From: an uncultured Alistipes sp.
GTDB lineage: Bacteria; Bacteroidota; Bacteroidia; Bacteroidales; Rikenellaceae
Direction of reading: 5' to 3'
Assembly: GCA_949285535.1 (NCBI GenBank)
Contig: CASDZP010000003.1
Location: forward strand, 1 to 64,000
Length of the DNA: 64,000 nucleotides
In this document: one piece after another, positions 1 through 64,000 of the stretch
How the letters are laid out: each line of letters starts with the position of its first letter
How positions within the stretch are numbered: position 1 is the stretch's first letter
Notes under the pieces: model-generated
What the model saw: the letters and a program-made list of their open reading frames with translations, nothing else
The model's database searches: none
What the model was told of the DNA's origin: nothing
Position numbers and translations under genes: made by a program

Positions 1-50
1 TAGTAAAAAACGGCTCGTAAACGTCTCTCTTTCTTACTAATAGACATTGA

Positions 51-81
51 CAAAGATAATGAAAAAAGCATAAAAAACAAA
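51..81 (-). promoter_or_regulatory. Minus-strand promoter for a gene left of the window
   Basis: Read on the minus strand this gives TTTG, 19 bases, then TATCTTTG (plus-strand CAAAGATA at 51-58 and CAAA at 78-81). This matches the Bacteroidetes -33/-7 promoter form and points out of the window to the left. The gene it serves is not visible. Confidence 0.55.
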
Positions 82-312
82 TACCCCTTAATTTTCATAG
101 AATTGATCCTTATTTTTCGTTTTTATGTTTCCCAAATTTCTATTTTATCCTCGACAGGTTGACAAGCGTACCCCTTTTCCTATTTCCTTTTATCACTTCT
201 TCTTTCCATTTCATCTTTCCTTTTTTCTCTTTTTTCCGACTTTGACATGTTGATTAGTTTAGCACATCGCATTCTTCGCTTAACAGGTTTGTTCCTGTCC
301 CTTGTTATTTTT

Positions 313-425
313 TATGGTCTTATCGCTGTGTCGTGGTTTTCGTTTTCTGCCCATATTTAGGTGATAGAAGTACGTGAAGTTATGGGCAAGGAAGAGGTTT
401 GATGGGTGATATGTGGTTAAGCTCT
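313..425. repeat. Direct repeat, copy 1 (164-bp spacing)
   Basis: About 110 bases recur at 477-589 with roughly nine differences, an exact offset of 164 bases. Similarity fades over the next 25 bases. Each unit can form a hairpin between TGCCCATA and TATGGGCA. A 62-codon minus-strand frame crosses copy 1 (280-468) but has no family resemblance, and I do not call it a gene. Confidence 0.85.
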
Positions 426-476
426 TGTTTTTTACGGAAAGGGTATATTGGTTGGCTTTGATTATCATACTACGGG

Positions 477-589
477 TATGGTTTTATCGCTGTGTCGTGG
501 TTTTCGTTTTCTGCCCATATTTAGGTGATAGAAGCATGTGAAGTTATGGGCAAGGAATAGGTTTGATGAGTGATACCATGTTAAGCGAT
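477..589. repeat. Direct repeat, copy 2
   Basis: Second copy of the unit at 313-425, about 92% identical, with the same internal hairpin arms. The rest of the stretch from 82 to 992 is AT-rich and holds no recognisable gene apart from the repeats and promoter listed separately. Confidence 0.85.
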
Positions 590-634
590 ATATTTTTTGT
601 GAAAAAGGGATGTGTGTGAGGCTATAAACGAAAA

Positions 635-699
635 GATGTAGACTTCTTAAATGATAATGAGCCGAATGGATATGACATGGTCAAAATGGGCTACGCCCC
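635..699 (-). repeat. Decayed partial copy of the 125-bp tail-associated element
   Basis: The reverse complement of this stretch aligns without gaps to the distal half of the elements at 34528-34653 and 42538-42662. Shared blocks include GACCATGTCAT, GGCTCATT and GAAGTC. The proximal half with the GTTACTTTGTC hairpin is missing. In its own orientation an inverted repeat (747-889) lies upstream, as in the two intact loci. Confidence 0.75.
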
Positions 700-746
700 T
701 AACTTCATAGAAAGATACCAGTAGGGTAGTATTATTGGGAATTTTT

Positions 747-889
747 GTCATTTATCTTTTCTGTTTTGTTTTTTAATTCGGATAATGGCTATTGTTTTTT
801 ATTTCTCCTTATATATTAAGGTAAAATAAAATCAATCGTCATTATCTGAATTGAAAAACATATTGAACAAAACAGAAATGATAAATGAC
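747..889. repeat. Long imperfect inverted repeat
   Basis: The left arm (747-787) starts GTCATTTATC and ends GATAATG. The right arm (840-889) is its reverse complement with a 9-base insertion and three mismatches. The 52-base loop is AT-rich. It could be a small non-autonomous mobile element or a remnant of the structures seen at 34367 and 42343. No coding frame crosses it. Confidence 0.75.
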
Positions 890-921
890 GGGTACTATTT
901 CAGATTCATTGTAAAAATTTC

Positions 922-929
922 TATATTTG
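922..929 (+). promoter_or_regulatory. -7 element upstream of the outer-membrane barrel gene
   Basis: TATATTTG fits TAnnTTTG and lies 63-70 bases before the preferred start at 993. No good TTTG was found at the -33 position. An AGGAGG at 931-936 is too far from either ATG to act as a ribosome binding site. Confidence 0.5.
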
Positions 930-992
930 CAGGAGGCATTTTAGACTTGTCCGAGAGGGTAGGGGAAGATGCTTTTTAACAATAGTTCAAAT

Positions 993-1604
993 ATGAAGAA
1001 ATTTTTATTAATCATTGTTTTTATGACAGCCACAGCTGTGGCAGCTAATGCGCAGGTAGGTTTCGGATGGGGTCCGAAAGTTGGTTTCAACGCTTCTAAG
1101 ATAACTAAGTCGGGAGCCGATTCAAAACTTGGTATGACCGGCGGTCTCTTTTTCGGTTATAATTTCACTCGTTCGTTTGGTGTTGAGGTAGGCGCTCTTT
1201 ATTCACAGCAGGGTGCATCCAAAGGCAATATGAAACTTACTGCCGGATACATGAACTTCCCCGTGGTTGCCAAAATACCTATTTTTGTCGGATTGCATGG
1301 TTTTGTCGGTCCTCAGTTTGCTGCCAATGTAAGCGGCAAGCTCAAATATGGCGACACCAAAGTGAAGATGAAAGGCTTGTTCAACAAATGGGATGTAGGC
1401 GGTATTGCCGGATTGGGTTATCAGTTCAACTTCGGTCTTAATATCGGTTTGAATTATAACTTCGGATTTGTTGACATGGTAAACAAGGATTTTGTTTACA
1501 AGAGTCCTGACAATATAGTAAACGTGAACGATGTCAACGCTTTGATTGACGACATAGACGGTAAGAACGGAACATGGCAGCTTACGTTCGGTTGGAGGTT
1601 CTAA
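993..1604 (+). CDS. Outer-membrane beta-barrel protein (PorT/OMP_b-brl type)
   Basis: A 203-residue exported protein with a signal peptide (MKKFLLIIVF...AANAQ, cleavage near residue 20). The remainder is alternating hydrophobic and polar strands with a C-terminal WQLTFGWRF that looks like a terminal barrel strand ending in phenylalanine. This is the layout of small eight-strand Bacteroidetes barrels usually annotated as PorT-family or outer membrane beta-barrel proteins. No ligand can be deduced. An upstream in-frame ATG at 969 would add eight polar residues before the signal peptide, so 993 is preferred. It is probably monocistronic, with its own -7 box and a weak terminator behind it. Confidence 0.8.
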   Translation: MKKFLLIIVFMTATAVAANAQVGFGWGPKVGFNASKITKSGADSKLGMTGGLFFGYNFTRSFGVEVGALYSQQGASKGNMKLTAGYMNFPVVAKIPIFVGLHGFVGPQFAANVSGKLKYGDTKVKMKGLFNKWDVGGIAGLGYQFNFGLNIGLNYNFGFVDMVNKDFVYKSPDNIVNVNDVNALIDDIDGKNGTWQLTFGWRF

Positions 1605-1621
1605 CCGCTCGAGCCTGTCGC

Positions 1622-1643
1622 AACGGAGAATTTCCGTTTTTAT
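1622..1643 (+). terminator. Weak terminator after the barrel gene
   Basis: AACGGA, five-base loop, TCCGTT, then TTTAT. The stem is only six pairs, so the call is tentative. Confidence 0.4.
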
Positions 1644-1665
1644 CTGAGCCGTCATTATCGGCGTG

Positions 1666-2043
1666 ATGTTAAAATCATTTCTTCGCATGAAAGATTTTCT
1701 GCTCGGAGAATACTCGTTCCTTTCCAAAGAGGAGGAGAAGTTTCTCAAAGAACATATAAACGATAAAAAGGCGATAGAAGAACATGTGGCTGTTTTGGAG
1801 AGGCGTTATAACCTCTTCAAAACAGTTTATGCCATTAATACCACACTTATAAAGGTTGTCCCGATATTGATTTTGATTCTCTATCTTGTCACTCCTTCTT
1901 ATCTGAAGGTGGCTTTGATTGCGGGAGTGGGCCTTATTGTAGTGTCGGAGTGTGTGCGCAGCTTTCTTTTTTCGGGTAAAAAATATGAAGCCATAAGCCG
2001 CAATATACTCATCTTGAAAGGTATGGGTAAATTGCCAGAGTGA
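1666..2043 (+). CDS. Small two-helix membrane protein, unknown function
   Basis: A 125-residue protein that I do not recognise. A charged N-terminal half (SKEEEKFLKEHINDKKAIEEHVAV) looks helical, possibly coiled coil. It is followed by two membrane segments at about residues 63-79 and 84-104 and a basic tail. A GTG at 1663 directly precedes the ATG at 1666; the ATG is preferred, and an internal ATG at 1687 is possible. It ends 26 bases before hppA with no terminator between, so cotranscription with the pyrophosphatase is likely. Confidence 0.65.
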   Translation: MLKSFLRMKDFLLGEYSFLSKEEEKFLKEHINDKKAIEEHVAVLERRYNLFKTVYAINTTLIKVVPILILILYLVTPSYLKVALIAGVGLIVVSECVRSFLFSGKKYEAISRNILILKGMGKLPE

Positions 2044-2069
2044 TAGCATTTAACTAAAAACCTAAAAAT

Positions 2070-4286
2070 ATGAATGTACCTGTTCTGTTTTGGATGGTAC
2101 CCGTAGCCTCGCTTTTGGCGTTGGGCTTTGCGCGTTACTTCTTCGTCAAGATGAAGAAGGTCAGCGAGGGTACCGAACGCATGGCCGAGATTGCGAGCCA
2201 TGTGCGTGTCGGCGCGATGAGTTATCTGCGTCAGCAATATAAAGTGGTGGGGTGGTTCTTCCTTGCGCTTTGCTTGCTGTTCATTCTTTTGGCTATGTTT
2301 AATCTCCAGAACAGCTGGGTTCCCGCTGCGTTCCTGACAGGCGGTTTCTTCTCGGGTCTGGCAGGTTATATCGGTATGCGTACAGCAACTTATGCTTCTG
2401 CCCGTACTGCAAATGCCGCTTCCGAGTCTCTCAACTCGGGTCTCAAAGTCGCTTTCCGAAGCGGTGCTGTCATGGGTCTGGTTGTTGTTGGTCTCGGTCT
2501 TCTCGATATTTCAATATGGTTCATCGTCCTCAACAGCTTTGTTGACGGTGTCAGCGAGGCTGAAAAAATGGTGACCATAACCACAACGATGCTTACTTTC
2601 GGTATGGGTGCATCTACACAGGCTTTGTTTGCGCGTGTGGGCGGCGGTATCTACACAAAAGCCGCCGACGTGGGTGCCGACCTTGTAGGTAAGGTTGAGG
2701 CGGGTATCCCCGAAGACGACCCGCGTAACCCTGCCACCATTGCCGACAATGTCGGTGACAACGTCGGTGACGTTGCAGGTATGGGTGCAGACCTTTATGA
2801 AAGCTATTGCGGTTCTATTCTTGCCACAGCCGCTCTCGGCGCGTCGGCTTTCATCCTTAATCCGGACATGCAGATGAAAGCGATATTGGCCCCGATGATT
2901 ATTGCGTCGGTGGGTATCGCTCTCTCAATTATAGGTATCTTCCTTGTAAGGACGAAAGAGGGAGCGACCATGAAGATGTTGCTCGGTTCGCTCGGCTTGG
3001 GTGTGAATGTAAGTTCTGCGCTCATAGCGATAGTTACTTTCCTTGTGATGTATGCTCTCGGCATGGCAAACTGGGTAGGTGTCTCTTTCGCCGTCGTTAC
3101 CGGTCTGATTGTAGGTATCGTGATAGGTCAGTCAACGGAGAGATATACCTCACAGTCGTATAAACCGACGCAGGAGATAGCGGAGAGTGCGCAGACAGGT
3201 CCCGCAACCGTCATAATAAAAGGTATGGGTACCGGTATGCTCTCGACAGCAATACCTGTGATTGCCGTTGTTGTCGGAATCACACTCTCTTATCTTTTTG
3301 CTTCGGGATTTGATGCTTCCAACATAGGTATGGGTCTTTACGGTATCGGTATTGCTGCCGTGGGTATGCTTTCGACACTCGGTATAACGCTTGCGACCGA
3401 CGCATACGGTCCTATCGCCGACAATGCCGGTGGTAACGCGCAGATGGCGGGTCTCGACCCCATTGTACGTGAACGTACCGACGCCCTCGACGCTCTCGGT
3501 AACACCACGGCTGCGACAGGCAAGGGCTTCGCGATAGGTTCTGCGGCTCTTACGGCTTTGGCTCTTCTTGCATCGTACATAGAAGAGATAAAAATCGGTA
3601 TGATAAGACTTATCGAGTCGGGCGGCAATATCGTTAAAATAAATAACGCTCCCGAGGGAGGTCTCACCACGCAGATTGTGCATGACGCCACGATAAGCGA
3701 CTTTATGACATGGTTCGATGTCAACCTTATGAACTACAAGGTGCTTGTCGGCATGTTTATCGGTGCGATGATGGCGTTTGTGTTCTGCGGTCTCACCATG
3801 AACGCGGTGGGTCGTGCGGCAGGTAAGATGGTGGATGAAGTGAGACGCCAGTTCCGCGAGATAAAAGGCATCCTCCAGGGCGAGGCGACTCCCGATTATG
3901 CCCGTTGCGTGGAAATCTCTACCAAAGGCGCACAGCGTGAAATGATATTCCCCTCGGCGATAGCAATCGTCATCCCCATTCTCACAGGTCTCGTGTTCGG
4001 CGTTGCCGGCGTGATGGGTCTGTTGGTGGGCGGTCTCTCGTCAGGATTCGTCTTGGCGGTGTTCATGGCCAATGCGGGTGGCGCATGGGATAACGCGAAA
4101 AAATATATCGAAGAGGGTGCGTTCGGCGGCAAAGGCGGTGACGCTCACAAGGCCGCTGTGGTCGGCGATACTGTCGGTGACCCCTTCAAAGACACGTCAG
4201 GTCCCTCTCTGAACATACTCATAAAACTTATGAGCATGGTTTCGATAGTTGTTGCGGGTCTGACCGTCGCTTTCTCATTGTTGTAG
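2070..4286 (+). CDS. hppA: K+-dependent membrane pyrophosphatase, Na+ (and H+) pumping
   Basis: Hydrolyses cytoplasmic pyrophosphate and uses the energy to export cations across the inner membrane. At 738 residues it has the usual family length with about 16 membrane helices. The signature blocks are all present: [19 protein letters not shown] near residues 215-233, the [10 protein letters not shown] that follows, [14 protein letters not shown] and [14 protein letters not shown] near the C-terminus. The potassium-dependence site reads GNTTAATG at 477-484, with Ala481 and Gly484 rather than the Lys/Thr of K+-independent pumps. That places it with K+-dependent enzymes, most of which transport Na+; a relative from Bacteroides vulgatus is reported to move both Na+ and H+. 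A NhaD antiporter gene at 23106 fits a sodium-based energy economy. No promoter lies in the 26-base gap upstream. Confidence 0.95.
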
Positions 4287-4344
4287 AGGATTTGTCGGGA
4301 CAACCCTCATGGCGCTGTCCTGATGTTTTTCATATTGTTTTGTG

Positions 4345-5127
4345 ATGACACAGAAAGGAGAGATTAATTCGGAGCTGCTCAAGTTTATCCGTTCGATGAA
4401 GAAGGGCACGACCTTCACTACGCAGGAGTTTAATGCGGAGAGAGGGTATAATGCCTCTGAGCTGTCGCATATCCTTTCCGCCCTTGTCGAGCAGAGGATA
4501 ATTTGCAAATTGTCGAAAGGTCTGTACATGAAGCCTACCGACGAGCAGAAAAAACGCCGTTGTCAGCTCTCACCCGAGGAGCTGTTTCATGATTTCCTTT
4601 GGGATGAGAAGAAAAATCCGATAGGATATCTGACGGGCGATTGTTATCTGCGCTCAATCGGTGTGTTCGTGGAGAGCAATGAAAAGAAAATAACGATAGG
4701 TGTTCCAGTTAAGAGAGGAAACGTTACCCGAAACGGTGTCACCTGTCTGTTCGTGCATCAGAAAGAGCCGATAAACACGAAGACGATAGAGATGTTGCAG
4801 ATACTCGATGTCTTGAAACGAATCAATGAGATGAGAAATCCCGTGTTGGCCTCTTCGGTGTACGAGAAGTTGCGCGGACTGGTGATGTTGATGCCTCCCG
4901 TGAAGGTTGACCGACTGGTCAAACTGTCGCTTGGGTATAATCGAATGACAAAGGCTCTTGTCGGTACGATTATAGAAAAGACTCACGGAATGCCGTTCGC
5001 CGCGCCGATATTGATATCCATGAACAGCTCGACACGTTCTTTCGTCAATATCTCTCCGAAGTGCATACCGAACGCTTCAGGTTGGAACATAATCTGTGCG
5101 GACGGATATGAGGTCAGAAACGACTGA
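4345..5127 (+). CDS. DUF6088 family protein (AbiEi-like winged helix)
   Basis: A 260-residue protein with an N-terminal winged-helix-like region (residues ~5-70, ending in LSKGLYMKP). This is followed by the family block NPIGYLTGDCYLRSIG, a KRG/VTCLFV segment, LLQILDVLKRI-like helices and VKLSLGYN...ALVGTIIE. The C-terminal ISMNSSTRSF corresponds to the SLNP-T-Y motif of relatives, so the frame is probably intact to the end. Such proteins resemble type IV (AbiE-like) antitoxins that act as DNA-binding repressors. No nucleotidyltransferase toxin gene is adjacent, so it appears to be an orphan. GTG at 4342 precedes the chosen ATG. A strong terminator follows at 5203. Confidence 0.7.
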   Translation: MTQKGEINSELLKFIRSMKKGTTFTTQEFNAERGYNASELSHILSALVEQRIICKLSKGLYMKPTDEQKKRRCQLSPEELFHDFLWDEKKNPIGYLTGDCYLRSIGVFVESNEKKITIGVPVKRGNVTRNGVTCLFVHQKEPINTKTIEMLQILDVLKRINEMRNPVLASSVYEKLRGLVMLMPPVKVDRLVKLSLGYNRMTKALVGTIIEKTHGMPFAAPILISMNSSTRSFVNISPKCIPNASGWNIICADGYEVRND

Positions 5128-5202
5128 GGTGTGAAGTCAATATGAAACATATATGCCGCCAAAGCAATCTTGAAAACGATTGTTCGGGCGGTTAGACAAA
5201 GA

Positions 5203-5238
5203 TAAAAGTCCGATGTAATCATCGGACTTTTATTTTTT
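5203..5238 (+). terminator. Strong intrinsic terminator
   Basis: Perfect 13-bp stem (TAAAAGTCCGATG / CATCGGACTTTTA) with loop TAAT, then a T-rich run. It ends the DUF6088 transcript. The 75 bases between that gene and the hairpin hold nothing recognisable. Confidence 0.9.
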
Positions 5239-5344
5239 GTACGTCTTGCAGCGGACAGACGTAAACACTCTTTGTGGCGGCTTGACATTGCTGTCGGAAA
5301 AGATGTTTTCGACCGTTGGACATCGTATTAAAAAGGCAGTGTTG

Positions 5345-5375
5345 TTTGTCAAGTGATTTTTTTTGGCTAATTTTG
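5345..5375 (+). promoter_or_regulatory. ilvE promoter
   Basis: TTTG at 5345-5348, 19 bases, TAATTTTG at 5368-5375. It predicts a transcript start near 5382 and a leader of about 138 bases. Confidence 0.7.
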
Positions 5376-5381
5376 AAAAGA

Positions 5382-5519
5382 TTTACCCGTATTGCGGATT
5401 TTGACTGTGAGTATGCCGACTCTTTCCGTAGAGAGGCGGGCTTTGTCGGAGTCGGCGACACGGGGTGTGTGAGTTTTTGGAATAAACGAATATAAATACA
5501 TAACGAAACTTATTTTGAG
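5382..5519 (+). promoter_or_regulatory. Structured leader of ilvE
   Basis: The predicted leader contains an 8-bp stem GCCGACTC / GAGTCGGC (5416-5423 and 5450-5457) enclosing a 26-base loop. It also holds a 19-codon open frame starting ATGCCGACTC at 5414. The frame is not rich in leucine, isoleucine or valine codons, so classical attenuation is not supported. The remainder of this 392-base gene-free stretch shows no other gene. Confidence 0.35.
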
Positions 5520-6533
5520 ATGAAAGAGAATCTTGATTGGAGCAAACTCGGTTTCAATTATCGTAAAACCGCCTATAACGTCAGATGCAACTACCGCAAC
5601 GGCGAGTGGGGCGAACTTGAGGTGCACAGCGAGGAGACCATACCCATGCACATGGCAGCCTCTTGTCTCCACTATGGTCAGGAGGCGTTCGAGGGGTTGA
5701 AGGCATACCGTTGCAAAGACGGTAAGATACGTCTTTTCAGGGTCGATGAGAACGCCAAACGAATGGCTTCATCGTCACGTTACCTCCAGATGGCGGTATT
5801 CCCCGAAGAGAGATTCATCGAGGCGATACACAAGGTTGTCGAGCTCAATGTCGATTTCATTCCTCCCTATGAGAGCGGTGCGTCGCTCTATATCAGACCG
5901 TTGCTTATAGGTACTGGCGCGCAGGTGGGTGTAAAACCGACCGACGAATATATGTTTGTGGTGTTCGTTACTCCCGTCGGACCCTATTTCAAAGGTGACG
6001 GCGAGATTACCATGTGCCTTGAACACAAATATGACCGTGCCGCACCTCACGGAACAGGTCACATCAAGGCGGGCGGTAACTATGGCGCCAGCCTTACGGC
6101 ATACGTGGAGTCACATGAGAAAGGATATGACGGTGTGCTTTATCTCGACCCGAAAGAGAAAAAATATATAGACGAGGTCGGCGCCGCAAACTTCTTCGGT
6201 ATCAAGGACGGTTGCTATGTCACTCCCGATTCGCCCTCTATTCTTCCCTCAATCACCAACAAGAGCCTCTGCACTTTGGCTGAGGATATGGGTCTGAAGG
6301 TTGAAAGACGTCATATCCCCGTTGAAGAGCTTAAAACTTTCGAGGAGGCGGGTGCCTGCGGAACTGCTGCCGTGATAACGCAGATAAACAACATATACGA
6401 CCCCGAAAGCGGCGTAACTTACCGATTCAAGACCGGAGCGGACACATGGAGCGAGAAACTCTACCGCCGTCTTGTCGATATTCAGCACGGTGAGGCTGAA
6501 GATAAGTTCGGCTGGGTTACCGTTCTTCGCTAA
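5520..6533 (+). CDS. ilvE: Branched-chain amino acid aminotransferase
   Basis: Fold-type IV PLP enzyme of 337 residues that interconverts leucine, isoleucine or valine with their 2-oxo acids, using glutamate/2-oxoglutarate. It performs the last step of branched-chain amino acid synthesis. The PLP lysine is Lys183 in GTGHIKAGGNYGAS. Other family marks are HYGQEAFEGLKAYR near residue 51, the ASLYIRPLLIGT block, and DEVGAANFFGIKDG followed by SILPSITNKSL. Length and order match BCAT. It has its own promoter and a structured leader. ispD starts 14 bases after the stop, so the two are probably one transcript although the pathways are unrelated. Confidence 0.95.
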   Translation: MKENLDWSKLGFNYRKTAYNVRCNYRNGEWGELEVHSEETIPMHMAASCLHYGQEAFEGLKAYRCKDGKIRLFRVDENAKRMASSSRYLQMAVFPEERFIEAIHKVVELNVDFIPPYESGASLYIRPLLIGTGAQVGVKPTDEYMFVVFVTPVGPYFKGDGEITMCLEHKYDRAAPHGTGHIKAGGNYGASLTAYVESHEKGYDGVLYLDPKEKKYIDEVGAANFFGIKDGCYVTPDSPSILPSITNKSLCTLAEDMGLKVERRHIPVEELKTFEEAGACGTAAVITQINNIYDPESGVTYRFKTGADTWSEKLYRRLVDIQHGEAEDKFGWVTVLR

Positions 6534-6547
6534 AACGTTGCCGTCGC

Positions 6548-7243
6548 ATGGAAACTCCGAAAGTCGGCGTGGTTATTGTCGCGGGAGGTCGCGGAGTGAG
6601 AATGGGACTCTCTGTGCCCAAGCAGTTCGTGGACCTCTCCGAGCGGCGATGTGTCCTTGAGGTGACGGTCGAGAAGTTTGCGCACGCGTTGCCCGATGCG
6701 CGGATAACCGTCGTGTTGCCGTCGGACTCGATTGGGCTGTGGCGCGAGATAAACCGACGTCACGAATTCGGTGTGCGGCATGCGGTGGTGGCGGGAGGCG
6801 ACGACAGATGCGGGTCGGTAAGAAACGGCATAATGTCGCTTGAGGGTGTCGATGTGATAGCCGTGAGTGACGGGGTGCGTCCTTTTGTCTCCGAGGAGAT
6901 GATAAGGCGAGCCGTAAATCATGCCGCGGAGCACGGAAGCGCTGTATGTTGCACCCCCGTGACCGACACCGTCAGGATGAAATGTGACGGCGGGTCGGTG
7001 CCCGTGGACAGGGAACTGCTCTTTGCCGTGCAGACCCCGCAAGTGTTCGACGCAGAACTGTTGAAAGCGGCATACGCCGAGACAGGTGACGGACGCGGTT
7101 TCACCGACGATGCCTCCGTGGTTGAGGCGTATGGCGGAAAGGTGGAGTACATACCCGGTGAACGCTCAAACATAAAACTTACAACTCCCGAGGATATCTC
7201 TCTGGCAAAGGCTCTTTATGCGCTCGAATCGCAGCGCCGATGA
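6548..7243 (+). CDS. ispD: 2-C-methyl-D-erythritol 4-phosphate cytidylyltransferase
   Basis: Transfers CMP from CTP to 2-C-methyl-D-erythritol 4-phosphate in the MEP isoprenoid pathway. At 231 residues it is standard length. Motifs visible are the nucleotide-binding loop AGGRGVRMGLSVPKQF (residues ~11-26), GGDDRCGSVRNG, DGVRPFV, TPQVF, FTDDASVVE and the C-terminal GERSNIKLTTPEDI. The usual HD-ARP element reads SDGVRPF here, with Ser for His. It lies 14 bases downstream of ilvE and has no visible promoter of its own. Confidence 0.93.
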   Translation: METPKVGVVIVAGGRGVRMGLSVPKQFVDLSERRCVLEVTVEKFAHALPDARITVVLPSDSIGLWREINRRHEFGVRHAVVAGGDDRCGSVRNGIMSLEGVDVIAVSDGVRPFVSEEMIRRAVNHAAEHGSAVCCTPVTDTVRMKCDGGSVPVDRELLFAVQTPQVFDAELLKAAYAETGDGRGFTDDASVVEAYGGKVEYIPGERSNIKLTTPEDISLAKALYALESQRR

Positions 7244-7295
7244 GCCTCGGAGACGACGTTAAAAATAAAATAATTAAAAAAAGTGTTACAATATA

Positions 7296-7326
7296 TTGTA
7301 GTTCAAAGAAATATATTGTATCTTTG
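7296..7326 (+). promoter_or_regulatory. HU gene promoter with a direct repeat
   Basis: TTG at 7296-7298, 20 bases, TATCTTTG at 7319-7326. ATATATTGTA occurs twice, at 7291-7300 and 7311-7320, spaced 20 bases (two helical turns) and overlapping both promoter elements. That could be an operator. Confidence 0.65.
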
Positions 7327-7375
7327 GCGTCGCTAAACATGAGAGATTAATCTTTTTAAAGTTCAATAACATATT

Positions 7376-7657
7376 ATGACTAAAGCAGATATCGTAAACG
7401 AGATTTCAAAGGTTTCTGGCGTTGAGAAAGCTCAGGTTCAGCAGATCGTGGAGCTTTTCATGGAAAGCATCAAAGATTCTATGGTGAAAAAGAACAACGT
7501 CTATCTTCGCGGATTCGGTTCTTTCATTATTAAAAAACGCGCCAAGAAAGTCGCTCGTAACATCTCTAAGAACATCACAATCGAGATTCCCGAACACGAC
7601 ATTCCCGCATTCAAACCTTCAAAATCTTTCGCAACGAAAGTAAAAGAGACCAAATAA
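7376..7657 (+). CDS. HU/IHF-family DNA-binding protein
   Basis: Small nucleoid protein of 93 residues that binds and bends DNA as a dimer. The N-terminal helices (MTKADIVNEISKVSGVEKAQ) are followed by the beta-arm core VYLRGFGSFIIKKRAKKVARNISKN and the family ending IPEHDIPAFKPSKSF. The core GFGSF is canonical. It has its own promoter with an ATATATTGTA direct repeat. The 30-codon basic gene lies 30 bases downstream and probably shares its transcript, which ends at the hairpin at 7804. Confidence 0.93.
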   Translation: MTKADIVNEISKVSGVEKAQVQQIVELFMESIKDSMVKKNNVYLRGFGSFIIKKRAKKVARNISKNITIEIPEHDIPAFKPSKSFATKVKETK

Positions 7658-7687
7658 CATTTTAATCAACCATAAAAACATAGAGCT

Positions 7688-7780
7688 ATGCCAAGCGGAA
7701 AGAAAAGAAAAAGACATAAAATGGCTACTCACAAAAGAAAAAAACGTCTGAGAAAAGACAGACATAAAAAGAAAAAGTAG
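7688..7780 (+). CDS. 30-residue Lys/Arg-rich protein, likely ribosome-associated
   Basis: The frame encodes MPSGKKRKRHKMATHKRKKR and ten more residues ending in four lysines. Twenty of the 30 residues are Lys, Arg or His, typical of tiny ribosomal proteins. The pattern resembles the AURKAIP1/COX24 (mS38) motif of mitochondrial ribosomes. I infer a small ribosomal or rRNA-binding protein, but the family assignment is from memory of the motif only. It sits between HU and a terminator, 30 bases after the HU stop. Confidence 0.75.
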   Translation: MPSGKKRKRHKMATHKRKKRLRKDRHKKKK

Positions 7781-7803
7781 TCTTTGATTTTTAAAGAAAC
7801 GAA

Positions 7804-7856
7804 GGAACCTAAAGGATTGCAGTATCATCTTTCTGCTCTCTTTAGGTTTCTTTTTT
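7804..7856 (+). terminator. Intrinsic terminator after the HU operon
   Basis: GGAACCTAAAG pairs with CTTTAGGTTTC, with an inner GCAG/CTGC stem, followed by TTTTTT. Confidence 0.8.
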
Positions 7857-8045
7857 AAAAAGATAACCCGTACGGATTTTCATGAGACGCTTTTGCGTCC
7901 GTTTTTGACACAGACTGCCGTCGATTGAGTCGTCTGAGCGGTCGCGGAAAAATCCTTTACGGCTTTTTGAAAAGAATCAATCCGACAGCGTTATTGTTTC
8001 GTCCCCGTCGAGGCTGACGGTTGGAGTCAAGGTCGGGTATCAAGG

Positions 8046-8097
8046 GTCGCTTCGGCGACGTGTCCGCCGTGAAGGCGGGGGTTCGGCTCTGCCCGAA
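8046..8097 (+). promoter_or_regulatory. Three consecutive hairpins in the rng leader
   Basis: Three perfect 5-bp stems lie in 52 bases: GTCGC-TTCG-GCGAC (8046-8059, a cUUCGg tetraloop), CCGCC-GTGAA-GGCGG (8064-8078) and TTCGG-CTCTGC-CCGAA (8082-8097). They end 28 bases before the rng start codon. A structured leader would suit autoregulation by the encoded ribonuclease, as known for E. coli rne; that role is inference. Nothing else is seen in 7857-8045. Confidence 0.5.
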
Positions 8098-8125
8098 GAG
8101 AGCTTTCAATATACAACACATATAG

Positions 8126-9739
8126 ATGGACACTATAAAAAGAGAACTCGTAATTCATTGCTGCGATGACATAATAAACATCGCGCTTCTGGAGGAGGGA
8201 CAGCTCGTCGAACTCCATAAGGAGGAGAAGGAGAGCGGTTACGGTGTCGGAGACATATATCTGGGTAAGGTCCGCAAGACCATGTCGGGTCTTAATGCCG
8301 CCTTCGTCTCGATAGGGTCGGCAAGAGACGCTTTCATCCACTATCTCGACCTTGGCGCGGGTTTCCGCAGCTATGCCAAGATGATAGAGACGGTCACCAA
8401 AAAGAAGCCTTTCAGCATGGAGAGCTTCAAAAAACAGGAGGAGACATCGCGGGGAGGCAAGATAAACGATGTGCTCTCCGCAGGTCAGACCGTAATGGTG
8501 CAGGTCGTAAAGGAGGCAATCTCGACCAAGGGACCGCGCGTCAGTACCGAAATATCGCTCACGGGACGCCATGTGGTGCTGTTGCCCTTTGCAGGTAAGG
8601 TATCCGTTTCGCAGAAAATACGTTCGAACGAGGAGCGTAAACGTCTCCGCGGAATAGTGATGAACGCTCTGCCCAACAATTTCGGCGCTATTGTGAGAAC
8701 CGCCGCCAACAAGAAGGAGGCGGAAGAGATAGAGGCTGACGTAAGGCAGCTTCTCGTCAAATGGGATATCATACTCAAGAAACTCGCAAACGCTCAGATT
8801 CCCTCGCAGCTCCTGTCGGAGGAGGCGCGCGTCAACACGATATTGCGCGACATGCTCAACGACAGTTTCAGCAGCATATATGTCGATGACCCGCAAATAT
8901 GTACCCAGATTAAGGATTACATAAGGCAGATTGCTCCCGACAAGGAGAAAATAGTAAAACAGTACAAGGGTAGCGCCAGCATATACGACAACTTCGACAT
9001 CACACGTCAGATAAAGGGGTTGTTTGGAAAACTCGTGCCGTTTAAGCGCAAGTCTTACATGATTATCGAGCACACCGAGGCGCTTCATGTGATTGACATA
9101 AACAGCGGTCCGAGGATGCGTAATGCCGACTCGCAGGATGAGATTGCGCTGGAGGTGAACCTTAACGCCATACCGCTGATAGCAAGGCAGCTCCGATTGC
9201 GCGACATGGGCGGAATCATCGTCATCGACTTCATCGACATGCGCAAGAACGAGAACAAGGAGAAGGTTTATCACGCCATGCGTGAGGCGATGGCTGGCGA
9301 CAGGGCGCGTCATACCGTTCTGCCTCTTTCCAAGTTCGGTCTGATGCAGATAACGCGTCAGAGAGTTCGCCCCGAGACCAAGATTGACAACAAGGAGCAG
9401 TGTCCTACATGTCGCGGAACGGGTAAAATCGCTCCGTCGATACTGTTCGACACCGAGATAGAGAACCAGATAGCCTATTTCGTCGAGGAGATGAATACCC
9501 GCTATCTGAAAATATCGGTACATCCGTTTGTCGCCTCGTTCCTTACCAAGGGGCTCTTCAGCATGAGGTTGAAATGGATGCTCAAATACAAATGCGTGAT
9601 TAAGATACATCCCGACGAGTCGGTCGGATATGTCGAGGCGTTCTATTACGACAGGGACGGCGTCAGACTGACGCAGGAGAACACGCTCTATGAGACGGTG
9701 GCTCTCGATGACAGCGAGAGCGAAGAGGAAGATTATTGA
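8126..9739 (+). CDS. rng: Ribonuclease E/G family endoribonuclease
   Basis: Single-strand-specific, Mg2+-dependent endoribonuclease acting in rRNA maturation and mRNA decay. It is 537 residues, the compact RNase G form without a degradosome scaffold tail. The S1 domain occupies about residues 38-130 (GDIYLGKVRKTMSGLNAAFV). The catalytic aspartates are Asp324 in VIDINSG and Asp368 in IDFIDM, matching D303 and D346 of E. coli RNase E. A CPTCRGTG zinc-link motif has cysteines at 426 and 429. The tail ends in an acidic run DDSESEEEDY. The leader carries three stacked hairpins. mfd begins five bases after the stop. Confidence 0.94.
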   Translation: MDTIKRELVIHCCDDIINIALLEEGQLVELHKEEKESGYGVGDIYLGKVRKTMSGLNAAFVSIGSARDAFIHYLDLGAGFRSYAKMIETVTKKKPFSMESFKKQEETSRGGKINDVLSAGQTVMVQVVKEAISTKGPRVSTEISLTGRHVVLLPFAGKVSVSQKIRSNEERKRLRGIVMNALPNNFGAIVRTAANKKEAEEIEADVRQLLVKWDIILKKLANAQIPSQLLSEEARVNTILRDMLNDSFSSIYVDDPQICTQIKDYIRQIAPDKEKIVKQYKGSASIYDNFDITRQIKGLFGKLVPFKRKSYMIIEHTEALHVIDINSGPRMRNADSQDEIALEVNLNAIPLIARQLRLRDMGGIIVIDFIDMRKNENKEKVYHAMREAMAGDRARHTVLPLSKFGLMQITRQRVRPETKIDNKEQCPTCRGTGKIAPSILFDTEIENQIAYFVEEMNTRYLKISVHPFVASFLTKGLFSMRLKWMLKYKCVIKIHPDESVGYVEAFYYDRDGVRLTQENTLYETVALDDSESEEEDY

Positions 9740-9743
9740 TTCG

Positions 9744-12700
9744 ATGCGCAAGAGCGATTTTATAGAGATATACAGAAAAGACTCTTTGAGCGCCCGTCTT
9801 AAAGAGACAGGCGAGGGTGTCACCGTGCTTTCGGGCGCGGCGGGCTCCTCGCTCTCTTTGTATGTGGCTGCCGCGGCTCTCGAAACGGGAGGTGTGCATG
9901 TGGTTGTTGCGGACGACAAGGACAGCGCGGGTTTCATATATTACGACCTGCTCAATTTCATAGATTCCGACAAGCTGTTTTTCTTCCCGACAAGTTATAA
10001 GCGTTCTTCGCTCTTCGGCACGGAGAGCAACTCCAACATAGTGCAGCGAACTGCTTTTCTCGGGGCGTTGTCGTCCATTGGTGACGGTGACACCGCCGTT
10101 GTCTGCACCTATCCTGAGGCTCTTGCCGAAAAGGTGGCTTCCGCCGTGGAGATGCAGAGGCAGAAGGTGACGCTCTCGAAAGGTGACAAAATAGCTCCCG
10201 CCGTATTGGTGGAACGGCTTGTCGAGATGGGTTTCGAGAGGGGTGATTTCGTGTGGAGTCCCGGGCAATATTCGTTGAGGGGAGGTATAGTCGATATTTT
10301 CTCTTATGGTGACACGCATCCCTATCGTGTCGATTTCTTCGGAGACGAGATAGATTCGATAAGGGTTTTCGACATAAACACCCAGCTCTCGGTGGAGAAC
10401 CTCGACAGGGTCGATGTGATGGCGAACATGAGCATAGGAAGCGGACGCAGCGTCTCTTATGTGTCTCTTGCTGAGCTTCTGAAAGACAAAAGCAGCCGCC
10501 GTTACTGGGTGGTGACGCCGCGACTTGTGGAGGAGCGCATGAATCAGGTGTGTGCGCAGGCTCTCGCGCCGACGGACGACAAGGTGAACAGACCCTCCGA
10601 CGCCGTATGTGACGGTCGTGCTTTTGTCGAGTCGCTCAAGGGCGAGAGGGTGGTGTCGATGCACGGCACATTCTCGTCGTTGGAGAAAAAGGAAGAGATA
10701 ATCGCCGCGAAATCGCCGCAGCCCGCGATAGGCAAAAACTTCGAGCTTCTGAGAGACGACCTCGCGGCACGTAAGAATGACGGTTTCCGTACATTCATCG
10801 CCACCGAAAACAAGGCGCAGATTGAGCGTCTGTCGGGCATCATGGCGTCGATAGGCGGCGGAGAACGTCTTTTCGAGAGTGTGGATGTGACACTGAAAGA
10901 GGGCTTTGTCGATTCGGACAACAGAGTGGCTGTCTATACCGACCACCAGATATTCGAGCGAAACCACAGATACCGACTCATGCGAGAGCTCCCCAAGGCG
11001 GAGGGGCTGTCCGTGTCGGAGCTTCAGGAGATGTCTCCGGGAGACTATATCGTGCATATAGACCACGGTATAGGACGTTACGGCGGACTTACCCGTTCCA
11101 TGGAGAACGGAAAGATGACCGAATCTGTGAAGATTGTCTATAAGGATGGCGATGTCCTTCTGGTCGGAGTTCACGCGCTTCACAAAATATCTAAATATAA
11201 GGATGGCGACACGGTAGTCGCTCCCAAACTGCATAAGCTCGGCGGCGGTGCATGGCAGCGTCAGAAAGCCGTGGCGAAGAGCCATGTCAAGGACATTGCC
11301 AAAGATTTGATTGCGCTTTACGCCAAACGTAAGGCGTCGGCGGGTTTCGCCTTCTCGCCCGACGGTTACATGCAGCAGGAGCTGGAGGCGTCGTTCCTCT
11401 ATGAGGATACTCCCGACCAGCAGAAAGCGACAGAGGCGTTGAAACGTGATATGGAGTCGCCCGTGCCGATGGACAGGCTTGTCTGTGGTGATGTCGGTTT
11501 CGGTAAGACCGAGATAGCGATAAGGGCTGCGTTAAAGGCGGCGGCGGACGGTAAGCAGGTGGCGGTGCTCGTTCCCACCACGGTGTTGTCGTTGCAGCAT
11601 TACCATACATTCACAAGACGCCTTGCCAATCTTCCCGTCACGGTGGAGAACCTGTCGAGAGCCAAGAGCGGCGCGCAGACGACCGACATACTCAAAAGAC
11701 TCAAAGAGGGCAAGATAGATATAATAATAGGTACGCACAAACTGTTGGGCGGCAAGGTCGAGTTCAAGGATTTGGGGCTTCTCATAATCGACGAGGAACA
11801 GAAGTTCGGCGTTTCGAGCAAGGAGAAATTGCGTAAGATGCGTGAGAGCATCGACACGCTCACCCTTACGGCGACACCCATACCGAGAACGTTGCAGTTC
11901 TCGCTCATGGGCGCGCGCGACCTATCGATAATAGCCACTCCTCCCGCCAACCGTCAACCCGTATCGACAGAGGTGCACGAGTTTTCGAGAGAGCTTATCA
12001 AAGAGGCGATAGAGAGCGAGATTTCACGAGGCGGGCAGTGCTTTGTCGTCCATAACAAGATTGAGACGATAAGCCGCATAGCCTCGATGATACAGGAGGA
12101 TTTGCCGAACGCGCGTATCGCGATAGGACACGGTCAGATGCCTCCCGCACAGCTCGAAAAGATAATGACCGACTTCATATACGGCGAGTACGACGTGCTT
12201 GTCGCCACCACCATAATAGAGTCGGGTATCGACATACAGAACGCCAACACCATTATAGTCAACGACGCCCAGAACTTCGGTCTCGGCGACCTGCACCAGC
12301 TCAGGGGCAGGGTAGGCCGCAACAACCGCAAGGCATACTGTCTGCTTCTTACGCCTCCCGTGGAGACAATCTCGGAGACGGCGCGACGCAGACTTCGTGC
12401 CATAGAGGAGTTTTCGGATCTCGGCTCGGGTTTCAACATAGCGATGCAGGACCTCGACATAAGGGGAGCGGGCAACATGCTCGGCGCGGAGCAGAGCGGC
12501 TTTATCGCCGACATCGGTTTCGAGACATACAAGAAGATTCTCGACGAGGCAATGATAGAGCTGAAGGCGGAGGGGTACGGTACGGAACTTCCCGCGGAGA
12601 ACCTGCCCGAACGCAGTCTCTATGTGAGCGACTGTCAGATAGACATCGACGACGAGGCGTTCATCCCCGACGACTATGTGTCCAACACGGCGGAAAAGAT

Positions 12701-13208
12701 AAAGCTCTATCGAACCATCGACTCGATAGAGACACAGGAGGAGGCGCGCAAGACGGCAGCCGAGCTTACCGACCGTTTCGGACCTATGCCGGAATCGGTA
12801 AAACGGTTGCTTGCCGTGGTAGCGTTACGTAAAAAGGCTATGTCACTCGGTTTCGAGAAGGCCATTGTGAAAAACGGCTTTTTCATACTTCATTTTGTCG
12901 GTAAACCGCAGTCTCCATATTTCAAGAGCGACCTTTTTGCCTCGATAATGGAGTTTGTGGCATCGTGCGGTGACGGTTTTAAAGTTAAGCATTCAACGGA
13001 GAGGCTTTTGCTCTCGATAAGGGGAGTAAACGGTATAGACGAGGCTCTCGGAATACTCGAACGCATGGAGCGATACGCGAACGACAAAAAAGAAGGTCAC
13101 GGCAGCACGTACGGCAAAACGGACGGCGAAAAGAACGACGAAAAAAAGGCGGACGGCAAACCGAAAGCCGCCAAAGATGAGAAAAGAGCGATAAAGAAGA
13201 GTAAATGA
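9744..13208 (+). CDS. mfd: Transcription-repair coupling factor
   Basis: ATP-dependent translocase that removes RNA polymerase stalled at DNA lesions and recruits UvrA. It is 1154 residues. Domains in order: UvrB-like N-terminal region (~1-330), RNAP-interaction (CarD-like) domain with DYIVHIDHGIGRYGGL at 434-449, and the helicase core with Walker A CGDVGFGKT (Gly587-Thr589), DEEQ at 683-686 and TATPIPRTLQ. The second RecA-like lobe follows with LRGRVGRN, then LGAEQSGFI and the TRCF C-terminal domain. A lysine-rich tail of about 40 residues closes the protein. A longer in-frame start at 9690 would overlap rng by 50 bases; the ATG at 9744 gives the expected N-terminus. Its stop overlaps the coaX start (ATGA). 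Confidence 0.95.
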   Translation: MRKSDFIEIYRKDSLSARLKETGEGVTVLSGAAGSSLSLYVAAAALETGGVHVVVADDKDSAGFIYYDLLNFIDSDKLFFFPTSYKRSSLFGTESNSNIVQRTAFLGALSSIGDGDTAVVCTYPEALAEKVASAVEMQRQKVTLSKGDKIAPAVLVERLVEMGFERGDFVWSPGQYSLRGGIVDIFSYGDTHPYRVDFFGDEIDSIRVFDINTQLSVENLDRVDVMANMSIGSGRSVSYVSLAELLKDKSSRRYWVVTPRLVEERMNQVCAQALAPTDDKVNRPSDAVCDGRAFVESLKGERVVSMHGTFSSLEKKEEIIAAKSPQPAIGKNFELLRDDLAARKNDGFRTFIATENKAQIERLSGIMASIGGGERLFESVDVTLKEGFVDSDNRVAVYTDHQIFERNHRYRLMRELPKAEGLSVSELQEMSPGDYIVHIDHGIGRYGGLTRSMENGKMTESVKIVYKDGDVLLVGVHALHKISKYKDGDTVVAPKLHKLGGGAWQRQKAVAKSHVKDIAKDLIALYAKRKASAGFAFSPDGYMQQELEASFLYEDTPDQQKATEALKRDMESPVPMDRLVCGDVGFGKTEIAIRAALKAAADGKQVAVLVPTTVLSLQHYHTFTRRLANLPVTVENLSRAKSGAQTTDILKRLKEGKIDIIIGTHKLLGGKVEFKDLGLLIIDEEQKFGVSSKEKLRKMRESIDTLTLTATPIPRTLQFSLMGARDLSIIATPPANRQPVSTEVHEFSRELIKEAIESEISRGGQCFVVHNKIETISRIASMIQEDLPNARIAIGHGQMPPAQLEKIMTDFIYGEYDVLVATTIIESGIDIQNANTIIVNDAQNFGLGDLHQLRGRVGRNNRKAYCLLLTPPVETISETARRRLRAIEEFSDLGSGFNIAMQDLDIRGAGNMLGAEQSGFIADIGFETYKKILDEAMIELKAEGYGTELPAENLPERSLYVSDCQIDIDDEAFIPDDYVSNTAEKIKLYRTIDSIETQEEARKTAAELTDRFGPMPESVKRLLAVVALRKKAMSLGFEKAIVKNGFFILHFVGKPQSPYFKSDLFASIMEFVASCGDGFKVKHSTERLLLSIRGVNGIDEALGILERMERYANDKKEGHGSTYGKTDGEKNDEKKADGKPKAAKDEKRAIKKSK

Positions 13209-13933
13209 ACCTTATCATAGACATAGGCAACAGTACCGCCAAGGCGGCTTTGGTTAATGGCGACACCATTATCGACGCCGGACGTTACGAGCCGATGAGC
13301 GCCTCCGATGTGGAGCGACTTTTGGATGATAACAGAGAGGTTGAGGCAGCCATACTTTGCGCCGTGAGCGCATACGACCCCGAGATAGACGTTTTGCTGT
13401 CGTCGAGGTTGAAACGGTTTGTAAAGCTGGACAGAACGACCCCCGTGCCGATAGGAAACGCATACGGAACGCCCGAAACTCTCGGAATGGACAGACTGGC
13501 GGCGGCTGTCGGAGCGGTGCACCTTTACGGTGACGACAAGAAGCTGCTCGTGGTCGATTTGGGCAGCGCGATAACGGTCGATACCGTGATAGACGGGGTG
13601 TTTATGGGTGGCAATATCAGCCCGGGAGCGTCGCTTCGCTACAAGTCGCTCAGTGACTACACTTCGGCGCTTCCGCTCTGCTCTCTCCCGCAGGGTGAAC
13701 AGCCTCTGGTGGGCAAGACGACCCGTGAGGCGATAGAGGCGGGTGTTGTCAGAAGCATCGTCGGTGAAATCGAGGGATACATCTATGAAAGTAGCGCCCT
13801 TTATGGAGAAATTTTAACGATTTTTACCGGAGGTGATGCCGATTATTTTGCAAAAAAACTAAAAAATACGATATTTGTAAATCCTGCATTGGTGACAATC
13901 GGGTTAAACGTTATTCTTGAAAAAACACGATGA
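13205..13933 (+). CDS. coaX: Type III pantothenate kinase
   Basis: Phosphorylates pantothenate with ATP, the first step of coenzyme A synthesis. It belongs to the ASKHA fold and is 242 residues. Motifs are DIGNSTAK at residue 5 (phosphate 1), ETLGMDRLAAAVGA, DLGSAITVD (phosphate 2 region, with Ser where many have Thr), GGNISPG and TGGDA. Its ATG overlaps the mfd stop by four bases and its stop overlaps the next gene's start in the same way, so translation is coupled on both sides. Confidence 0.93.
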   Translation: MNLIIDIGNSTAKAALVNGDTIIDAGRYEPMSASDVERLLDDNREVEAAILCAVSAYDPEIDVLLSSRLKRFVKLDRTTPVPIGNAYGTPETLGMDRLAAAVGAVHLYGDDKKLLVVDLGSAITVDTVIDGVFMGGNISPGASLRYKSLSDYTSALPLCSLPQGEQPLVGKTTREAIEAGVVRSIVGEIEGYIYESSALYGEILTIFTGGDADYFAKKLKNTIFVNPALVTIGLNVILEKTR

Positions 13934-15243
13934 GAATCAAAACAGTCCTGCGTATAATGCTCTTTCTTGTGCTCGCGTCGTTTTCATCGACGGCGATGGC
14001 GCAGCTGGACAACACTCAGAACATATTCACGCCTTATACATTCTACGGTGTCGGCAGTCTGAACTTTAGCGGTACCGCCGCCACCAAGACAATGGGGGGA
14101 ATCGGTGCCGGACTCCGAAACGGAACTTCGTTCAACATTGTGAACCCCGCCTCTTACAGCGCCGCTTCACCGCAGACGATGCTTTTCTCTTTCGGAATGA
14201 TGGGGCAGAACGACTATCTGAAATCAGGGTCGCTCAGAAGCAGCCATAACGCCTTCAACATAAACGATGTGACGTTGCAGTTCAGAATTGCCGAGGGTCT
14301 CGGTTTCGGTTTTGCCGTTACTCCATATTCGACAGTAGGTTACAGCCTCTCGTTTGTTGACAATTCGCCTGAGTTTACAAATATCGGGACTGTCAGATAC
14401 TCTTATCACGGCAGCGGCGGTATCGCACAGATGAAGGCGGGTCTCGGATGGTCTCCCGTGAAAAATCTCTCGATAGGTGTGAACATGCTCTATTATCTGG
14501 GTACGCTCAGCCGTATATCGGAGACATCGGTGACGCCGATTCTTACATCGTCGTTGAGCTACCGTAGCGCCACAATCACGGATAAAGACCATGTCAATAC
14601 CCTGAACGCGGAGTTCGGCCTTCAATATAACATTCCGTTGAGAGGAAACAGAGCCCTTACGCTCGGCGCGGTCTATGAACTTAAGCGCAAGGCGGATTTC
14701 AAGAGTACCAGAACGATAATAAGCAACGGCTCTTCTACCGATTCGGTAAGCAACATCTCATCGCATAAACATTTCGACATTCCCGGCAAGGTGATTGCGG
14801 GTTTCTCTTACCGAACCACAAAACTGACTGTCGGAGTCGATTATGAGCTTCAGCAGTGGAAAGGTGCTCTCGACGACCTTCCCATAAACGGTACCACCTC
14901 TTTCAAAGCGGTGGACAGCCATAATTTCAGGGCAGGTTTCGAATATACCCCCAACCGCTATGACATCCGTAAGATGATGAAGCGATGGACATACAGGGGC
15001 GGTCTCCGTTACGGCAACTCATATTTCACCGTCGGCGACAAGACGATAGACGAGTATGCCGTTTCGATAGGTTTCGGCGCTCCCTTGCAGCGAAACAGCT
15101 TTACGGCAGTCAATTTCGGTGCCGAGTTCGGACAGACGGGCGCTTTCTCGAAGGGTATGATGAAAGACTCGTTCTTTAAAGTATATCTCGGTTTCAACAT
15201 ATTCGCCACAAACGAGTGGTTCATCCGTCACAAGTTCAAATAG
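13930..15243 (+). CDS. Outer-membrane beta-barrel protein in the coaX-lptC cluster
   Basis: A 437-residue protein with a signal peptide (residues 1-24, ending TAMAQ). A long series of amphipathic strands follows (for example SLSYRSATI, LTVGVDYELQQW, YAVSIGFGAPL). The N-terminal part, FYGVGSLNFSGTAATKTMGG with a run of NPASY, resembles FadL/PorV-like Bacteroidetes barrels. The function is unknown; location should be the outer membrane. It overlaps coaX by four bases. In other Bacteroidales a barrel of this kind sits between coaX and a TPR protein, which supports a shared envelope role. A terminator follows. Confidence 0.8.
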   Translation: MRIKTVLRIMLFLVLASFSSTAMAQLDNTQNIFTPYTFYGVGSLNFSGTAATKTMGGIGAGLRNGTSFNIVNPASYSAASPQTMLFSFGMMGQNDYLKSGSLRSSHNAFNINDVTLQFRIAEGLGFGFAVTPYSTVGYSLSFVDNSPEFTNIGTVRYSYHGSGGIAQMKAGLGWSPVKNLSIGVNMLYYLGTLSRISETSVTPILTSSLSYRSATITDKDHVNTLNAEFGLQYNIPLRGNRALTLGAVYELKRKADFKSTRTIISNGSSTDSVSNISSHKHFDIPGKVIAGFSYRTTKLTVGVDYELQQWKGALDDLPINGTTSFKAVDSHNFRAGFEYTPNRYDIRKMMKRWTYRGGLRYGNSYFTVGDKTIDEYAVSIGFGAPLQRNSFTAVNFGAEFGQTGAFSKGMMKDSFFKVYLGFNIFATNEWFIRHKFK

Positions 15244-15263
15244 GATTGGTGAAATATATAATA

Positions 15264-15312
15264 AAAACAGCGGGTTATCGTTATAAATTAAACGAATAAT
15301 CCGCTGTTTTCG
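15264..15312 (+). terminator. Intrinsic terminator
   Basis: AAAACAGCGGGTTATCGTT pairs with ACGAATAATCCGCTGTTTT with one mismatch and one bulge. It separates the mfd-coaX-barrel transcript from the TPR gene. Confidence 0.8.
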
Positions 15313-15363
15313 CTTTCAGTGTAAAAAAAACGCTTAATTGTTCGCGTTTTTTTAAAAAATATT

Positions 15364-15371
15364 TATCTTTG
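15364..15371 (+). promoter_or_regulatory. -7 element of the TPR gene
   Basis: TATCTTTG 82 bases before the start codon. The -33 region contains only a TTG at a 23-base spacing. Confidence 0.5.
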
Positions 15372-15452
15372 TCAAATGTTTGGCTTCCGTAGCGAAGAAA
15401 CCGCGGAAACCTTGTCTGTATAACGAAACGTTTAAAGTAAAAAATAACAGTA

Positions 15453-16787
15453 ATGAAAGTCAAATTATTTACATTGGTGGCAGCCTTCATGGCAGTTGCA
15501 GGAATGGCTTCCGCTCAGGACTACAACAGCCCCGAATTTGCTAATTACGGAGCTACGGCGGAAGAGCGAGAAGCTAACGTTCTTAAATACAATTATCTGA
15601 ACGACGCATATCGTCAGAAAGACTGGGCGCACGCATCTTTCTATCTGAAAGATCTTTTGCAGAATGCGCCCGCAATCGGTCAGAATCTTTATATCATCGG
15701 CGGTACGGTTTACAGAAATAAAATCGCGCTTGCCCGCACTCCCGAAGACCGTAACAGATGTATCGACAGCTTGTTGATTATCTTCGACAAACGTGCGGAG
15801 CAGTTCGGTGACCACCCCACAAGAGGTAAAGGTTATATCTTGTCTGAAAAAGCAAAAGTGTTTATCAACTATTGCCCCACCAGAATCTCAGATATCATTC
15901 TTCACTCACAGGCAGCGATAGACGCGTCAGGAGACAATGTTGACCTCGACTTGGCTCAGGCTTATTTCAATACTCTCGTACAGGGTTACAAGGATGACGA
16001 GGTTGAAACAGAGGTTCTCCTCAACGAATATGACAAACTCTCTGCCGCTGTCGCAAAAAGCGGTGAAGCTGCAAAAGACGATGTCGCTAACGTGATTGAC
16101 CAGCTCTTCGTTCAGAGCGGTGCTGCCACTTGCGAAAACCTCGAGATGATTTTCAAACCCCAGTTCGAGGCTAATCCCGACGATTTGGAACTTGCCAAAA
16201 AAATCTCTCGTTACCTCAGCAGAAACAACTGCAGCAGCACATTTGCAGCTCAGGTTGGTGAAAAGATTTACTCAATGGAGCCCACAGCCGAGTCTGCAGT
16301 CATGATTGCAGGCAGCTATGCCGACACCAAAGATTACGAAAAAGCGTTCAAATACTATGATGAGGCTCTCGAACTCGAACAGGATGCCGTAACCAAAGCA
16401 AACTACGCTGTCCGTGCTTCAGGTATCGCCCTTATCGCACAGAACGGTAGAAAAGCGGCTGACTATGCTCGCAAAGCTATCGCAAACGACGAATCTAACG
16501 GTCTCGGTTACTTCCTCCTCGCACAGGCTTATGCCATGGGTACTTCACAGTGCTCTGGTTTCGAGCGTCAGATGGCATACTGCCTCGTTTACGACCAGAT
16601 GCTCCGCGCACGCGACCACGTGACCGATCCCTCTCAGCTTGAGTCTATAAATAAAGCGCTCTCTACTTATCCCGCTTACTTCCCCTCAAGCGAAGAGGTG
16701 TTCTTCCGTACATTGAGCAAAGGTGACAGCTACACCGTATCTTGCGGCTGGCTCTCAGGTACAACCGTGATTCGTACAAGAAACTAA
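15453..16787 (+). CDS. Exported tetratricopeptide-repeat protein
   Basis: A 444-residue protein with a signal peptide ending in SAQ near residue 22. It is composed largely of helical repeats; the clearest TPR unit is SYADTKDYEKAFKYYDEALE near residues 290-310, and others lie around residues 40-70 and 315-360. The C-terminal CGWLSGTTVIRTRN is a small conserved cap typical of this Bacteroidetes protein. A periplasmic scaffold role is likely but no partner is known. It has its own promoter and leads into lptC 21 bases downstream. Confidence 0.8.
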   Translation: MKVKLFTLVAAFMAVAGMASAQDYNSPEFANYGATAEEREANVLKYNYLNDAYRQKDWAHASFYLKDLLQNAPAIGQNLYIIGGTVYRNKIALARTPEDRNRCIDSLLIIFDKRAEQFGDHPTRGKGYILSEKAKVFINYCPTRISDIILHSQAAIDASGDNVDLDLAQAYFNTLVQGYKDDEVETEVLLNEYDKLSAAVAKSGEAAKDDVANVIDQLFVQSGAATCENLEMIFKPQFEANPDDLELAKKISRYLSRNNCSSTFAAQVGEKIYSMEPTAESAVMIAGSYADTKDYEKAFKYYDEALELEQDAVTKANYAVRASGIALIAQNGRKAADYARKAIANDESNGLGYFLLAQAYAMGTSQCSGFERQMAYCLVYDQMLRARDHVTDPSQLESINKALSTYPAYFPSSEEVFFRTLSKGDSYTVSCGWLSGTTVIRTRN

Positions 16788-16808
16788 AAAGGGATTACAG
16801 CATAATAA

Positions 16809-17399
16809 ATGCCTAACCTGTTACATAAAACATCGGTAGCACTCCTTTTCGGGAGTGCTATCTTTCTTTCGGGGTGCGACTCCTCGAAAGTCTCTGCCGA
16901 CGTGGTCATAACGGACTCAAAAAACATAGCCTCGCTGCTCAGCGACTCGCTTGTGATAACATACTACGAGGACGGTAAGATGGGCTATAAGTTTTCAACT
17001 CCCCACATGGAGCGTTACGAGTTCGGTGACGAGCCTTACATGGAGTTCAAAGAGGGTATCCACATCATAACGTTCGACGAGAACGGTAAGGAGAGGTCCG
17101 ATTTGGTTGCCGACTATGCCAAATATATCGAAAGCAAAGGGTTATGGGAGGCAAAAGGCAATGTCAGAGGACGTGACAACGAGGGTAAGGAGCTATATAC
17201 GGAACAGCTTTTCTGGGACGAGAACAGCGACAAGATTTACTCCAACGTTGACACCAAAGTCGTAAACGGCGATGAGGTAACTCTCGGCAGCGGTTTCGAG
17301 TCCGACGGCCAACTCAACAATGTCCGTTTCCTAAACACAAAAGGCAGACTGCTTGTCGATACTACCAGACAGGCGCAGCCGACAGTACAGAACCAATGA
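16809..17399 (+). CDS. lptC: LptC-family lipoprotein of LPS export
   Basis: A 196-residue lipoprotein with lipobox LSGC (Cys23). The mature part is the OstA-like beta-jellyroll seen in LptC: repeated segments such as YKFSTPHMERYEFGDEPYMEF, SDLVADYAKYIESKGLWEAKGNV and TEQLFWDENSDKIYSN. In the Lpt bridge LptC hands lipopolysaccharide from LptBFG to LptA. Here it is anchored by lipid rather than by a membrane helix, as usual in Bacteroidetes. The stop overlaps the following CNNM gene by four bases. A perfect 9-bp hairpin lies inside the signal-peptide codons (16837-16860). Confidence 0.85.
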   Translation: MPNLLHKTSVALLFGSAIFLSGCDSSKVSADVVITDSKNIASLLSDSLVITYYEDGKMGYKFSTPHMERYEFGDEPYMEFKEGIHIITFDENGKERSDLVADYAKYIESKGLWEAKGNVRGRDNEGKELYTEQLFWDENSDKIYSNVDTKVVNGDEVTLGSGFESDGQLNNVRFLNTKGRLLVDTTRQAQPTVQNQ

Positions 17400-18655
17400 G
17401 CACAACACTGAGCGACATAATAGTGATAGTGGCAGCGCTGATATTTTCGGCTTTTTGTTCGGGTATGGAGATTGCATATCTCTCGTCGAACAAACTGTTG
17501 CTGGAGATAGACAAAAAGCAAAACAGGCTTTTTGACAAGATTGCTGGCTTTTTCTCAAAGATGCCCGGCGATTACATCTCCACGATTATCATCGGCAACA
17601 ATATCGCGCTTGTCATATTCTCGATAACGATGAGCAGCCTTATAGGCGGTTTGTTTGCCGACAAACTCGGTTTCGAGGGTAACGCCATTATCTATGAGAC
17701 AATCATATCGACGGTTGTGATTATCTTTACGGGAGAGTTTATCCCGAAGACGATATTCAAGACGAATCCCAACTTCTATTATCGTACCTTCGCTCCCGTA
17801 GTCTATTTTTTGTGGTTCATTTTCTGGCCTATATCTCGTTTTACGACATTCCTCTCTCACGGGCTGATGCGTCTTTTCGGTTTTAAGGTGAAACATGAAA
17901 AAGAGAGCTCTCCGTTCAAAAAAATAGACCTTGTCGATTTGGTCGAGGACATATCCGCCGAGTCGGGACACAACACCGAGTCGGAGATGAAGATTTTTCA
18001 GAAGGCTCTCGATTTTTCGGACCTGCTTGTCAGGGACTGTATGTTGCGAAGGGTAGAGATTGAGGCTGTCGATATAGAGGAGGATGTGGCATACGCCAAG
18101 TCGAAATTCGTGGAGACCAGTTTTTCGCGACTTCCCGTCTATAAGGAGAGTATCGACAACATAATAGGTTACATCAACATAAAAGACCTGCTTAAATCGC
18201 CCGCAACCATAAAAGAGATGCTCCGTCCCGTCACTTTCGTTCCCGAGACGATGACGGCTCAAAAGCTAATGGGTATCCTCACGAAGAACAAACGGGCTAT
18301 GGCAATCGTTCTGGATGAGTATGGTGGCACTGCGGGTATGGTCACGCTCGAGGATATTCTAGAAGAGATATTCGGAGAGATAGAGGATGAACACGATAAT
18401 CGTGAACTTGTCGAGAAGGTTACCGATGGCGGATATATCCTTTCGGGACGTCTTGAAGTCGATTATCTGAACGACAAGTATAATCTCGGAATCCCTGTCG
18501 ATGACCAGTATGACACCCTTGCCGGATATGTGATATTCCATAATGAGGGTATTCCCAAAGAGGGGCAGGAGATATATATTCCTCCATTGTGTTTTACCAT
18601 GTTGAGGGTATCGGCAAGTAGAATCGATTTGATAAAGGTTACCAAAATTTCATAA
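17396..18655 (+). CDS. CNNM/CBS-domain membrane protein (GldE/HlyC-CorC type)
   Basis: 419 residues. The N-terminal CNNM (DUF21) domain has about four membrane helices at residues 5-185, including the FSAFCSGMEIAYLS and TGEFIPKTIF blocks. A pair of CBS domains follows (~205-330, with VRDCMLRRVEIEAVD and VLDEYGGTAGMVTLEDILEEIFGE split between them). The CorC_HlyC domain is at about 345-415. Family members are Mg2+ or other divalent-cation exporters regulated by nucleotide binding to CBS. The Bacteroidetes version downstream of lptC is often called GldE, although gliding genes are not present here. A terminator follows. Confidence 0.85.
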   Translation: MSTTLSDIIVIVAALIFSAFCSGMEIAYLSSNKLLLEIDKKQNRLFDKIAGFFSKMPGDYISTIIIGNNIALVIFSITMSSLIGGLFADKLGFEGNAIIYETIISTVVIIFTGEFIPKTIFKTNPNFYYRTFAPVVYFLWFIFWPISRFTTFLSHGLMRLFGFKVKHEKESSPFKKIDLVDLVEDISAESGHNTESEMKIFQKALDFSDLLVRDCMLRRVEIEAVDIEEDVAYAKSKFVETSFSRLPVYKESIDNIIGYINIKDLLKSPATIKEMLRPVTFVPETMTAQKLMGILTKNKRAMAIVLDEYGGTAGMVTLEDILEEIFGEIEDEHDNRELVEKVTDGGYILSGRLEVDYLNDKYNLGIPVDDQYDTLAGYVIFHNEGIPKEGQEIYIPPLCFTMLRVSASRIDLIKVTKIS

Positions 18656-18657
18656 AC

Positions 18658-18693
18658 GGAAAAGGTTTCCCGGAAGACGGGGAACCTTTTTTA
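18658..18693 (+). terminator. Intrinsic terminator
   Basis: AAAGGTTTCCC pairs with GGGGAACCTTT (one mismatch) followed by a T-run. It closes the TPR-lptC-CNNM operon. Confidence 0.8.
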
Positions 18694-18817
18694 ATAACAG
18701 CTCAATAGTCACGGAATCTTTGTTTCGTGGTCGGTTGTCAGTTTTTTGAAGTGTATTGGTGTTCCTATGGTATTACTATAAAATGTTGACAGTGTTACAA
18801 AAAGACGATAAATTTCG

Positions 18818-18825
18818 TAATTTTG
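18818..18825 (+). promoter_or_regulatory. -7 element of the TonB-dependent receptor operon
   Basis: TAATTTTG fits TAnnTTTG and ends 27 bases before the first ATG at 18853. No well-placed -33 TTTG was found. Confidence 0.45.
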
Positions 18826-18852
18826 TGATACACCCTGAAAATATTGTCGAAG

Positions 18853-20847
18853 ATGTCTTTTTGTAGAATGGAAATAGGGCGTATGGATATTGCGATGGCG
18901 CGATTCTTTGACGGCGGATTTATATCAGTATTTGCAAGATTGTCGCTGTCGTTTCTTTTCCTGTTATCTTCGTTTTCGGTAGCTTATGCCCAAGATACGG
19001 AACGGCGCGGTGATACCGCTTCTGTATCGTCTGTTTATAACATCGACGAGGTTGTGGTGACCGGGAGTCGCAATGAGACGGACGTGCGGCATCTCTCACA
19101 GACGGTTACCGTTCTGAACAGAACCGAGATAGAGAGCACGGGGCGGCCTTCTCTGCTCTCGATGCTCGGAGAACAGGTCCCAGGACTTTTTATAACGTCT
19201 CGAGGCATGATGGGATACGGTGTGTCGAACGGCGCGGCGGGTAACATATCGTTGAGAGGATTAGGTGGCGGTGCTGCACGCATGATGGTCATGATAGACG
19301 GTCATCCGCAATATGCCGGAATCTTCGGTCATCCCATATCGGACTCCTATCAGTCGTTCATGGCGGAGCGTGTAGAGGTGTTGCGGGGACCTGCTTCGGT
19401 GCTGTACGGTTCCAATGCGATGGGCGGCGTGATTAACATCGTCACGCGCAAGATGGATAAAGACGGGGTATCCACTAATCTGCATGCGGGTTACGGTTCT
19501 TATAATACGGTGGAGACGGAGTTGACCAATCGTTTGAGGAAAAAAGGTTTTTCGAGTGTCATCTCTGGCTCTTACAACAGAACGGACGGACATCGTCCCG
19601 ATATGGGCTTTGAGCAGTACGGCGGATATGCGAAACTTGGATATGACTTCTCGGAGAGGTGGAATTTGCAGGGAGATGTGAATCTCACTCACTTCAACGC
19701 CTCTTATCCCGGACCTGTTACGGCTCCTCTTGTTGACGGCGACCAGCGAATCACGCGAGGCATGGCTTCCGTATCCTTGGAGAACGATTATGAGAGGACT
19801 TCGGGAGGTGCGAGTATCTTTTATAACTGGGGCAAGCATCACATCAACGACGGTTACACTCCGAGCAAGGGAGAGACCCCTTCCGATGACCGTTTCCTTT
19901 CGCATGACGACATGATGGGAATCTCGTTGTATCAGAGCGCGCGTCTTTTCAAAGGCAGTCGCATAACCGTAGGTTTCGACTGGTTTCGCTACGGAGGCAG
20001 GGCGTGGAACGAGTATGTGAGCGGAGAAGATGTCGGAAAGAGTAAGGAGCTTGTTGATGAACATGACGACGAGGTGGCGGGGTACCTCGATGTAAGACAG
20101 AATATAGGTCGATATGTCACTCTGAACGGAGGCTTGCGCATAGACCACCACTCTCGTGTCGGTACGGAGTGGGTTCCGCAGGCGGGAGTGGCGGTACATT
20201 TGCCCTACTCCATGGAACTGAAACTCTCTGCGTCAAAAGGATTCCGTTATCCGATATTGCGAGAGATGTATATGTTTCCGCCGCAGAATCCCGATTTGAA
20301 ACCCGAGTCGATGTGGTGTTACGAGCTTGCCTTCTCGCAGAGAGTGATGCAGGGACGATTGTCGTACGGGGTCAATATCTTTCGCATAAACGCCAAAAAC
20401 CTCATACTTACGCTTCCCAACCCCAATGGCAGCGGAATGTTGAATCAGAACTCGGGAGAGGCTGACAACTGCGGTGTGGAGCTTCAGGCGGCGTGGCGTA
20501 TAGGAGCTTCGTGGTCGGTGGATGCCAATTACAGCTTTCTGCACATGAAAAATCCCGTTGTAGCCGCTCCAGAACATAAACTTTACGGCGGCGCGCTTTT
20601 TATGAAGGGGCGTTGGAACGTATCGACGGGTGTGCAGTACATAAAAGGTCTGTACACGGAGACGGACCCCGTCACTAAAGAGGATTTTGTCCTTTGGAAC
20701 ATGCGTGTGTCTCTCAATGCCGCCCGATGGCTCGATTTCTGGGTGAGGGGTGAGAATCTGCTGGCTCAGAGATATGAGATAAACGCCGGATATCCGATGC
20801 CTCGTGCCACCGTAATGGCGGGATTCGATATAAAACTTGGAATATAA
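18853..20847 (+). CDS. TonB-dependent outer-membrane receptor (CirA/BtuB-like)
   Basis: Active-transport porin of about 664 residues driven by TonB. The signal peptide ends SVAYAQ. A TonB-box-like NIDEVVVTGSR follows, then a plug domain (LLSMLGEQVPGLFI, SLRGLGGGAARMMVMIDG, RVEVLRGPASVLYGSNAMGG, INIVTR). The 22-strand barrel ends in LGI. It lacks the carboxypeptidase-like N-terminal domain of SusC proteins, so it belongs with small-ligand receptors for siderophores, cobalamin, haem or metals. The barrel contains several His/Met-rich stretches, but the ligand cannot be deduced. ATGs at 18868, 18883 and 18895 are alternative starts; 18895 would give the most normal signal peptide. A DUF362 gene follows 17 bases later. 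Confidence 0.88.
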   Translation: MSFCRMEIGRMDIAMARFFDGGFISVFARLSLSFLFLLSSFSVAYAQDTERRGDTASVSSVYNIDEVVVTGSRNETDVRHLSQTVTVLNRTEIESTGRPSLLSMLGEQVPGLFITSRGMMGYGVSNGAAGNISLRGLGGGAARMMVMIDGHPQYAGIFGHPISDSYQSFMAERVEVLRGPASVLYGSNAMGGVINIVTRKMDKDGVSTNLHAGYGSYNTVETELTNRLRKKGFSSVISGSYNRTDGHRPDMGFEQYGGYAKLGYDFSERWNLQGDVNLTHFNASYPGPVTAPLVDGDQRITRGMASVSLENDYERTSGGASIFYNWGKHHINDGYTPSKGETPSDDRFLSHDDMMGISLYQSARLFKGSRITVGFDWFRYGGRAWNEYVSGEDVGKSKELVDEHDDEVAGYLDVRQNIGRYVTLNGGLRIDHHSRVGTEWVPQAGVAVHLPYSMELKLSASKGFRYPILREMYMFPPQNPDLKPESMWCYELAFSQRVMQGRLSYGVNIFRINAKNLILTLPNPNGSGMLNQNSGEADNCGVELQAAWRIGASWSVDANYSFLHMKNPVVAAPEHKLYGGALFMKGRWNVSTGVQYIKGLYTETDPVTKEDFVLWNMRVSLNAARWLDFWVRGENLLAQRYEINAGYPMPRATVMAGFDIKLGI

Positions 20848-20864
20848 CTTTAATGGTATAAGTC

Positions 20865-21836
20865 ATGAAAAAAAGTGTCATCGCTCTGTTACTGTTGGCG
20901 ACATCGTTTGCCGCGGCAGGTTATGCGTATGCCTTCAATCAGCGAGAGAAGTCCGTGGCGACCGATTCCGAACTTCCGAAGGTGTATATGTTCAAAGAGA
21001 TAAACTCGGAGAACCTGGTTAAGATCTACGAGGCTCTCGGTCGTGAGGCGAAAGGCAAGGTGGCTGTTAAGATATCGACGGGAGAGCCCGGCGGTCACAA
21101 TTTTTTACAGCCCGCGTTGATAAAGGATTTGGTGCAAAAGGTTGACGGAACCATTGTGGAGTGTAACACCGCTTACGGAGGTGGCCGCTCCAATACGGAG
21201 AGTCATCGCAAGGCAGCAGAGGAACACGGTTTCACTGCCATAGCCCCCGTTGACATAATGGATGCGGACGGTGAGACGGAATTGCCTGTCGAAGGAGGAA
21301 AACATCTCACCCGTGACATTGTCGGAAAGAATTTTCTCAACTATGATTTCACAATTGTTCTTTCGCACTTCAAAGGTCATGCGATGGGCGGATTCGGTGG
21401 AGCGATAAAGAACATGTCGATAGGCATAGCGTCGTCTAACGGCAAACGTCTGATTCACTCTGCGGGTGCGAGCACCGAAAATTGGGGTAATCCCTCGCAG
21501 GATGATTTTCTTGAGTCTATGGCTGAGGCGGCAAAAGCGGTGGCTGACCATTGCGGCGACAATATATTGTATATAAGCGTGGCCAATAACCTTTCCGTCG
21601 ATTGCGACTGCGACTCTTCTCCCGAAGACCCGAAAATGGGCGATATAGGCATACTTGCTTCTCTCGACCCCGTCGCTCTCGACCGTGCATGCACCGACCT
21701 GGTACGCTCGTCGGACGACCATGGGAAAATACACCTCATAGAACGCATAGATTCACGTCACGGTATGCATACGCTCGAACATGCCGAGGCTATCGGTTTG
21801 GGCAGTCAGAAATATACTCTTGTAAAGCTCGACTGA
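20865..21836 (+). CDS. Exported DUF362-domain protein
   Basis: 323 residues. An N-terminal hydrophobic segment (residues 4-23, SVIALLLLATSFAAAGYAYA) acts as signal peptide or anchor. The DUF362 domain fills the rest: VKISTGEPGGHNFLQPALIKDLV, GGGRSNTESHRKAAEEHGF, SHFKGHAMGGFGGAIKNMSIGIAS, DCDCDSSPEDPKMGDIGILAS, DPVALDRACTDLV. Relatives are often fused to 2[4Fe-4S] ferredoxin domains; no such cluster motif is present here. The remaining Cys-rich DCDC element could bind metal. The function is unknown. It sits 17 bases after a TonB-dependent receptor and before a strong terminator, so both are probably one operon, which suggests metal or cofactor handling. Confidence 0.85.
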   Translation: MKKSVIALLLLATSFAAAGYAYAFNQREKSVATDSELPKVYMFKEINSENLVKIYEALGREAKGKVAVKISTGEPGGHNFLQPALIKDLVQKVDGTIVECNTAYGGGRSNTESHRKAAEEHGFTAIAPVDIMDADGETELPVEGGKHLTRDIVGKNFLNYDFTIVLSHFKGHAMGGFGGAIKNMSIGIASSNGKRLIHSAGASTENWGNPSQDDFLESMAEAAKAVADHCGDNILYISVANNLSVDCDCDSSPEDPKMGDIGILASLDPVALDRACTDLVRSSDDHGKIHLIERIDSRHGMHTLEHAEAIGLGSQKYTLVKLD

Positions 21837-21857
21837 CGGTCGAATCGTAAATAAAAC

Positions 21858-21899
21858 GACAGGAGTTCCGCGCACGATGCAATACGCGGAACTCCTGTC
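21858..21899. terminator. Bidirectional terminator between convergent genes
   Basis: Perfect 15-bp stem GACAGGAGTTCCGCG / CGCGGAACTCCTGTC with a 12-base loop. A T-run follows on the plus strand and an A-run precedes it, so it serves both DUF362 (+) and the EamA gene (-). Confidence 0.9.
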
Positions 21900-21933
21900 A
21901 TTTTTGTCGGCTGATGTAGAATGCCGATATGAT

Positions 21934-22809
21934 TTATCTCCTTTTGGTGGACAGTATCACCAATGTTACGGCAGCTATAATCATTACTATTCCCGATACC
22001 GACAATGCGGTCATTGCCTCTCCAAAGACAAATACGCCGATAAGTACGGCGGTCAGCGGTTCGAGTGCGCCCAATACAGCCGTGGCGGTGGAACCGATTC
22101 TCTGTATCGCCAGAACGAGTGTCAGGTCAGAGACGAGAGTAGGTATAAGGGCCAATAATGCGAGGTTTATCATGTCGCTTTTTGTTTCGGGAAGGTCAAT
22201 CCATGCCTCTGAATGGAGAGTGGTGATACCGAATATGAATGCTCCGAACAGCAGGACATAAAAAGTCACTACATGTCCGTCGAGCGAGGCGGCGCATGTG
22301 CGTCCCGTTCCTACAATATAGAGCGCGTATGTCACCGTCGTGGAGAGAGCGAGCGTAAGACCAGTTATGCTGAGATTGCCGAACCCTCCGACGCTGCACA
22401 ACATCACTACACCAGACACCGCCATTATTATGCCGGCAAAGAGTCTGAATGATGACGGTTCCTTGAAAAATATAGTCATCACCAGCGCAACCACCACGGG
22501 ATAGAGAAAATGGATGGTTGTCGCCATTCCGCTGCTCAGATATTCATAAGAATGTATCAGCATGGCAGCCGTCGCCGCATAACAGAGTCCCAGAAACACG
22601 AGTGTCACAAACTCACGGAATGAGAGTTTAAGACTCTTCTTCTGTAATTTTGACACCGCAAGCATCAAAACAGCCGATATGGCAAATCTGAAAAAGAGTA
22701 TCGACTGCATGTCCATTCCCGATTCGATGAGAGGAAGCGTGAATAGCGGAATCAGTCCGAATGTCGCCGATGACAATATGCCGTACAGTAATCCCAATGA
22801 TTGTCGCAT
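21934..22809 (-). CDS. EamA/DMT-family transporter
   Basis: Inner-membrane protein of 291 residues with about ten hydrophobic helices arranged as two EamA repeats (residues ~5-135 and ~150-288). The signature-like endings are FFKEPSSFRLFAGIIMAVSGV and VFGEAMTALSVSGIVMIIAAV. Members export amino acids, nucleosides or other metabolites, and the substrate here is not deducible. A consensus promoter lies just upstream on the minus strand, and the gene converges with the DUF362 gene at a shared terminator. Confidence 0.85.
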   Translation of the reverse strand: MRQSLGLLYGILSSATFGLIPLFTLPLIESGMDMQSILFFRFAISAVLMLAVSKLQKKSLKLSFREFVTLVFLGLCYAATAAMLIHSYEYLSSGMATTIHFLYPVVVALVMTIFFKEPSSFRLFAGIIMAVSGVVMLCSVGGFGNLSITGLTLALSTTVTYALYIVGTGRTCAASLDGHVVTFYVLLFGAFIFGITTLHSEAWIDLPETKSDMINLALLALIPTLVSDLTLVLAIQRIGSTATAVLGALEPLTAVLIGVFVFGEAMTALSVSGIVMIIAAVTLVILSTKRR

Positions 22810-22837
22810 GGTCGTTTCTTTTTATAGTTAAGAGCCG

Positions 22838-22868
22838 CAAAAATAGTAAAACGGCTCAATATGCCAAA
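22838..22868 (-). promoter_or_regulatory. Promoter of the EamA transporter gene
   Basis: On the minus strand: TTTG (22865-22868), 19 bases, TATTTTTG (22838-22845), 28 bases before the start codon. The interval 22869-23030 shows nothing else recognisable. Confidence 0.65.
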
Positions 22869-23032
22869 ATGTGCGTCGATTTTGATTCGTGTAATTATTA
22901 TATGAATCTTGACATGGTTAAATATCAGAGTGTTGAGGCGTTGTGTCGGGATGCCCGAATACGGTAAAACTTTGGGATGAAGTTAATCAATAGCGGAGAC
23001 ATGACTCTACAATAAAACTTTTTATTTATGCG

Positions 23033-23075
23033 AAAAGAGAATCGACAGACTTTTTCGGTCTGTCGATTCTCTTTT
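23033..23075. terminator. Strong terminator at the 3' end of nhaD
   Basis: Perfect 18-bp stem AAAAGAGAATCGACAGAC / GTCTGTCGATTCTCTTTT with a 7-base loop. With A and T runs on either side it works in both directions; it ends the minus-strand operon that includes nhaD. Confidence 0.9.
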
Positions 23076-23105
23076 ATAATTGCGTTTTGTCGCTTTTTAC
23101 GTTTT

Positions 23106-24512
23106 TTATAATAACAGATAAATTGCCGCGCCGCATATATATCCCGCAAGTGCCAGAGGAGTGAATTTTTTGAGATAGTAGCCGAAAGTCAGCTTCTCCA
23201 TACCCATTACCGATACTCCTGTCGCAGAGCCTATTATCAATATGCTACCGCCGGTAACGCAGCAGTAGGCGAGGAATGTCCAGAAGGCACCGTCCGTGGC
23301 GAACTGGAGTGCGTATGCTCCCGCCGCGGGGTCGGTAACGATGCTGTACATGCCCATCGTACCTGCCACGAGCGCCACGTTGTCGAGGAATGACGATGCC
23401 AGTCCGAGTATGAACGATATGAGCAGCGGGCTGTGCAGGTGTTCGTCGAGCCAGCCTGATGTCTGTGCCAGCTGTCCGGCAGTGTCGAGTGCCGCCACCG
23501 ACATGAGGATGCCGAAGAAGAACATTATCGTTGACATGTCGAGACGGTGGAACACGTTGGCAATAGAGAGTCTGTCTTTATCTTCGATTGAGTCTATTCT
23601 GCTGTACATGATGTCGGTGTACATCCACAGCACGGCCAGGCCGCACATCACACCCATGAAGGGAGGCAGACCCGTGAGCTCGTTGAATACTGGTACGAAT
23701 GCCAGCGAGAGAACTCCTATCACCAATATGATGATGCGTGAGCGTTTGTCTATCTGTGGGAGAGCGTCGTTCTCTACGTGTACCTGACGATGCTTGTTCC
23801 AGCGGTCCGTCTGCTTGAACATGGTGAAATAGACTATCGTCAGGGGTATCAGCATGCAGACCAAAGCGGGCAGGAAGAGTTTGCCTATCTGATGTGCGGG
23901 TGTGAGGTTACCGCCGCTCCAGAGCAATATCGTGGTGACATCGCCGATTGGTGACCATGAACCACCGGCATTGGCGGCGATGACGACCATAGAACAGAAT
24001 ATCCACATGTCATGCTTGTCGTCGATGAATTTTCTCAGTATGGCAATCATGACGATGGCTGTGGCGAGGTTGTCGAGCAACGCCGAGAGGAAGAATGTGA
24101 GCAGTGAGATTATAACCAACAGTCTGCGTTTGCTGCGTGTGTGTATTCTGTTGGTTATGACACGGAAACCACCGTGAGAGTCCACAATCTCAACTATAAT
24201 CATCGAACCGATGACAAAAAAGAGGGTCGTTGCCACATCTCCCAGGTGCTCGATGATGGCAAAGTTGCTCAGGAACGAGAAATACTGTTCATGGAGAGGC
24301 AGTTCGGATATTGAAGGAACAGCTTTTTTGAAGTCAGAAAAGGCTGTGCTCTCTCCAAGCGACAGTATTTCGTCAGCACCGACAAAAAGCATTCCCCACA
24401 GCAATATAGCCGAAAAGACGGCAATCGCTGCCTTGTTGATTTTGATTTTGTCTTCAAAGGCGATGCAGAGTATCGCCACGATGAAGACAACAGGCATTAA
24501 CGAATATATCAT
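23106..24512 (-). CDS. nhaD: NhaD-type Na+/H+ antiporter
   Basis: 468-residue inner-membrane protein of the ion transporter superfamily that exports Na+ (or Li+) in exchange for protons. About 12 helices are visible. Family blocks include SALLDNLATAIVMIAILRK, AANAGGSWSPIGDVTTILLW and FLDNVALVAGTMGMYS, with the duplicated D-N dyads (LLDNLAT and FLDNVAL), and a C-terminal GGSILIIGSATGVSVMGMEK. It lies 76 bases downstream of pepD on the same strand. With hppA it points to sodium cycling as a main theme of the membrane energetics. Confidence 0.92.
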   Translation of the reverse strand: MIYSLMPVVFIVAILCIAFEDKIKINKAAIAVFSAILLWGMLFVGADEILSLGESTAFSDFKKAVPSISELPLHEQYFSFLSNFAIIEHLGDVATTLFFVIGSMIIVEIVDSHGGFRVITNRIHTRSKRRLLVIISLLTFFLSALLDNLATAIVMIAILRKFIDDKHDMWIFCSMVVIAANAGGSWSPIGDVTTILLWSGGNLTPAHQIGKLFLPALVCMLIPLTIVYFTMFKQTDRWNKHRQVHVENDALPQIDKRSRIIILVIGVLSLAFVPVFNELTGLPPFMGVMCGLAVLWMYTDIMYSRIDSIEDKDRLSIANVFHRLDMSTIMFFFGILMSVAALDTAGQLAQTSGWLDEHLHSPLLISFILGLASSFLDNVALVAGTMGMYSIVTDPAAGAYALQFATDGAFWTFLAYCCVTGGSILIIGSATGVSVMGMEKLTFGYYLKKFTPLALAGYICGAAIYLLL

Positions 24513-24588
24513 ATTTAAAAAATTGGGTTATGTCGTAACTTTGTCGGCGGGTCGGGAGAGGTTTCCTTTTTTCGCCGAATAAACTCTT

Positions 24589-26034
24589 TTAAAGCGAAGC
24601 GAGCAGCGTCTCAAGCACTTCGGCGAATTTCACCGTGCTTTCGATGTCGAGTCGTTCGCTCGGTGAGTGGACGTTTTTGATGTCGGGACCGATTGAGACC
24701 ATGTCGAGTTCGGGTTTGACCGCGAGGAAAAGTCCGCATTCCAGACCCGCATGTATCGCCTTGACCTGCGGCAATCTTCCGTAAACCTTACGGTACGCCT
24801 CGACTGTCTTTTCGACTATGGGTGAGTCGGTGACGGGCGCCCATCCGGGATAGCCGTCACTCTGCCATACGGTCGCTCCGAAACTCTCGAAGTGGGTCTT
24901 GAGCATATCTGAAAGCCACTCTTTCTTGCTGTCTATCGAGCTGCGCTGTGAGGTGGAAATGACAATTTCGTCTCCTTTGATTTTTATGGAGGCGAGATTG
25001 GTGCTTGTCTCCACAAAACCCTCTATGTCCTGGCTGAAAGCGGTGACCCCGTTGACGGCGGTGAATATGGAGTCGATAAGACGACCCGACAACTCTGCGC
25101 AAAGTACCTTGCCGCTTATTTCGCCGCCTTTTTCTGCCGTTATCTTGAGAGACGTTTCCGTACGGTGATATTCCGCTTTTGCCGCCTTTTCGATTTTTTT
25201 CACCGTCGATTCGATGAATGGAATCTGTGACGGTTCGACAGCCAGTGTCACGGTTGCCTCTCTCGGAATCGCATTGCGAAGATTGCCTCCGTCAATGTCG
25301 GCTATAAACAGCGGAATCTCTTTTTTCAGTTCATGGCATACACGTGCGAGCAACAGATTGGCGTTGGCAAGACCCGAGTTTATGTTGTCTCCCGAGTGAC
25401 CGCCGCACAGCCCTCCTACACTTATTTTTACCGCAACAGCTCCTTTTGGAGTCTCTTGTCTCTCCGCATGGAACGAGGCTACCGTGTCTATGCCGCCCGC
25501 GCAACCGATAAACACCTGTTCTTCGTCCTCCGAGTCGAGGTTGATGAGTCTTTTGCCCGTAAGCATGTCGGCTTCGAGCGAGAAAGCTCCCGTCAGTCCT
25601 GTCTCCTCATCGACCGTGAAAAGAGCTTCAATCGGCGGGTGCGACAGCTCTTTCGAGTCGAGGACATACAGCGCGGACGCCATGCCTATGCCGCAGTCGG
25701 CTCCGAGAGTGGTGCCGTGCGCCTTTATGAAGTTGCCGTCGATGTACGCCTCTATCGGGTCGTTGAGAAAGTCTATTTTTACGTCTGAATCTTTCTCGCA
25801 GACCATGTCAACGTGGCTTTGCAGTATTACGGTCTCTGTGGATGAGCTGTTTTGTGCGGGTTTCCTTATCACGATGTTACCCGCTGCATCCTGTCTGTAC
25901 TCCAAACCGCTCTCTTGAGCGAACGAACGCAGCCACGCCAGGACTTTTTCTTCGTGTTTGGATGGACGCGGAATGCGAGTTATGTTTTCGAAAAAGCTCC
26001 AGAGAGCGGTCGGTTTGAGTTCGGATATTTTCAT
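24589..26034 (-). CDS. pepD: Aminoacyl-histidine dipeptidase (M20 family, PepD)
   Basis: Cytosolic di-zinc dipeptidase of 481 residues with broad specificity, including Xaa-His dipeptides. Metal-site motifs are in order: LQSHVDMVCEKD (His and following Asp), LGADCGIGMA (bridging Asp), VDEETGLTGAF (catalytic Glu-Glu pair), LDSEDEE and the late AIHAGLECGLF. The dimerisation insert lies between about residues 205 and 390. It starts 31 bases after the PAP2 gene stop and may belong to that minus-strand operon. Confidence 0.94.
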   Translation of the reverse strand: MKISELKPTALWSFFENITRIPRPSKHEEKVLAWLRSFAQESGLEYRQDAAGNIVIRKPAQNSSSTETVILQSHVDMVCEKDSDVKIDFLNDPIEAYIDGNFIKAHGTTLGADCGIGMASALYVLDSKELSHPPIEALFTVDEETGLTGAFSLEADMLTGKRLINLDSEDEEQVFIGCAGGIDTVASFHAERQETPKGAVAVKISVGGLCGGHSGDNINSGLANANLLLARVCHELKKEIPLFIADIDGGNLRNAIPREATVTLAVEPSQIPFIESTVKKIEKAAKAEYHRTETSLKITAEKGGEISGKVLCAELSGRLIDSIFTAVNGVTAFSQDIEGFVETSTNLASIKIKGDEIVISTSQRSSIDSKKEWLSDMLKTHFESFGATVWQSDGYPGWAPVTDSPIVEKTVEAYRKVYGRLPQVKAIHAGLECGLFLAVKPELDMVSIGPDIKNVHSPSERLDIESTVKFAEVLETLLASL

Positions 26035-26065
26035 CTGACGTTATATTATCGGGTTGTATGTGGTT

Positions 26066-26665
26066 TTATGCGTTATGCTCTTCGGCAAGCTTTTTCTTGA
26101 AAACCGTCTTATTGGCAAAAAGCATCATTTTATAGCAAAGCCAACCGAAAAACAGTCCTGTAATTGTTCCGAAAAATATGTCGGCGGGGTAGTGGACGCC
26201 GAGGTATATGCGGCTGTAACATATCGCCACGCAAAGCAGCATCACCACAACGGTGTACCATCTTTTTTGTACTGCCAGAGAGGTGAACATCGCCACACCG
26301 AAACTGTTTGCCGCATGTGACGATACCGTTCCGTACAGTCCGCCCACATAGCCGTTGACCGTGTGCACAAGCCCTTCCAGCAGAGGTTCGTGTGTCGGTC
26401 TGAATTTTGGAAGCAGGTATTTGAATGTTGTCGATACGCGGTCGGCGAACAGTACCACCAACGCGATGAAGACGATTGCCGAGACAAACTCCCTTTTGTC
26501 GTCGAATTTTCTCCACATCATCCACAATGCAACGACACCTATCGGCACAAGTGCGAATTTACTCGACAGCGCATACATTATATTGTCCATGACAGCTCCG
26601 CCGTCTCCGTTGAGCGAGAGAAACAGCTCTCTATCGAGCTCTAAAAAACGTTCCGCGAAACTCAT
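26066..26665 (-). CDS. PAP2-family membrane phosphatase
   Basis: 199-residue membrane protein with five to six helices. The three PAP2 motifs are present: KYLLPKFRPTHE (K-x6-RP) near residue 83, SSHAANSFG (usual PSGH, here SSHA) near residue 114, and SRIYLGVHYPADI (SR-x5-H-x3-D) near residue 151. The active His should be in the last motif. The fold dephosphorylates lipid phosphates such as phosphatidate, undecaprenyl diphosphate or lipid A phosphates. Its start overlaps the stop of the LTA-synthase-like gene by four bases, so the two are translated together and may act on the same lipid. Confidence 0.88.
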   Translation of the reverse strand: MSFAERFLELDRELFLSLNGDGGAVMDNIMYALSSKFALVPIGVVALWMMWRKFDDKREFVSAIVFIALVVLFADRVSTTFKYLLPKFRPTHEPLLEGLVHTVNGYVGGLYGTVSSHAANSFGVAMFTSLAVQKRWYTVVVMLLCVAICYSRIYLGVHYPADIFFGTITGLFFGWLCYKMMLFANKTVFKKKLAEEHNA

Positions 26666-28668
26666 TGCGCATCCTCCTTCATCCAGCTCTGCGGCGTAAA
26701 GGCTCTCTCCGCCACCGTCCTGTAATATTGCTGTATGTATGCTTCAAAATATTTCACCTTTTCGGGGTCTGCCTCGTTTTTGATGTTTTTCTTCTTTTCG
26801 GGGTCGGTGCGCATGTTGAACATCGCTTCCAGACCTCTCTCTGAGAAGCGGTAGAGCAGGTCACCCTCCTTTATCCCATATACGCCGTCGAAATATCCCG
26901 CCGCAAAGTGTGATGCCTGCGGGTCGAACATATCGTTGCCGAAAGAGACGAACGGTGTATTGCTTCCGAGCATCGGCAGCAGAGTGGGCATGATGTCGAG
27001 TTGTGAGACTGTTCTGTCGCAACGTCCCTTCAATCCTGCAGACGGCATATAGAAGAATATGGGTATCGAGTGGTTGTGCGGCGAGACAAGCAGTCGTTCG
27101 TCTTCCGCTCCTGAACCGTGGTCTGCCACTATTATGAACAGCGTGTTCTTGAACCACGGTTTTGTCGAGGCTTTGGCGAAAAACTCTTTTAGAGCATAGT
27201 CGCTGTATCTTATAACCTTATGTATGGGCAGTCGTCCTTCGGGGAATTGTCCTTCGAGGTGTGGCGGCACTTTGAACGGCTCGTGAGACGAGAGCGTGAA
27301 AATTGTTGTCATGAATGGTTGCGGCAGTTCGTCTATCTTGTCGAGCGCGAACGGCAGGAAACGGTCGTCCCAAACACCCCATTTGCCGTCGAAGTCAACG
27401 GGACCGTGAATCTTCTCGTAATCTTCGCGTGAGACGAAGTGTTCGATTCCCGCCATTTTCCCGAAAGCCACAAAGCTCATGGAGCCGCGAGAGGCGCCGT
27501 GCATGAAAGCGGTCGTATATCCCATTGAGTCGAGAATCGCGGGCATGGCAAGATATTCCGACTGTGACTGGGGGAGACGAAGGAAATTTTTATTGAATGA
27601 CGGTATGGATGCCCATATCGCGGGCATGGCGTCGATGCTCTTCATGCCGCCCTGATAGGCGTCTGTGAATAACAGACCCTCCTCAAACAGCGAATCGAGG
27701 AACGGGGTGTAGCTCGGCGCGGAGGCGGGGAATAGCGGATTCAGCGATTTGATGTGCGGTTTGCCAAAGCTTTCGAGCACAAGAATCATTATGTTGCTGC
27801 CTTTGGGTAACAGCGGGCGTCCCTGAATCAGAGTGTCTGTCAGGGGCAGGTTGCATACCGAGTCGGGAGCCGATGTGAGATATATGGGTTTATATGTCTC
27901 GTCGAGCTCTTTAGTGCTCAGGTATCTGACACCGTCGAGTTTGTTACCCCATGTCCTTATGACGCAGAACGGGTTGCTCAAAGCCAACTGTGACAGTTCG
28001 GGACACACAAACATGGGTGCGTCGCTTACATTTATCGGGAATGTGTCTCTGCCTATTCTCCAGCCTCTGATTCCGATAACCGCGACGGTGGTGAATATCG
28101 CGAGCCAGAATGTGCGGACGATATAGCGCACGGGGAGTTGAACAAGCAGGTTTTCGCCTCCGTGGTAGCGTATCAGGCGGAAACAACCGAAATATATTGC
28201 TGCGGTAAGGGCAATCCACAGCAGCGTTCCGGGCCAATAGTCGATGAACAGAGCCCCGAAGAGTGTGCCGCCCGTAGGTTCCGATATGTAGTGTATGTCG
28301 TCGGAAGCTATCCTTGCGAGTTTATATTGGAAATAGAATATGTCGGCGATGTTTATTAGAAGGGCGAGCGAGTTGAACGCCACAAAGAGTATCATTATCA
28401 CACGCTGCACCGATTTGCGCTCCACGAAGTCGAAAGGCAGCAGCCATAAAACGATGAACAGTATGTTTACGTAGAAGATGGACGCCGAGTCGAAGATTAA
28501 AGATGCTTTTATCAACGCTCCCATTTCGTCCGGAGCGGGTGTCCCTACAAGGTCGCTGTTACACAGATAGAAAATGAATCTGCATGCGGCGTATATCAGA
28601 AACAACAACAATATGCGTGCAATGATGATGGGCACACGTGTGTTAAGCAACTTTTTTAAAAACCACAT
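26662..28668 (-). CDS. LTA-synthase-like phosphoglycerol/phosphoethanolamine transferase
   Basis: 668 residues. An N-terminal membrane domain with about five helices (residues ~12-190) is followed by a periplasmic alkaline-phosphatase-fold domain. The metal-site motifs are NIMILVLESFGKPHI (Glu) near residue 294, GMKSIDAMPAIWASIPS, where Ser takes the place of the nucleophilic Thr of LtaS, and IVADHGSG (Asp-His). Such enzymes transfer phosphoglycerol or phosphoethanolamine from phospholipids to glycans, lipids or lipid A. Bacteroidales have no classical lipoteichoic acid, so the acceptor is unknown. It is coupled to a PAP2 phosphatase that could recycle or trim the lipid product. Two minus-strand -7 boxes lie 210-230 bases upstream. 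Confidence 0.85.
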   Translation of the reverse strand: MWFLKKLLNTRVPIIIARILLLFLIYAACRFIFYLCNSDLVGTPAPDEMGALIKASLIFDSASIFYVNILFIVLWLLPFDFVERKSVQRVIMILFVAFNSLALLINIADIFYFQYKLARIASDDIHYISEPTGGTLFGALFIDYWPGTLLWIALTAAIYFGCFRLIRYHGGENLLVQLPVRYIVRTFWLAIFTTVAVIGIRGWRIGRDTFPINVSDAPMFVCPELSQLALSNPFCVIRTWGNKLDGVRYLSTKELDETYKPIYLTSAPDSVCNLPLTDTLIQGRPLLPKGSNIMILVLESFGKPHIKSLNPLFPASAPSYTPFLDSLFEEGLLFTDAYQGGMKSIDAMPAIWASIPSFNKNFLRLPQSQSEYLAMPAILDSMGYTTAFMHGASRGSMSFVAFGKMAGIEHFVSREDYEKIHGPVDFDGKWGVWDDRFLPFALDKIDELPQPFMTTIFTLSSHEPFKVPPHLEGQFPEGRLPIHKVIRYSDYALKEFFAKASTKPWFKNTLFIIVADHGSGAEDERLLVSPHNHSIPIFFYMPSAGLKGRCDRTVSQLDIMPTLLPMLGSNTPFVSFGNDMFDPQASHFAAGYFDGVYGIKEGDLLYRFSERGLEAMFNMRTDPEKKKNIKNEADPEKVKYFEAYIQQYYRTVAERAFTPQSWMKEDAQ

Positions 28669-28875
28669 AGTTCGCTTTGGTTATACTATATATATTGCAA
28701 TACCCTTTTTATAATCACCTTTTATAATCACCGTGAACGTCTTACAACTCTTCGTGGACGGTCGTCGTTCAACCGCAATTTTTCGTCGGTTCTATCCCTT
28801 TTTCGGAGTGCTCTCTTTTGAAGTGAATATATGTTCATTCTCTTCTTCTATTTATCGGCTCCATGTGTGAATCCT

Positions 28876-28902
28876 CAAAGATAAGGGATAATGACAAAGA
28901 TA
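28876..28902 (-). promoter_or_regulatory. Two minus-strand -7 boxes upstream of the LTA-synthase-like operon
   Basis: CAAAGATA at 28876-28883 and 28895-28902 reads TATCTTTG on the minus strand, in tandem 19 bases apart. They predict leaders of about 200 bases for the gene starting at 28668. The gene-free stretch 28669-29172 is otherwise AT-rich with no recognisable gene. Confidence 0.45.
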
Positions 28903-29172
28903 ACAAATTTTTTAAAAAGAGGTCGGTTTCGGACAATGTTAGTTAAATTTTTAACAACTTATGAATCGGAGTCTGTTTTTATTGTTTTTTTATTGATGCT
29001 CTTTTTTATGTTTCATGCTTTGTTTTAAATTGTAAGTAAAATAGCCCTTTTTGATTAAAGGTCCTTTGTTTTGCCCTGTTTTTTGTAAAAAATGGCTGAA
29101 AACGGCTGTTTTTATGAGGTGCGAAAAAATTTTTTCTCATTTGGATAATTTTTTTGAAAGTTACTATTACAA

Positions 29173-29243
29173 ACTGAAAGCACTCTGAGTGCTTTCAGTC
29201 TGTAACTCTTCGTGTCGGCAAAAGCCCGACATGAAGAGTTACA
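29173..29243 (+). promoter_or_regulatory. Tandem perfect hairpins upstream of susC
   Basis: A 27-base palindrome (29173-29199) has arms ACTGAAAGCACTC / GAGTGCTTTCAGT with one central base. It is followed directly by an 18-bp stem (29201-29243), TGTAACTCTTCGTGTCGG / CCGACATGAAGAGTTACA, with a single G-T pair. No T-run follows, so simple termination is unlikely. They lie 257 bases before the susC start. The rest of the stretch to 29499 is AT-rich; no consensus TAnnTTTG box was found in it. Confidence 0.7.
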
Positions 29244-29499
29244 AATAAAAAACACTTACACTCCATTTTTTGTATTACATTGAAAGTCAGAGCGATGATT
29301 TGGTTCTTTTTAGATAAATACTTATCATGCAAATCGAATGAAAAAACCTGCAAAAATCTGTTGTATTTTTAACATTTGGTGGGGTCGGTTTGAAAAACAT
29401 CTTTTTTCGTCACTCTTTTCATTTGGTTTAAATATTTGTTTTTCAGGTTGTTTTATTGCGAAAATTCGACTATTTTTTAATAATAAACACACAAAAAGC

Positions 29500-32400
29500 A
29501 TGAGAAATTTTACTTCGATGTTGGTGTTGACACTGCTTTTGTCGGTGAACCAAGCGTTCGCTCAGACAAGAGACATTGTCGGCGCCGTTGTTGACGCAGC
29601 GACGGATTCGCCCGTTATCGGTGCGACGGTCATCCTTGAGGGAACAAGCAAAGGTGACGTCACTGACGCTAACGGTGAGTTTCGTATTTCCGGTGTTTCA
29701 GATGTGGCTACGCTGGAAGTGACATTCCTCGGTTATAAGACCGAGATGGTGGATGTCGCCGCCACACAGACGCACGTAATCGTGAAGTTGTACGAAGACG
29801 CGTTGAGTATCGACGAACTTGTCGTTACCGGTCTTGGTGTCACTCGCGAGAAAAAGGCTCTCGGTTACGCCGTTCAGGAAGTGGGTAGCGAGGAGATTAC
29901 AAAAGCGCGTACTTCCAATGTGGTGAACTCGCTTTCGGGTCGTGTCGCAGGTGTTCAGATTACCAGCTCGTCGGGTCAGATCGGCGGTGGTGCGAAGATT
30001 AACATACGTGGTAACAGCTCACTTACAGGTAACAACCAGCCTCTCTTCGTTGTGGACGGTGTGCCCATCAGCTCAACCGACTACTCTGAGGGTGCCGCAG
30101 GTAGCGGTGGTTATGACCTCGGTGGCGGTGCGGGTGACATCAACCCCGACGATATAGAGAGTATATCTGTCCTCAAAGGTGCGGGTGCGACCGCTATATA
30201 CGGTTCTCGCGGTGCCAACGGCGTGGTGCTCATAACCACAAAGAAGGCGAAAGAGTCTAACACCAAAACATTCGGTGTCTCTGTTAACTCGCAGGTGACA
30301 ATCGACACTCCGGGTATCATGCCCGTATATCAGAAACTCTATGGTGGTGGTTCGAGCTCTGACCCCGACAAGTCTTTCTCTAACATAACCATAAACGGCA
30401 AGTCTTACAGAGTGACCAGCTTTGTGGACGAGAGCTGGGGTCCCGCATACGATCCCAACCTTAAGGTGCTCGGCTGGAACTCGTTCGATGCGTGGGACAC
30501 AGCAAACTACCTCGTTGAAAAACCGTGGGTATATCCCGAAAACGACTACACCACATTCTATCAGAACGGTGTGGGTACAACCAACAACATTCAGATTTCG
30601 GGTGCAAATCAGGGTTACACCTATCGTCTCTCTTACACAAACCTTTCACAGACGGGTATAATCCCCGGCAGCAAACTGCTCCGCCACACCGTATCTTTCA
30701 ACGGTACGGCAGACATCAATAAGAACATCGACACCTGGGTTGCCGTGAACTATGTTGAGAACAAAGGTCAGGGTCGTCCCGAGACAGGTTATGCTGACCG
30801 TAACGTGTCGCAGAAGATGTGGCAGTGGACTCAGACACAGCTCGACTACAAAGAGTTGCAGTCATACATCAATCCCGACGGCACACAGCGTCCGTGGAAC
30901 CGTACCTCATGGGATAACGGTGCCCCCATGTATAACGACAACCCCTACTGGTCTCTTTATGAGAACTACCAGAATGACCGTCGTGACCGTGTATATGGTA
31001 ACGCGGGTGTGAACCTCAAGTTCTTCGATGACAAACTCAAGATTACGGGTCGTGCGGGTATGGACATGTTCCGTTTCCGTATAGAGGAGCGTATGGCTGT
31101 CGGTTCTGTTGCGGAATCACATTACCGTCTCATCGACCGTTTCAGCATCGAGACGAACTTCGATCTTTTCGGCACCTACAACGACCGTTATGCTAATGAA
31201 AAAGTAGGTCTTACAGTGATGATCGGTACATCGAGCAACGACCGTAAGTACAACCTCTCGGGCGGTGTGACCAACGGTGGTCTCGTGGTTCCCGGTATCT
31301 ATAACCTCTCGAACTCTGTGAACCTTGCCAAGACTTATGACAGCAAGGACCATAAACGTATAAACTCTGTTTACGGTAACGCCACAATCGACTACAATCA
31401 GTTGATTTACCTCGATGTGACTGCCCGTAACGACTGGTCGAGCACCCTTCCCGCAGGTAACCGCTCTTATTTCTATCCCTCATTCAACCTGAGTGTGATA
31501 TTGAGCCAGCTCCCCGGTCTTCGCGACCTCACATGGCTCGACTTCGCCAAAATTCGTGGCGGTTGGTCACAGGTCGGTAACGACTCTGACCCCTACACTT
31601 TGGCGCGCTACTATTATGCTCTCGGTAACTTGAGCGGTGACCCCTTGTTCAGTAACAACCAGACATTGGCGGGTCTTTCAGAACTCAACAACGCACACCT
31701 CAAACCCGAGCGTACAAACTCTTGGGAGGTGGGTCTCGAGGCTACTTTCCTCAACCGTCGTTTGAGCTTCGACGTGGCTTACTTCGACAAAGAGGCGTTC
31801 GACCAGATTGTCCCCATGTCGGTATCTGCCGCAACAGGTTACAGAACCATATACATGAACTCGGGTAGAATGTCGAACAAAGGTGTCGAATTGACAATCA
31901 ACGCGACACCCATTGAGACAAAGAGCGGTTTCAGATGGGATTTGAGCTTCAATATGGCGACGCTTAAAAACCGTGTCAACTCTCTTACCGAAGGTGTCGA
32001 TTATCTCAGCTTCTCGACAAACGGTTTCAACATCGAGTCGGGTGCATACGTGGGAACATCTTATCCCATTATATACGGTACAGACTACCAGACGGATGAG
32101 TATGGCAACCGCCTTATCTCTACAACAGGTCAGTATGAGAAGACAGAGATAACCAACATCGGTAACGCGACTCCCAACTTCACCGCAGGTTTGAGCTCTA
32201 CATTCACATTCAAGGGCTTCGATTTGAGTATCCTATTCGACATGCAGCTCGGCGGTCACATGTACTACATCTCTAATGCGTTCGGTGTTTACTCGGGTAT
32301 TCTTGAGGAATCGGCGCAGCAGACATTCGTGAACGGCAAGTGGGGCAACATTCGTGAACACGGTATCGTACTCGACGGTGTTTACGGTTACAAAGGCTCT

Positions 32401-32772
32401 GACGGTAAGATTCACTACACCGATGCAAACGGTAACCCCAGCGACACTCCCGTTAAGAACACCACCGCTTTGGATGCCCGTACATACGCAATGGACTATT
32501 TCTATGGCGTTGACGCACAGAGCGTGTTCAAGACAGACTATATCAAACTTCGCGAGATACGTCTGGGTTACACCTTCCCCCGCAAGCTGACAGGCCCCAT
32601 TAAAGACATCCGTCTGTCGTTCTTCGGTCGAAACCTCGCTACATTCATGAGAGACAGCCAGCACTTCGATCCCGAATACACACAGGCGGCAGGCTCTAAC
32701 ATTCAGGGTCTTGAAGGCGGTTACATCCCCTCTACACGTACATACGGCGTAGGTTTGAGCTTTAACTTCTAA
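29500..32772 (+). CDS. susC: SusC/RagA-family TonB-linked outer-membrane transporter
   Basis: 1090-residue TonB-dependent transporter that forms the barrel of a SusCD 'pedal-bin' nutrient importer. After the signal peptide (MRNFTSMLVL...AFAQ) come the carboxypeptidase-like domain (~23-105, IVGAVVDAATDSPVIGATVILEG), a TonB box near DELVVTGLGV, the plug (LSGRVAGVQITSSSGQIGGGAKI, IRGNSSL, LFVVDGVPI, ISVLKGAGATAIYGSRGANGVVLITTKK) and a barrel ending GVGLSFNF. A longer in-frame start at 29338 would add 54 residues before the signal peptide and is rejected. No glycosidase, peptidase, sigma/anti-sigma pair or hybrid sensor lies nearby, so the nutrient cannot be inferred. susD follows 22 bases downstream. 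Confidence 0.95.
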   Translation: MRNFTSMLVLTLLLSVNQAFAQTRDIVGAVVDAATDSPVIGATVILEGTSKGDVTDANGEFRISGVSDVATLEVTFLGYKTEMVDVAATQTHVIVKLYEDALSIDELVVTGLGVTREKKALGYAVQEVGSEEITKARTSNVVNSLSGRVAGVQITSSSGQIGGGAKINIRGNSSLTGNNQPLFVVDGVPISSTDYSEGAAGSGGYDLGGGAGDINPDDIESISVLKGAGATAIYGSRGANGVVLITTKKAKESNTKTFGVSVNSQVTIDTPGIMPVYQKLYGGGSSSDPDKSFSNITINGKSYRVTSFVDESWGPAYDPNLKVLGWNSFDAWDTANYLVEKPWVYPENDYTTFYQNGVGTTNNIQISGANQGYTYRLSYTNLSQTGIIPGSKLLRHTVSFNGTADINKNIDTWVAVNYVENKGQGRPETGYADRNVSQKMWQWTQTQLDYKELQSYINPDGTQRPWNRTSWDNGAPMYNDNPYWSLYENYQNDRRDRVYGNAGVNLKFFDDKLKITGRAGMDMFRFRIEERMAVGSVAESHYRLIDRFSIETNFDLFGTYNDRYANEKVGLTVMIGTSSNDRKYNLSGGVTNGGLVVPGIYNLSNSVNLAKTYDSKDHKRINSVYGNATIDYNQLIYLDVTARNDWSSTLPAGNRSYFYPSFNLSVILSQLPGLRDLTWLDFAKIRGGWSQVGNDSDPYTLARYYYALGNLSGDPLFSNNQTLAGLSELNNAHLKPERTNSWEVGLEATFLNRRLSFDVAYFDKEAFDQIVPMSVSAATGYRTIYMNSGRMSNKGVELTINATPIETKSGFRWDLSFNMATLKNRVNSLTEGVDYLSFSTNGFNIESGAYVGTSYPIIYGTDYQTDEYGNRLISTTGQYEKTEITNIGNATPNFTAGLSSTFTFKGFDLSILFDMQLGGHMYYISNAFGVYSGILEESAQQTFVNGKWGNIREHGIVLDGVYGYKGSDGKIHYTDANGNPSDTPVKNTTALDARTYAMDYFYGVDAQSVFKTDYIKLREIRLGYTFPRKLTGPIKDIRLSFFGRNLATFMRDSQHFDPEYTQAAGSNIQGLEGGYIPSTRTYGVGLSFNF

Positions 32773-32794
32773 TAAAATTAAAGAGATATAGTCA

Positions 32795-34405
32795 ATGAAA
32801 AACATATTCAAAATAGCAGCTGTCGGTTGTGTTTCGCTCATCTCGTTGGCAGGTTGTCAGACCAACTTCGATGACATAAACACAAACCCCAACTCACCCG
32901 AGACTGTCCCCACACCCTATCTTCTCACAACTGTGGAGCGTAATATCGCCTACTATTTTTATGATCAGTGGAGCGGGGTACGTATCTCAGGCGTAACTGC
33001 GCAGCACTGGGCGCAGCGTAACTATACCGATGAGGACCGTTATCAGTATCGTACCAACACCACGAACACATGTTTCGAGGATATGTACGTGATGTTGAAC
33101 GACGCGCAGTCAATCATCGACATGTGTCGTGAGAACCCCGACGGTATGTCGGCATACGGTGACCCCGATCTTCAGATAGCTTCTGCAATGCTTATCAAGG
33201 CGTTCGGACTTCAGATGCTCTCAGAGATGTTCGGCGGCATACCTTATTCTGAGGCGTTAAAATATAACAGCTTCGAAGCTCCCGGTATTCTCACTCCCAA
33301 GTATGACACCCAGCAGGAGGTGTTCGCAAATCTCGAAAGCGACATACGCGAAGCGCAGTCTCTTCTCAAAGGTGTTCTCGACAGAGGCGGTAAAGGCTGG
33401 ACAAGCCCCATCAGCGGCAGCGGTACTGCCGACAAGCTCCTTGGCGGCGACCCTGAAAACTGGTATCGTTTCGCCAACACCATGTTGCTCCGTCTGGCTG
33501 TGCGTCAGTCTAACGTGAAAGCCGATTGGAAGACGATGGCAATGGAGGCTATAAACGCGGGTATCATCGAGGACAACAGCGGCAACGCTTCTTTCAAATT
33601 CATAGGTGGTGGTGCCCCCGGTGACGCTCCTATTTATAACATGTTCATAACGAGCGGACGTAACGACTTCACCATGTCATATGCTTTCGCTTCGTTCCTC
33701 AAAGGTGAAACCAACCCCAAACAGGGTTATACTTCTCCTCTTGCCGGCTTCCGTGACCCCCGTTTCAATGCGATGATTGGCGAAGCTAACCTTGCGGCAG
33801 GTAATGTGGACGGTCTTCCCTATGGTTTGGTTACTAACGACAACCAGATTTATGTGGAGAACAATCTGGCTACGCTTATAAACTTCTACCGTCAGTCAGG
33901 CGCTCCTGTGGTGTCACAGGCAACATTCTGGACTACATTCATCGACTGCGCCAACGCCCAGCTTCTCAAAGCTGAAGTTACAGGCGATGTGGCTGACTTC
34001 AGAAAAGGTGTTGAGGCATCTATGGCACAGTGGGGTGTTTCTGACGCCGCTTATGTTCAGAAAGTGTGTGACATGTTCACCGCTGCCGATGATGAGGGCA
34101 AACGTGAGCTTTGCGTAACACAGAAATACATTCACAACTTTGCGCACAACTCAATGGAGGCATGGAGCGAATATCGTCGTACAGGCTATCCCTCGTTCCT
34201 TATTAAACCGGGTGATGTTACTGCCGTGATTAACGGTCAGAATTACATATTCACTCCCATCGACGCCTCTATCACCGAGATTACCGCCCGTATGACCTTT
34301 GCCACAAGCGAGTACACCAGAAACCGCAAAAACCTTCAGGTGGCTATCGACAACCTCGGCGGTCCCGACGCATACTCTACAAAACTTTTCTGGGCTAAAA
34401 AATAA
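32795..34405 (+). CDS. susD: SusD/RagB-family surface lipoprotein
   Basis: 536-residue lipoprotein (lipobox LAGC, Cys21) that acts as the substrate-binding lid on the SusC barrel. The opening FDDINTNPNSPETVP is the mark of the SusD-like_2 branch. The helical TPR-type core includes IASAMLIKAFGLQMLSEMFG and ENWYRFANTMLLRLAVRQS. The last 13 codons (DAYSTKLFWAKK and stop) are duplicated in inverted orientation beyond the terminator hairpin, an unusual arrangement listed separately. Confidence 0.93.
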   Translation: MKNIFKIAAVGCVSLISLAGCQTNFDDINTNPNSPETVPTPYLLTTVERNIAYYFYDQWSGVRISGVTAQHWAQRNYTDEDRYQYRTNTTNTCFEDMYVMLNDAQSIIDMCRENPDGMSAYGDPDLQIASAMLIKAFGLQMLSEMFGGIPYSEALKYNSFEAPGILTPKYDTQQEVFANLESDIREAQSLLKGVLDRGGKGWTSPISGSGTADKLLGGDPENWYRFANTMLLRLAVRQSNVKADWKTMAMEAINAGIIEDNSGNASFKFIGGGAPGDAPIYNMFITSGRNDFTMSYAFASFLKGETNPKQGYTSPLAGFRDPRFNAMIGEANLAAGNVDGLPYGLVTNDNQIYVENNLATLINFYRQSGAPVVSQATFWTTFIDCANAQLLKAEVTGDVADFRKGVEASMAQWGVSDAAYVQKVCDMFTAADDEGKRELCVTQKYIHNFAHNSMEAWSEYRRTGYPSFLIKPGDVTAVINGQNYIFTPIDASITEITARMTFATSEYTRNRKNLQVAIDNLGGPDAYSTKLFWAKK

Positions 34406-34514
34406 GCTCTTCGGATATAACAATAAAAGGACAGAAGTAGTTTGCTTCTGTCCTTTTTTGTTATATCCGAAGAGCTTGTTTCTTAGCCCAGAAAAGTTTT
34501 GTAGAGTATGCGTC
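34367..34514. repeat. Inverted duplication of the susD 3' end around its terminator
   Basis: The left arm (34367-34437) is the last 39 coding bases of susD plus the 3' flank. The right arm (34445-34514) is its reverse complement with two substitutions and a one-base gap; the loop is TAGTTTG. The outermost 32 bases are identical. All differences lie after the AAA-AAA-stop codons or in the terminator stem (AAAAGGACAGAAG / CTTCTGTCC). An ordinary terminator needs only the inner ~13 pairs, so the outer copy of coding sequence calls for explanation. Confidence 0.95.
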
Positions 34515-34616
34515 GTCGCTCCCGCGGGGCTCTCCGAGGGGTCTGCCGACGGCGTTACTTTGTCCCTCGACAAAGTAACCAAAACGAGGGGGCACAGCCC
34601 CTTCTGACCATGTCAT
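34461..34616 (-). CDS. Candidate 51-codon ORF: element peptide fused to a SusD C-terminal tail copy
   Basis: Reading the minus strand from an ATG in the repeat element gives MTWSEGAVPP, then RFGYFVEGQSNAVGRPLGEP, RGSD, the copied SusD tail DAYSTKLFWAKK, then QALRI and stop. The shared 20-residue block is also encoded at 42468-42620, fused there to a different tail. It may be untranslated; no promoter was identified. It is listed because the frame is open across the junction. Confidence 0.25.
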   Translation of the reverse strand: MTWSEGAVPPRFGYFVEGQSNAVGRPLGEPRGSDDAYSTKLFWAKKQALRI

Positions 34617-34653
34617 GTTCAGTCGGCTCATTGCCTTTTACGAAGTCGGCATC
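34528..34653 (+). repeat. 125-bp repeat element, copy 1
   Basis: Nearly identical to 42538-42662 (seven differences including one extra G). It begins GGCTCTCCGAGGGGTCTGCC. It contains an 11-bp perfect hairpin GTTACTTTGTC-CCTC-GACAAAGTAAC and a GGGGC-ACA-GCCCC hairpin, and ends GAAGTCGGCATC. It starts 13 bases after the inverted susD tail. The gene-free stretch 34654-34741 holds nothing else recognisable. Confidence 0.95.
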
Positions 34654-34741
34654 GTAGGTTGAGTGTCGGCTTCGGGAAAGGGAATATGTCGGTGTATGTG
34701 AATCGATTTGCGCGCGTATGATTGAAATGGACAATGTTCGA

Positions 34742-34772
34742 TTGATAACGATAAATTTAATTTGTATATTTG
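34742..34772 (+). promoter_or_regulatory. Promoter of the lipocalin-like lipoprotein gene
   Basis: TTG at 34742-34744, 20 bases, TATATTTG at 34765-34772, ending 22 bases before the ATG at 34795. It rules out the longer in-frame start at 34762. Confidence 0.7.
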
Positions 34773-34794
34773 TAAGTGTTTTAATGGATTGTTT

Positions 34795-35211
34795 ATGAAG
34801 AAAATATTGTTTTTTATACTCGTTTCGGGTGCGATGACTCTCTCCTCTTGCAAGGAGGAGCCTTTTGACGGTTCAGCCATAGAGGGAAAATGGAAACTCG
34901 AACGCGTGGAGCAGAAAGATGACAAGGATAAGTGGGTGGAGGCTCAGGATGTGGCGAAACCTCAATACTGGCTCTTTAATGACGGAAAATTGACAATATT
35001 GTCGGGAAATATCGACTCGGTACCTGATACGGCAATACCCATTGATTATGAAATGGTCGATTCGACAAAATTCCTGAAACTTATGGGGGTGACTACATCG
35101 TCGATAGAAAAACTTACATCAAAAGAGATGATTCTTACAACCGACGGAGTGCCCGAACCGCAGGACGGAAAAACTTTTGTACCCGTGCGTATAGAGTTTG
35201 TCAGACTTTGA
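34795..35211 (+). CDS. Small lipocalin-like lipoprotein
   Basis: 138-residue lipoprotein with lipobox LSSC (Cys19). The mature part begins KEEPFDGSAIEGKWKLERVE, the GxWxL opening of lipocalin-like domains common in Bacteroidetes. Predicted beta strands follow (YWLFNDGKLTILSG, SIEKLTSKEMILTTD). It is an envelope protein of unknown ligand. It has its own consensus promoter and terminator and is therefore monocistronic. Confidence 0.75.
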   Translation: MKKILFFILVSGAMTLSSCKEEPFDGSAIEGKWKLERVEQKDDKDKWVEAQDVAKPQYWLFNDGKLTILSGNIDSVPDTAIPIDYEMVDSTKFLKLMGVTTSSIEKLTSKEMILTTDGVPEPQDGKTFVPVRIEFVRL

Positions 35212-35234
35212 TTTCGTGTAATATGTCGTTAATA

Positions 35235-35270
35235 AAAAAGGATGGTCTTGTCAAAAAGGCCATCCTTTTT
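35235..35270 (+). terminator. Intrinsic terminator
   Basis: AAAAAGGATGGTCTT pairs with AAGGCCATCCTTTTT (one G-T/T-G type mismatch), ending in T residues. Confidence 0.85.
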
Positions 35271-35335
35271 TATGTTTTCCTCTTTGCTGATTGTGGCAAG
35301 GTGTGGATATGATACATTAATATATTAATTCATAC

Positions 35336-35424
35336 CCGTCAAAAACAGATAACCGTATTCTCGAAAGTAAACCAATCGAAAATACGGTTGCCTGAAATAA
35401 AAACTTTCTATCATATAACCCTAC
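35336..35424 (-). repeat. Hairpin-bearing AT-rich segment
   Basis: A 14-bp stem with one mismatch (AACCGTATTCTCGA 35351-35364 / TCGAAAATACGGTT 35376-35389) sits between ACCCGTC and ACCCTAC. Read on the minus strand the ends GTAGGGT...GACGGGTA recall the borders of the inverted repeat near 721-893, so both may belong to one decayed family. The remainder of 35271-35850 is AT-rich and without a recognisable gene; a 66-codon frame at 35573-35773 is not convincing. Confidence 0.4.
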
Positions 35425-35850
35425 CCTCGGATCTCTCCGATTTTCCCGAATTTTAGTTCGGATAATTTGATACTTTTATTGAATAAATTTCCCCAAGCAA
35501 ATTAATATTTATATAGATATGCTTATCTCCAATTTCAGAAGAATGATTCCGTATAAAACCACCCGTCCTTAATTGGTACCACACAAATGTATCTCTTTTT
35601 TTGTTATAATCGTTAGTCTGAATTTTGTAATGTCTGTCTTGTGGAACAAAAGTTTCTGTGTTTTTTGTTGTTTAAAATTTTGTAACACCTTATATTGTTT
35701 TAAATCAATTTGTTATAATTGTAATTTCATTTGTGACAATGGTGAAAAACTATGTGACAAATCGGAAAAATAATTTCGAGACACTCCTTTTTTACCACTT
35801 TTAGCCGTTTTTTTAACTGATAAAAAGAGCTGTTTTTATAGTTGTTTCGG

Positions 35851-35881
35851 TTTTGAAAACGATGTTTTTTACATATATTTG
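35851..35881 (+). promoter_or_regulatory. Promoter of the LytTR gene, almost touching the start codon
   Basis: TTTTG at 35851-35855, 18 bases, TATATTTG at 35874-35881. Only five bases separate the -7 element from the ATG at 35887, so the transcript would be leaderless or nearly so. Confidence 0.55.
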
Positions 35882-35886
35882 TTTAT

Positions 35887-36780
35887 ATGTTCGCGAGAAA
35901 AAATAGAACGGATTGTTACGACGGTTTTCGTTTTGAAACCGTCGCTTCAATATTGATTTCCGTGTCGGTGGCTGTCACGGTGTCGGCGGTTGTCGAAACT
36001 TTCGGCGTACGTGGCGTTGATTCCTGGTTGCGTGATGTGCGTGCGGTTTGTGGTGTGGCGATATTGGCGTTGTCGCTTGCATCGTTGGCTTTCTGTCACG
36101 GAAAAAAAGTGTTTGTAGGACGATACGGATATCTGTGTGAAGCGGGATGGCTCGCCTTGCTGTCGTTGTCGGTCTCTCATTGGTTGCAGGGAGGCACTCT
36201 TTTGGCTCAATCGGTGTCTTTGTTGCCGTTTTTGCTTTTGTCGGGCGTCTGCGCGTTGGGCGGAAGGTATGAAAACAGAAAAAGAGTATGTGAATCGAAC
36301 GCTTGTTTTACTGAAAAGCCTGAACAGCCTGTTGAAAAAGGTGTGTCCGAGCCTGTGGCTTGTGAAGATAATGTTAGGCAAAAAGACGGTATCGGAGATG
36401 TTCTGAATGTCCTTTCGGGCAGGGGAAAGGTTGGGCTGACAATGAATGCGGATGACCTTCTTTTTGTTGGCGCTGACGGGAATTATTTGAAAGTGTGTTA
36501 TATGGACGGCGGTTCTCCTGTCGTTTCATCATTGAGGGCATCTCTCAAAAGTGCCGAGAGCATACTCGGACGCAGCGGAGTGGTAAGGATTAGCAGAGGG
36601 GTGCTTGTGAATGTTTCGAGAGTGGAAAAGGTTGAAAAAGAGGCGGGGGTAACCTATGTCTGCCTGAAAGATTGTGAGGAACGTTTGAAACTGTCTCCGC
36701 AATATTCCGAATATTTCTTTAAAATTCTTGGTAAAACTGCCGCATCTGCTAAAAGACGTTCTGTCGCATCTAAAAAATGA
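35887..36780 (+). CDS. Membrane-bound LytTR-domain transcription regulator
   Basis: 297 residues. Four predicted membrane helices (about 20-40, 50-69, 81-97 and 103-122) are followed by a polar linker and a C-terminal LytTR DNA-binding domain (~180-283). The domain is marked by DLLFVGADGNYLKVCYMDGG, SLRASLKSAESIL and VVRISRGVLVNVSRVEKVE. The layout is that of one-component membrane regulators without a receiver domain. The target is unknown; the macroglobulin gene starts 111 bases downstream behind its own promoter and is an obvious candidate. No alternative ATG exists before the first helix. Confidence 0.85.
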   Translation: MFARKNRTDCYDGFRFETVASILISVSVAVTVSAVVETFGVRGVDSWLRDVRAVCGVAILALSLASLAFCHGKKVFVGRYGYLCEAGWLALLSLSVSHWLQGGTLLAQSVSLLPFLLLSGVCALGGRYENRKRVCESNACFTEKPEQPVEKGVSEPVACEDNVRQKDGIGDVLNVLSGRGKVGLTMNADDLLFVGADGNYLKVCYMDGGSPVVSSLRASLKSAESILGRSGVVRISRGVLVNVSRVEKVEKEAGVTYVCLKDCEERLKLSPQYSEYFFKILGKTAASAKRRSVASKK

Positions 36781-36792
36781 GCCTGAGGGTAG

Positions 36793-36822
36793 TTGTTTTC
36801 ACGATATAATTTAATATCTTTG
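36793..36822 (+). promoter_or_regulatory. Promoter of the macroglobulin gene
   Basis: TTG at 36793-36795, 19 bases, TATCTTTG at 36815-36822. It predicts a leader of about 63 bases before the ATG at 36892. Confidence 0.7.
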
Positions 36823-36891
36823 ATGTCGTATGCGTTTGGTGTGCCGAACGCATGGATTCTTTGCACCTTAAAATTTATGGGAGGGTTGTCA

Positions 36892-39800
36892 ATGGAAAGG
36901 TTGAGAAATCGTTTTTCCGTAATCGTCTTTTCTCTGGTCGTTCTGTTAGGACTGAACGGTTGTGACGGTGTCGGGTCGGGAGCGGCTGTTTTGCCGTTTA
37001 ATCCCAATGTGGCTGCGTTCACCTCGGGGACAATTTCACGTTTTGCGGATGTGAAATTGTTTTTTGAGAATGCCATTCCCGAGAGTAAGCGGGATGTCAA
37101 GTTTATTAACGATGTGATGGGCATCAAACCTCATGTTGACGGCTCTTGGAGCATAGAGGGCGACAGGTGTGTGGTTTTCAAGCCTCGCGAATCGTTTGAC
37201 CGCTCTACAAAATATACTGTTTCGGCAAAGCTCGACAAGATTTTTGACGATTGCAAAGGTGAGAAACCTTTCCGTTTCGGCGTGGAGACGATGCCTTTGA
37301 GCTTCGATGCCGATGTCTCTTCTTTGGATTGTGCCGAGGATGCCGATGTCTATGACGTAACCGTATCGATAAAGACACCTGACAAGGAGGACGCCTCTTT
37401 GGTTGAGTCGCTTATAACGTCATCGGAGGATGTGGAGACGCAATGGAGTCATGACCCGAACGGTACCGACCATACGCTTGTCCTCAAAAATGTCAAGAGT
37501 GACAGCAAGGCGCGGAATGTGGCTCTCAATGTGGCGTCTAACGGCGAGGGCGCGCCGAGCGGCGAGCTGATGAACGTGGAGATACCTGCGGAGAACGATT
37601 TTTCCGTATATGACATATCTTATGTTGAAGGTAAAAGCGGCGCTGTTGAGATAACGTTTACAAAACAGCTCGATAAGAGCCTCGACTATGAAGGTTTGGC
37701 TGCCATTATGGACGGTGATGCCGTTATGGAGGTGAATGGCAACAAGATAAGACTTTTCCCTGACGACAATTCCGTAGATAAGGTGACAGTAAGGCTCGAT
37801 GCGGCAATCAAATCTGTCGGCGGAGAGCGTCTCGGCGAGAATCTGACTTTTGAAGTGGATGTCAGACCTCTGAAACCGAGTGTGTCGTTTGTGGACGACG
37901 GCGTTATAGTGCCGCAGTCGGAGAAAACTCTGATACCCTTTACTGCCGCATATTTGAGAGGTGTGCAGGTGAGGGTGATAAAGATATATGGGGATAACAT
38001 GGGGCAGTTCCTCCAGAGTGGAGACCTCGACAGCGAGAGCGAGATTATGCGTGTGGGCCGTCTCATGGCGATAAAGACCGTGATGCTCGGTGAACCCGAC
38101 GACCCCGAATTGAAAAAGAGAAAGGTTTATGCGCTCGACCTGACCGAGATGATAAAACCTGAGACAGGTGCGGTTTATCGTGTGATACTCTGTTTCGACA
38201 GAGATCTGTCGGTTTATGACCGTTGTACAGAAAACCGTGAATATCGTACGGCAGAGCAGATAGAGGCGGATGATAAAGCGTTGTTCCTCAAGGAGTCGTC
38301 ACGATTCGATGCTAACGGCTCTTACTATTATACGTATCGTGACTGGAGCCGTTACAGATATTCAGAAAGTGAAGACCCGTGCAGCGACAGTTATTATATG
38401 GATTACGGAGCTGGTGTCGGAAAGAATGTTTTTGTAACCGACATAGCTTTGACGGCAAAGGCCGACTATGACAACAGGCTGCATGTAATGGCTCGTCGCA
38501 TAACCGACACCAATCCTATTAACGGGCTTGAAGTGACGGCTTTCGACTATCAGAGACGAAACGTGGGTGAGGGTGTTACGGACGATAAAGGTAACGTAGT
38601 GATTTCATGCTCTCGAAAACCGTTCTATCTTGTGGCTGAAGAAGGCAAGATGCGTGCCTATGTGAGGGTGGATGAGGCTTCTTCGCTCTCTCTCAGCTCG
38701 TTCGATGTGTCGGGACAGAGTCTTGCTGACGGAATGAAAGGTTTTATATACGGTGAACGTGGTGTGTGGAGACCTGGTGACACTCTTCATGTAGGCTTCA
38801 TGCTGAATGACCGTGAGAAAAAGATTCCGCAGGGTATGCCCGTGACAGCGGAACTTTATATGCCTCAGGGACAGTTGTTCGCCAAAGAGACGGCGTCTAA
38901 CGACAAGTTCGGTATGACGGCTTTCGATTTCCCGTTGGGTGTGGATGTGCCTACGGGTAGCTGGAATGTGAAAGTTAATGTCGGTGGTGCTGTCTTTGAG
39001 AAACGCATGCGTGTGGAGACGGTGAAACCGAACAGGTTGAAGATAAAACTGGCGTCATACGGAAATACAATATCGGCGGACTCTCTGATTACCATAAGCT
39101 CCGAGTGGATGCACGGCGCAAAGGCTGACGGACTCGGTTATCGTGTCGAATGTCTGCTCGGAATGTTCGACAAACCGTTTAAAGGGTATGAAGCCTATTC
39201 TTTCTCGGATGTGACTAAAAAGGTTTCGCAGGGACGATATAAAGTTGCCGAGGGAACGCTCGACGCGCAGGGTGTCGCACGTTTCCGCTTCGGTGTCAAT
39301 ATTGTCGCGAGCGACGCGCCGGGTATGATGAAAGCGGCTTTCACGAGTCGCGTTTATGAGAAATCGGGTGATTTCAGTACGGCTGTCGATGTGATGACCT
39401 ATTCTCCTTTCGACGGATATGTGGGTCTGAAAACACCTGGTGACGGTAATCTCGAAACGGGCAAACAACATCCTTTCTCTGTGGTGGCGTTATCGCCTGA
39501 CGGACAACCGAGAAACGGCGCTGCGGTAAAGGTTAAGGTTTCACGACTTGAAGGATATTGGTGGTGGTATTCCGATGACGACTATTTCAGCCGTTATAAA
39601 TCGGCGGAATACAGAAAACCGATTGAGACGAAAGATGTTACAGTAGGCGCGGACGGCAAGGCGGAGTTCTCGCTCGGCTATCCGTCAGGTCAGTGGGGAT
39701 ACTACCTGATAGAGGTTAAAGATGTTCACAGCGGACATGTGGCGTCGCGTGTGGTCTATTTCGGTGAGAGCTGGAGAGCTTCAGGCGAAGGTGAGTATGC

Positions 39801-42399
39801 CAATCTGTTGCAGATAAAGAGCGACAAGACGTTTTATGTATGCGGCGACTCGATAGCTGTCAGCTTCCCGTCGTCTGTCGGGGCGAGAGCGATAATCTCG
39901 ATAGAGAACGGTAGCGGAGTGCTGTCGGTTTATGACCATAAGTGTACCTCTGACTATACCGAGATAAAGATAAAGGCTACCGAGCAGATGCAGCCGACCG
40001 TTTATGTGGGTGTCTCTCTGATTCAGCCTTACGGCGTCAGAAACGACCGACCCATAAGGATGTATGGAGTTGTTCCCGTTGAGGTGACCGACCCAGCGAG
40101 CAGACTTGAACCCGTGATAAAATCGGCTGACAAGATAAGACCCGAAAGTGACTTTACGGTGACTGTCGCCGAGAAGAAAGGCAGGGCTATGGGTTACACG
40201 ATAGCTATTGTGGATGAGGGACTTCTCGACCTGACCAGATTCGCCACTCCCGACCCGTTCGCGGCTTTCAATGCCCGTGAGGCTCTCGGTGTGCGCACTT
40301 GGGATAACTATAATCACATAATCGGCGCGTACGGAGGCCGTATAGGTCGTATATTGAGTATCGGCGGTGACGACGCTCTGTTGGCGGGTAGCGGTTCCGA
40401 AATAAACAGATTCGCGCCTGTGGTAATCTTCGAGGGTCCGTTTGAACTGAAAGCGGGTGAGACGAAACGCCATACGTTTAAGATGCCTAACTATAACGGA
40501 CGAGTGAAAGTTATGGTGGTGGCGAGTGACGGTAAGGCGTTCGGTAATGCGGACAAGAGTGTCCTTGTGCGTAAGCCCGTCATGTTGCTTGGAACAATGC
40601 CGCGTGTGATTGGAGTGGGTGACCGTATGGCTGTACCCGCTACGGTGTTCGTGACGGAGAAGGGTTTCGGAACGGTGAATCTGAAGATTGAATGTTCCGA
40701 TAATCTTGAGGTTGTCGGTTCTAACAGCAGTACCGTTACATTCTCAGGTACGGGAGAAAAGGTTGTGCCTTTCACCGTGAAAGCCAGAAATACGGAAGGA
40801 GAGGGACGTGTCAGGATTACTGCCGTTTCCGGCGCAGAAAAGGCCGTTTATGAGGCTACAATAAACATAAGAGCTGTAAAAACAGAGCAGACGGCTGTCT
40901 CATCGCTGATGATAGAGGCGGGTAAGAGTGCCGAACTCAACGTGAACGTTCCGGGTGAGAGCGGCAAGGGAACGTTGACACTTGAACTTTCGAGTGTCGA
41001 GCCGCTGGATTTGTCGGGCAGAATGCGCTACCTGATAGGTTATCCGCACGGTTGTATCGAACAGACCGTTTCAAAGGCTTTCCCGCAGATATATCTGCCG
41101 AAAGTGACGGAAATGTCGTCTAAACAGGCACAAGAGTGTCAGTATAATGTTGAGGCGGCAATCGGAAGGTTGAGGTCTTACTCTCTGCGTGACGGTTCGT
41201 TCAGCTATTGGCCCGGAGGTCTCTATGGAGACGAATGGGGTACGGCTTATGCTCTCCACTTCCTGACCGAGGCTAAAAAAGCGGGGTATGATGTTCCAGA
41301 CTTCCTGTTCAATAATGCTCTCAAAAATGTGGCGAGAGTATCTTCTGACTGGACGACGACCAAGAATACAACTCGCAGTTCTCTGCGTACGCAGGCATAC
41401 AGACTCTATCTGCTCGCGCTGAATAACAAAGCGGACAAGGGTGCCATGAACCGACTGAGAGAGTGCGGCATGATGACTCCTTCAGTACAGAATCTTTTGG
41501 CGGCGGCGTATGTGGCGATAGGTCGTAAAGATGTGGCGTCACAATTGATGGAACGTACGGCTGACATCTCGGAAAACTATTATGACGACACGACATACGG
41601 CAGTCCGTTGCGAGACCGTGCAATCGCGCTCATTGCGGCGACAGCGGTAGGAAACATTCAGAACGGCATGGTGTTGTCGAAAGAAATATCCGAAGAGCTG
41701 TCCTCTTCACGTGTTCTAAGTACGCAGGAGGTGGCTTATGCGCTCATGGCGTTGTCCGGTTATCAGCTTGGCGCTGGTAAAGATAGTGCCGGAATAGAGG
41801 CGTCGTACTCTTGTCAGAGTGTAAAAGGCAATGTATCGACGACTAAATATTCGTGGTATTCGGTTTTGAGCGACAAGGCTCCGTCGAAGAGTGTGGTGTC
41901 TGTTGTAAATAAAGGTAAGTCTCCGTTATATGCACGCCTTGTCGGAACAGGTGTCTTATATAATGAAAAGGTTGGCGCTTCGTCGAACGGCTTGCGTCTC
42001 AATGTGGTTTATAAGGATGCGGACGGTAATGAGATAGATGTTACCCGTCTCAACTCAGGTGTTGACTTCTATTGTCATGCCATAATCGAGAATGTATCGG
42101 GACGTTCGGTGCGCAATATCGCTCTTACGCAGATATTCCCCGCAGGATGGGAGATTTTGAATCAGCGTTACGTGGAAGGCGGTGATGAGTCGTCAGACGG
42201 TGTCTCTTATCGCGATATTCGTGACGACAGAGTTTCAAGTTATATCGACAATCTTCCCGACAGGCGTAGTGTAACAGTCGTTACGCGCCTTAGTGCCGCA
42301 TACGCCGGTTGTTATTATCTGCCTACAGCTACCTGCGAGGCGATGTATGACAATACTCTGCGAGCCAATACCAAGAGCGGAGAGATAGAGGTGTTATAA
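36892..42399 (+). CDS. Alpha-2-macroglobulin family lipoprotein
   Basis: 1835-residue lipoprotein (LNGC, Cys24), probably in the periplasm, that should trap attacking proteases. After N-terminal Ig-like domains comes the macroglobulin core: a MG2-type segment SLADGMKGFIYGERGVWRPGD near residue 615, EGPFELKAGETKRHTFKMPN, and a thioester domain with the intact GCIEQ motif (Cys1388-Gln1391), the reactive bond that binds proteases covalently. The alpha-alpha barrel around the thioester and a C-terminal receptor-like domain follow. In E. coli the homologue YfhM is paired with pbpC; no such gene is adjacent. An in-frame start at 36793 would precede the promoter and is rejected. The last 57 coding bases reappear inverted downstream. 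Confidence 0.92.
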   Translation: MERLRNRFSVIVFSLVVLLGLNGCDGVGSGAAVLPFNPNVAAFTSGTISRFADVKLFFENAIPESKRDVKFINDVMGIKPHVDGSWSIEGDRCVVFKPRESFDRSTKYTVSAKLDKIFDDCKGEKPFRFGVETMPLSFDADVSSLDCAEDADVYDVTVSIKTPDKEDASLVESLITSSEDVETQWSHDPNGTDHTLVLKNVKSDSKARNVALNVASNGEGAPSGELMNVEIPAENDFSVYDISYVEGKSGAVEITFTKQLDKSLDYEGLAAIMDGDAVMEVNGNKIRLFPDDNSVDKVTVRLDAAIKSVGGERLGENLTFEVDVRPLKPSVSFVDDGVIVPQSEKTLIPFTAAYLRGVQVRVIKIYGDNMGQFLQSGDLDSESEIMRVGRLMAIKTVMLGEPDDPELKKRKVYALDLTEMIKPETGAVYRVILCFDRDLSVYDRCTENREYRTAEQIEADDKALFLKESSRFDANGSYYYTYRDWSRYRYSESEDPCSDSYYMDYGAGVGKNVFVTDIALTAKADYDNRLHVMARRITDTNPINGLEVTAFDYQRRNVGEGVTDDKGNVVISCSRKPFYLVAEEGKMRAYVRVDEASSLSLSSFDVSGQSLADGMKGFIYGERGVWRPGDTLHVGFMLNDREKKIPQGMPVTAELYMPQGQLFAKETASNDKFGMTAFDFPLGVDVPTGSWNVKVNVGGAVFEKRMRVETVKPNRLKIKLASYGNTISADSLITISSEWMHGAKADGLGYRVECLLGMFDKPFKGYEAYSFSDVTKKVSQGRYKVAEGTLDAQGVARFRFGVNIVASDAPGMMKAAFTSRVYEKSGDFSTAVDVMTYSPFDGYVGLKTPGDGNLETGKQHPFSVVALSPDGQPRNGAAVKVKVSRLEGYWWWYSDDDYFSRYKSAEYRKPIETKDVTVGADGKAEFSLGYPSGQWGYYLIEVKDVHSGHVASRVVYFGESWRASGEGEYANLLQIKSDKTFYVCGDSIAVSFPSSVGARAIISIENGSGVLSVYDHKCTSDYTEIKIKATEQMQPTVYVGVSLIQPYGVRNDRPIRMYGVVPVEVTDPASRLEPVIKSADKIRPESDFTVTVAEKKGRAMGYTIAIVDEGLLDLTRFATPDPFAAFNAREALGVRTWDNYNHIIGAYGGRIGRILSIGGDDALLAGSGSEINRFAPVVIFEGPFELKAGETKRHTFKMPNYNGRVKVMVVASDGKAFGNADKSVLVRKPVMLLGTMPRVIGVGDRMAVPATVFVTEKGFGTVNLKIECSDNLEVVGSNSSTVTFSGTGEKVVPFTVKARNTEGEGRVRITAVSGAEKAVYEATINIRAVKTEQTAVSSLMIEAGKSAELNVNVPGESGKGTLTLELSSVEPLDLSGRMRYLIGYPHGCIEQTVSKAFPQIYLPKVTEMSSKQAQECQYNVEAAIGRLRSYSLRDGSFSYWPGGLYGDEWGTAYALHFLTEAKKAGYDVPDFLFNNALKNVARVSSDWTTTKNTTRSSLRTQAYRLYLLALNNKADKGAMNRLRECGMMTPSVQNLLAAAYVAIGRKDVASQLMERTADISENYYDDTTYGSPLRDRAIALIAATAVGNIQNGMVLSKEISEELSSSRVLSTQEVAYALMALSGYQLGAGKDSAGIEASYSCQSVKGNVSTTKYSWYSVLSDKAPSKSVVSVVNKGKSPLYARLVGTGVLYNEKVGASSNGLRLNVVYKDADGNEIDVTRLNSGVDFYCHAIIENVSGRSVRNIALTQIFPAGWEILNQRYVEGGDESSDGVSYRDIRDDRVSSYIDNLPDRRSVTVVTRLSAAYAGCYYLPTATCEAMYDNTLRANTKSGEIEVL

Positions 42400-42524
42400 A
42401 GCATTTATCACAATAAAGAGGGCTTTTGATTTTGTTATCAAAAACCCTCTTTATTGTTGTAAATGCCTTATAGTACCTCTATCTCTCCGCTCTTGGTATT
42501 GGCTCGCAGAGTATTGTCATACAT
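42343..42524. repeat. Inverted duplication of the macroglobulin gene 3' end around its terminator
   Basis: Two 88-base arms (42343-42430 and 42437-42524) with loop TTTGTT. The outer 50 bases, all coding sequence, are identical. Six differences lie in the last codons, the stop region and the terminator stem, and three of the six keep G-U pairing in RNA. The inner 20-bp stem CAATAAAGAGGG... is the terminator. The geometry is the same as at susD. Confidence 0.95.
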
Positions 42525-42620
42525 TATTGTCTCCGACGGCTCTCCGAGGGGTCTGCCGACGGCGTTACTTTGTCCCTCGACAAAGTAACCAAAACGAGGG
42601 GCACAGCCCCTTTTGACCAT
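42468..42620 (-). CDS. Candidate 50-codon ORF: element peptide fused to a macroglobulin tail copy
   Basis: On the minus strand an ATG in the repeat element opens MVKRGCAP, then RFGYFVEGQSNAVGRPLGEP, SETI, then the copied tail MYDNTLRANTKSGEIEVL and stop. The final Val-Leu codons differ from the gene only synonymously (GTA CTA for GTG TTA). Expression is not shown; no promoter was identified. Confidence 0.25.
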   Translation of the reverse strand: MVKRGCAPRFGYFVEGQSNAVGRPLGEPSETIMYDNTLRANTKSGEIEVL

Positions 42621-42662
42621 GTCATATTCAGTTGGTTCATTGTCTTTTACGAAGTCGGCATC
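42538..42662 (+). repeat. 125-bp repeat element, copy 2
   Basis: Same boundaries and orientation as 34528-34653, beginning 13 bases after the inverted macroglobulin tail. It carries the GTTACTTTGTC / GACAAAGTAAC hairpin and GGGGC-ACA-GCCCC. Bases 42663-42775 to the next promoter are AT-rich with nothing recognisable. Confidence 0.95.
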
Positions 42663-42775
42663 ATATCGTGTGTATTCTTAAAAATGATAATTGGCTGAAC
42701 CGGATTATGTTTTGTCGGGATGTCGGTCTGGAAAATTAATTTTGATGTGCGGATTTTTGATTTTTGAAACGGTAT

Positions 42776-42806
42776 TTTGATATTCATTATAATAATAGTA
42801 TTTTTG
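42776..42806 (+). promoter_or_regulatory. Promoter of the YebC gene
   Basis: TTTG at 42776-42779, 19 bases, TATTTTTG at 42799-42806; start codon at 42865. Confidence 0.75.
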
Positions 42807-42864
42807 CAGTCAAAATAAACATAAAAAAGTGACCTTTGGTCGCTTTGAAGAAACAAGATGATTT

Positions 42865-43593
42865 ATGGGAAGAGCATTTGAATACCGAAAAGCGCGTAAA
42901 TTGAAACGTTGGGGTAACATGGCCCGTACGTTTACCAAACTTGGTAAAGAGATAGAGATAGCCGTTAAGGCAGGTGGTCCCGACCCCGCCGGTAACACTC
43001 GTCTGCGTGTCCTGATTCAGAACGCCAAGGCTGCCAACATGCCCAAAGAGAATGTCGAAAGAGCCATTAAACGAGCGATAAGCAAGGATACCGCCGATTA
43101 TAAAGAGATGATATATGAGGGTTACGGACCTCACGGTATCGCCGTATTGGTTGAAACAGCGACTGACAACACCACGCGTACGGTAGCCAATGTTCGCAGC
43201 TGTTTTAATAAAATGGGCGGTACACTCGGTACGTCAGGTTCTGTTTCGTTCATGTTCGAACACAGATGTACCTTTAAAATCGCTAACAGCGACGCAATAG
43301 ATTTGGAAGAACTTGAGCTCGAACTTATCGACTGCGGCGTGGATGAAGTTTTTGCCGATGAGGGCGAAATCATAATCTCAGGCGGATTCGAATCTTATGG
43401 AGCAATACAGAAATACCTTGAAGATCACTCTATCGAGATCATAAGCGGTGAATTTGAACGCGTTCCCACCGACTATAAAGATCTCGACGAAGAGGGTAGA
43501 GCTTCGATTGACAAGCTGGTTGAACGTCTTGAAGAAGATGACGACGTGACGGCTGTTTACACCAATCTTCGTCCCGCGGAGGATGAGGAATAA
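42865..43593 (+). CDS. YebC/PmpR/TACO1-family protein
   Basis: 242-residue member of a widespread family with three alpha/beta domains. It begins MGRAFEYRKARKLKRWGNMA, includes the hallmark NTRLRVLIQNAKAANMPKENVERAIKR in pieces, and GYGPHGIAVLVE near residue 90. Family proteins are annotated as transcription regulators, and several (TACO1, YebC) are also reported to assist translation of particular sequences such as polyproline. Length and order are normal. It has its own promoter; rpmH follows behind a separate promoter. Confidence 0.93.
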   Translation: MGRAFEYRKARKLKRWGNMARTFTKLGKEIEIAVKAGGPDPAGNTRLRVLIQNAKAANMPKENVERAIKRAISKDTADYKEMIYEGYGPHGIAVLVETATDNTTRTVANVRSCFNKMGGTLGTSGSVSFMFEHRCTFKIANSDAIDLEELELELIDCGVDEVFADEGEIIISGGFESYGAIQKYLEDHSIEIISGEFERVPTDYKDLDEEGRASIDKLVERLEEDDDVTAVYTNLRPAEDEE

Positions 43594-43623
43594 CGTGTCT
43601 GTTGTAAAAATGTAAAATTAAAA

Positions 43624-43655
43624 TTTGCAGAATCAAGAAATTAGTTTTACATTTG
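43624..43655 (+). promoter_or_regulatory. rpmH promoter
   Basis: TTTG at 43624-43627, 20 bases, TACATTTG at 43648-43655; start codon at 43714. Confidence 0.75.
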
Positions 43656-43713
43656 CACTCCGAAAGCCACGAAAATATAGGTTTTAGAATTAAAATAACA
43701 AAGAGATAAAACG

Positions 43714-43869
43714 ATGAAAAGAACATTCCAGCCCTCTGTTCGCAAAAGAAGAAACAAACACGGTTTCAGAGCGAGAATGGCAACAGCCAACGGTCGTCGC
43801 GTTCTTGCGGCTCGTCGTGCAAAAGGACGTAAAAAACTTACTGTTTCAGACGAAGTACGTCACCGTTAA
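43714..43869 (+). CDS. rpmH: 50S ribosomal protein bL34
   Basis: 51-residue, Arg/Lys-rich ribosomal protein of the large subunit. The start [20 protein letters not shown] and [20 protein letters not shown] are the family hallmarks. The length is normal for Bacteroidetes. It has its own promoter and terminator. It is not in the dnaA-rpmH arrangement found near many replication origins. Confidence 0.97.
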
Positions 43870-43888
43870 TTGTTTTCTGTGAAACAAT

Positions 43889-43926
43889 AAAACAGGCTGC
43901 CGATTATATCGGCAGCCTGTTTTTTC
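43889..43926 (+). terminator. Intrinsic terminator after rpmH
   Basis: AAAACAGGCTGCCGAT pairs with ATCGGCAGCCTGTTTT, a 16-bp perfect stem followed by T residues. Confidence 0.9.
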
Positions 43927-43949
43927 GTCTTTCGTCCATATTGACGAAA

Positions 43950-43980
43950 TTGTCATTTAAGCATAAAATGTGTATCTTTG
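43950..43980 (+). promoter_or_regulatory. Promoter of the polysaccharide locus
   Basis: TTG at 43950-43952, 20 bases, TATCTTTG at 43973-43980, 69 bases before the wzz start. No inverted repeats flank it, so it does not look like an invertible capsule promoter. No other promoter is obvious until 60206, so the locus may be one ~16-kb transcript. Confidence 0.7.
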
Positions 43981-44048
43981 TAAAAATAGCGTCCTTATAT
44001 GGTGTGTTATTTGTGTAAGTTGTTTATAATTAAATATTTGTATTATAT

Positions 44049-45080
44049 ATGGAGGTTCAGAACGAGCATAAACGTGAGGAAATGGAGTCAGTGGATTTGT
44101 TGGCTCTTTTTCAGGAGGTAAAGAAACATCGTAAGCTTATTATCAAAGTCGGAATAATAAGTTTTGTTGTCGGAATAGTGATTGCGTTCTCGCTTCCGAA
44201 AAAATATGTATCGACCATATCTTTCGCTCCTGAAAGTAAAAATGAAAAAGTGAGTGGTTCTGCCAGTGCTTTGGTGTCGATGATGGGGATGGGGAGTAAT
44301 ACTAATTATGGAGTAAATGAAGAGGTTTATCCCGAAATATTAAAAAGTACTCCCTTTGTGATGACATTGGCGGATATTCCGGTCGTTTACGACGGTAAAG
44401 AGATGTCATTTAGTGATTATGTGCTTAAAGAACAAAGATATCCGTGGTGGTTGTTTTGGAAAAATAAAAGTGACAAAGAGAAACAAAAAGAGATGAATGT
44501 GCATGATTCGTCCGGTTTTGCCGCCGCATACGTAGGTATGTTTTCTCGAATGGTTTCTCTGGAGTCGGAGAAAAAGACAGGACTTTATACCCTTAGAGTA
44601 ACATTTCAAGATCCCAATATAGCTAAACAGTTAGCTGATTCGGTCTTGTCTAATCTTCAGACGTATATAACAAATTATCGAACCACAAAAACAAGACATG
44701 ATGTTGTGGTAAATAAGAAAATGCTTGCGGATGCAAGAAAAGAGTATATTATAGCTGATAGTCTGTATGGTAGTATTGTTGATAAGAATGCCAATCTTGT
44801 GACCAAGTCGTCTCAGGTTGTAATAGAGCGCTTTAAAAACGAACGAGACTTGAAATATAATATTTATCAGCAGTATGCTTCTCAGCTTGCGTTGAGTATA
44901 ATAAAACTTCAAGAAGAGACCCCTATCGCTACGGTGATAGAGCCAGCAAGGGTACCTCATTTCCCATCCTCGCCAAATGTTAAATTAGTGATTGTGGCGG
45001 TTACTTTGCTGGGTATATTTTTAGTGACTGCAAAAATAGTTGTTAAAAAGTTATTATTTGGAGAAGGATCGGAACAGTAG
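44049..45080 (+). CDS. wzz: Wzz-type polysaccharide chain-length regulator
   Basis: 343-residue inner-membrane protein that sets the polymer length made by the Wzy polymerase. Two membrane helices (~34-51 and ~313-331) flank a large periplasmic helical domain. Just before the second helix is the proline-containing RVPHFPSSPN typical of the Wzz family. There is no cytoplasmic tyrosine-kinase domain, so this is the short form. It is the first gene of the locus, behind a consensus promoter; wzx starts 21 bases later. Confidence 0.85.
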   Translation: MEVQNEHKREEMESVDLLALFQEVKKHRKLIIKVGIISFVVGIVIAFSLPKKYVSTISFAPESKNEKVSGSASALVSMMGMGSNTNYGVNEEVYPEILKSTPFVMTLADIPVVYDGKEMSFSDYVLKEQRYPWWLFWKNKSDKEKQKEMNVHDSSGFAAAYVGMFSRMVSLESEKKTGLYTLRVTFQDPNIAKQLADSVLSNLQTYITNYRTTKTRHDVVVNKKMLADARKEYIIADSLYGSIVDKNANLVTKSSQVVIERFKNERDLKYNIYQQYASQLALSIIKLQEETPIATVIEPARVPHFPSSPNVKLVIVAVTLLGIFLVTAKIVVKKLLFGEGSEQ

Positions 45081-45101
45081 TTAATAATCTATATCATAGC
45101 T

Positions 45102-46556
45102 ATGTCGTTGCGCAAAAATGCGATATACAATATAATACTGAATATTAGTAATGTATTGTTTCCGTTTATTACAACCCCTTATGTATCGCGAATATTGGGG
45201 GTTGAGAATATCGGTGTCGTTAATTTTGCGATAGCTTATGCAGCGTATTTCGTGCTGTTTGCCATGTTAGGTATTCCTACCTATGGAATGCGTGTGGTAG
45301 CAAAATGTGGTGAATCCAAAGAAGAACGAAGTAAAGTTTTCTTTGAGCTATTTTCGATAGTAACGATATGTTCTTTGATTGTTTCGATTATTTATGTCAT
45401 TTCTGTATTTGTTGTTCCGACATTATATGAAGAACGAGTTTTCCTGCTGATTGCCGGGATGACGGTTTTTCTTGCCCCATTGAATATAGAATGGTATTTC
45501 GGTGGGCGAGAGAGATTCGGGATGATAACCATGCGCTCTTTGGTCGTTAAAGGAGTGATGCTTGCCGGATTGTTCCTTTTTGTGAGAGACAGGGGTGACG
45601 TAATGCCTTACATGTGGTTACAAACAGCCTCTTTATTGCTAAGTCATATTTGGAACTGGGGCTATCTTGTGAAAAATGAGATAAAGAAATGTAGTATCAA
45701 GTCATTGAATATAAGGCTTCATGTTAAGCCGATGTTATTGCTGTTTTCCTCTTCTATCGCAATAAGTATCTATACGATGTTGGATACATTGATGTTGGGC
45801 TTTTTGTCTAACTACACAGAGGTCGGATATTATACTTCGGCAATGAAAATAAGCAGGCTTATTATGCCGATTGTAGTAGCAATGTCTCCTGTCGTTTTCG
45901 TTAGGGTTGCTGCATTGAAAGAACAGGGTGATTTTGATGCGATAAAGGAGGTCTTAAAAGGATCTTTTTCCTATATGTATACTATTGCTGTTCCTGTAAC
46001 ATTCGGAATCATAGTAATTGCCCCGCGATTTGTGCCTTTGTTTTTTGGAGAAGAGTTCATACCGTCAACATTGTCTTTGCAGATATTGTCGTTATTAATA
46101 TTAATAATCGGAACGAACAATGTCTATGGTCCGCAGTTGATTCAAGGAATGGGGTATGATAAACTGTTTCTAAAAGGGGTATTAGTCGGAACAGTTTTGA
46201 ATTTTACGCTTAATATGATATTGATAAAGCCGTTCGGTTCTGTTGGCGCATCGGTAGCATCGGTGCTTTCAGAGACGGTGGTAGCAATAGTCATGTATCT
46301 GTTCTCTTTAAGAATATTAAAATTACACTATGACAAAAAAACAATGATAGCCCCGTGGGTGGCGATTATTCCGATGTTTGTCGTTTCAATGCTGGTAAAT
46401 AATTTTATGAAAGTGCATGATGTGACATATCTGTTAATCGTTATATCATCATCAGTATTTTTTTATGTGGCTATAATGTATTTTGTGTTTAAAAATCAAG
46501 TAATAGTGTCTGTAATAGATGGCGTTTTGTCAAAATTTAGAATAATAAAAAAATGA
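45102..46556 (+). CDS. wzx: Wzx-type oligosaccharide-lipid flippase
   Basis: 484-residue membrane protein with 12-14 helices from the MOP/polysaccharide transporter family. It begins MSLRKNAIYNIILNISNVLF with the typical PFITTPYVSRILGVENIGVVNF. It should flip undecaprenyl-diphosphate-linked repeat units to the periplasm. Its stop overlaps the start of the glycyl radical enzyme gene (ATGA), so translation is coupled. Confidence 0.9.
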   Translation: MSLRKNAIYNIILNISNVLFPFITTPYVSRILGVENIGVVNFAIAYAAYFVLFAMLGIPTYGMRVVAKCGESKEERSKVFFELFSIVTICSLIVSIIYVISVFVVPTLYEERVFLLIAGMTVFLAPLNIEWYFGGRERFGMITMRSLVVKGVMLAGLFLFVRDRGDVMPYMWLQTASLLLSHIWNWGYLVKNEIKKCSIKSLNIRLHVKPMLLLFSSSIAISIYTMLDTLMLGFLSNYTEVGYYTSAMKISRLIMPIVVAMSPVVFVRVAALKEQGDFDAIKEVLKGSFSYMYTIAVPVTFGIIVIAPRFVPLFFGEEFIPSTLSLQILSLLILIIGTNNVYGPQLIQGMGYDKLFLKGVLVGTVLNFTLNMILIKPFGSVGASVASVLSETVVAIVMYLFSLRILKLHYDKKTMIAPWVAIIPMFVVSMLVNNFMKVHDVTYLLIVISSSVFFYVAIMYFVFKNQVIVSVIDGVLSKFRIIKK

Positions 46557-48601
46557 AAAAACTTATAAAAAGAATAATAAAAACATTATTGCCGAGACGT
46601 ATTTTTGTCTCTTTGAGTCGATCTCGTTCTCAGGGAGGTTCGGATATATTTTCTTCAAAACCATTTTTGAAAAGGTTTGTCTATTCATTTTTGCATGATA
46701 TTTTTATTTACAGAGAAGATAAGTTATCGGAACAAAAAAATGCCGGCTGTCAAATTCTGGATGTCGTAAAAAAAATAAAAGTAACTGACGTTTGTAAATA
46801 TCCGTATTTTTATCCTTATAATCCGAGGATAGTTAAGATATTAGGCAAAGCGACGTGGCCACTTGTTAGTATTACATTGGACTATGCAAATGTCTTGGAG
46901 ACGGATTTGGTCTCTCTGTCAGAAAAAATATCTAAGAATGATGATGATTTTAGTCATTCGGTTGTAGATGCTATTTCTGCAATAGACTTGTTGAGGAGTA
47001 AAGCGATTGCGTTCTATTCCACAAAAAAAGATGCTCGTTCGGAGAAGATAGTTTCCTATTTGGATCGCATGATGTCTAATCGACCTGAATCGTTGGATGA
47101 AGCGTTGCAGAAAATATTGTTTGTTAATGCTTTGCAATGGGATTATGGACACAGACATATAGGTCTTGGACGTCTTGATGTTATTTTGGAACCATATTAC
47201 CGTTCAGATATAGAGACTGGTGTTTTGAGTCGTGACGGTGCGTTTAAGATGATAACCGATTTTGTCAAGATACTTGGTGCGGATACATTCTTTAAAAGCG
47301 GTGGTTTGATTGGCGATACAGGTCAGGTTATATTGCTTTCAGGAACGGATAGAAACGGAAATTATGTAGAGAACGAGCTTACGCATATATTTCTTGAGGT
47401 GATAACTGAGCTTAATGTTCCCGATCCGAAGTTGATATTGCGAGTCTGTGATAAAACAAGCGATGAGTTGTGGCGTAAATCAGTCGCATCAATCTCAAAG
47501 GGTAACGGTTCTCCGTTGATGATGAACGAACCTAAGGTGATGAGGTTGATGACGGATTTTGGTTATGAAGCGTCCGATGTTGTTGATTTCGGTACTTCGG
47601 CATGTTGGGAACCGTTGATAATCGGAAAATCGTTTGATCAGAATAACTCTGTCGAAAATATTAATGTTTTAAGTCCGCTGAATAAAATAATTCAGGAGAC
47701 AGAGTATTCAGATTATTTCTCTTTTGAGAAGGCGGCGTTGTCGAGCATATCATCAGAGGTAGAACGTATAACAAATAATAGTAAGGAGATTAATTTTGAC
47801 AAGTCTCCACTTATGTCTATATGGACGGACGGTTGTATAGAGACGCTTACCGACTTTGCCGCGGGAGGTGCTAAATATAACTATCACGGTTTCTTGTGTT
47901 CAGGAATGCCTAATACTGTTAATTCGTTGTTGAATATAAAAAGGTATGTGTTCGATGAGAAGAAGATATCTTATGACGAGTTAAAGAAGGCATTGGCGGA
48001 TAATTATGTCGGTTATGAATATGTACGGGATTTGTTTTTGTCCAATGAGTTTAAGTTCGGACTTTCTGCACTCGATGTAATGGCGATAACAACGAAAATT
48101 ATGAATTGCCTTTCTGATGTGGTTGCTCGTACAACAATAAACGGTCATAAGGCAAAATTAGGATTCAGTTCTCCTGCTTATTTATCCATGGGAAAACATA
48201 CTGGCGCATCTGCCGACGGACGTCACGGAGGGGATCCGTTTTCAACGCATATCTCACCTGTTTCAAAAGAGGTGGGTTTTGCTGAAATAATAGACTTCGC
48301 ATCAGAATTGGACTATTCGGGAAATAAAATAAACGGAAATGTCGTCGATTTTGTTCTTTCCAAACAATTCGTAAAAAATGTCGATAAATTTATTCAGATA
48401 TTGAAAACGGCTTTCCGTAAAGGTGTCTTTGAGATGCAACTTAATGTATTGAATTACGAGCAGCTTGTTGCAGCCAAAAAAGATCCTACGTTATATCCGA
48501 ATCTGGTTGTCCGTATATGGGGTTTTAGTGCATATTTTAATGATTTGCCCGATTCGTATAAAGATATGCTTATTCAAAGAGCCTTGAATTCAAATGAATA
48601 G
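46553..48601 (+). CDS. Glycyl radical enzyme (pyruvate formate-lyase superfamily) in the glycan locus
   Basis: 682-residue glycyl radical enzyme. The active-site cysteine is Cys351 with the dehydratase-type neighbour Glu353 (SACWEP; compare GCVEP in glycerol dehydratase and choline lyase, not the Cys-Cys of PFL). The radical glycine is Gly657 in RIWGFSAYF (usual RVxGYxxxF). Other family blocks present are HRHIGLGRLD, TDGCIETLTDFAAGGAKYN and GASADGRHGGDPFSTHISPV. It is shorter than characterised relatives. It starts with a basic amphipathic segment (MKKLIKRIIKTLLPRRIF) that could bind the membrane. It overlaps wzx by four bases and the activase by eight. A sugar- or polyol-linked dehydration or C-C/C-X cleavage is the likely chemistry; the substrate is unknown. 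Confidence 0.9.
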   Translation: MKKLIKRIIKTLLPRRIFVSLSRSRSQGGSDIFSSKPFLKRFVYSFLHDIFIYREDKLSEQKNAGCQILDVVKKIKVTDVCKYPYFYPYNPRIVKILGKATWPLVSITLDYANVLETDLVSLSEKISKNDDDFSHSVVDAISAIDLLRSKAIAFYSTKKDARSEKIVSYLDRMMSNRPESLDEALQKILFVNALQWDYGHRHIGLGRLDVILEPYYRSDIETGVLSRDGAFKMITDFVKILGADTFFKSGGLIGDTGQVILLSGTDRNGNYVENELTHIFLEVITELNVPDPKLILRVCDKTSDELWRKSVASISKGNGSPLMMNEPKVMRLMTDFGYEASDVVDFGTSACWEPLIIGKSFDQNNSVENINVLSPLNKIIQETEYSDYFSFEKAALSSISSEVERITNNSKEINFDKSPLMSIWTDGCIETLTDFAAGGAKYNYHGFLCSGMPNTVNSLLNIKRYVFDEKKISYDELKKALADNYVGYEYVRDLFLSNEFKFGLSALDVMAITTKIMNCLSDVVARTTINGHKAKLGFSSPAYLSMGKHTGASADGRHGGDPFSTHISPVSKEVGFAEIIDFASELDYSGNKINGNVVDFVLSKQFVKNVDKFIQILKTAFRKGVFEMQLNVLNYEQLVAAKKDPTLYPNLVVRIWGFSAYFNDLPDSYKDMLIQRALNSNE

Positions 48602-49343
48602 TTTTAATGTAACCTCTGTTCAGCGACTCTGTGTCAATGACGGTCCGGGAGTTAGGACAACGGTGTTTTTCAAAGGATGTACATTGCATTGTCCGTGGTG
48701 TTGTAATCCTGAGACGAGATATTCGTCGCCGTCATATTATGACAACAATCGTAATGAGCCTGTTTGTGTCAGGATGAGTGAAGATGAGATATTTGATTTG
48801 CTTATTCGGGACAAAGATTATTATGCCGATACGGGTGGGGTCACATTCTCAGGAGGAGAACCGTTGCTTCAGGCCTTTAAGCTCGCGCCGCTTCTTGAAC
48901 GACTAAAACGACATGGGGTCTCAATTTGTTTTGAGACCTCTTTGTATGTTCCGTTGGAGTTCATAAAAATGGTCGATTCGTTTGTCGATTGCTATATTGT
49001 CGATGTCAAGGTGATTGACCGTCCTTTCCTTTTTAAGGAAAATATTGATTTTGTCAATTCTATTGATTTTGAAGCAAATTTGACATATCTTTGTAAAAAG
49101 ATATACTTTCTGCGGATGGTGTTGATTGACACCGTTACCGATACGAAAGAAAATATCGAAAAATTTAAGAAACTTGCGGAGACTCATCCTGATTTACAGG
49201 TTGAGTTTCTGCAATATCACTCTTTAGGGTTGACCAAAGCGAAACGACTTGGTGTCGAGCAGCCGTTGTTCAGTCCTACTAAAGAGGATAGGCTTGCCGA
49301 GATACTCGGGCAATTTAAAAACGCACGTTATGAAAAAGTATGA
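48594..49343 (+). CDS. Radical-SAM glycyl radical enzyme activase (PflA-like)
   Basis: 249-residue [4Fe-4S] enzyme that cleaves S-adenosylmethionine and abstracts hydrogen from the glycine of its partner enzyme. The cluster motif is CTLHCPWC (Cys29, Cys33, Cys36). VNDGPGVRTTVFFKG precedes it and TFSGGEPLLQ follows. The auxiliary-cluster insert found in many dehydratase activases is absent, so it is the short PflA form. It overlaps the enzyme gene by eight bases and glf by 14, so the three are made together. It surely activates the product of the preceding gene. Confidence 0.93.
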   Translation: MNSFNVTSVQRLCVNDGPGVRTTVFFKGCTLHCPWCCNPETRYSSPSYYDNNRNEPVCVRMSEDEIFDLLIRDKDYYADTGGVTFSGGEPLLQAFKLAPLLERLKRHGVSICFETSLYVPLEFIKMVDSFVDCYIVDVKVIDRPFLFKENIDFVNSIDFEANLTYLCKKIYFLRMVLIDTVTDTKENIEKFKKLAETHPDLQVEFLQYHSLGLTKAKRLGVEQPLFSPTKEDRLAEILGQFKNARYEKV

Positions 49344-50427
49344 TTATCTGATTGTCGGAGCAGGTCTTTATGGCGCAACCTTTGCGCATCTGGCTTCGAA
49401 AAAGGGAAAACGCTGTCTTGTCATTGATAAACGTAATCATGTCGGTGGAAATCTTTTCTGTGAAAATATCGACGGAATCAATGTGCATAAATATGGCGCT
49501 CACATATTTCATACCTCTGACAAGAAAATTTGGGAGTATGTCAATTCGCTTGTAGAGTTCAACAGATATACAAATTCGCCTGTGGCAAATTATAAAGGTC
49601 ATCTTTATAATCTGCCGTTTAATATGAATACTTTCTATCAGCTTTGGGGTGTAAAAACACCTGCCGAGGCTGCCGCAGAGATAGAGAAACAGCGTAAAAA
49701 GATGGAAGGTAAAGAACCTTCAAATCTTGAGGAACAGGCAATATCGCTTGTTGGACGAGATATATATGAGAAATTGATAAAAGGTTATACGGAGAAGCAG
49801 TGGGGACGAAGCTGTACCGACCTGCCTGCCTTTATAATAAAGCGTTTACCCGTCAGATTTACATTCGATAACAATTATTTCAACGATAAATATCAGGGAA
49901 TTCCTATAGGTGGGTATAATGTGTTGATTGACAAGATGCTTGCCGATGCGGATGTGAAACTAGGCGTAGATTATTTTTCGGATAAAGAGTCTTTCGACTC
50001 TATGGCGGAGAAAATCGTCTTTACGGGAATGATAGACGAATATTTCGGATATTGTTTCGGAAAACTTGAGTACAGAACTCTTCGTTTTGAGCAGGAACGC
50101 CTCGAAATTCCGAATTATCAAGGTAACGCCGTGGTGAATTATACCGAACGAGAAGTTCCTTTTACCCGAATAATAGAACACAAGCATTTTGAGTTCGGAG
50201 AACAGCCGCATACCGTCATAACACGAGAATATTCGAGTGAATGGAGTGACGGTGCGGAGCCTTATTACCCTGTGAACGATAATAAAAACAATACCCTTTA
50301 CGAGAAATATGCAGAATTAGCCAAAGGGTGTGAAAATGTGATATTCGGCGGACGTCTTGCCGCATACAAATATTACGACATGCATCATGTGATAGGTCAG
50401 GTGCTGCAAATAGAGGACAAAATATAA
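49330..50427 (+). CDS. glf: UDP-galactopyranose mutase
   Basis: FAD enzyme of 365 residues that converts UDP-galactopyranose to UDP-galactofuranose. The dinucleotide loop is LIVGAGLYGATFAHLA at residue 7; KYGAHIFHT, KGYTEKQWGR and RFTFDNNYFNDKYQGIPIGGY are family marks, and the C-terminal GRLAAYKYYDMH is intact. The ATG at 49330 lies inside the activase gene (14-base overlap). A longer in-frame start at 49249 would put 27 unrelated residues before the FAD motif. It implies galactofuranose in the glycan. Confidence 0.95.
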   Translation: MKKYDYLIVGAGLYGATFAHLASKKGKRCLVIDKRNHVGGNLFCENIDGINVHKYGAHIFHTSDKKIWEYVNSLVEFNRYTNSPVANYKGHLYNLPFNMNTFYQLWGVKTPAEAAAEIEKQRKKMEGKEPSNLEEQAISLVGRDIYEKLIKGYTEKQWGRSCTDLPAFIIKRLPVRFTFDNNYFNDKYQGIPIGGYNVLIDKMLADADVKLGVDYFSDKESFDSMAEKIVFTGMIDEYFGYCFGKLEYRTLRFEQERLEIPNYQGNAVVNYTEREVPFTRIIEHKHFEFGEQPHTVITREYSSEWSDGAEPYYPVNDNKNNTLYEKYAELAKGCENVIFGGRLAAYKYYDMHHVIGQVLQIEDKI

Positions 50428-50446
50428 TTTTCAATTTTCAGGAGCG

Positions 50447-51496
50447 ATGATAAAGGTATATTCAAATACAAAAGTTTTTGTTCATTGTCCCGCCGGAGCG
50501 GTTACAGGTGGTGCTGAATTGTTGCATCAGCTGGTAGATGTATTGAGACGCAATTCGATTGACGCATATATTGTCTATTACGGAGAAAAAGAGCACGTTG
50601 TCCCTTCGGAGTATCATTGTTATGATATAAATGTTTCGGAGACGGTTGAAGATAAGGAAGAGAATATCGAAGTTATTTACGAAGGTGTTTTCAATTTTAT
50701 ACGAAACAATAAAAAGATACAGAAGTTCTTGTGGTGGTTGAGCGTTGATAATTTTTATTATTGTTCGGCTTCTTATCTTTCTTTATGTAATTTGTTCGCA
50801 TGGGATAAGAAAATGTGGGCATACGAAGTGTTAAGGAGAGGATATGATCTACTGTTTAGAGGCGGTAAACGGAGTTATTTTAATACATTGTCATTGAAAG
50901 ATCTTCGTGAATCGGGAGCGATGAACGGTTATCAGTCGGAGTATGCCCAGAACTTTCTTCAGAACAACGGGTTCGGAGAGATGGTATCGCTTAAGGATTT
51001 TATAAATACCGACCATATAGCGCCTTTCTCAACGCAGGGACGTGAAGACATAGTCCTTTATAACCCCAAGAAAGGTATGGAATTTACCAAGAAACTTATC
51101 GACAAGGCACCTGACTTGAAATGGGTCGCCGTTCAGAATATGACCAGAGCACAGCTCGTTGAGCTTATGCGCAAGGCAAAAGTTTATATCGATTTCGGTT
51201 ATCATCCGGGTAAAGACAGGCTTCCGAGAGAGTGCGCAATGAACGGATGTTGCATAATAACGGGTAAACGAGGTTCTGCCGCATTCTTTGAAGATGTGGC
51301 AATTCCCGACAAATATAAATTTGACGAGAAAAAAGCCTCTATATCTTTAATAATAGATAGAGTTAGAAATACTTTGGCTGATTATGAGATAGCGATAGGT
51401 GATTTTGACTTCTATAGAGCCGCAATATCACGTGAAAAACAGGAGTTTGAAGAGGATGCTGAAAATCTGTTCGTGAAACGAAATAGTGTAAAGTAA
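50447..51496 (+). CDS. Putative glycosyltransferase (GT-B type)
   Basis: 349 residues, not assigned to a known family with confidence. The N-terminal FVHCPAGAVTGGAELLHQLVDVL resembles the acceptor-side loop of GT4-like enzymes. The C-terminal part, ARKVYIDFGYHPGKDRLPREAA-like (KVYIDFGYHPGKDRLPREC), GCCIITGKRGSAAF, corresponds to the nucleotide-sugar-side E-x7-E region. An AGGAG sits five bases before the start, unusual here. The next gene's ATG overlaps the stop (TAATG). Confidence 0.65.
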   Translation: MIKVYSNTKVFVHCPAGAVTGGAELLHQLVDVLRRNSIDAYIVYYGEKEHVVPSEYHCYDINVSETVEDKEENIEVIYEGVFNFIRNNKKIQKFLWWLSVDNFYYCSASYLSLCNLFAWDKKMWAYEVLRRGYDLLFRGGKRSYFNTLSLKDLRESGAMNGYQSEYAQNFLQNNGFGEMVSLKDFINTDHIAPFSTQGREDIVLYNPKKGMEFTKKLIDKAPDLKWVAVQNMTRAQLVELMRKAKVYIDFGYHPGKDRLPRECAMNGCCIITGKRGSAAFFEDVAIPDKYKFDEKKASISLIIDRVRNTLADYEIAIGDFDFYRAAISREKQEFEEDAENLFVKRNSVK

Positions 51497-52653
51497 TGGC
51501 GAAAAAGAGGCTCTCATATCTTTTCTACTTTAATGATAATATAGCGGGCAAGGATATGTTTCTTGTCCCGATGTATCTTGCCGAACAGATAGGTGCAGAG
51601 GCTGAGATTGTCTTTCCTAAATGGGAAGACAATAAACATCTTACCGGATATTATAGAGGGGTTAAACTTACACCGATAAAATCCGATAGTCGTTTCCACT
51701 CGACATTTTGGTCTGAGAGAGCCATGACATGGTGGCTTATAAAGAACGCACGTAAAACCGACGTCTTATTCCTATTTTGGATAAACAAACGTAATATTTT
51801 GTACAGTTTGCTTTATAAAATGCTTAATCCTAAAGGAATTAGCTATATAAAGGCAGACGGAGCTCCTTTTGTCGTAAGTAAAGAAACATTAGTGAAACGT
51901 ATTAAATGTAAAATTCTGGATTTTTTATATAGATACGTAGATATTGTTTCTGTTGAAACAGAGAGTCTGTTTGATAATGCTCAAAAAGGATGTTATGGAA
52001 ACTTACTTAAGGAAAAAACCTTATTGGTTTCTAATGCCTTTGATTATAAGATGTTTGATGAATTGAATATTACGAAGAAGAATTTTGGTGAAAAAGAAAA
52101 TATCATAATTACTGTAGGGCGTATCGGGGATTACTATAAAAATAGTGAATTCATGTTGGAAGTCTTGGATGGTTTGAGTCTTGGTGATTGGGAATTCCAT
52201 TTTATAGGTCCGGTTGAACAAGATTTTATTCCAAAATATGAAGCCTTTTGTAAACGTAATCCTGATAGTGCATCAAAAGTCAAGTTGATTGGCGGAATAT
52301 ATGACAGGCGTAAATTGTGGGAGCAATATAACAAAGCAAAAGTGTTTGTTTTAACATCAAGAAAAGAGGGAATGGCGTGTGTTTACTCTGAAGCTTTGGC
52401 TTTTGGTGATTATATTGTTACAACAGATGTTTCGAGTGCGGAAGACATAACTGATCATCAGAGAGTCGGAACGATAATAGCTCAAGGTGACGCAGAATCT
52501 TTTAGACGGAGATTGAGTTATATTATGGATAACCAAGATATACTTGAGAATAATGTTCCTGAGGCAATGGGACTATCCGAGAAAAAGTATAATTGGAGTG
52601 TTCAGGTAAAAAAAGTCGCAGACAGGATAAAAGAGATTTGGGGTAATGCGTGA
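51496..52653 (+). CDS. Glycosyltransferase family 4-like protein
   Basis: 385-residue GT-B enzyme. The C-terminal donor-binding domain is clear: IIITVGRIGDYYKNSEFMLEVL (written here as ITVGRIGDYYKNSEFMLEVL), FHFIGPVEQDF, AKVFVLTSRKEGMACVYSEA (the E-x7-E signature region) and DYIVTTDVSSAEDI. It should transfer a sugar with retention to the lipid-linked repeat unit; donor and acceptor are unknown. It overlaps both neighbours, by one base upstream and eight downstream. Confidence 0.85.
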   Translation: MAKKRLSYLFYFNDNIAGKDMFLVPMYLAEQIGAEAEIVFPKWEDNKHLTGYYRGVKLTPIKSDSRFHSTFWSERAMTWWLIKNARKTDVLFLFWINKRNILYSLLYKMLNPKGISYIKADGAPFVVSKETLVKRIKCKILDFLYRYVDIVSVETESLFDNAQKGCYGNLLKEKTLLVSNAFDYKMFDELNITKKNFGEKENIIITVGRIGDYYKNSEFMLEVLDGLSLGDWEFHFIGPVEQDFIPKYEAFCKRNPDSASKVKLIGGIYDRRKLWEQYNKAKVFVLTSRKEGMACVYSEALAFGDYIVTTDVSSAEDITDHQRVGTIIAQGDAESFRRRLSYIMDNQDILENNVPEAMGLSEKKYNWSVQVKKVADRIKEIWGNA

Positions 52654-53263
52654 ATTGTTAAGGGTTATATCTCGTTTCGTGGCATTGTTTTATAATGAGT
52701 TTATTGTATCGAAATTTAATTCGGCAATGGATGTCATATATACAGAAATAGCCTGTAATAAATTTAAGTCAGTGGGAAATAATCCGTTTATACAGCGTAG
52801 TATAGATGTATTAGGCGGAGAGAATATAACTATCGGTGACGATTTTTACTGTTTTAAAGGATTAAGGATTGAGGCATATTCCGAGCATAATGGTGAAACA
52901 TTTTCACCTACTATAAAGATAGGAAACAATGTCAGTTTTAATCCATATTGCCATATTGGGGCGATAGATGAAATCGTCATAGAGGATAATGTGCTTTTTG
53001 CCAGCAGGGTATTCGTGACCGATCATTTTCACGGTACTATAACGTCGGATCAGTTGGATAAGGCACCAAATAAACGTATTCTTTTCTCAAAAGGACCTAT
53101 CAGGATTAAGCGAAACGCGTGGATTGGTGAGGGAGTCGCAATCATGCCCGGAGTAACTATAGGAGAAAATGCTATCGTAGGTGCAAATTCGGTGGTAACA
53201 AAGGATGTGCCCGACAATACAGTTGTTGGTGGTATTCCCGCCAAAGTCATAAAGATGTTGTAA
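52646..53263 (+). CDS. Hexapeptide-repeat O-acetyltransferase
   Basis: 205-residue left-handed beta-helix acyltransferase. Hexapeptide turns run from about residue 55 to the end: NITIGDDFYCFKGL, VSFNPYCHIGAI, IVIEDNVLFASRVFVTDHFH, AWIGEGVAIMPGVTIGENAI, VGANSVVTKDVPDNTVVGG, IPAKVIK. The HFH histidine is the likely catalytic base. It resembles maltose/serine-type acetyltransferases in glycan loci and would acetylate a sugar hydroxyl. It overlaps the preceding glycosyltransferase by eight bases. Confidence 0.88.
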   Translation: MRELLRVISRFVALFYNEFIVSKFNSAMDVIYTEIACNKFKSVGNNPFIQRSIDVLGGENITIGDDFYCFKGLRIEAYSEHNGETFSPTIKIGNNVSFNPYCHIGAIDEIVIEDNVLFASRVFVTDHFHGTITSDQLDKAPNKRILFSKGPIRIKRNAWIGEGVAIMPGVTIGENAIVGANSVVTKDVPDNTVVGGIPAKVIKML

Positions 53264-53281
53264 TAAGGAAGGTATTTCGAT

Positions 53282-54565
53282 ATGGTTAATTGTGCGTTTA
53301 CGATTGTTGCGAAAAATTATGTGGGACTTGCTTCCATATTGGAACAATCGATAAAGAAATATTTTACGGATTTTGACTTTTATATCGTTGTTGCAGACGA
53401 TGTCGATGAAGATTTGAAGTCGTTGTTGCCGTCGAATGTAATTGTTGCGCATGAAAATCTGACAATTAAGGAAGAACTTTGGCGTGATATGTCGTTTAAA
53501 TATGACATAACCGAGTTTTGTACATCAATAAAACCTGCATCATTCAAATACTTTTTTAGTAAAGGTTATGATAAGTGCATATATTTAGACCCAGACATAT
53601 GTTTTTTTAGTTCGATAGGTATAATATATGACATGTTGGATGAAAAATCCATTGTTCTCACACCTCATTTGACCAGACTAGAAAATGTTTTCGGTGGAGA
53701 TTTTACTGAAAAAGGAGTTATGCAAACGGGAGTCTTTAATCTCGGATTTTGCGGATTGAGACGAAATAACATTACAGAAGAGTTGGTAAACTGGTGGTAC
53801 AGTCGCCTAACTACAATGTGCTTTAATGATGTGTCAAAAGGATTATTTACCGATCAAAAGTGGATGGATCTGATTCCATGTTATTTTGGTGAAAATGTAG
53901 CTATATCTAGAAACTTGGGCTTGAATGTGGCACCATGGAATTTTCATGAGCGAGAAATATTCGTAGATAGTGGTGAATATAAAGTCCGATACAGAGGTGA
54001 TGTCGGAAGTAAGGTATATCCGCTTGTTTTTGTACATTATTCAGGGTTTGACTATAAACGGTTGCAAAGCGGAGATATTAGTCGCCTTACAATGGAAAAT
54101 GCAAAGCGTTATAGAGATATAGATGATATAATGAATGTTTACGCACGAGAGTTGCAGGCAAAGTCAGATACTTTCGATAGATTCATATCTCAAAAATATA
54201 GTTATAATTATTATCAAAACGGGGAGCCGATTATGATGTTTCATCGAAAACTATATGTTGGGTTGACTTCCCATGGAGAGAATATCGACAATCCGTTTTC
54301 AACCGAGGAGTACATGTTTTATCAGAAGTTGAAAAATAAAAAAATGATTATTGTTGATGGTCTCTCTAAAGAAAAAGTTACTAAAAAGAATATATCTGGG
54401 ATAGGTGCGAAATTGACTGTCTTTAATAAAGTGTCAAGGTGTGTTTATAAAATATTAGGTTTGAACCGATATTTGCAACTTCTGCGCTTGATGTCAGTGT
54501 TTTCATATAAAGAGAATCAGATACATCTTCTTGATAAAAAATATGACACGTCGAATATATTGTGA
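53282..54565 (+). CDS. GT-A fold glycosyltransferase-like protein with DPD motif
   Basis: 427 residues. The N-terminal VNCAFTIVAKNYVGLASILE and SIKPASFKYFFSKGYDKCIY lead into YLDPDICFFSS, an aspartate motif equivalent to the DxD metal site of GT8-like enzymes. QTGVFNLGFCGLRR, DQKWMDLIPCYF and NVAPWNFHERE follow, with the shape of family-8-type transferases acting on nucleotide sugars. A C-terminal ~130-residue helical extension has no assigned role. AAGGAAGG lies eight bases upstream of the start as a possible ribosome binding site. Confidence 0.75.
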   Translation: MVNCAFTIVAKNYVGLASILEQSIKKYFTDFDFYIVVADDVDEDLKSLLPSNVIVAHENLTIKEELWRDMSFKYDITEFCTSIKPASFKYFFSKGYDKCIYLDPDICFFSSIGIIYDMLDEKSIVLTPHLTRLENVFGGDFTEKGVMQTGVFNLGFCGLRRNNITEELVNWWYSRLTTMCFNDVSKGLFTDQKWMDLIPCYFGENVAISRNLGLNVAPWNFHEREIFVDSGEYKVRYRGDVGSKVYPLVFVHYSGFDYKRLQSGDISRLTMENAKRYRDIDDIMNVYARELQAKSDTFDRFISQKYSYNYYQNGEPIMMFHRKLYVGLTSHGENIDNPFSTEEYMFYQKLKNKKMIIVDGLSKEKVTKKNISGIGAKLTVFNKVSRCVYKILGLNRYLQLLRLMSVFSYKENQIHLLDKKYDTSNIL

Positions 54566-54577
54566 TGTGTTTTGTAA

Positions 54578-55666
54578 ATGAAGGATTCATTATTATACAT
54601 AGGCGAGTCAATTAAGAAAGCCTCTAATGGTGGTGATGTGGTGAACAACAGAAACATCGCCGCGTTAAAGGCTTGTTTCGGTAATGGGTTTTATCATTAC
54701 GAACTGTTTAATAGGTCTCGGTTGATTACATTCTTGAGGCTTATTTTAGGGTTTGTCGGATTTGTAGGTTTATCTGATTTATTTAAAATAAGTTCTTTCA
54801 TAAAGAAAAATAATATAGATATCATATTCCTATGGAGTTCTAAATTAGGTCGTGTCGCAAAATATATTAAACGAAGGCATCCCAATGTCCAAGTCGTTAC
54901 TTTTTTCCATAATGTCGAAAAGCAATATTATGCAGAGGAATCTAAAGTGACAACGGGACTCAAACTGAAACTTATAAAACATGTAGTTTGTAAGAATGAA
55001 TCTGATGCCGTAGAGTATAGCGACACACTAATAACTTTAAACGATAGAGATAGTAATTTACTTGATATTTTTTATGGTAAAAAGGCCTCGTTTAATTTAC
55101 CTACTACTTTTGAGGATAAATATGATGAAAACAAGACTTTGTTTTATGCGTCCCAAAAAGATAAAACATTTGATCTGTTATTTGTAGGGTATAATTTTTA
55201 TGCAAATGTAGAAGGCCTTAGATGGTTTATCGAAAATGTACTTCCTGAGTTGTCCAATGTGCGTCTTACCATTGTAGGAAAAGATATGGAACAGGCATTT
55301 CATTCCGAGAATAATATTCGGGTGCATGGATTTGTGAAAGATTTGTCGGAATATTATTATCGCACGGATATAGTGGTATTGCCGATATTTATCGGTGGCG
55401 GAATGAAAACTAAGACAGCAGAGGCTTTGATGTACGGAACTGCGATTGTGGGTACATCAGAAGCCTTTGAGGGGTATGATTTGGAATATGATAAAATAGG
55501 CGGCTTGGCTGATGATGCGGAAAAGATGATTGAACATATCAAAAGACTTCAGAAGAGTCACACATTTGTAGAAACTGCAAAATCCTATTCAAGGAGTGTC
55601 TTTTTAGAAAAATATTCATTATCTTCAACGATAGAAAAAGTCGCTAAAGAGTTGTGTCATGAATAG
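54578..55666 (+). CDS. Glycosyltransferase family 1/4 protein
   Basis: 362-residue GT-B enzyme. The acceptor domain contains KKASNGGDVVNNRNIAALK. The donor domain has LLFVGYNFYANVEGLRWFIE, LTIVGKDMEQAF, VRVHGFVKDLSEYYYRTDIV (present as IRVHGFVKDLSEYYYRTDIV) and LPIFIGGGMKTKTAEALMYG, the sugar-nucleotide site. The layout resembles GT4 enzymes with a GGMK loop. It overlaps the next gene by eight bases. Confidence 0.85.
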   Translation: MKDSLLYIGESIKKASNGGDVVNNRNIAALKACFGNGFYHYELFNRSRLITFLRLILGFVGFVGLSDLFKISSFIKKNNIDIIFLWSSKLGRVAKYIKRRHPNVQVVTFFHNVEKQYYAEESKVTTGLKLKLIKHVVCKNESDAVEYSDTLITLNDRDSNLLDIFYGKKASFNLPTTFEDKYDENKTLFYASQKDKTFDLLFVGYNFYANVEGLRWFIENVLPELSNVRLTIVGKDMEQAFHSENNIRVHGFVKDLSEYYYRTDIVVLPIFIGGGMKTKTAEALMYGTAIVGTSEAFEGYDLEYDKIGGLADDAEKMIEHIKRLQKSHTFVETAKSYSRSVFLEKYSLSSTIEKVAKELCHE

Positions 55667-56771
55667 CAAACGTGTCATATTATTGCGGTCAATAGATATG
55701 TTGCCCGATCCAAGGGTTGAGAAGTATGTCGATTATTATAAAAAAAATAATGTCGGATATACTCTTGTCGGTTGGAATCGGTCAAATAAAGATCTGAAAA
55801 AAGACAATACTTTGTATTTTAATTGTCCGGCAGGATTCGGCGATGGCATGGGAAATGTAAAGAACATATTGAGGTTCAATAAATTCTTATTCAAAGTATT
55901 GACTAAGAAAAGAAAAGAGTATGATGTGATACATGCGTGTGACTTCGATACGGTGTTACCCGCCTTATTTGCCAAATTACTGTGGCGTAAACGTGTCGTG
56001 TTTGATATTTTTGACTGGTATACGGATTCACGAGACATAAGCAATTCATTTGTTTCCGGTTGCGTTAAGTTTTTGGAAAAAGTTGCGTTACGTTTATCGG
56101 ATTATGTGATAATTTGCGACGAAGAGAGAAAAGCTCAGTTGCCGTTAACCCTTTCGGATGACAAATTGAAAGTCATGCCGAATATTCCGTCGTTTGACGC
56201 CTCTTATGCTCAGTGTAACGCGGTTAAATCTGATTCAACCTATATTGTAAAAGTCTCTTATGTAGGGATTCTTGGTGGCGGACGTGGGCTTGATAACATG
56301 CTTGAATTTTTCGCTGAAAACAAACAATATCGCCTCGATATAGCAGGATTCGGAGAACTATACGATTTGGTCGTTAAGTATGCCAACAGATGTGATAATA
56401 TCGTCTATCACGGAAAAGTTTCTTATTCTGACTCCTTGAAGATAATGCATGATAGTGATCTGATTTTTGCAATGTATTATAAAATAAACAGAAATCATAT
56501 TTTTGCCGCACCAAATAAATATTACGAGGGGTTGTTTTTGGGGAGACCTATTGTGACGACCGAGGGAACGAGTATTGGTAACAAAACGGAAAAGTATCAT
56601 ACAGGATTTGTCATTGGGGAAGATGTCGATTCAATTAAAAAATTGTTTTCTTCAATAGACAAAAAAATGATTGAAGAATACGGCATAAATGCCAAAACAC
56701 TTTGGAATGCCAAATACATTGATTATATCAATGATTTTATGGCAAATGAATACACAAAAATGATATCATGA
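55659..56771 (+). CDS. Glycosyltransferase family 4 protein
   Basis: 370-residue GT-B enzyme. N-terminal ILLRSIDMLPDPRVEKYVD and YDVIHACDFDTVLPALFAK are typical of glycan-locus GT4 proteins. VSYVGILGGGRGLDNMLEFF opens the donor domain and ANKYYEGLFLGRPIVTTEGT is the donor-site region. The specific linkage cannot be read. It overlaps wecB by four bases. Confidence 0.85.
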   Translation: MNSKRVILLRSIDMLPDPRVEKYVDYYKKNNVGYTLVGWNRSNKDLKKDNTLYFNCPAGFGDGMGNVKNILRFNKFLFKVLTKKRKEYDVIHACDFDTVLPALFAKLLWRKRVVFDIFDWYTDSRDISNSFVSGCVKFLEKVALRLSDYVIICDEERKAQLPLTLSDDKLKVMPNIPSFDASYAQCNAVKSDSTYIVKVSYVGILGGGRGLDNMLEFFAENKQYRLDIAGFGELYDLVVKYANRCDNIVYHGKVSYSDSLKIMHDSDLIFAMYYKINRNHIFAAPNKYYEGLFLGRPIVTTEGTSIGNKTEKYHTGFVIGEDVDSIKKLFSSIDKKMIEEYGINAKTLWNAKYIDYINDFMANEYTKMIS

Positions 56772-57895
56772 GAAAGAAGATATTATTGGTTTTCGGAACG
56801 AGACCTGAAGCCATAAAGATGGCTCCTCTTTATAAAAAACTTAAGCAGCAAGAGGCATCGTTTGATACTCGTGTGTGTGTTACCGCACAGCATAGGGAGA
56901 TGTTGGATCAGGTGTTGGATTTTTTCTCCATAAAACCTGATTATGACTTGAACCTAATGAAGCCCAATCAGACATTAAACGGTATATGGGCTGATGTGTT
57001 GTTGGGGTTGAAGCCGATAGTTGACGAATGGAAACCAGACTGGGTTTTGGTCCATGGTGATACTGCGACCTCGACGGTCGCTGCGATAACATCATTTTTT
57101 TCAGGATGTAAAGTCGGTCATGTAGAGGCTGGTCTGAGAACTTACAATAAGTTGTCGCCTTTCCCGGAGGAGATGAACCGTCAGATAACAGGTAGAGTGG
57201 CAGACCTTCATTTTGCTCCCACAAGGACAAGTGCTGATAATCTGTTAAAAGAAAACATAGACGAGAAAACGATACATATAACCGGAAATACAGTGATTGA
57301 CGCTCTTTTCGAGAGTGTTTCGATAGTTACATCCGATAAGTATACGAATGACGAAATTGAACATTTGAAAACTATTTTGGATTCGGATAAAAAACTTATA
57401 CTGGTTACCGGTCACAGACGAGAAAACTTTGGTCAAGGTTTTGTCAATATATGTGAGGCGATAAGAGATGTGGCAAAAAGTCGTCCGGATGTGCAGGTAT
57501 TATATCCGGTTCATTTGAATCCTAACGTACAGAGACCTGTAAATGAGATATTGAGCGGACTTGAGAATGTTAGATTGGTATCTCCGTTAAGTTATCCGAG
57601 CTTTGTATGGGTGATGAACCGAGCTGAAATTATAATAACAGACAGTGGCGGAGTTCAGGAAGAGGCTCCTTCTTTGGGTAAACCCGTGCTTGTTATGCGA
57701 GATACGACTGAACGACCTGAAGCAGTCGAACATGGAACTGTTTTATTGGTTGGAACTGACAAAAATAAGATAAAAGAGATGACATTTCGATTGTTAGATG
57801 ATAATGAAATGTATCTTAAGATGAGCCAAATAGATAATCCTTATGGGGATGGTAAGGCGTGCGACAGAATTGTTTCTGTTTTAGCCAAGGCATAA
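56768..57895 (+). CDS. wecB: UDP-N-acetylglucosamine 2-epimerase (non-hydrolysing)
   Basis: 375-residue enzyme that interconverts UDP-GlcNAc and UDP-ManNAc. Motifs are LVFGTRPEAIKMAPLYKKL at residue 6, WVLVHGDTATSTVAA, VGHVEAGLRTYNKLSPFPEE, LVTGHRRENFGQG and TDSGGVQEEAPSLGKPVLVM. Length and sequence are typical. It supplies ManNAc, or with a dehydrogenase not seen here ManNAcA, for the glycan. Confidence 0.95.
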   Translation: MRKKILLVFGTRPEAIKMAPLYKKLKQQEASFDTRVCVTAQHREMLDQVLDFFSIKPDYDLNLMKPNQTLNGIWADVLLGLKPIVDEWKPDWVLVHGDTATSTVAAITSFFSGCKVGHVEAGLRTYNKLSPFPEEMNRQITGRVADLHFAPTRTSADNLLKENIDEKTIHITGNTVIDALFESVSIVTSDKYTNDEIEHLKTILDSDKKLILVTGHRRENFGQGFVNICEAIRDVAKSRPDVQVLYPVHLNPNVQRPVNEILSGLENVRLVSPLSYPSFVWVMNRAEIIITDSGGVQEEAPSLGKPVLVMRDTTERPEAVEHGTVLLVGTDKNKIKEMTFRLLDDNEMYLKMSQIDNPYGDGKACDRIVSVLAKA

Positions 57896-57910
57896 AGCTG
57901 ATATTAAATT

Positions 57911-58999
57911 ATGACAATATATGTTTTGATATTGGCAATACTGTTTGTATTGTCTTTTATCGAGATCGTAACTCATGATAAAAAGTTCTCTAAAGCAGGG
58001 TTTCTTTTTGTCGTGTTTATGTTCTTTATATTGTCGTTTATAAGATGGGAAACCGGAACAGACTGGACATCTTATTATAAAATGTATGGTTGGATATCTG
58101 TCCCGTGGGAAAATTTTGACAACGGAATGGAGTCAGGATTTAACTTTGTGAATCATCTGGGAAAGATGTTGTTCGATAGTTATACCGGAGTCCTTTTTTT
58201 GTTTTCCGTAATATTGTATCTATCCACAATACGTTTTGTGTCAAAACTGTCGTATTATCCGATAGCAACCATGTTATGGTATTATTGTATCGCCTTTGCC
58301 GGTATGTTTTACGTTAGGCAGAATATAGCATTGGCGTTACTTTTGGTATCTTTGGTTTTTGTCGATAGAAAGAAGTTTTTCCCTTTCCTGTTTTTTGTGT
58401 TTTTAGCATCCCTTTTTCACAGAACGGCATGGATATTCTTGATTGTTTATCCAATCTATCATAGATATTATAAAACAAAGACATTGATTATTTTGACATT
58501 CTTGTTTGTTGTGGTGGGGCTCGGTTTGTCAAAATATCTATTGTCATTTATCGGTAGTTTGGGACTTGGCGTCGTTTCTAAAAAGTTGGAAAGCTATTTG
58601 GAAATGGGTTTGGACGAAGGTAGTACAACCATTTCTACAACATTGATTTTGGTAAAGGGATTTATAAATAAGGCATTTCTTTTGTTTGTCTATTTTGTGT
58701 TTCTTGATAAATATCGTAAAATAGATAATAGATTGAACGGTCTTATGAATGTATATATGTTGGGTGTAATGCTTTATTGCATTACTCTCCCTTTGAGCGT
58801 TTCATTGGCACGTATAGCTGTTTATATGGATATTGTGCAAATTTTCATATCTTCATATTTACTATATATCCAAAAAGGTTTAAAAAGTAGGATACTGTTG
58901 TTTATATTGTTGACAGTTTATTATTCTTTTAGACTTTATTCTTCAATAAATATGTTTAAGCCGGAATTTATCCCATTTGAGACAATTTTTGAATATTGA
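57911..58999 (+). CDS. wzy: EpsG/Wzy-type polysaccharide polymerase
   Basis: 362-residue membrane protein with about ten helices. The EpsG-family marks are present: SFIRWETGTDWTSYYKMY near residue 42, a MFYVRQNIALALLLVS segment and SLFHRTAWIFL. It would polymerise lipid-linked repeat units in the periplasm under Wzz control. Low sequence conservation is normal for the family. It is spaced 15 bases from wecB. Confidence 0.85.
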   Translation: MTIYVLILAILFVLSFIEIVTHDKKFSKAGFLFVVFMFFILSFIRWETGTDWTSYYKMYGWISVPWENFDNGMESGFNFVNHLGKMLFDSYTGVLFLFSVILYLSTIRFVSKLSYYPIATMLWYYCIAFAGMFYVRQNIALALLLVSLVFVDRKKFFPFLFFVFLASLFHRTAWIFLIVYPIYHRYYKTKTLIILTFLFVVVGLGLSKYLLSFIGSLGLGVVSKKLESYLEMGLDEGSTTISTTLILVKGFINKAFLLFVYFVFLDKYRKIDNRLNGLMNVYMLGVMLYCITLPLSVSLARIAVYMDIVQIFISSYLLYIQKGLKSRILLFILLTVYYSFRLYSSINMFKPEFIPFETIFEY

Positions 59000-59066
59000 T
59001 AGTATAATTCTGTTGCTGTTCTAAATGTTTAAGATGAACGGATTTATTAACGTTAAAATAGAGGAC

Positions 59067-60206
59067 ATGGAAATAAAAAAAATATTATTTTGTGATAATG
59101 ATTTGTGGAGTTTGTTAAATTTCAGAGGTCATGTTTTTACACGCTTGTATCAGAACGGATATTCTGTTGCTTTGGTTGCGCCACGACCGAATAATGATAT
59201 GGTATTATCTAAAATTCCAGATGGGGTAAAATATTATCCTATAGATATAGACAGATGTGGTAAAAGTGTTTATAATGATTTGAAATATATGCGTCAGTTA
59301 TATCGTATATACAAGCAAGAACGACCTGACTATATCTTCCATTATACCATTAAGCCTAATATTTATGGAACTATTGCGGCAAAATCGCTTGGAATTCCTT
59401 GTACGAATATGGTTGCCGGATTAGGGTATGTTTTTAATGACGGAGGTATCTTGTCAAAACTGATTATCGCATTATATCGCTTTTCAATGAGGAAAGCAGA
59501 TAAAGTAATGTGTTTGAATTCAGAGAATAGAGACACGCTTTTGAGAAAAGGATTTTGTAAATCAGAAAATATGATTTTATTGGAGGGGGGAGAAGGTGTT
59601 GACACTAGCTTATTCCATAGTGATGTGGTGCCTATTTCAGACTCTGGAGAGACTGTATTTTTATTTGTTGGGCGATTGCTCGTAGATAAAGGCGTTAGAA
59701 TTCTTGTAGATGCGGTGCGGTTGTTGAAACAACAAAATACATATAATTTTAAATGTTGTGCAATAGGTCCTATTGATTTGTCGTATCCCGGACATGTCGG
59801 AGCCGAAGAAGTAAAAAGGTATGAAGAACAAGGGATAATGGAGTATTGGGGACAAACAGATTGTATTTCAAAAGTTTTAAATCAATCTAATATTGTAGTC
59901 GTTATTCCATCATATTATTTTGAAGGGATGAATAGATCTTTAATGGAGGCTTGTGCAATGGGTAAACCAATTATTACTACGGACATCGCCGGATGTAGGG
60001 AATTGGTTGATTCAGGGAAAAACGGTTTTACTGTTCCTCCTCGTGATCCTGAAGCGTTAGCGGATGCGATGAAAAAATACTTACAATTGACAACTGAACA
60101 AAAAAGAGAATTTTCTGTACATAGTCGAGAAAAAGCGGAGCGTGTTTTTGATATAAATAAAGTTTTTACAGTGTACGATAAAATATTGGAAGAAGCAAGT
60201 AAATAA
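59067..60206 (+). CDS. Glycosyltransferase family 4 protein (last gene of the locus)
   Basis: 379-residue GT-B enzyme. The start LFCDNDLWSLLNFRGHVFTRL and the block FHYTIKPNIYGTIAAKSLGI, NMVAGLGYVF resemble enzymes that add an N-acetylated sugar to a lipid-linked acceptor, such as the PglA/WbpH-like group. The donor site is YYFEGMNRSLMEACAMGKPI. An in-frame ATG at 59025 would add 14 residues; the ATG at 59067 matches the usual start. The stop codon lies inside the shared terminator. Confidence 0.85.
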   Translation: MEIKKILFCDNDLWSLLNFRGHVFTRLYQNGYSVALVAPRPNNDMVLSKIPDGVKYYPIDIDRCGKSVYNDLKYMRQLYRIYKQERPDYIFHYTIKPNIYGTIAAKSLGIPCTNMVAGLGYVFNDGGILSKLIIALYRFSMRKADKVMCLNSENRDTLLRKGFCKSENMILLEGGEGVDTSLFHSDVVPISDSGETVFLFVGRLLVDKGVRILVDAVRLLKQQNTYNFKCCAIGPIDLSYPGHVGAEEVKRYEEQGIMEYWGQTDCISKVLNQSNIVVVIPSYYFEGMNRSLMEACAMGKPIITTDIAGCRELVDSGKNGFTVPPRDPEALADAMKKYLQLTTEQKREFSVHSREKAERVFDINKVFTVYDKILEEASK

Positions 60207-60239
60207 AAAAGAGCCCAATCGGGCTCTTTTTTATTTACT
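60198..60239. terminator. Bidirectional terminator between convergent glycan operons
   Basis: Perfect 19-bp stem AGTAAATAAAAAAGAGCCC / GGGCTCTTTTTTATTTACT, loop AATC. It includes the stop codon of the plus-strand glycosyltransferase gene and ends 14 bases before the rfbB stop. Confidence 0.93.
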
Positions 60240-60252
60240 CCTTTATTGTGAG

Positions 60253-61314
60253 TTAGCGGTTTTTGTACATTGATTCGTAGTATTTTTCGTACTCGCCGGA
60301 GGTGATGTTGTCCATCCATGCCTGGTTTTCGAGGTACCATTTGACCGTGAATTCGATGCCTTCCTCAAACTGGAGGCTCGGTTCCCAACCGAGTTCGTTT
60401 TTCAGTTTACGGGAATCTATCGCATAACGCAGGTCGTGACCCGCTCTATCCGTTACATAGGTGATAAGGTCAAGACTTGCGCCTTCGGGATTGCCCAAAA
60501 GTTTGTCAACCGTCTTGATTAAGACCTTTATCAGGTCGATGTTCTTCCATTCGTTGAAACCGCCGATGTTGTAGGTCTCGGCAATCTTGCCTTTATGGAA
60601 AATAAGGTCTATCGCATGGGCGTGATCGACTACATAAAGCCAGTCGCGTACGTTCTCGCCTTTGCCATATACCGGAAGAGGTCTTCTGTGGCGGATATTG
60701 TTGATGAACAGCGGTATCAGTTTTTCGGGGAACTGATAGGGTCCGTAGTTGTTCGAGCAGTTGGTGACTATGGTAGGTATGCCGTATGTGTCGTGGAACG
60801 CACGTACAAAATGGTCACTTGACGCCTTTGAGGCGGAATAGGGACTGTGAGGGTCATATTTGGTTGTCTCCGTGAAGAGAGTCCCGTCAAACTGCAACGC
60901 ACCGTAAACTTCGTCGGTTGAGATATGATAGAAGAGTTTGTCATAGTAGTTGCCTTCCCATTTGACTTTTGCCGCTTGAAGTAATGAGAGTGTACCCATT
61001 ACGTTGGTGCGGGCAAAGGTGAACGGGTCTTTGATTGAGCGGTCAACATGACTTTCCGCCGCAAGGTGAATTACGCCGTCAATTTCATGTTTGTCGAACA
61101 ACTCGCACATCTTTTCATAGTCGCAGATGTCGGCTTTCTCGAACACATAGTTGGGTTTGTCTTCTATATCGACAAGGTTTGCCAAATTACCCGCGTATGT
61201 CAGCTTGTCGAGATTGACGATGCGGTAGTCGGGGTATTTGTTGACCATAAGACGGACAACGTGCGAACCGATGAATCCTGCGCCGCCTGTTATCAGTATG
61301 TTTCTTTTTGCCAT
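60253..61314 (-). CDS. rfbB: dTDP-glucose 4,6-dehydratase
   Basis: 353-residue extended SDR enzyme converting dTDP-glucose to dTDP-4-keto-6-deoxyglucose, the second step to dTDP-L-rhamnose. It shows the NAD loop GGAGFIGSHVV at residue 8, HLAAESHVDRSI, STDEVYGAL with the catalytic Asp-Glu, and YSASKASSDHFVR (Tyr-x3-Lys). It is the last gene of the rfbACDB group, separated from rfbD by 276 bases with phased T-tracts. No minus-strand consensus promoter was found in that gap. Confidence 0.96.
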   Translation of the reverse strand: MAKRNILITGGAGFIGSHVVRLMVNKYPDYRIVNLDKLTYAGNLANLVDIEDKPNYVFEKADICDYEKMCELFDKHEIDGVIHLAAESHVDRSIKDPFTFARTNVMGTLSLLQAAKVKWEGNYYDKLFYHISTDEVYGALQFDGTLFTETTKYDPHSPYSASKASSDHFVRAFHDTYGIPTIVTNCSNNYGPYQFPEKLIPLFINNIRHRRPLPVYGKGENVRDWLYVVDHAHAIDLIFHKGKIAETYNIGGFNEWKNIDLIKVLIKTVDKLLGNPEGASLDLITYVTDRAGHDLRYAIDSRKLKNELGWEPSLQFEEGIEFTVKWYLENQAWMDNITSGEYEKYYESMYKNR

Positions 61315-61449
61315 GTGTCGTAATTTTTTGTCGTAGGTATGGGGGCTTCATTGTAAAATCTTACCGATTTGATGAATATATTTGTTCGGTAGCCATTTTT
61401 ACAAAAGAGAGCTAACCCAATGCACTATTTGTCCTTTATATGTAGTGCG

Positions 61450-61560
61450 TTTTATGCTTCGTTTTTTGATGTTTTTATGCTGTTTTTATGTTGCCTTTTG
61501 TCCTGTTTTTATCCTGTTTTGTGCTGTTTATGTTGTTCCTAACGCTTTTTATGTTGTTTT
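61450..61560. promoter_or_regulatory. Phased T-tracts, predicted curved DNA
   Basis: About eleven runs of three to six T have centres near 61451, 61464, 61474, 61485, 61497, 61508, 61518, 61528, (61538), 61548 and 61558. The mean spacing is close to 10.6 bases, the helical repeat. Such phasing produces strong intrinsic curvature. It lies 136-246 bases upstream of the rfbB start. The rest of the gap (61315-61449, 61561-61590) holds no recognisable gene. Confidence 0.7.
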
Positions 61561-61590
61561 GACTTCGGGTGATTTCAATATCGTTTTACA

Positions 61591-62466
61591 TTATTTAAGA
61601 ACACCCAATTCTGCGAGGCATTTTTTGAGAGAATCACGCCAATATGGAGGTATTATGCCGAATGTCTCTTTGAATTTGCGTTTGTCGAGAACGGAGTAGT
61701 GTGGGCGTTCGACCTTACTCGGAAATTCAGACGAACGGCAGGGTGATATGACGCATTTGTCGTTACCTGCGAGGGTTGCCGTTTCACGAGCCAGGTCGTA
61801 CCAGGTGCATACTCCCTCATTGGTGTAGTGATATATGCCGTCATGACCTTCATACAGCGATTTTTCCACTATCTCGAATATGGCGTCTGCAAGGTCGCCA
61901 GCGTATGTGGGTGAACCTGTCTGGTCGAATACGACGTTGAGGCGTTCTTTTTCGCTTGTCAGTCGCAACATTGTTTTAACGAAATTGTTGCCGAATGCGG
62001 AGTATAGCCATGCGGTTCTTATTATGATGTGGTGACATCCGCTTGCCTCTACCGCCTTTTCGCCGTCGAGTTTGGTGCGGCCGTAAACGCCTAACGGTGA
62101 GGTTGCGTCAGATTCGCTTTTGGGTGTGTTGCCGTCACCGCCGAAGACGTAGTCTGTCGATACGTGTATGAGTGTCGCACCGCTTTTTGCGCACTCTTCG
62201 GCAAGATAAGAGACTGCCGTTTTGTTTATCAGTTCGGCACATTTGGCGTCATCCTCCGCTTTGTCCACATTGGTGTAGGCGGCGCAGTTGACTATTATGT
62301 CGGGTTTCTCGGTATCGAAAAATCGGCTTACCGCCTCTTTGTCCGTAAGGTCAAGTTCAGCGACGTCGGTGGCGAGCCATTTGTTCGCAGAGTTTTTCGA
62401 CAACATGTCGAGATGAGTGCCGAGCTGTCCGTGGGCGCCCGTTATGACGATTTTTTTAACGCTCAT
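61591..62466 (-). CDS. rfbD: dTDP-4-dehydrorhamnose reductase
   Basis: 291-residue SDR enzyme that reduces dTDP-4-keto-L-rhamnose to dTDP-L-rhamnose. It shows TGAHGQLGTHL at residue 9, VNCAAYTNVDKAEDD, HVSTDYVFGGDG and YGRTKLDGEKAV (Tyr-x3-Lys), plus QTGSPTYAGDLA. It starts inside the 3' end of rfbC (11-base overlap). Confidence 0.95.
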   Translation of the reverse strand: MSVKKIVITGAHGQLGTHLDMLSKNSANKWLATDVAELDLTDKEAVSRFFDTEKPDIIVNCAAYTNVDKAEDDAKCAELINKTAVSYLAEECAKSGATLIHVSTDYVFGGDGNTPKSESDATSPLGVYGRTKLDGEKAVEASGCHHIIIRTAWLYSAFGNNFVKTMLRLTSEKERLNVVFDQTGSPTYAGDLADAIFEIVEKSLYEGHDGIYHYTNEGVCTWYDLARETATLAGNDKCVISPCRSSEFPSKVERPHYSVLDKRKFKETFGIIPPYWRDSLKKCLAELGVLK

Positions 62467-63031
62467 AGTAGTTTGTGTTATAGTCGAAAAGCTCGTCAGC
62501 CTCTTTGAGTGTGGGGTGCGCGCTGTCTTTGGGTGAGAGAATTACCTTTTCGGCGGGAATTTTCCAGTCTATGCCTAATTCGGGGTCATCCCAAGCTATT
62601 GCGCCCTCACTCTGGGGCGCGTAGAAGTTGTCGCACTTGTATTGGAACACCACTTCGGGGCTGAGTACAGAGAAACCATGCGCGAAACCTCTGGGGATGA
62701 AGAGCTGGCGATGATTTTCGCCGCTCAATTCCACCGCCACGTGGCGGCCGAATGTGGGTGACCCGCGGCGTATGTCAACGGCGACGTCGAGTACGCGACC
62801 GCTTATCACTCTGACGAGTTTGCTCTGCGCAAAGGCTCCTTTTTGGAAGTGGAGACCTCGCAGAACGCCGTAAGATGATTTGGATTCGTTGTCCTGAACG
62901 AATCGTGTGCGGCATACTTTCTCTTCAAACTCACGTTCTGAGAAACTCTCGAAGAAGTAGCCTCTCGCATCGGTGAACAGGCGTGGTTCGATGATGACCA
63001 CGCCCTCTATTTCGGTTTTTATTACGTCCAT
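62456..63031 (-). CDS. rfbC: dTDP-4-dehydrorhamnose 3,5-epimerase
   Basis: 191-residue cupin-fold epimerase of the rhamnose pathway. Motifs include RGYFFESFSEREFEE, FVQDNESKSSYGVLRGLHFQ (His catalytic base in GLHFQ), VAVDIRRGSPTFGRHVAVEL and LFIPRGFAHGFSVLS. It overlaps rfbA by one base and rfbD by 11. Confidence 0.96.
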   Translation of the reverse strand: MDVIKTEIEGVVIIEPRLFTDARGYFFESFSEREFEEKVCRTRFVQDNESKSSYGVLRGLHFQKGAFAQSKLVRVISGRVLDVAVDIRRGSPTFGRHVAVELSGENHRQLFIPRGFAHGFSVLSPEVVFQYKCDNFYAPQSEGAIAWDDPELGIDWKIPAEKVILSPKDSAHPTLKEADELFDYNTNYYER

Positions 63032-63924
63032 TACAAAATCTGTTTCTTTTTCTCCTCGATAACTTTGAGCAGATATTTGCCGTACTGGTTTTTTATCATC
63101 GGGGCGGCAAGCTCTTCCATTTTTTTGTCGTCAATCCACCCTTTTCGGTATGCTATTCCTTCGAGACACGCCAATTTGAGTCCCTGACGTTTTTCGAGCA
63201 CCTCCACAAAGATTGAGGCTTCGCTGAGGGAGTCGTGCGTACCCGTGTCGAGCCATGCGAAACCGCGACCGAGTGTCTGTACCTTTAGTTCTCCGTCAGC
63301 GAGGAAATGTTGGTTTACCGATGTTATCTCAAGTTCGCCTCTTGCTGAGGGCTTTATCTGTTTTGCCACTTCGACAACCTTGTTGGGGTAGAAGTAGAGC
63401 CCCACAACGGCGTAGTTGGATTTGGGGTTTTGCGGTTTCTCCTCGATGGAGAGGCAGTTTCCGTTTTTGTCGAATTCCGCCACGCCATAGCGTTCGGGGT
63501 CGTCCATCCAGTAACCGAATACCGTCGCTTTTTTCTCCTCTTCGGCGGTACGTACGGCCTCTTTGAGCAGTCCTGAAAAACCTGCGCCGTGGAAGATATT
63601 GTCGCCGAGGATAAGGCACGCGCTGTCGTTACCTATGAATTTCTCGCCGATGATGAATGCCTGAGCCAGTCCGTCGGGGGAGGGCTGTTCTGCATATTCG
63701 AATCTGACGCCGAAATCGGAGCCGTCACCCAAAAGACGGCGGAAAGCGGGCAAATCGACGGGAGTCGATATAATAAGTATATCACGGATGCCGGCAAGCA
63801 TCAGCACCGAGATAGGGTAGTATATCATCGGTTTGTCGTAGATAGGCAGCATCTGTTTGCTGACGCCTTTTGTTATGGGGTAGAGGCGGGTGCCGCTTCC
63901 GCCCGCCAGGACAATACCTTTCAT
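63031..63924 (-). CDS. rfbA: Glucose-1-phosphate thymidylyltransferase
   Basis: 297-residue nucleotidyltransferase making dTDP-glucose from dTTP and glucose 1-phosphate, the first step of the rhamnose pathway. The N-terminal [20 protein letters not shown] and [17 protein letters not shown] are the catalytic loop; [24 protein letters not shown] and [10 protein letters not shown] follow. Full family length. It is the first gene of the minus-strand rfbACDB operon, with a -7 element just upstream. Confidence 0.97.
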
Positions 63925-63985
63925 GAGATTGGTGGTCGTTTGATTTCGATAAATGTCTCTTTTTTGAAGAGAAACGTTAACATTA

Positions 63986-63993
63986 CAAATATA
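63986..63993 (-). promoter_or_regulatory. -7 element of the rfbACDB operon
   Basis: CAAATATA reads TATATTTG on the minus strand, 62 bases before the rfbA start. The -33 position lies beyond the window edge. Confidence 0.6.
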
Positions 63994-64000
63994 GTGATAA

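Follow-up and report, generated by a model that had tools for sequence, protein, structure and literature searches.

A terminator-associated interspersed repeat found beside inverted gene tails in an uncultured Alistipes species

Small repeats dispersed through genomes are already known, and so is template switching by fold-back. REP sequences and REPINs, which are mobilised by RAYT transposases of the Y1 type (PMC3116915, PMC8049555, PMC3733652), are short, extragenic, hairpin-forming, high-copy and non-autonomous, and are confined to related genomes, and group IIC introns occupy sites just downstream of a DNA stem-loop (PMC10190682). At quasi-palindromes the polymerases of E. coli can change over to the nascent strand, using that strand as its own template so that the arms are made to match and the palindromes become more perfect (PMC7202029). 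Origin-dependent inverted-repeat amplification and related inversion duplications give rise to inverted duplications from short inverted repeats (PMC4689423), and mitochondrial repetitive hairpin elements and GC clusters are small GC-rich hairpins located between genes, for which a mobiliser is not obvious (PMC2800124, PMC4478555). The repeat described here, from a 64,000-nucleotide stretch of an uncultured Alistipes sp. (the window), resembles each of these systems in the respects just named, the counterpart of the group IIC stem-loop being the terminator-like hairpin at the centre of a palindrome; use of the nascent strand as template and matching of the arms would be shared if the fold-back reading proposed below is right.

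Anatomy of the repeat and its copies in the window

The two main copies (Table 1) lie where a preliminary description of this DNA had placed them and are 95% identical over 126 nt; the 11-bp hairpin with a CCTC loop and the GGGGC/GCCCC hairpin reported there were confirmed and are nearly invariant among copies. Reading outward from the gene, the order is gene tail, terminator, inverted tail, zero to six mini-hairpin units and the 11-bp core hairpin, distal to which follow the GGGGC hairpin, a 3' part composed of conserved blocks and hypervariable patches, and finally unique sequence. The element measures about 125 bp. The mini-hairpin units are GC-rich, have the form N3-TCC/TCCC/TGCC-N3' and fall into six stem types; 234 of the 250 parsed units are fully complementary, the parser having demanded two of the three pairs. 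The first unit begins a median of 4 nt after the end of the inverted arm. A left boundary 13 bases beyond the tails had also been described, and this holds for both window copies (12-13 nt) but not genome-wide, where the distance from the tail to the core hairpin ranges from 13 to 99 nt because the number of mini-hairpin units between them varies. On the other side a few copies have right flanks in common for up to ~190 bp beyond the element, so that its right edge is not sharp. A second repeat, GTGACGGGGTACGCTTGCCAACTTGTCGAA, is located to the right of several copies (L003, L009, L019 and L064), which share up to ~190 bp.

An RNA structure for the 3' part was considered and rejected: apart from the two hairpins already evident, RNAalifold returned a single weak pairing of 4 bp, with no covariation within the copies of this genome. 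A conserved peptide was rejected too, as the lengths of the indels do not keep to multiples of three and the variable patches do not follow third positions (by eye). Inspection by eye of the copies listed showed no terminal inverted repeats, a feature of MITEs of DDE transposons, and a target-site duplication is unreadable because one flank of the element is the palindrome itself.

The genes with duplicated 3' ends presumably encode a SusD/RagB-like protein (536 aa) and an alpha-2-macroglobulin-like protein (1868 aa). The hairpin of the copy 2 palindrome has no long T run and escaped the terminator scan; the arms of the other terminators detected in the window measure 7-19 bp. The window also contains a third, degraded copy, which has lost the core hairpin and still stands beside a palindrome, indicating that the association outlives the core. 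This decayed palindrome occupies the 5' region of a gene on the + strand and not a gene end. A direct repeat of 128 nt in two copies (87% identical; 313-440 and 477-604) adjoins the third copy.

Table 1. Positions of the repeat copies, palindromes and associated genes in the window
Feature	Position	Strand	Basis or remark
Gene with 3' end duplicated at copy 1, 536 aa	32795..34405	+	ORF; last 40 nt inside left arm
Palindrome at copy 1, arms of 75 bp, formed by gene tail, terminator and inverted tail	34366..34515	+	
Intrinsic terminator-like hairpin at copy 1 palindrome centre, 13-bp stem and T run	34427..34461	+	Hairpin scan; T run read
Copy 1 mini-hairpin array, CGC-TCCC-GCG, CTC-TCC-GAG, GTC-TGCC-GAC	34517..34553	+	
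Copy 1 core hairpin, GTTACTTTGTC-CCTC-GACAAAGTAAC	34554..34579	+	
Copy 1 second hairpin, GGGGC-ACA-GCCCC	34589..34601	+	
Copy 1 3' part: conserved ATGTCA, TCATT and GAAGTC, hypervariable patches	34602..34672	+	Right edge ill-defined
Gene with 3' end duplicated at copy 2, 1868 aa	36793..42399	+	ORF; last 57 nt inside left arm
Palindrome at copy 2, arms of 91 bp, formed by gene tail, terminator and inverted tail	42343..42525	+	
Copy 2 mini-hairpin array, GTC-TCC-GAC, CTC-TCC-GAG, GTC-TGCC-GAC	42529..42563	+	
Copy 2 core hairpin	42564..42589	+	
Copy 2 second hairpin, GGGGC-ACA-GCCCC	42598..42610	+	
Copy 2 3' part	42611..42680	+	
Third copy, degraded: 3' half of the element, core hairpin absent	623..700	-	Inverted-repeat search, then read
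Decayed palindrome directly upstream of third copy	747..889	-	

Distribution in the genome and in relatives

The core pattern, taken together with its directional CCAAAA end, matches 119 sites of the 2.05 Mb, 88%-complete genome at up to two mismatches and 129 at up to three, against 0 for the reversed pattern used as a control, and chance is thereby excluded. We examined 93 copies, 90 of them with at least 560 nt of upstream sequence, in a set skewed to intact cores (30 are the best whole-element matches and the others mismatch-free core-pattern sites). The element has a fixed orientation, directly 3' of terminator-like hairpins at gene ends. A palindrome with arms of 21-168 bp (median 89) lies immediately upstream in 89 of the 90 copies with enough upstream sequence; it is centred on the terminator-like hairpin, and its left arm usually extends into the preceding gene. 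In 51 of the 64 copies with a dominant forward ORF the stop codon falls inside the left arm, and the median distance from stop codon to palindrome centre is 36 nt. The association is exclusive as well, since among palindromes with at least 23 nt of seed coverage in ~257 kb, 80 stand beside the element and 0 elsewhere. At the protein level, a search found FtsZ residues 427-450 again on the opposite strand directly after ftsZ. Five pairs of neighbouring elements are less than 2.5 kb apart, all of them facing each other. Two copies (L012, L027) sit after tRNA-like genes, as judged by eye.

The arms differ from each other by 0-21% (median 7%), mostly by transitions and with gene-like substitution patterns, and the mismatches are only slightly clustered. 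Fold-back chimeras are a known artefact, and the genomes compared are metagenome assemblies. An artefact of assembly or library preparation is nevertheless very improbable, given this divergence of the arms, a junction that is always to one element family within contigs of up to 188 kb, and the recurrence of the arrangement in an independently assembled species.

This second species of the genus (G003) carries a diverged family of the element, in which a palindrome accompanies 20 of the 23 readable copies; the outer pairs of its core stem co-vary in a compensatory manner (TTAC/GTAA, GTAC/GTAC, ATAC/GTAT, CTAC/GTAG). The gene tail that had been described as always joined to the element is thus nearly always so, one copy here and three there having no palindrome. 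The anatomy and the inverted tails are consistent among copies, and the earlier suggestion of a non-autonomous element located at terminators, seen here to be dispersed, is supported. Beyond the two element-bearing species, the only match in a sample of 120 genomes of the family was a degenerate one belonging to a third congener (G001), and among 198 sampled genomes of the order there were three isolated look-alikes, confined to two genomes. Look-alikes in Oscillospiraceae MAGs (L041, L043, L044) have a hairpin TTACTTTGTC-NNNN-GACAAAGTAACCAAA after GC-rich mini-hairpins and may be distant kin or the product of convergence. Both these and the look-alikes in other Bacteroidales are without a palindrome (computed for the former, by eye for the latter), and neither were counted as members.

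The ends of orthologous ftsZ in two relatives and of tpiA in three relatives have neither the element nor an inverted tail; they show ordinary terminator stems of 14-21 bp, and the inverted tail and the element are therefore additions to an ordinary gene end, in a comparison of gene ends and not of exact empty sites because synteny around yebC is not kept. Four orthologous genes, apparently those for S16, S14, IF-2 and RNase Y (L032/L099, L145/L086, L154/L083 and L155/L053), bear the element in both species; in each case the arms match the gene tail of their own species and the downstream sequences differ. These four positions are candidates for ancient insertions common to the two species.

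Such shared positions would be expected of a functional 3'-end element, kept vertically together with its hairpin by selection for a role, for example, in mRNA 3' ends, transcription insulation or DNA organisation, the palindromes being a by-product or a part of that function. Copies at convergent genes facing each other would agree with this reading, as would a 24-nt block outside the fetch pattern, which is unchanged in 63 of 74 copies against ~46% expected from arm divergence. The excess conservation suggests either that the element is under selection or that palindromes mutate faster, and if the arms do mutate faster than ordinary sequence the argument from this block is weakened. Furthermore, four shared genes is near chance if the targets are operon-terminal genes only, the ftsZ and tpiA orthologues of relatives do without the element, and outside the two species the family sample holds just the one degenerate match. 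We therefore regard maintenance by function as unlikely.

Search for an enzyme and origin of the inverted tails

The preliminary description had linked the repeat to IS200/IS605, RAYT and IS91/HUH systems. The results lend no support to such a link. Y1_Tnp (PF01797) has no match in this genome, whereas 5 of 14 control genomes were matched; with the genome 88% complete, an enzyme could be missing from the assembly. Y2_Tnp (PF04986) gave no match in four genomes of the genus, and none in the control genomes either, so that this negative carries no information. An Rfam search of the window returned no match, and a plasmid or phage origin was rejected for want of any match, viral contigs included. 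The sole reverse transcriptase found in the genome is that of a diversity-generating retroelement (DGR). It is ~450 aa long (L119, G000:C12:34817-36239) and is preceded by repeated regions of the template/variable type; no copy of the element lies near it. A group II intron or retron was also rejected, the only reverse transcriptase being DGR-like and no group II reverse transcriptase or maturase having been found.

These results bear on a route through RNA, in which a reverse transcriptase would self-prime on the terminator hairpin of an mRNA, copy the gene tail and jump to the element RNA, the chimeric cDNA then being integrated at the gene. Read on the opposite strand, the arrangement is indeed that of an RNA of the element joined to the 3' end of the gene in sense orientation, terminator included, and the arms begin at transcription terminators. 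However, the DGR enzyme has its own template and variable repeats, and it was rejected as the driver because the element-rich second species shows no reverse transcriptase match while a relative that does bear one has at most one degenerate match to the element. Nor was adenine-specific mutagenesis seen in the arms, whose changes are general transitions. The RNA route is accordingly improbable, slightly more so than maintenance by function.

The age of the arms was compared with that of the element. The median nearest-neighbour distance between elements is 11 of 117 for copies with arm mismatch of 2.5% or less and 10 for the rest (rho 0.02); perfect-arm copies thus have elements as far from their nearest relative as the remaining copies do, and the identity of the arms does not serve as a clock of insertion. 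Had palindromes arisen with the copying of a resident element, the freshest ones would be expected to carry an element nearly identical to another copy, which they do not. Either the arms were homogenised after formation or written beside resident elements, or transposition was cut-and-paste, or the sources were unsampled. The proposal that the tail is made during insertion draws no support from this comparison, arm freshness being unrelated to the recency of element copying. Some age signal remains, for copies with more arm mismatch tend weakly to have more core edits (rho 0.26, p 0.02).

Insertion and tail formation might still be a single step, as the preliminary description implied, an element-specific enzyme inserting the element at the terminator hairpin while the 3' end of the target folds back, is extended over the gene tail and is joined to the element, with later differences between the arms due to drift and repair. 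Such a capture would account for the near-obligate and exclusive association with palindromes, for the fixed orientation with an arm ending at the array, for the weak signal of age in the joint rise of core edits and arm mismatch, and for relatives that have neither part of the arrangement. It is set back by the Y1 enzyme not being found in the genome and by perfect-palindrome copies without a near-identical sibling, contrary to recent copy-and-paste, although the latter objection is void if sources are missing from the assembly, if transposition is cut-and-paste or if the arms are homogenised. On balance we consider one-step capture rather unlikely, while ranking it above the RNA and functional explanations.

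The account that we put forward, tentatively and with its parts judged jointly, is that the repeat is a genus-restricted, non-autonomous interspersed element sited at terminators, and that fold-back synthesis halting at the element overwrites its upstream flank. The element itself was probably mobile at some time. In this mechanism a nascent or broken top strand would fold at the terminator onto the terminator stem and self-prime (snap-back DNA synthesis), copying 20-170 nt back through the gene end from a DNA and not an RNA template. Synthesis would return to the normal template at the hairpin array of the element, which may serve both as a barrier and as a landing site for the template switch, and the arms would later be refreshed by the same process, remaining alike regardless of the age of the element. 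Priming at the terminator would yield a copy that is inverted, adjacent, terminator-centred and variable in length, and the stop of the arm at the hairpin array together with the exclusivity of the association would tie the fold-back to the element. The age result leads us to favour slightly this barrier-and-refresh reading over capture in one step, both being inferences.

Several points stand against fold-back synthesis. Known quasi-palindrome switching uses existing inverted repeats, and new arms of 50-150 bp at ~120 sites go far beyond it. The arrival of the element at ~120 gene ends is left unexplained, the correlation between arm mismatch and core edits is that expected if the arms date from insertion, and the palindrome is absent from three copies in the second species and from one here.

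If the fold-back reading is true, terminator hairpins in living bacteria can act as primers for long stretches of fold-back synthesis, at over 100 loci and tied to one element. This would offer a natural system for studying palindrome formation, usually deemed rare, unstable and pathological, and a new mode of attachment of repeats to genes, in which the terminator is targeted and a shared two-way hairpin is produced at gene ends. The ~120 natural replicates in this genome make the process testable.

Comparison with known systems

Unlike REP sequences and REPINs, the present element is ~125 nt long, has a modular mini-hairpin array and an inverted flank of host sequence, and occurs in a genome where a Y1 gene was not found. 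A REP is defined by a palindrome of 20-40 nt with a GTAG or CGTC tag; here the core GTTACTTTGTC forms an 11-bp stem with a 4-nt loop, and no tag was seen. Group IIC introns differ in having a ribozyme fold and a group II reverse transcriptase or maturase; no such enzyme was found here, and in the window nothing matches Rfam; we know of no inversion of a gene tail by these introns. The hallmarks of DGRs, a reverse transcriptase adjacent to its template and adenine-specific changes in the copy, are not those of the element. To our knowledge, no captured inverted gene tail has been reported for the mitochondrial hairpin elements and GC clusters.

In contrast to quasi-palindrome switching in E. 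coli, the arms here are long, start from a terminator stem that is itself short and are confined to the neighbourhood of a single element. Inverted-repeat amplification copies long segments, whereas the copy described here does not exceed ~170 bp and has a repeat element at its end. Within the open-licence literature searched, which leaves most subscription journals outside, no description of the coupling of element and tail was found, and a near-obligate coupling with an inverted gene end was found in no family tested. It is possible, and we suggest it with some reserve, that the repeat represents a new class of mobile element, whose insertion or upkeep would obligatorily write an inverted gene 3' end with the terminator as self-primer, through an enzyme outside the Y1, group II and retron types.

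Follow-up and report, generated by a model that had tools for sequence, protein, structure and literature searches.

Long Palindromes Derived From Flanking DNA Lie on One Side of a Repeat Element in an Uncultured Alistipes Genome

The DNA studied here, referred to below as the window, comprises the first 64,000 nt of contig CASDZP010000003.1 from an uncultured Alistipes sp. (assembly GCA_949285535.1). Its two longest inverted repeats lie at a macroglobulin gene, which was identified by Pfam, and at susD, each next to a copy of the same repeat element (Table 1). The macroglobulin palindrome begins in the coding tail of the gene, spans the stop codon and has a terminator as its center. Its 88-nt arms match at 82 of 88 positions around a 6-nt loop, giving a score of 137, compared with 22.5 for the best of 500 shuffles of the region. 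The 50 outermost bases of the arms (42343-42392) show no difference at all, and three of the six differences further in (42393 G.T, 42394 T.G, 42400 A.C, 42408 T.G, 42409 C.T, and 42423 C.A) are of the G-U type. These positions and counts reproduce those given in an initial annotation of the sequence, which had also attributed the same geometry to susD; the susD palindrome, paired at 59 of 62 positions, is indeed laid out in the same way, with a stop codon in the arms, a terminator at the center and the element alongside. An exact 31-mer (GTTACTTTGTCCCTCGACAAAGTAACCAAAA), for which the chance expectation is 0, is common to the two elements (at 34554 and 42564). A third occurrence in the window is decayed and lies beside an element remnant.

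Table 1. Positions of the palindromes, the repeat element and associated features within the window.
Feature	Position	Strand	Remarks
Left arm: tail of macroglobulin gene, 3′ UTR, left stem of terminator	42343-42430	+	Coding to 42396; stop codon 42397-42399
Terminator hairpin at center	42412-42455	+	Stems 42412-42430 and 42437-42455, loop 42431-42436; read from sequence
Right arm: inverted copy of gene tail	42437-42524	+	
Filler between inverted copy and unit array	42525-42528	+	
Left end of element: variable unit array, units short, GC-rich and mini-palindromic	42529-42563	+	
Core hairpin GTTACTTTGTC-CCTC-GACAAAGTAAC plus CAAAA	42564-42594	+	~130 copies in genome
Second hairpin of element, GGGG-CACAG-CCCC	42598-42610	+	
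Right part of element: conserved blocks and strongly variable columns	42611-42678	+	
susD palindrome	34366-34515	+	Left arm 34366-34427, inverted copy 34454-34515, terminator at center
Element copy adjoining susD palindrome	34528-34653	+	Core 34554-34584
Gapped, decayed palindrome beside degenerate element	747-889	-	In 5′ flank of ORF at 969
Element remnant without core	619-680	-	84% identity to right part of element

A pattern search found 130 cores of the element in the 2.05 Mb draft genome to which the window belongs (G000), and 97 distinct copies were read together with their flanks. The order of parts is a variable array of ~11-nt GC-rich units, a core hairpin (GTTACTTTGTCCCTCGACAAAGTAAC), CAAAA, a second hairpin (GGGGCACAGCCCC) and a tail of ~70 nt in which strongly variable columns stand between conserved blocks. 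Among 95 aligned copies, ~20 columns are extremely variable and 75 are almost fixed, the latter diverging by 1.35% vs. ~5.5% in the captured arms; such variable columns beside near-fixed ones suggest either constraint or a special source of variation. The gap of 13 bases that the initial annotation had placed between palindrome and repeat resolves into 4 nt of filler and the start of the unit array, which is itself part of the element. Filler at this junction is usually 0-17 nt long, and a search for a local source of it found none. The element was not found in virus contigs or plasmids. Some elements (L002, L005, L037, and L047) form convergent pairs ~450-800 nt apart that enclose AT-rich DNA, and the right flanks of many copies share repeats such as GACGGGGTACGCTTGCCAACTTGTC. 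A wider family of GTTACTTT-hairpin-AAAGTAACCAAA elements with lineage-specific hairpins occurs in other genera of the Rikenellaceae (L121-L140, in genomes G030, G069, G025, G012, G081, G103, and G107); at the loci read, none of these had a flank palindrome of comparable length.

Having two such cases in one window, the initial annotation had argued for a process rather than an accident and had proposed a genome scan for inverted repeats and their proximity to the element. A scan of 794 kb returned 42 inverted repeats with at least 30 matched bases, almost all of which adjoin a core, and the two seeming exceptions adjoin element copies that have lost half of the core hairpin. When gaps were allowed, 75 of the 81 palindromes scoring at least 50 in 1.17 Mb, or 57% of the length of this incomplete draft, lay within 350 nt of an element; the other six comprise one at a contig end, two at 356 and 443 nt from an element and three that are far from any. 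These three are a perfect 33-bp palindrome that has a loop of 6 nt and lies at least 25 kb from any element (C3:89301-89378, in L052), C7:36598-36801 and L105:15904-16005.

The most striking fact is the strict one-sidedness of this arrangement. Palindromes scoring at least 60 were present in 75 of 90 left flanks of the element, in 0 of 91 right flanks and in 1 of 1,383 control windows, with approximately 15 of the 90 copies having a plain or short hairpin only. Arm length was unrelated to GC skew (rho 0.02, skew being a crude proxy in an unordered draft), which suggests that the polarity is set by the element and not visibly by the direction of replication. A process is thus strongly supported by the 75 of 90 copies, the constant side and the recurrence in a second species described below, and the idea that palindromes invariably adjoin the element holds in essence.

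We classified the copies by simple ORF rules. Of 87 classifiable copies, that is, those with an ORF and flanks of sufficient length, 60 adjoin the 3′ end of a gene in the sense orientation; in 47 of these the stop codon lies inside the arm, whose extent through the stop is 31-131 nt (median 81). In the 27 other copies the longer ORF points the opposite way; on reading 14 of these, we found many to be true 5′ flanks of genes that run divergently. Six cases checked against Pfam gave TGS (threonyl-tRNA synthetase type), DnaG, S1, peptidase M16, Lgt, and class-III aminotransferase, and for dnaG and the M16 peptidase the start codon itself is inside the captured arm. The term "tail duplication" used earlier therefore holds for the 60 copies at gene 3′ ends but not for a substantial minority, in which the copied sequence belongs to a divergent gene, being its 5′ flank or its start codon. 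In these 5′-flank captures the center is an ordinary small palindrome and not a terminator. Palindrome centers are short-loop hairpins, with loops mostly of 2-11 nt. Since 5′ flanks and start codons are captured, a terminator is unnecessary and only a small local hairpin is needed; the common requirement is a local hairpin to the left of the element.

The two arms differ at 388 mismatched pairs across 76 loci. The mismatch rate is flat along the arm, except for the sparse outer ends, and is 0.055 in coding and 0.056 in untranslated sequence. Counts at the three codon positions were 48, 57, and 88, a pattern made up of an even background in the inverted copy and of gene changes that are mostly synonymous. 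Long hairpins could have been retained by selection, for example as devices for RNA stability or termination, and many of the palindromes do lie behind genes and extend their terminators. However, G-U mismatches numbered 130 vs. 167 of the A-C type, so RNA pairing is not maintained, and the hint of kept G-U pairing in the initial annotation does not generalize, the local three of six being close to chance. With the flat rate, the neutral codon-position pattern and the occurrence of palindromes at gene starts as well, we regard selection as highly improbable; selection for RNA pairing in particular is ruled out by the G-U and A-C counts. The inverted copies are neutral relics that decay neutrally. 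The ages of the arms show a modest dispersion (1.6), and perfect arms of 34-99 nt remain at 12 loci.

The same pattern was found in a second genome of the genus (G042), at mostly different genes. There the element is present in ~30 copies, the majority of those with sufficient flank carry a palindrome, and the stop codon lies inside the arm in 12 of the classified ones. At L182 the stop codon itself, with no terminator, is the center of the palindrome, and L176 and L184 are likewise centered at the stop. The core hairpin of G042 shows paired changes (GGTAC/GTACC, GCTAC/GTAGC, and GATAC/GTATC at L172, L174, L176, L177, L182, and L184), and its palindromy is kept, either through function or through the same template switching. 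The genus genomes used are incomplete drafts with only ~78% DNA identity to one another. In the large contigs of G042 (181 kb), G031 (200 kb), and G011 (54 kb) we found only one inverted repeat with at least 26 matched bases, and the element is nearly absent from G011. Insertion sites common to both species numbered 2 of 19, which is not an informative excess over the ~0.9 expected by a rough estimate. Amplification chimeras are often inverted, and one may ask, given that all of these genomes are drafts, whether snap-back artifacts of amplification or assembly produced the palindromes. This we hold to be barely credible, as such artifacts would have had to arise in two different genomes, beside one element only and on one side only, and the arms have diverged with an excess at the third codon position, like real evolution.

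The captured regions also bear on the nature of the template, for which DNA is the best reading because 5′ flanks and the start codons of dnaG, the M16 peptidase and others were captured. Alternatively, the terminator at the 3′ end of an mRNA may prime reverse transcription of the mRNA's own tail, with the product being joined to the element. Gene 3′ ends centered on terminators are indeed the most frequent captures, and G000 has one reverse transcriptase gene, as does G011. However, the divergent 5′ flanks and start codons with their non-terminator centers largely contradict capture from RNA, a base-specific error bias was not seen (mismatches by left-arm base: A 112, C 98, G 87, and T 91), and a reverse transcriptase was not found in G042 (82% complete), which bears the pattern, while the nearly element-free G011 has one. 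We therefore consider RNA-mediated capture very unlikely, and no reverse transcriptase is implicated in the pattern. The gene that we detected (L141, 1150-2520) encodes an IGNLTSQ motif, and its best matches, all below the cut-off, were to group II, retron, and antiviral families.

For the 25 junctions located directly within units, the inverted copy and the unit array share on average 1.95 nt of microhomology vs. 0.33 nt for random 12-mers from genes. Because alignment ends soak up chance matches, a null of 0.67 that allows chance extension on both sides is fairer, and the excess persists. Microhomology at a junction is a usual sign of template switching. We consider element-linked fold-back copying of the left flank to be the best explanation of these observations, with a probability of roughly 60%. 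A free DNA 3′ end would appear at the left boundary of the element and fold back on whichever small inverted repeat lies closest, usually an intrinsic terminator if the site is behind a gene. A DNA polymerase would then extend the folded end, so that up to ~140 nt of flank would be copied in inverted orientation, and the new end would join the GC-rich unit array through a few bases of microhomology, after which the inverted copy would decay neutrally. At the macroglobulin gene the left arm is the template of the inverted copy, and the terminator hairpin is, to judge from its sequence, the probable fold-back point. The free end, the polymerase and the order of events are what we infer from the products, and no transposase, nuclease or polymerase responsible was identified in our analyses.

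When the copying takes place is less clear-cut. Tentatively, a mobile element may join its target by fold-back priming, in which the 3′ end of the target DNA folds onto a hairpin nearby, is elongated with its own flank as template and is finally taken up by the unit array, so that the palindrome on one flank would be a signature of insertion. A doubtful alternative, to which we give somewhat less credence, is that the element only marks a fragile place: once it is inserted beside a hairpin, ordinary replication would stall at its hairpins, and intrastrand template switching of the nascent strand would make and renew the inverted copy repeatedly. The chemistry of such events would be that of quasipalindrome template switching as set out in PMC8794818, and the filler could be original spacer left over. 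Arm divergence was uncorrelated with every measure of element divergence, and the 12 loci with perfect arms have elements whose nearest relatives, among the copies read, differ by 7-14 in ~121 sites. Later switching is favored both by this lack of correlation and by the absence of any near-identical relative, and perfect arms at such elements fit poorly with copying at the time of insertion. It would be unsafe to conclude from this that the arms are younger than the elements, as most of the differences sit in the ~20 variable columns and the 75 conserved columns have diverged less than the arms. Against repeated renewal stand the strict left-sidedness in element coordinates, unrelated to GC skew, the near absence of long palindromes at the other terminators of the genome and the only mild dispersion of arm ages. 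Coupling to insertion is favored by the near-universal adjacency of hairpins, by a polarity that follows the element and by the lack of a relation to GC skew; between copying tied to the element's joining or insertion and errors of later replication, we lean slightly toward the former.

Hairpin-forming template switches are well documented, with an adjacent inverted copy, a small hairpin at the center, a return by microhomology and a perfect stem made in one step (PMC8794818; PMC7202029). The events known are scattered and usually short, with up to 59 bp mentioned in the former. Our loci are alike in that 75 of 90 have an inverted adjacent copy at a small hairpin and the return shows microhomology; however, our copies reach ~140 nt, occur at most copies of one element and are always on the same side. 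Independence of the hairpins from the element, as expected of quasipalindrome mutation, was not observed, since only 6 of 81 palindromes lay away from it. Eukaryotic fold-back inverted duplications likewise start from a 3′ end that turns back on itself and serves as primer on its own flank (PMC3907307), but those are very large and sporadic whereas the copies here are short, bacterial and bound to an element.

As to the element itself, it is short, high-copy, hairpin-rich and intergenic like the REP-like repeats associated with RAYT (Y1) transposases, but a Y1 transposase (Y1_Tnp, PF01797) was detected in 0 of 4 genus genomes, which are 82-88% complete, and we know of no description of REPs copying their flanks in inverted form. 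Bacterial MITEs are likewise short, high-copy and, as this element appears to be, non-autonomous; however, its single copies are asymmetric, with differing left and right ends and no obvious terminal inverted repeats, a large inverted repeat is seen only at a few convergent pairs, and the palindrome is derived from the flank and differs at each locus. Group IIC introns insert beside intrinsic terminators, a preference that the element shares, but it is only ~130 nt long, holds no intron-encoded protein and occupies many non-terminator sites, and no Rfam family, and hence no catalytic intron RNA, reached the gathering score in the window between 34300 and 42900. The mismatch counts show no adenine-directed change of the kind made by diversity-generating retroelements, and capture by a reverse transcriptase of the DGR, retron or group II type is at odds with the lack of a detectable enzyme in G042. 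A survey of 118,019 genomes found perfect inverted repeats to be enriched just past bacterial stop codons and ascribed them to terminators (PMC13155455). Our literature search found nothing specific on this element or on inverted gene-tail copies beside repeats, and no report of an element that systematically carries the inverted copy of one flank. Thus, while the chemistry resembles known template switching, the link to an element, the one-sidedness and the scale appear to be new, and there is a real chance that the joining chemistry is new as well.

In bacteria, long palindromes are as a rule scarce and unstable. This genome holds dozens of them, each made from another flank and all on one side of one repeat. 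If the copying is coupled to insertion, the element would have a means of joining DNA that has not been described before; if it occurs later, the loci would form a natural series of fold-back template switches that is unusually large and regular. In either case, the inverted copies are neutral fossils of the events, which opens mechanism, tract length and age to strain comparison, and they indicate that no selection is needed for terminator hairpins to be lengthened, or for gene ends to be copied in antisense, in large numbers.
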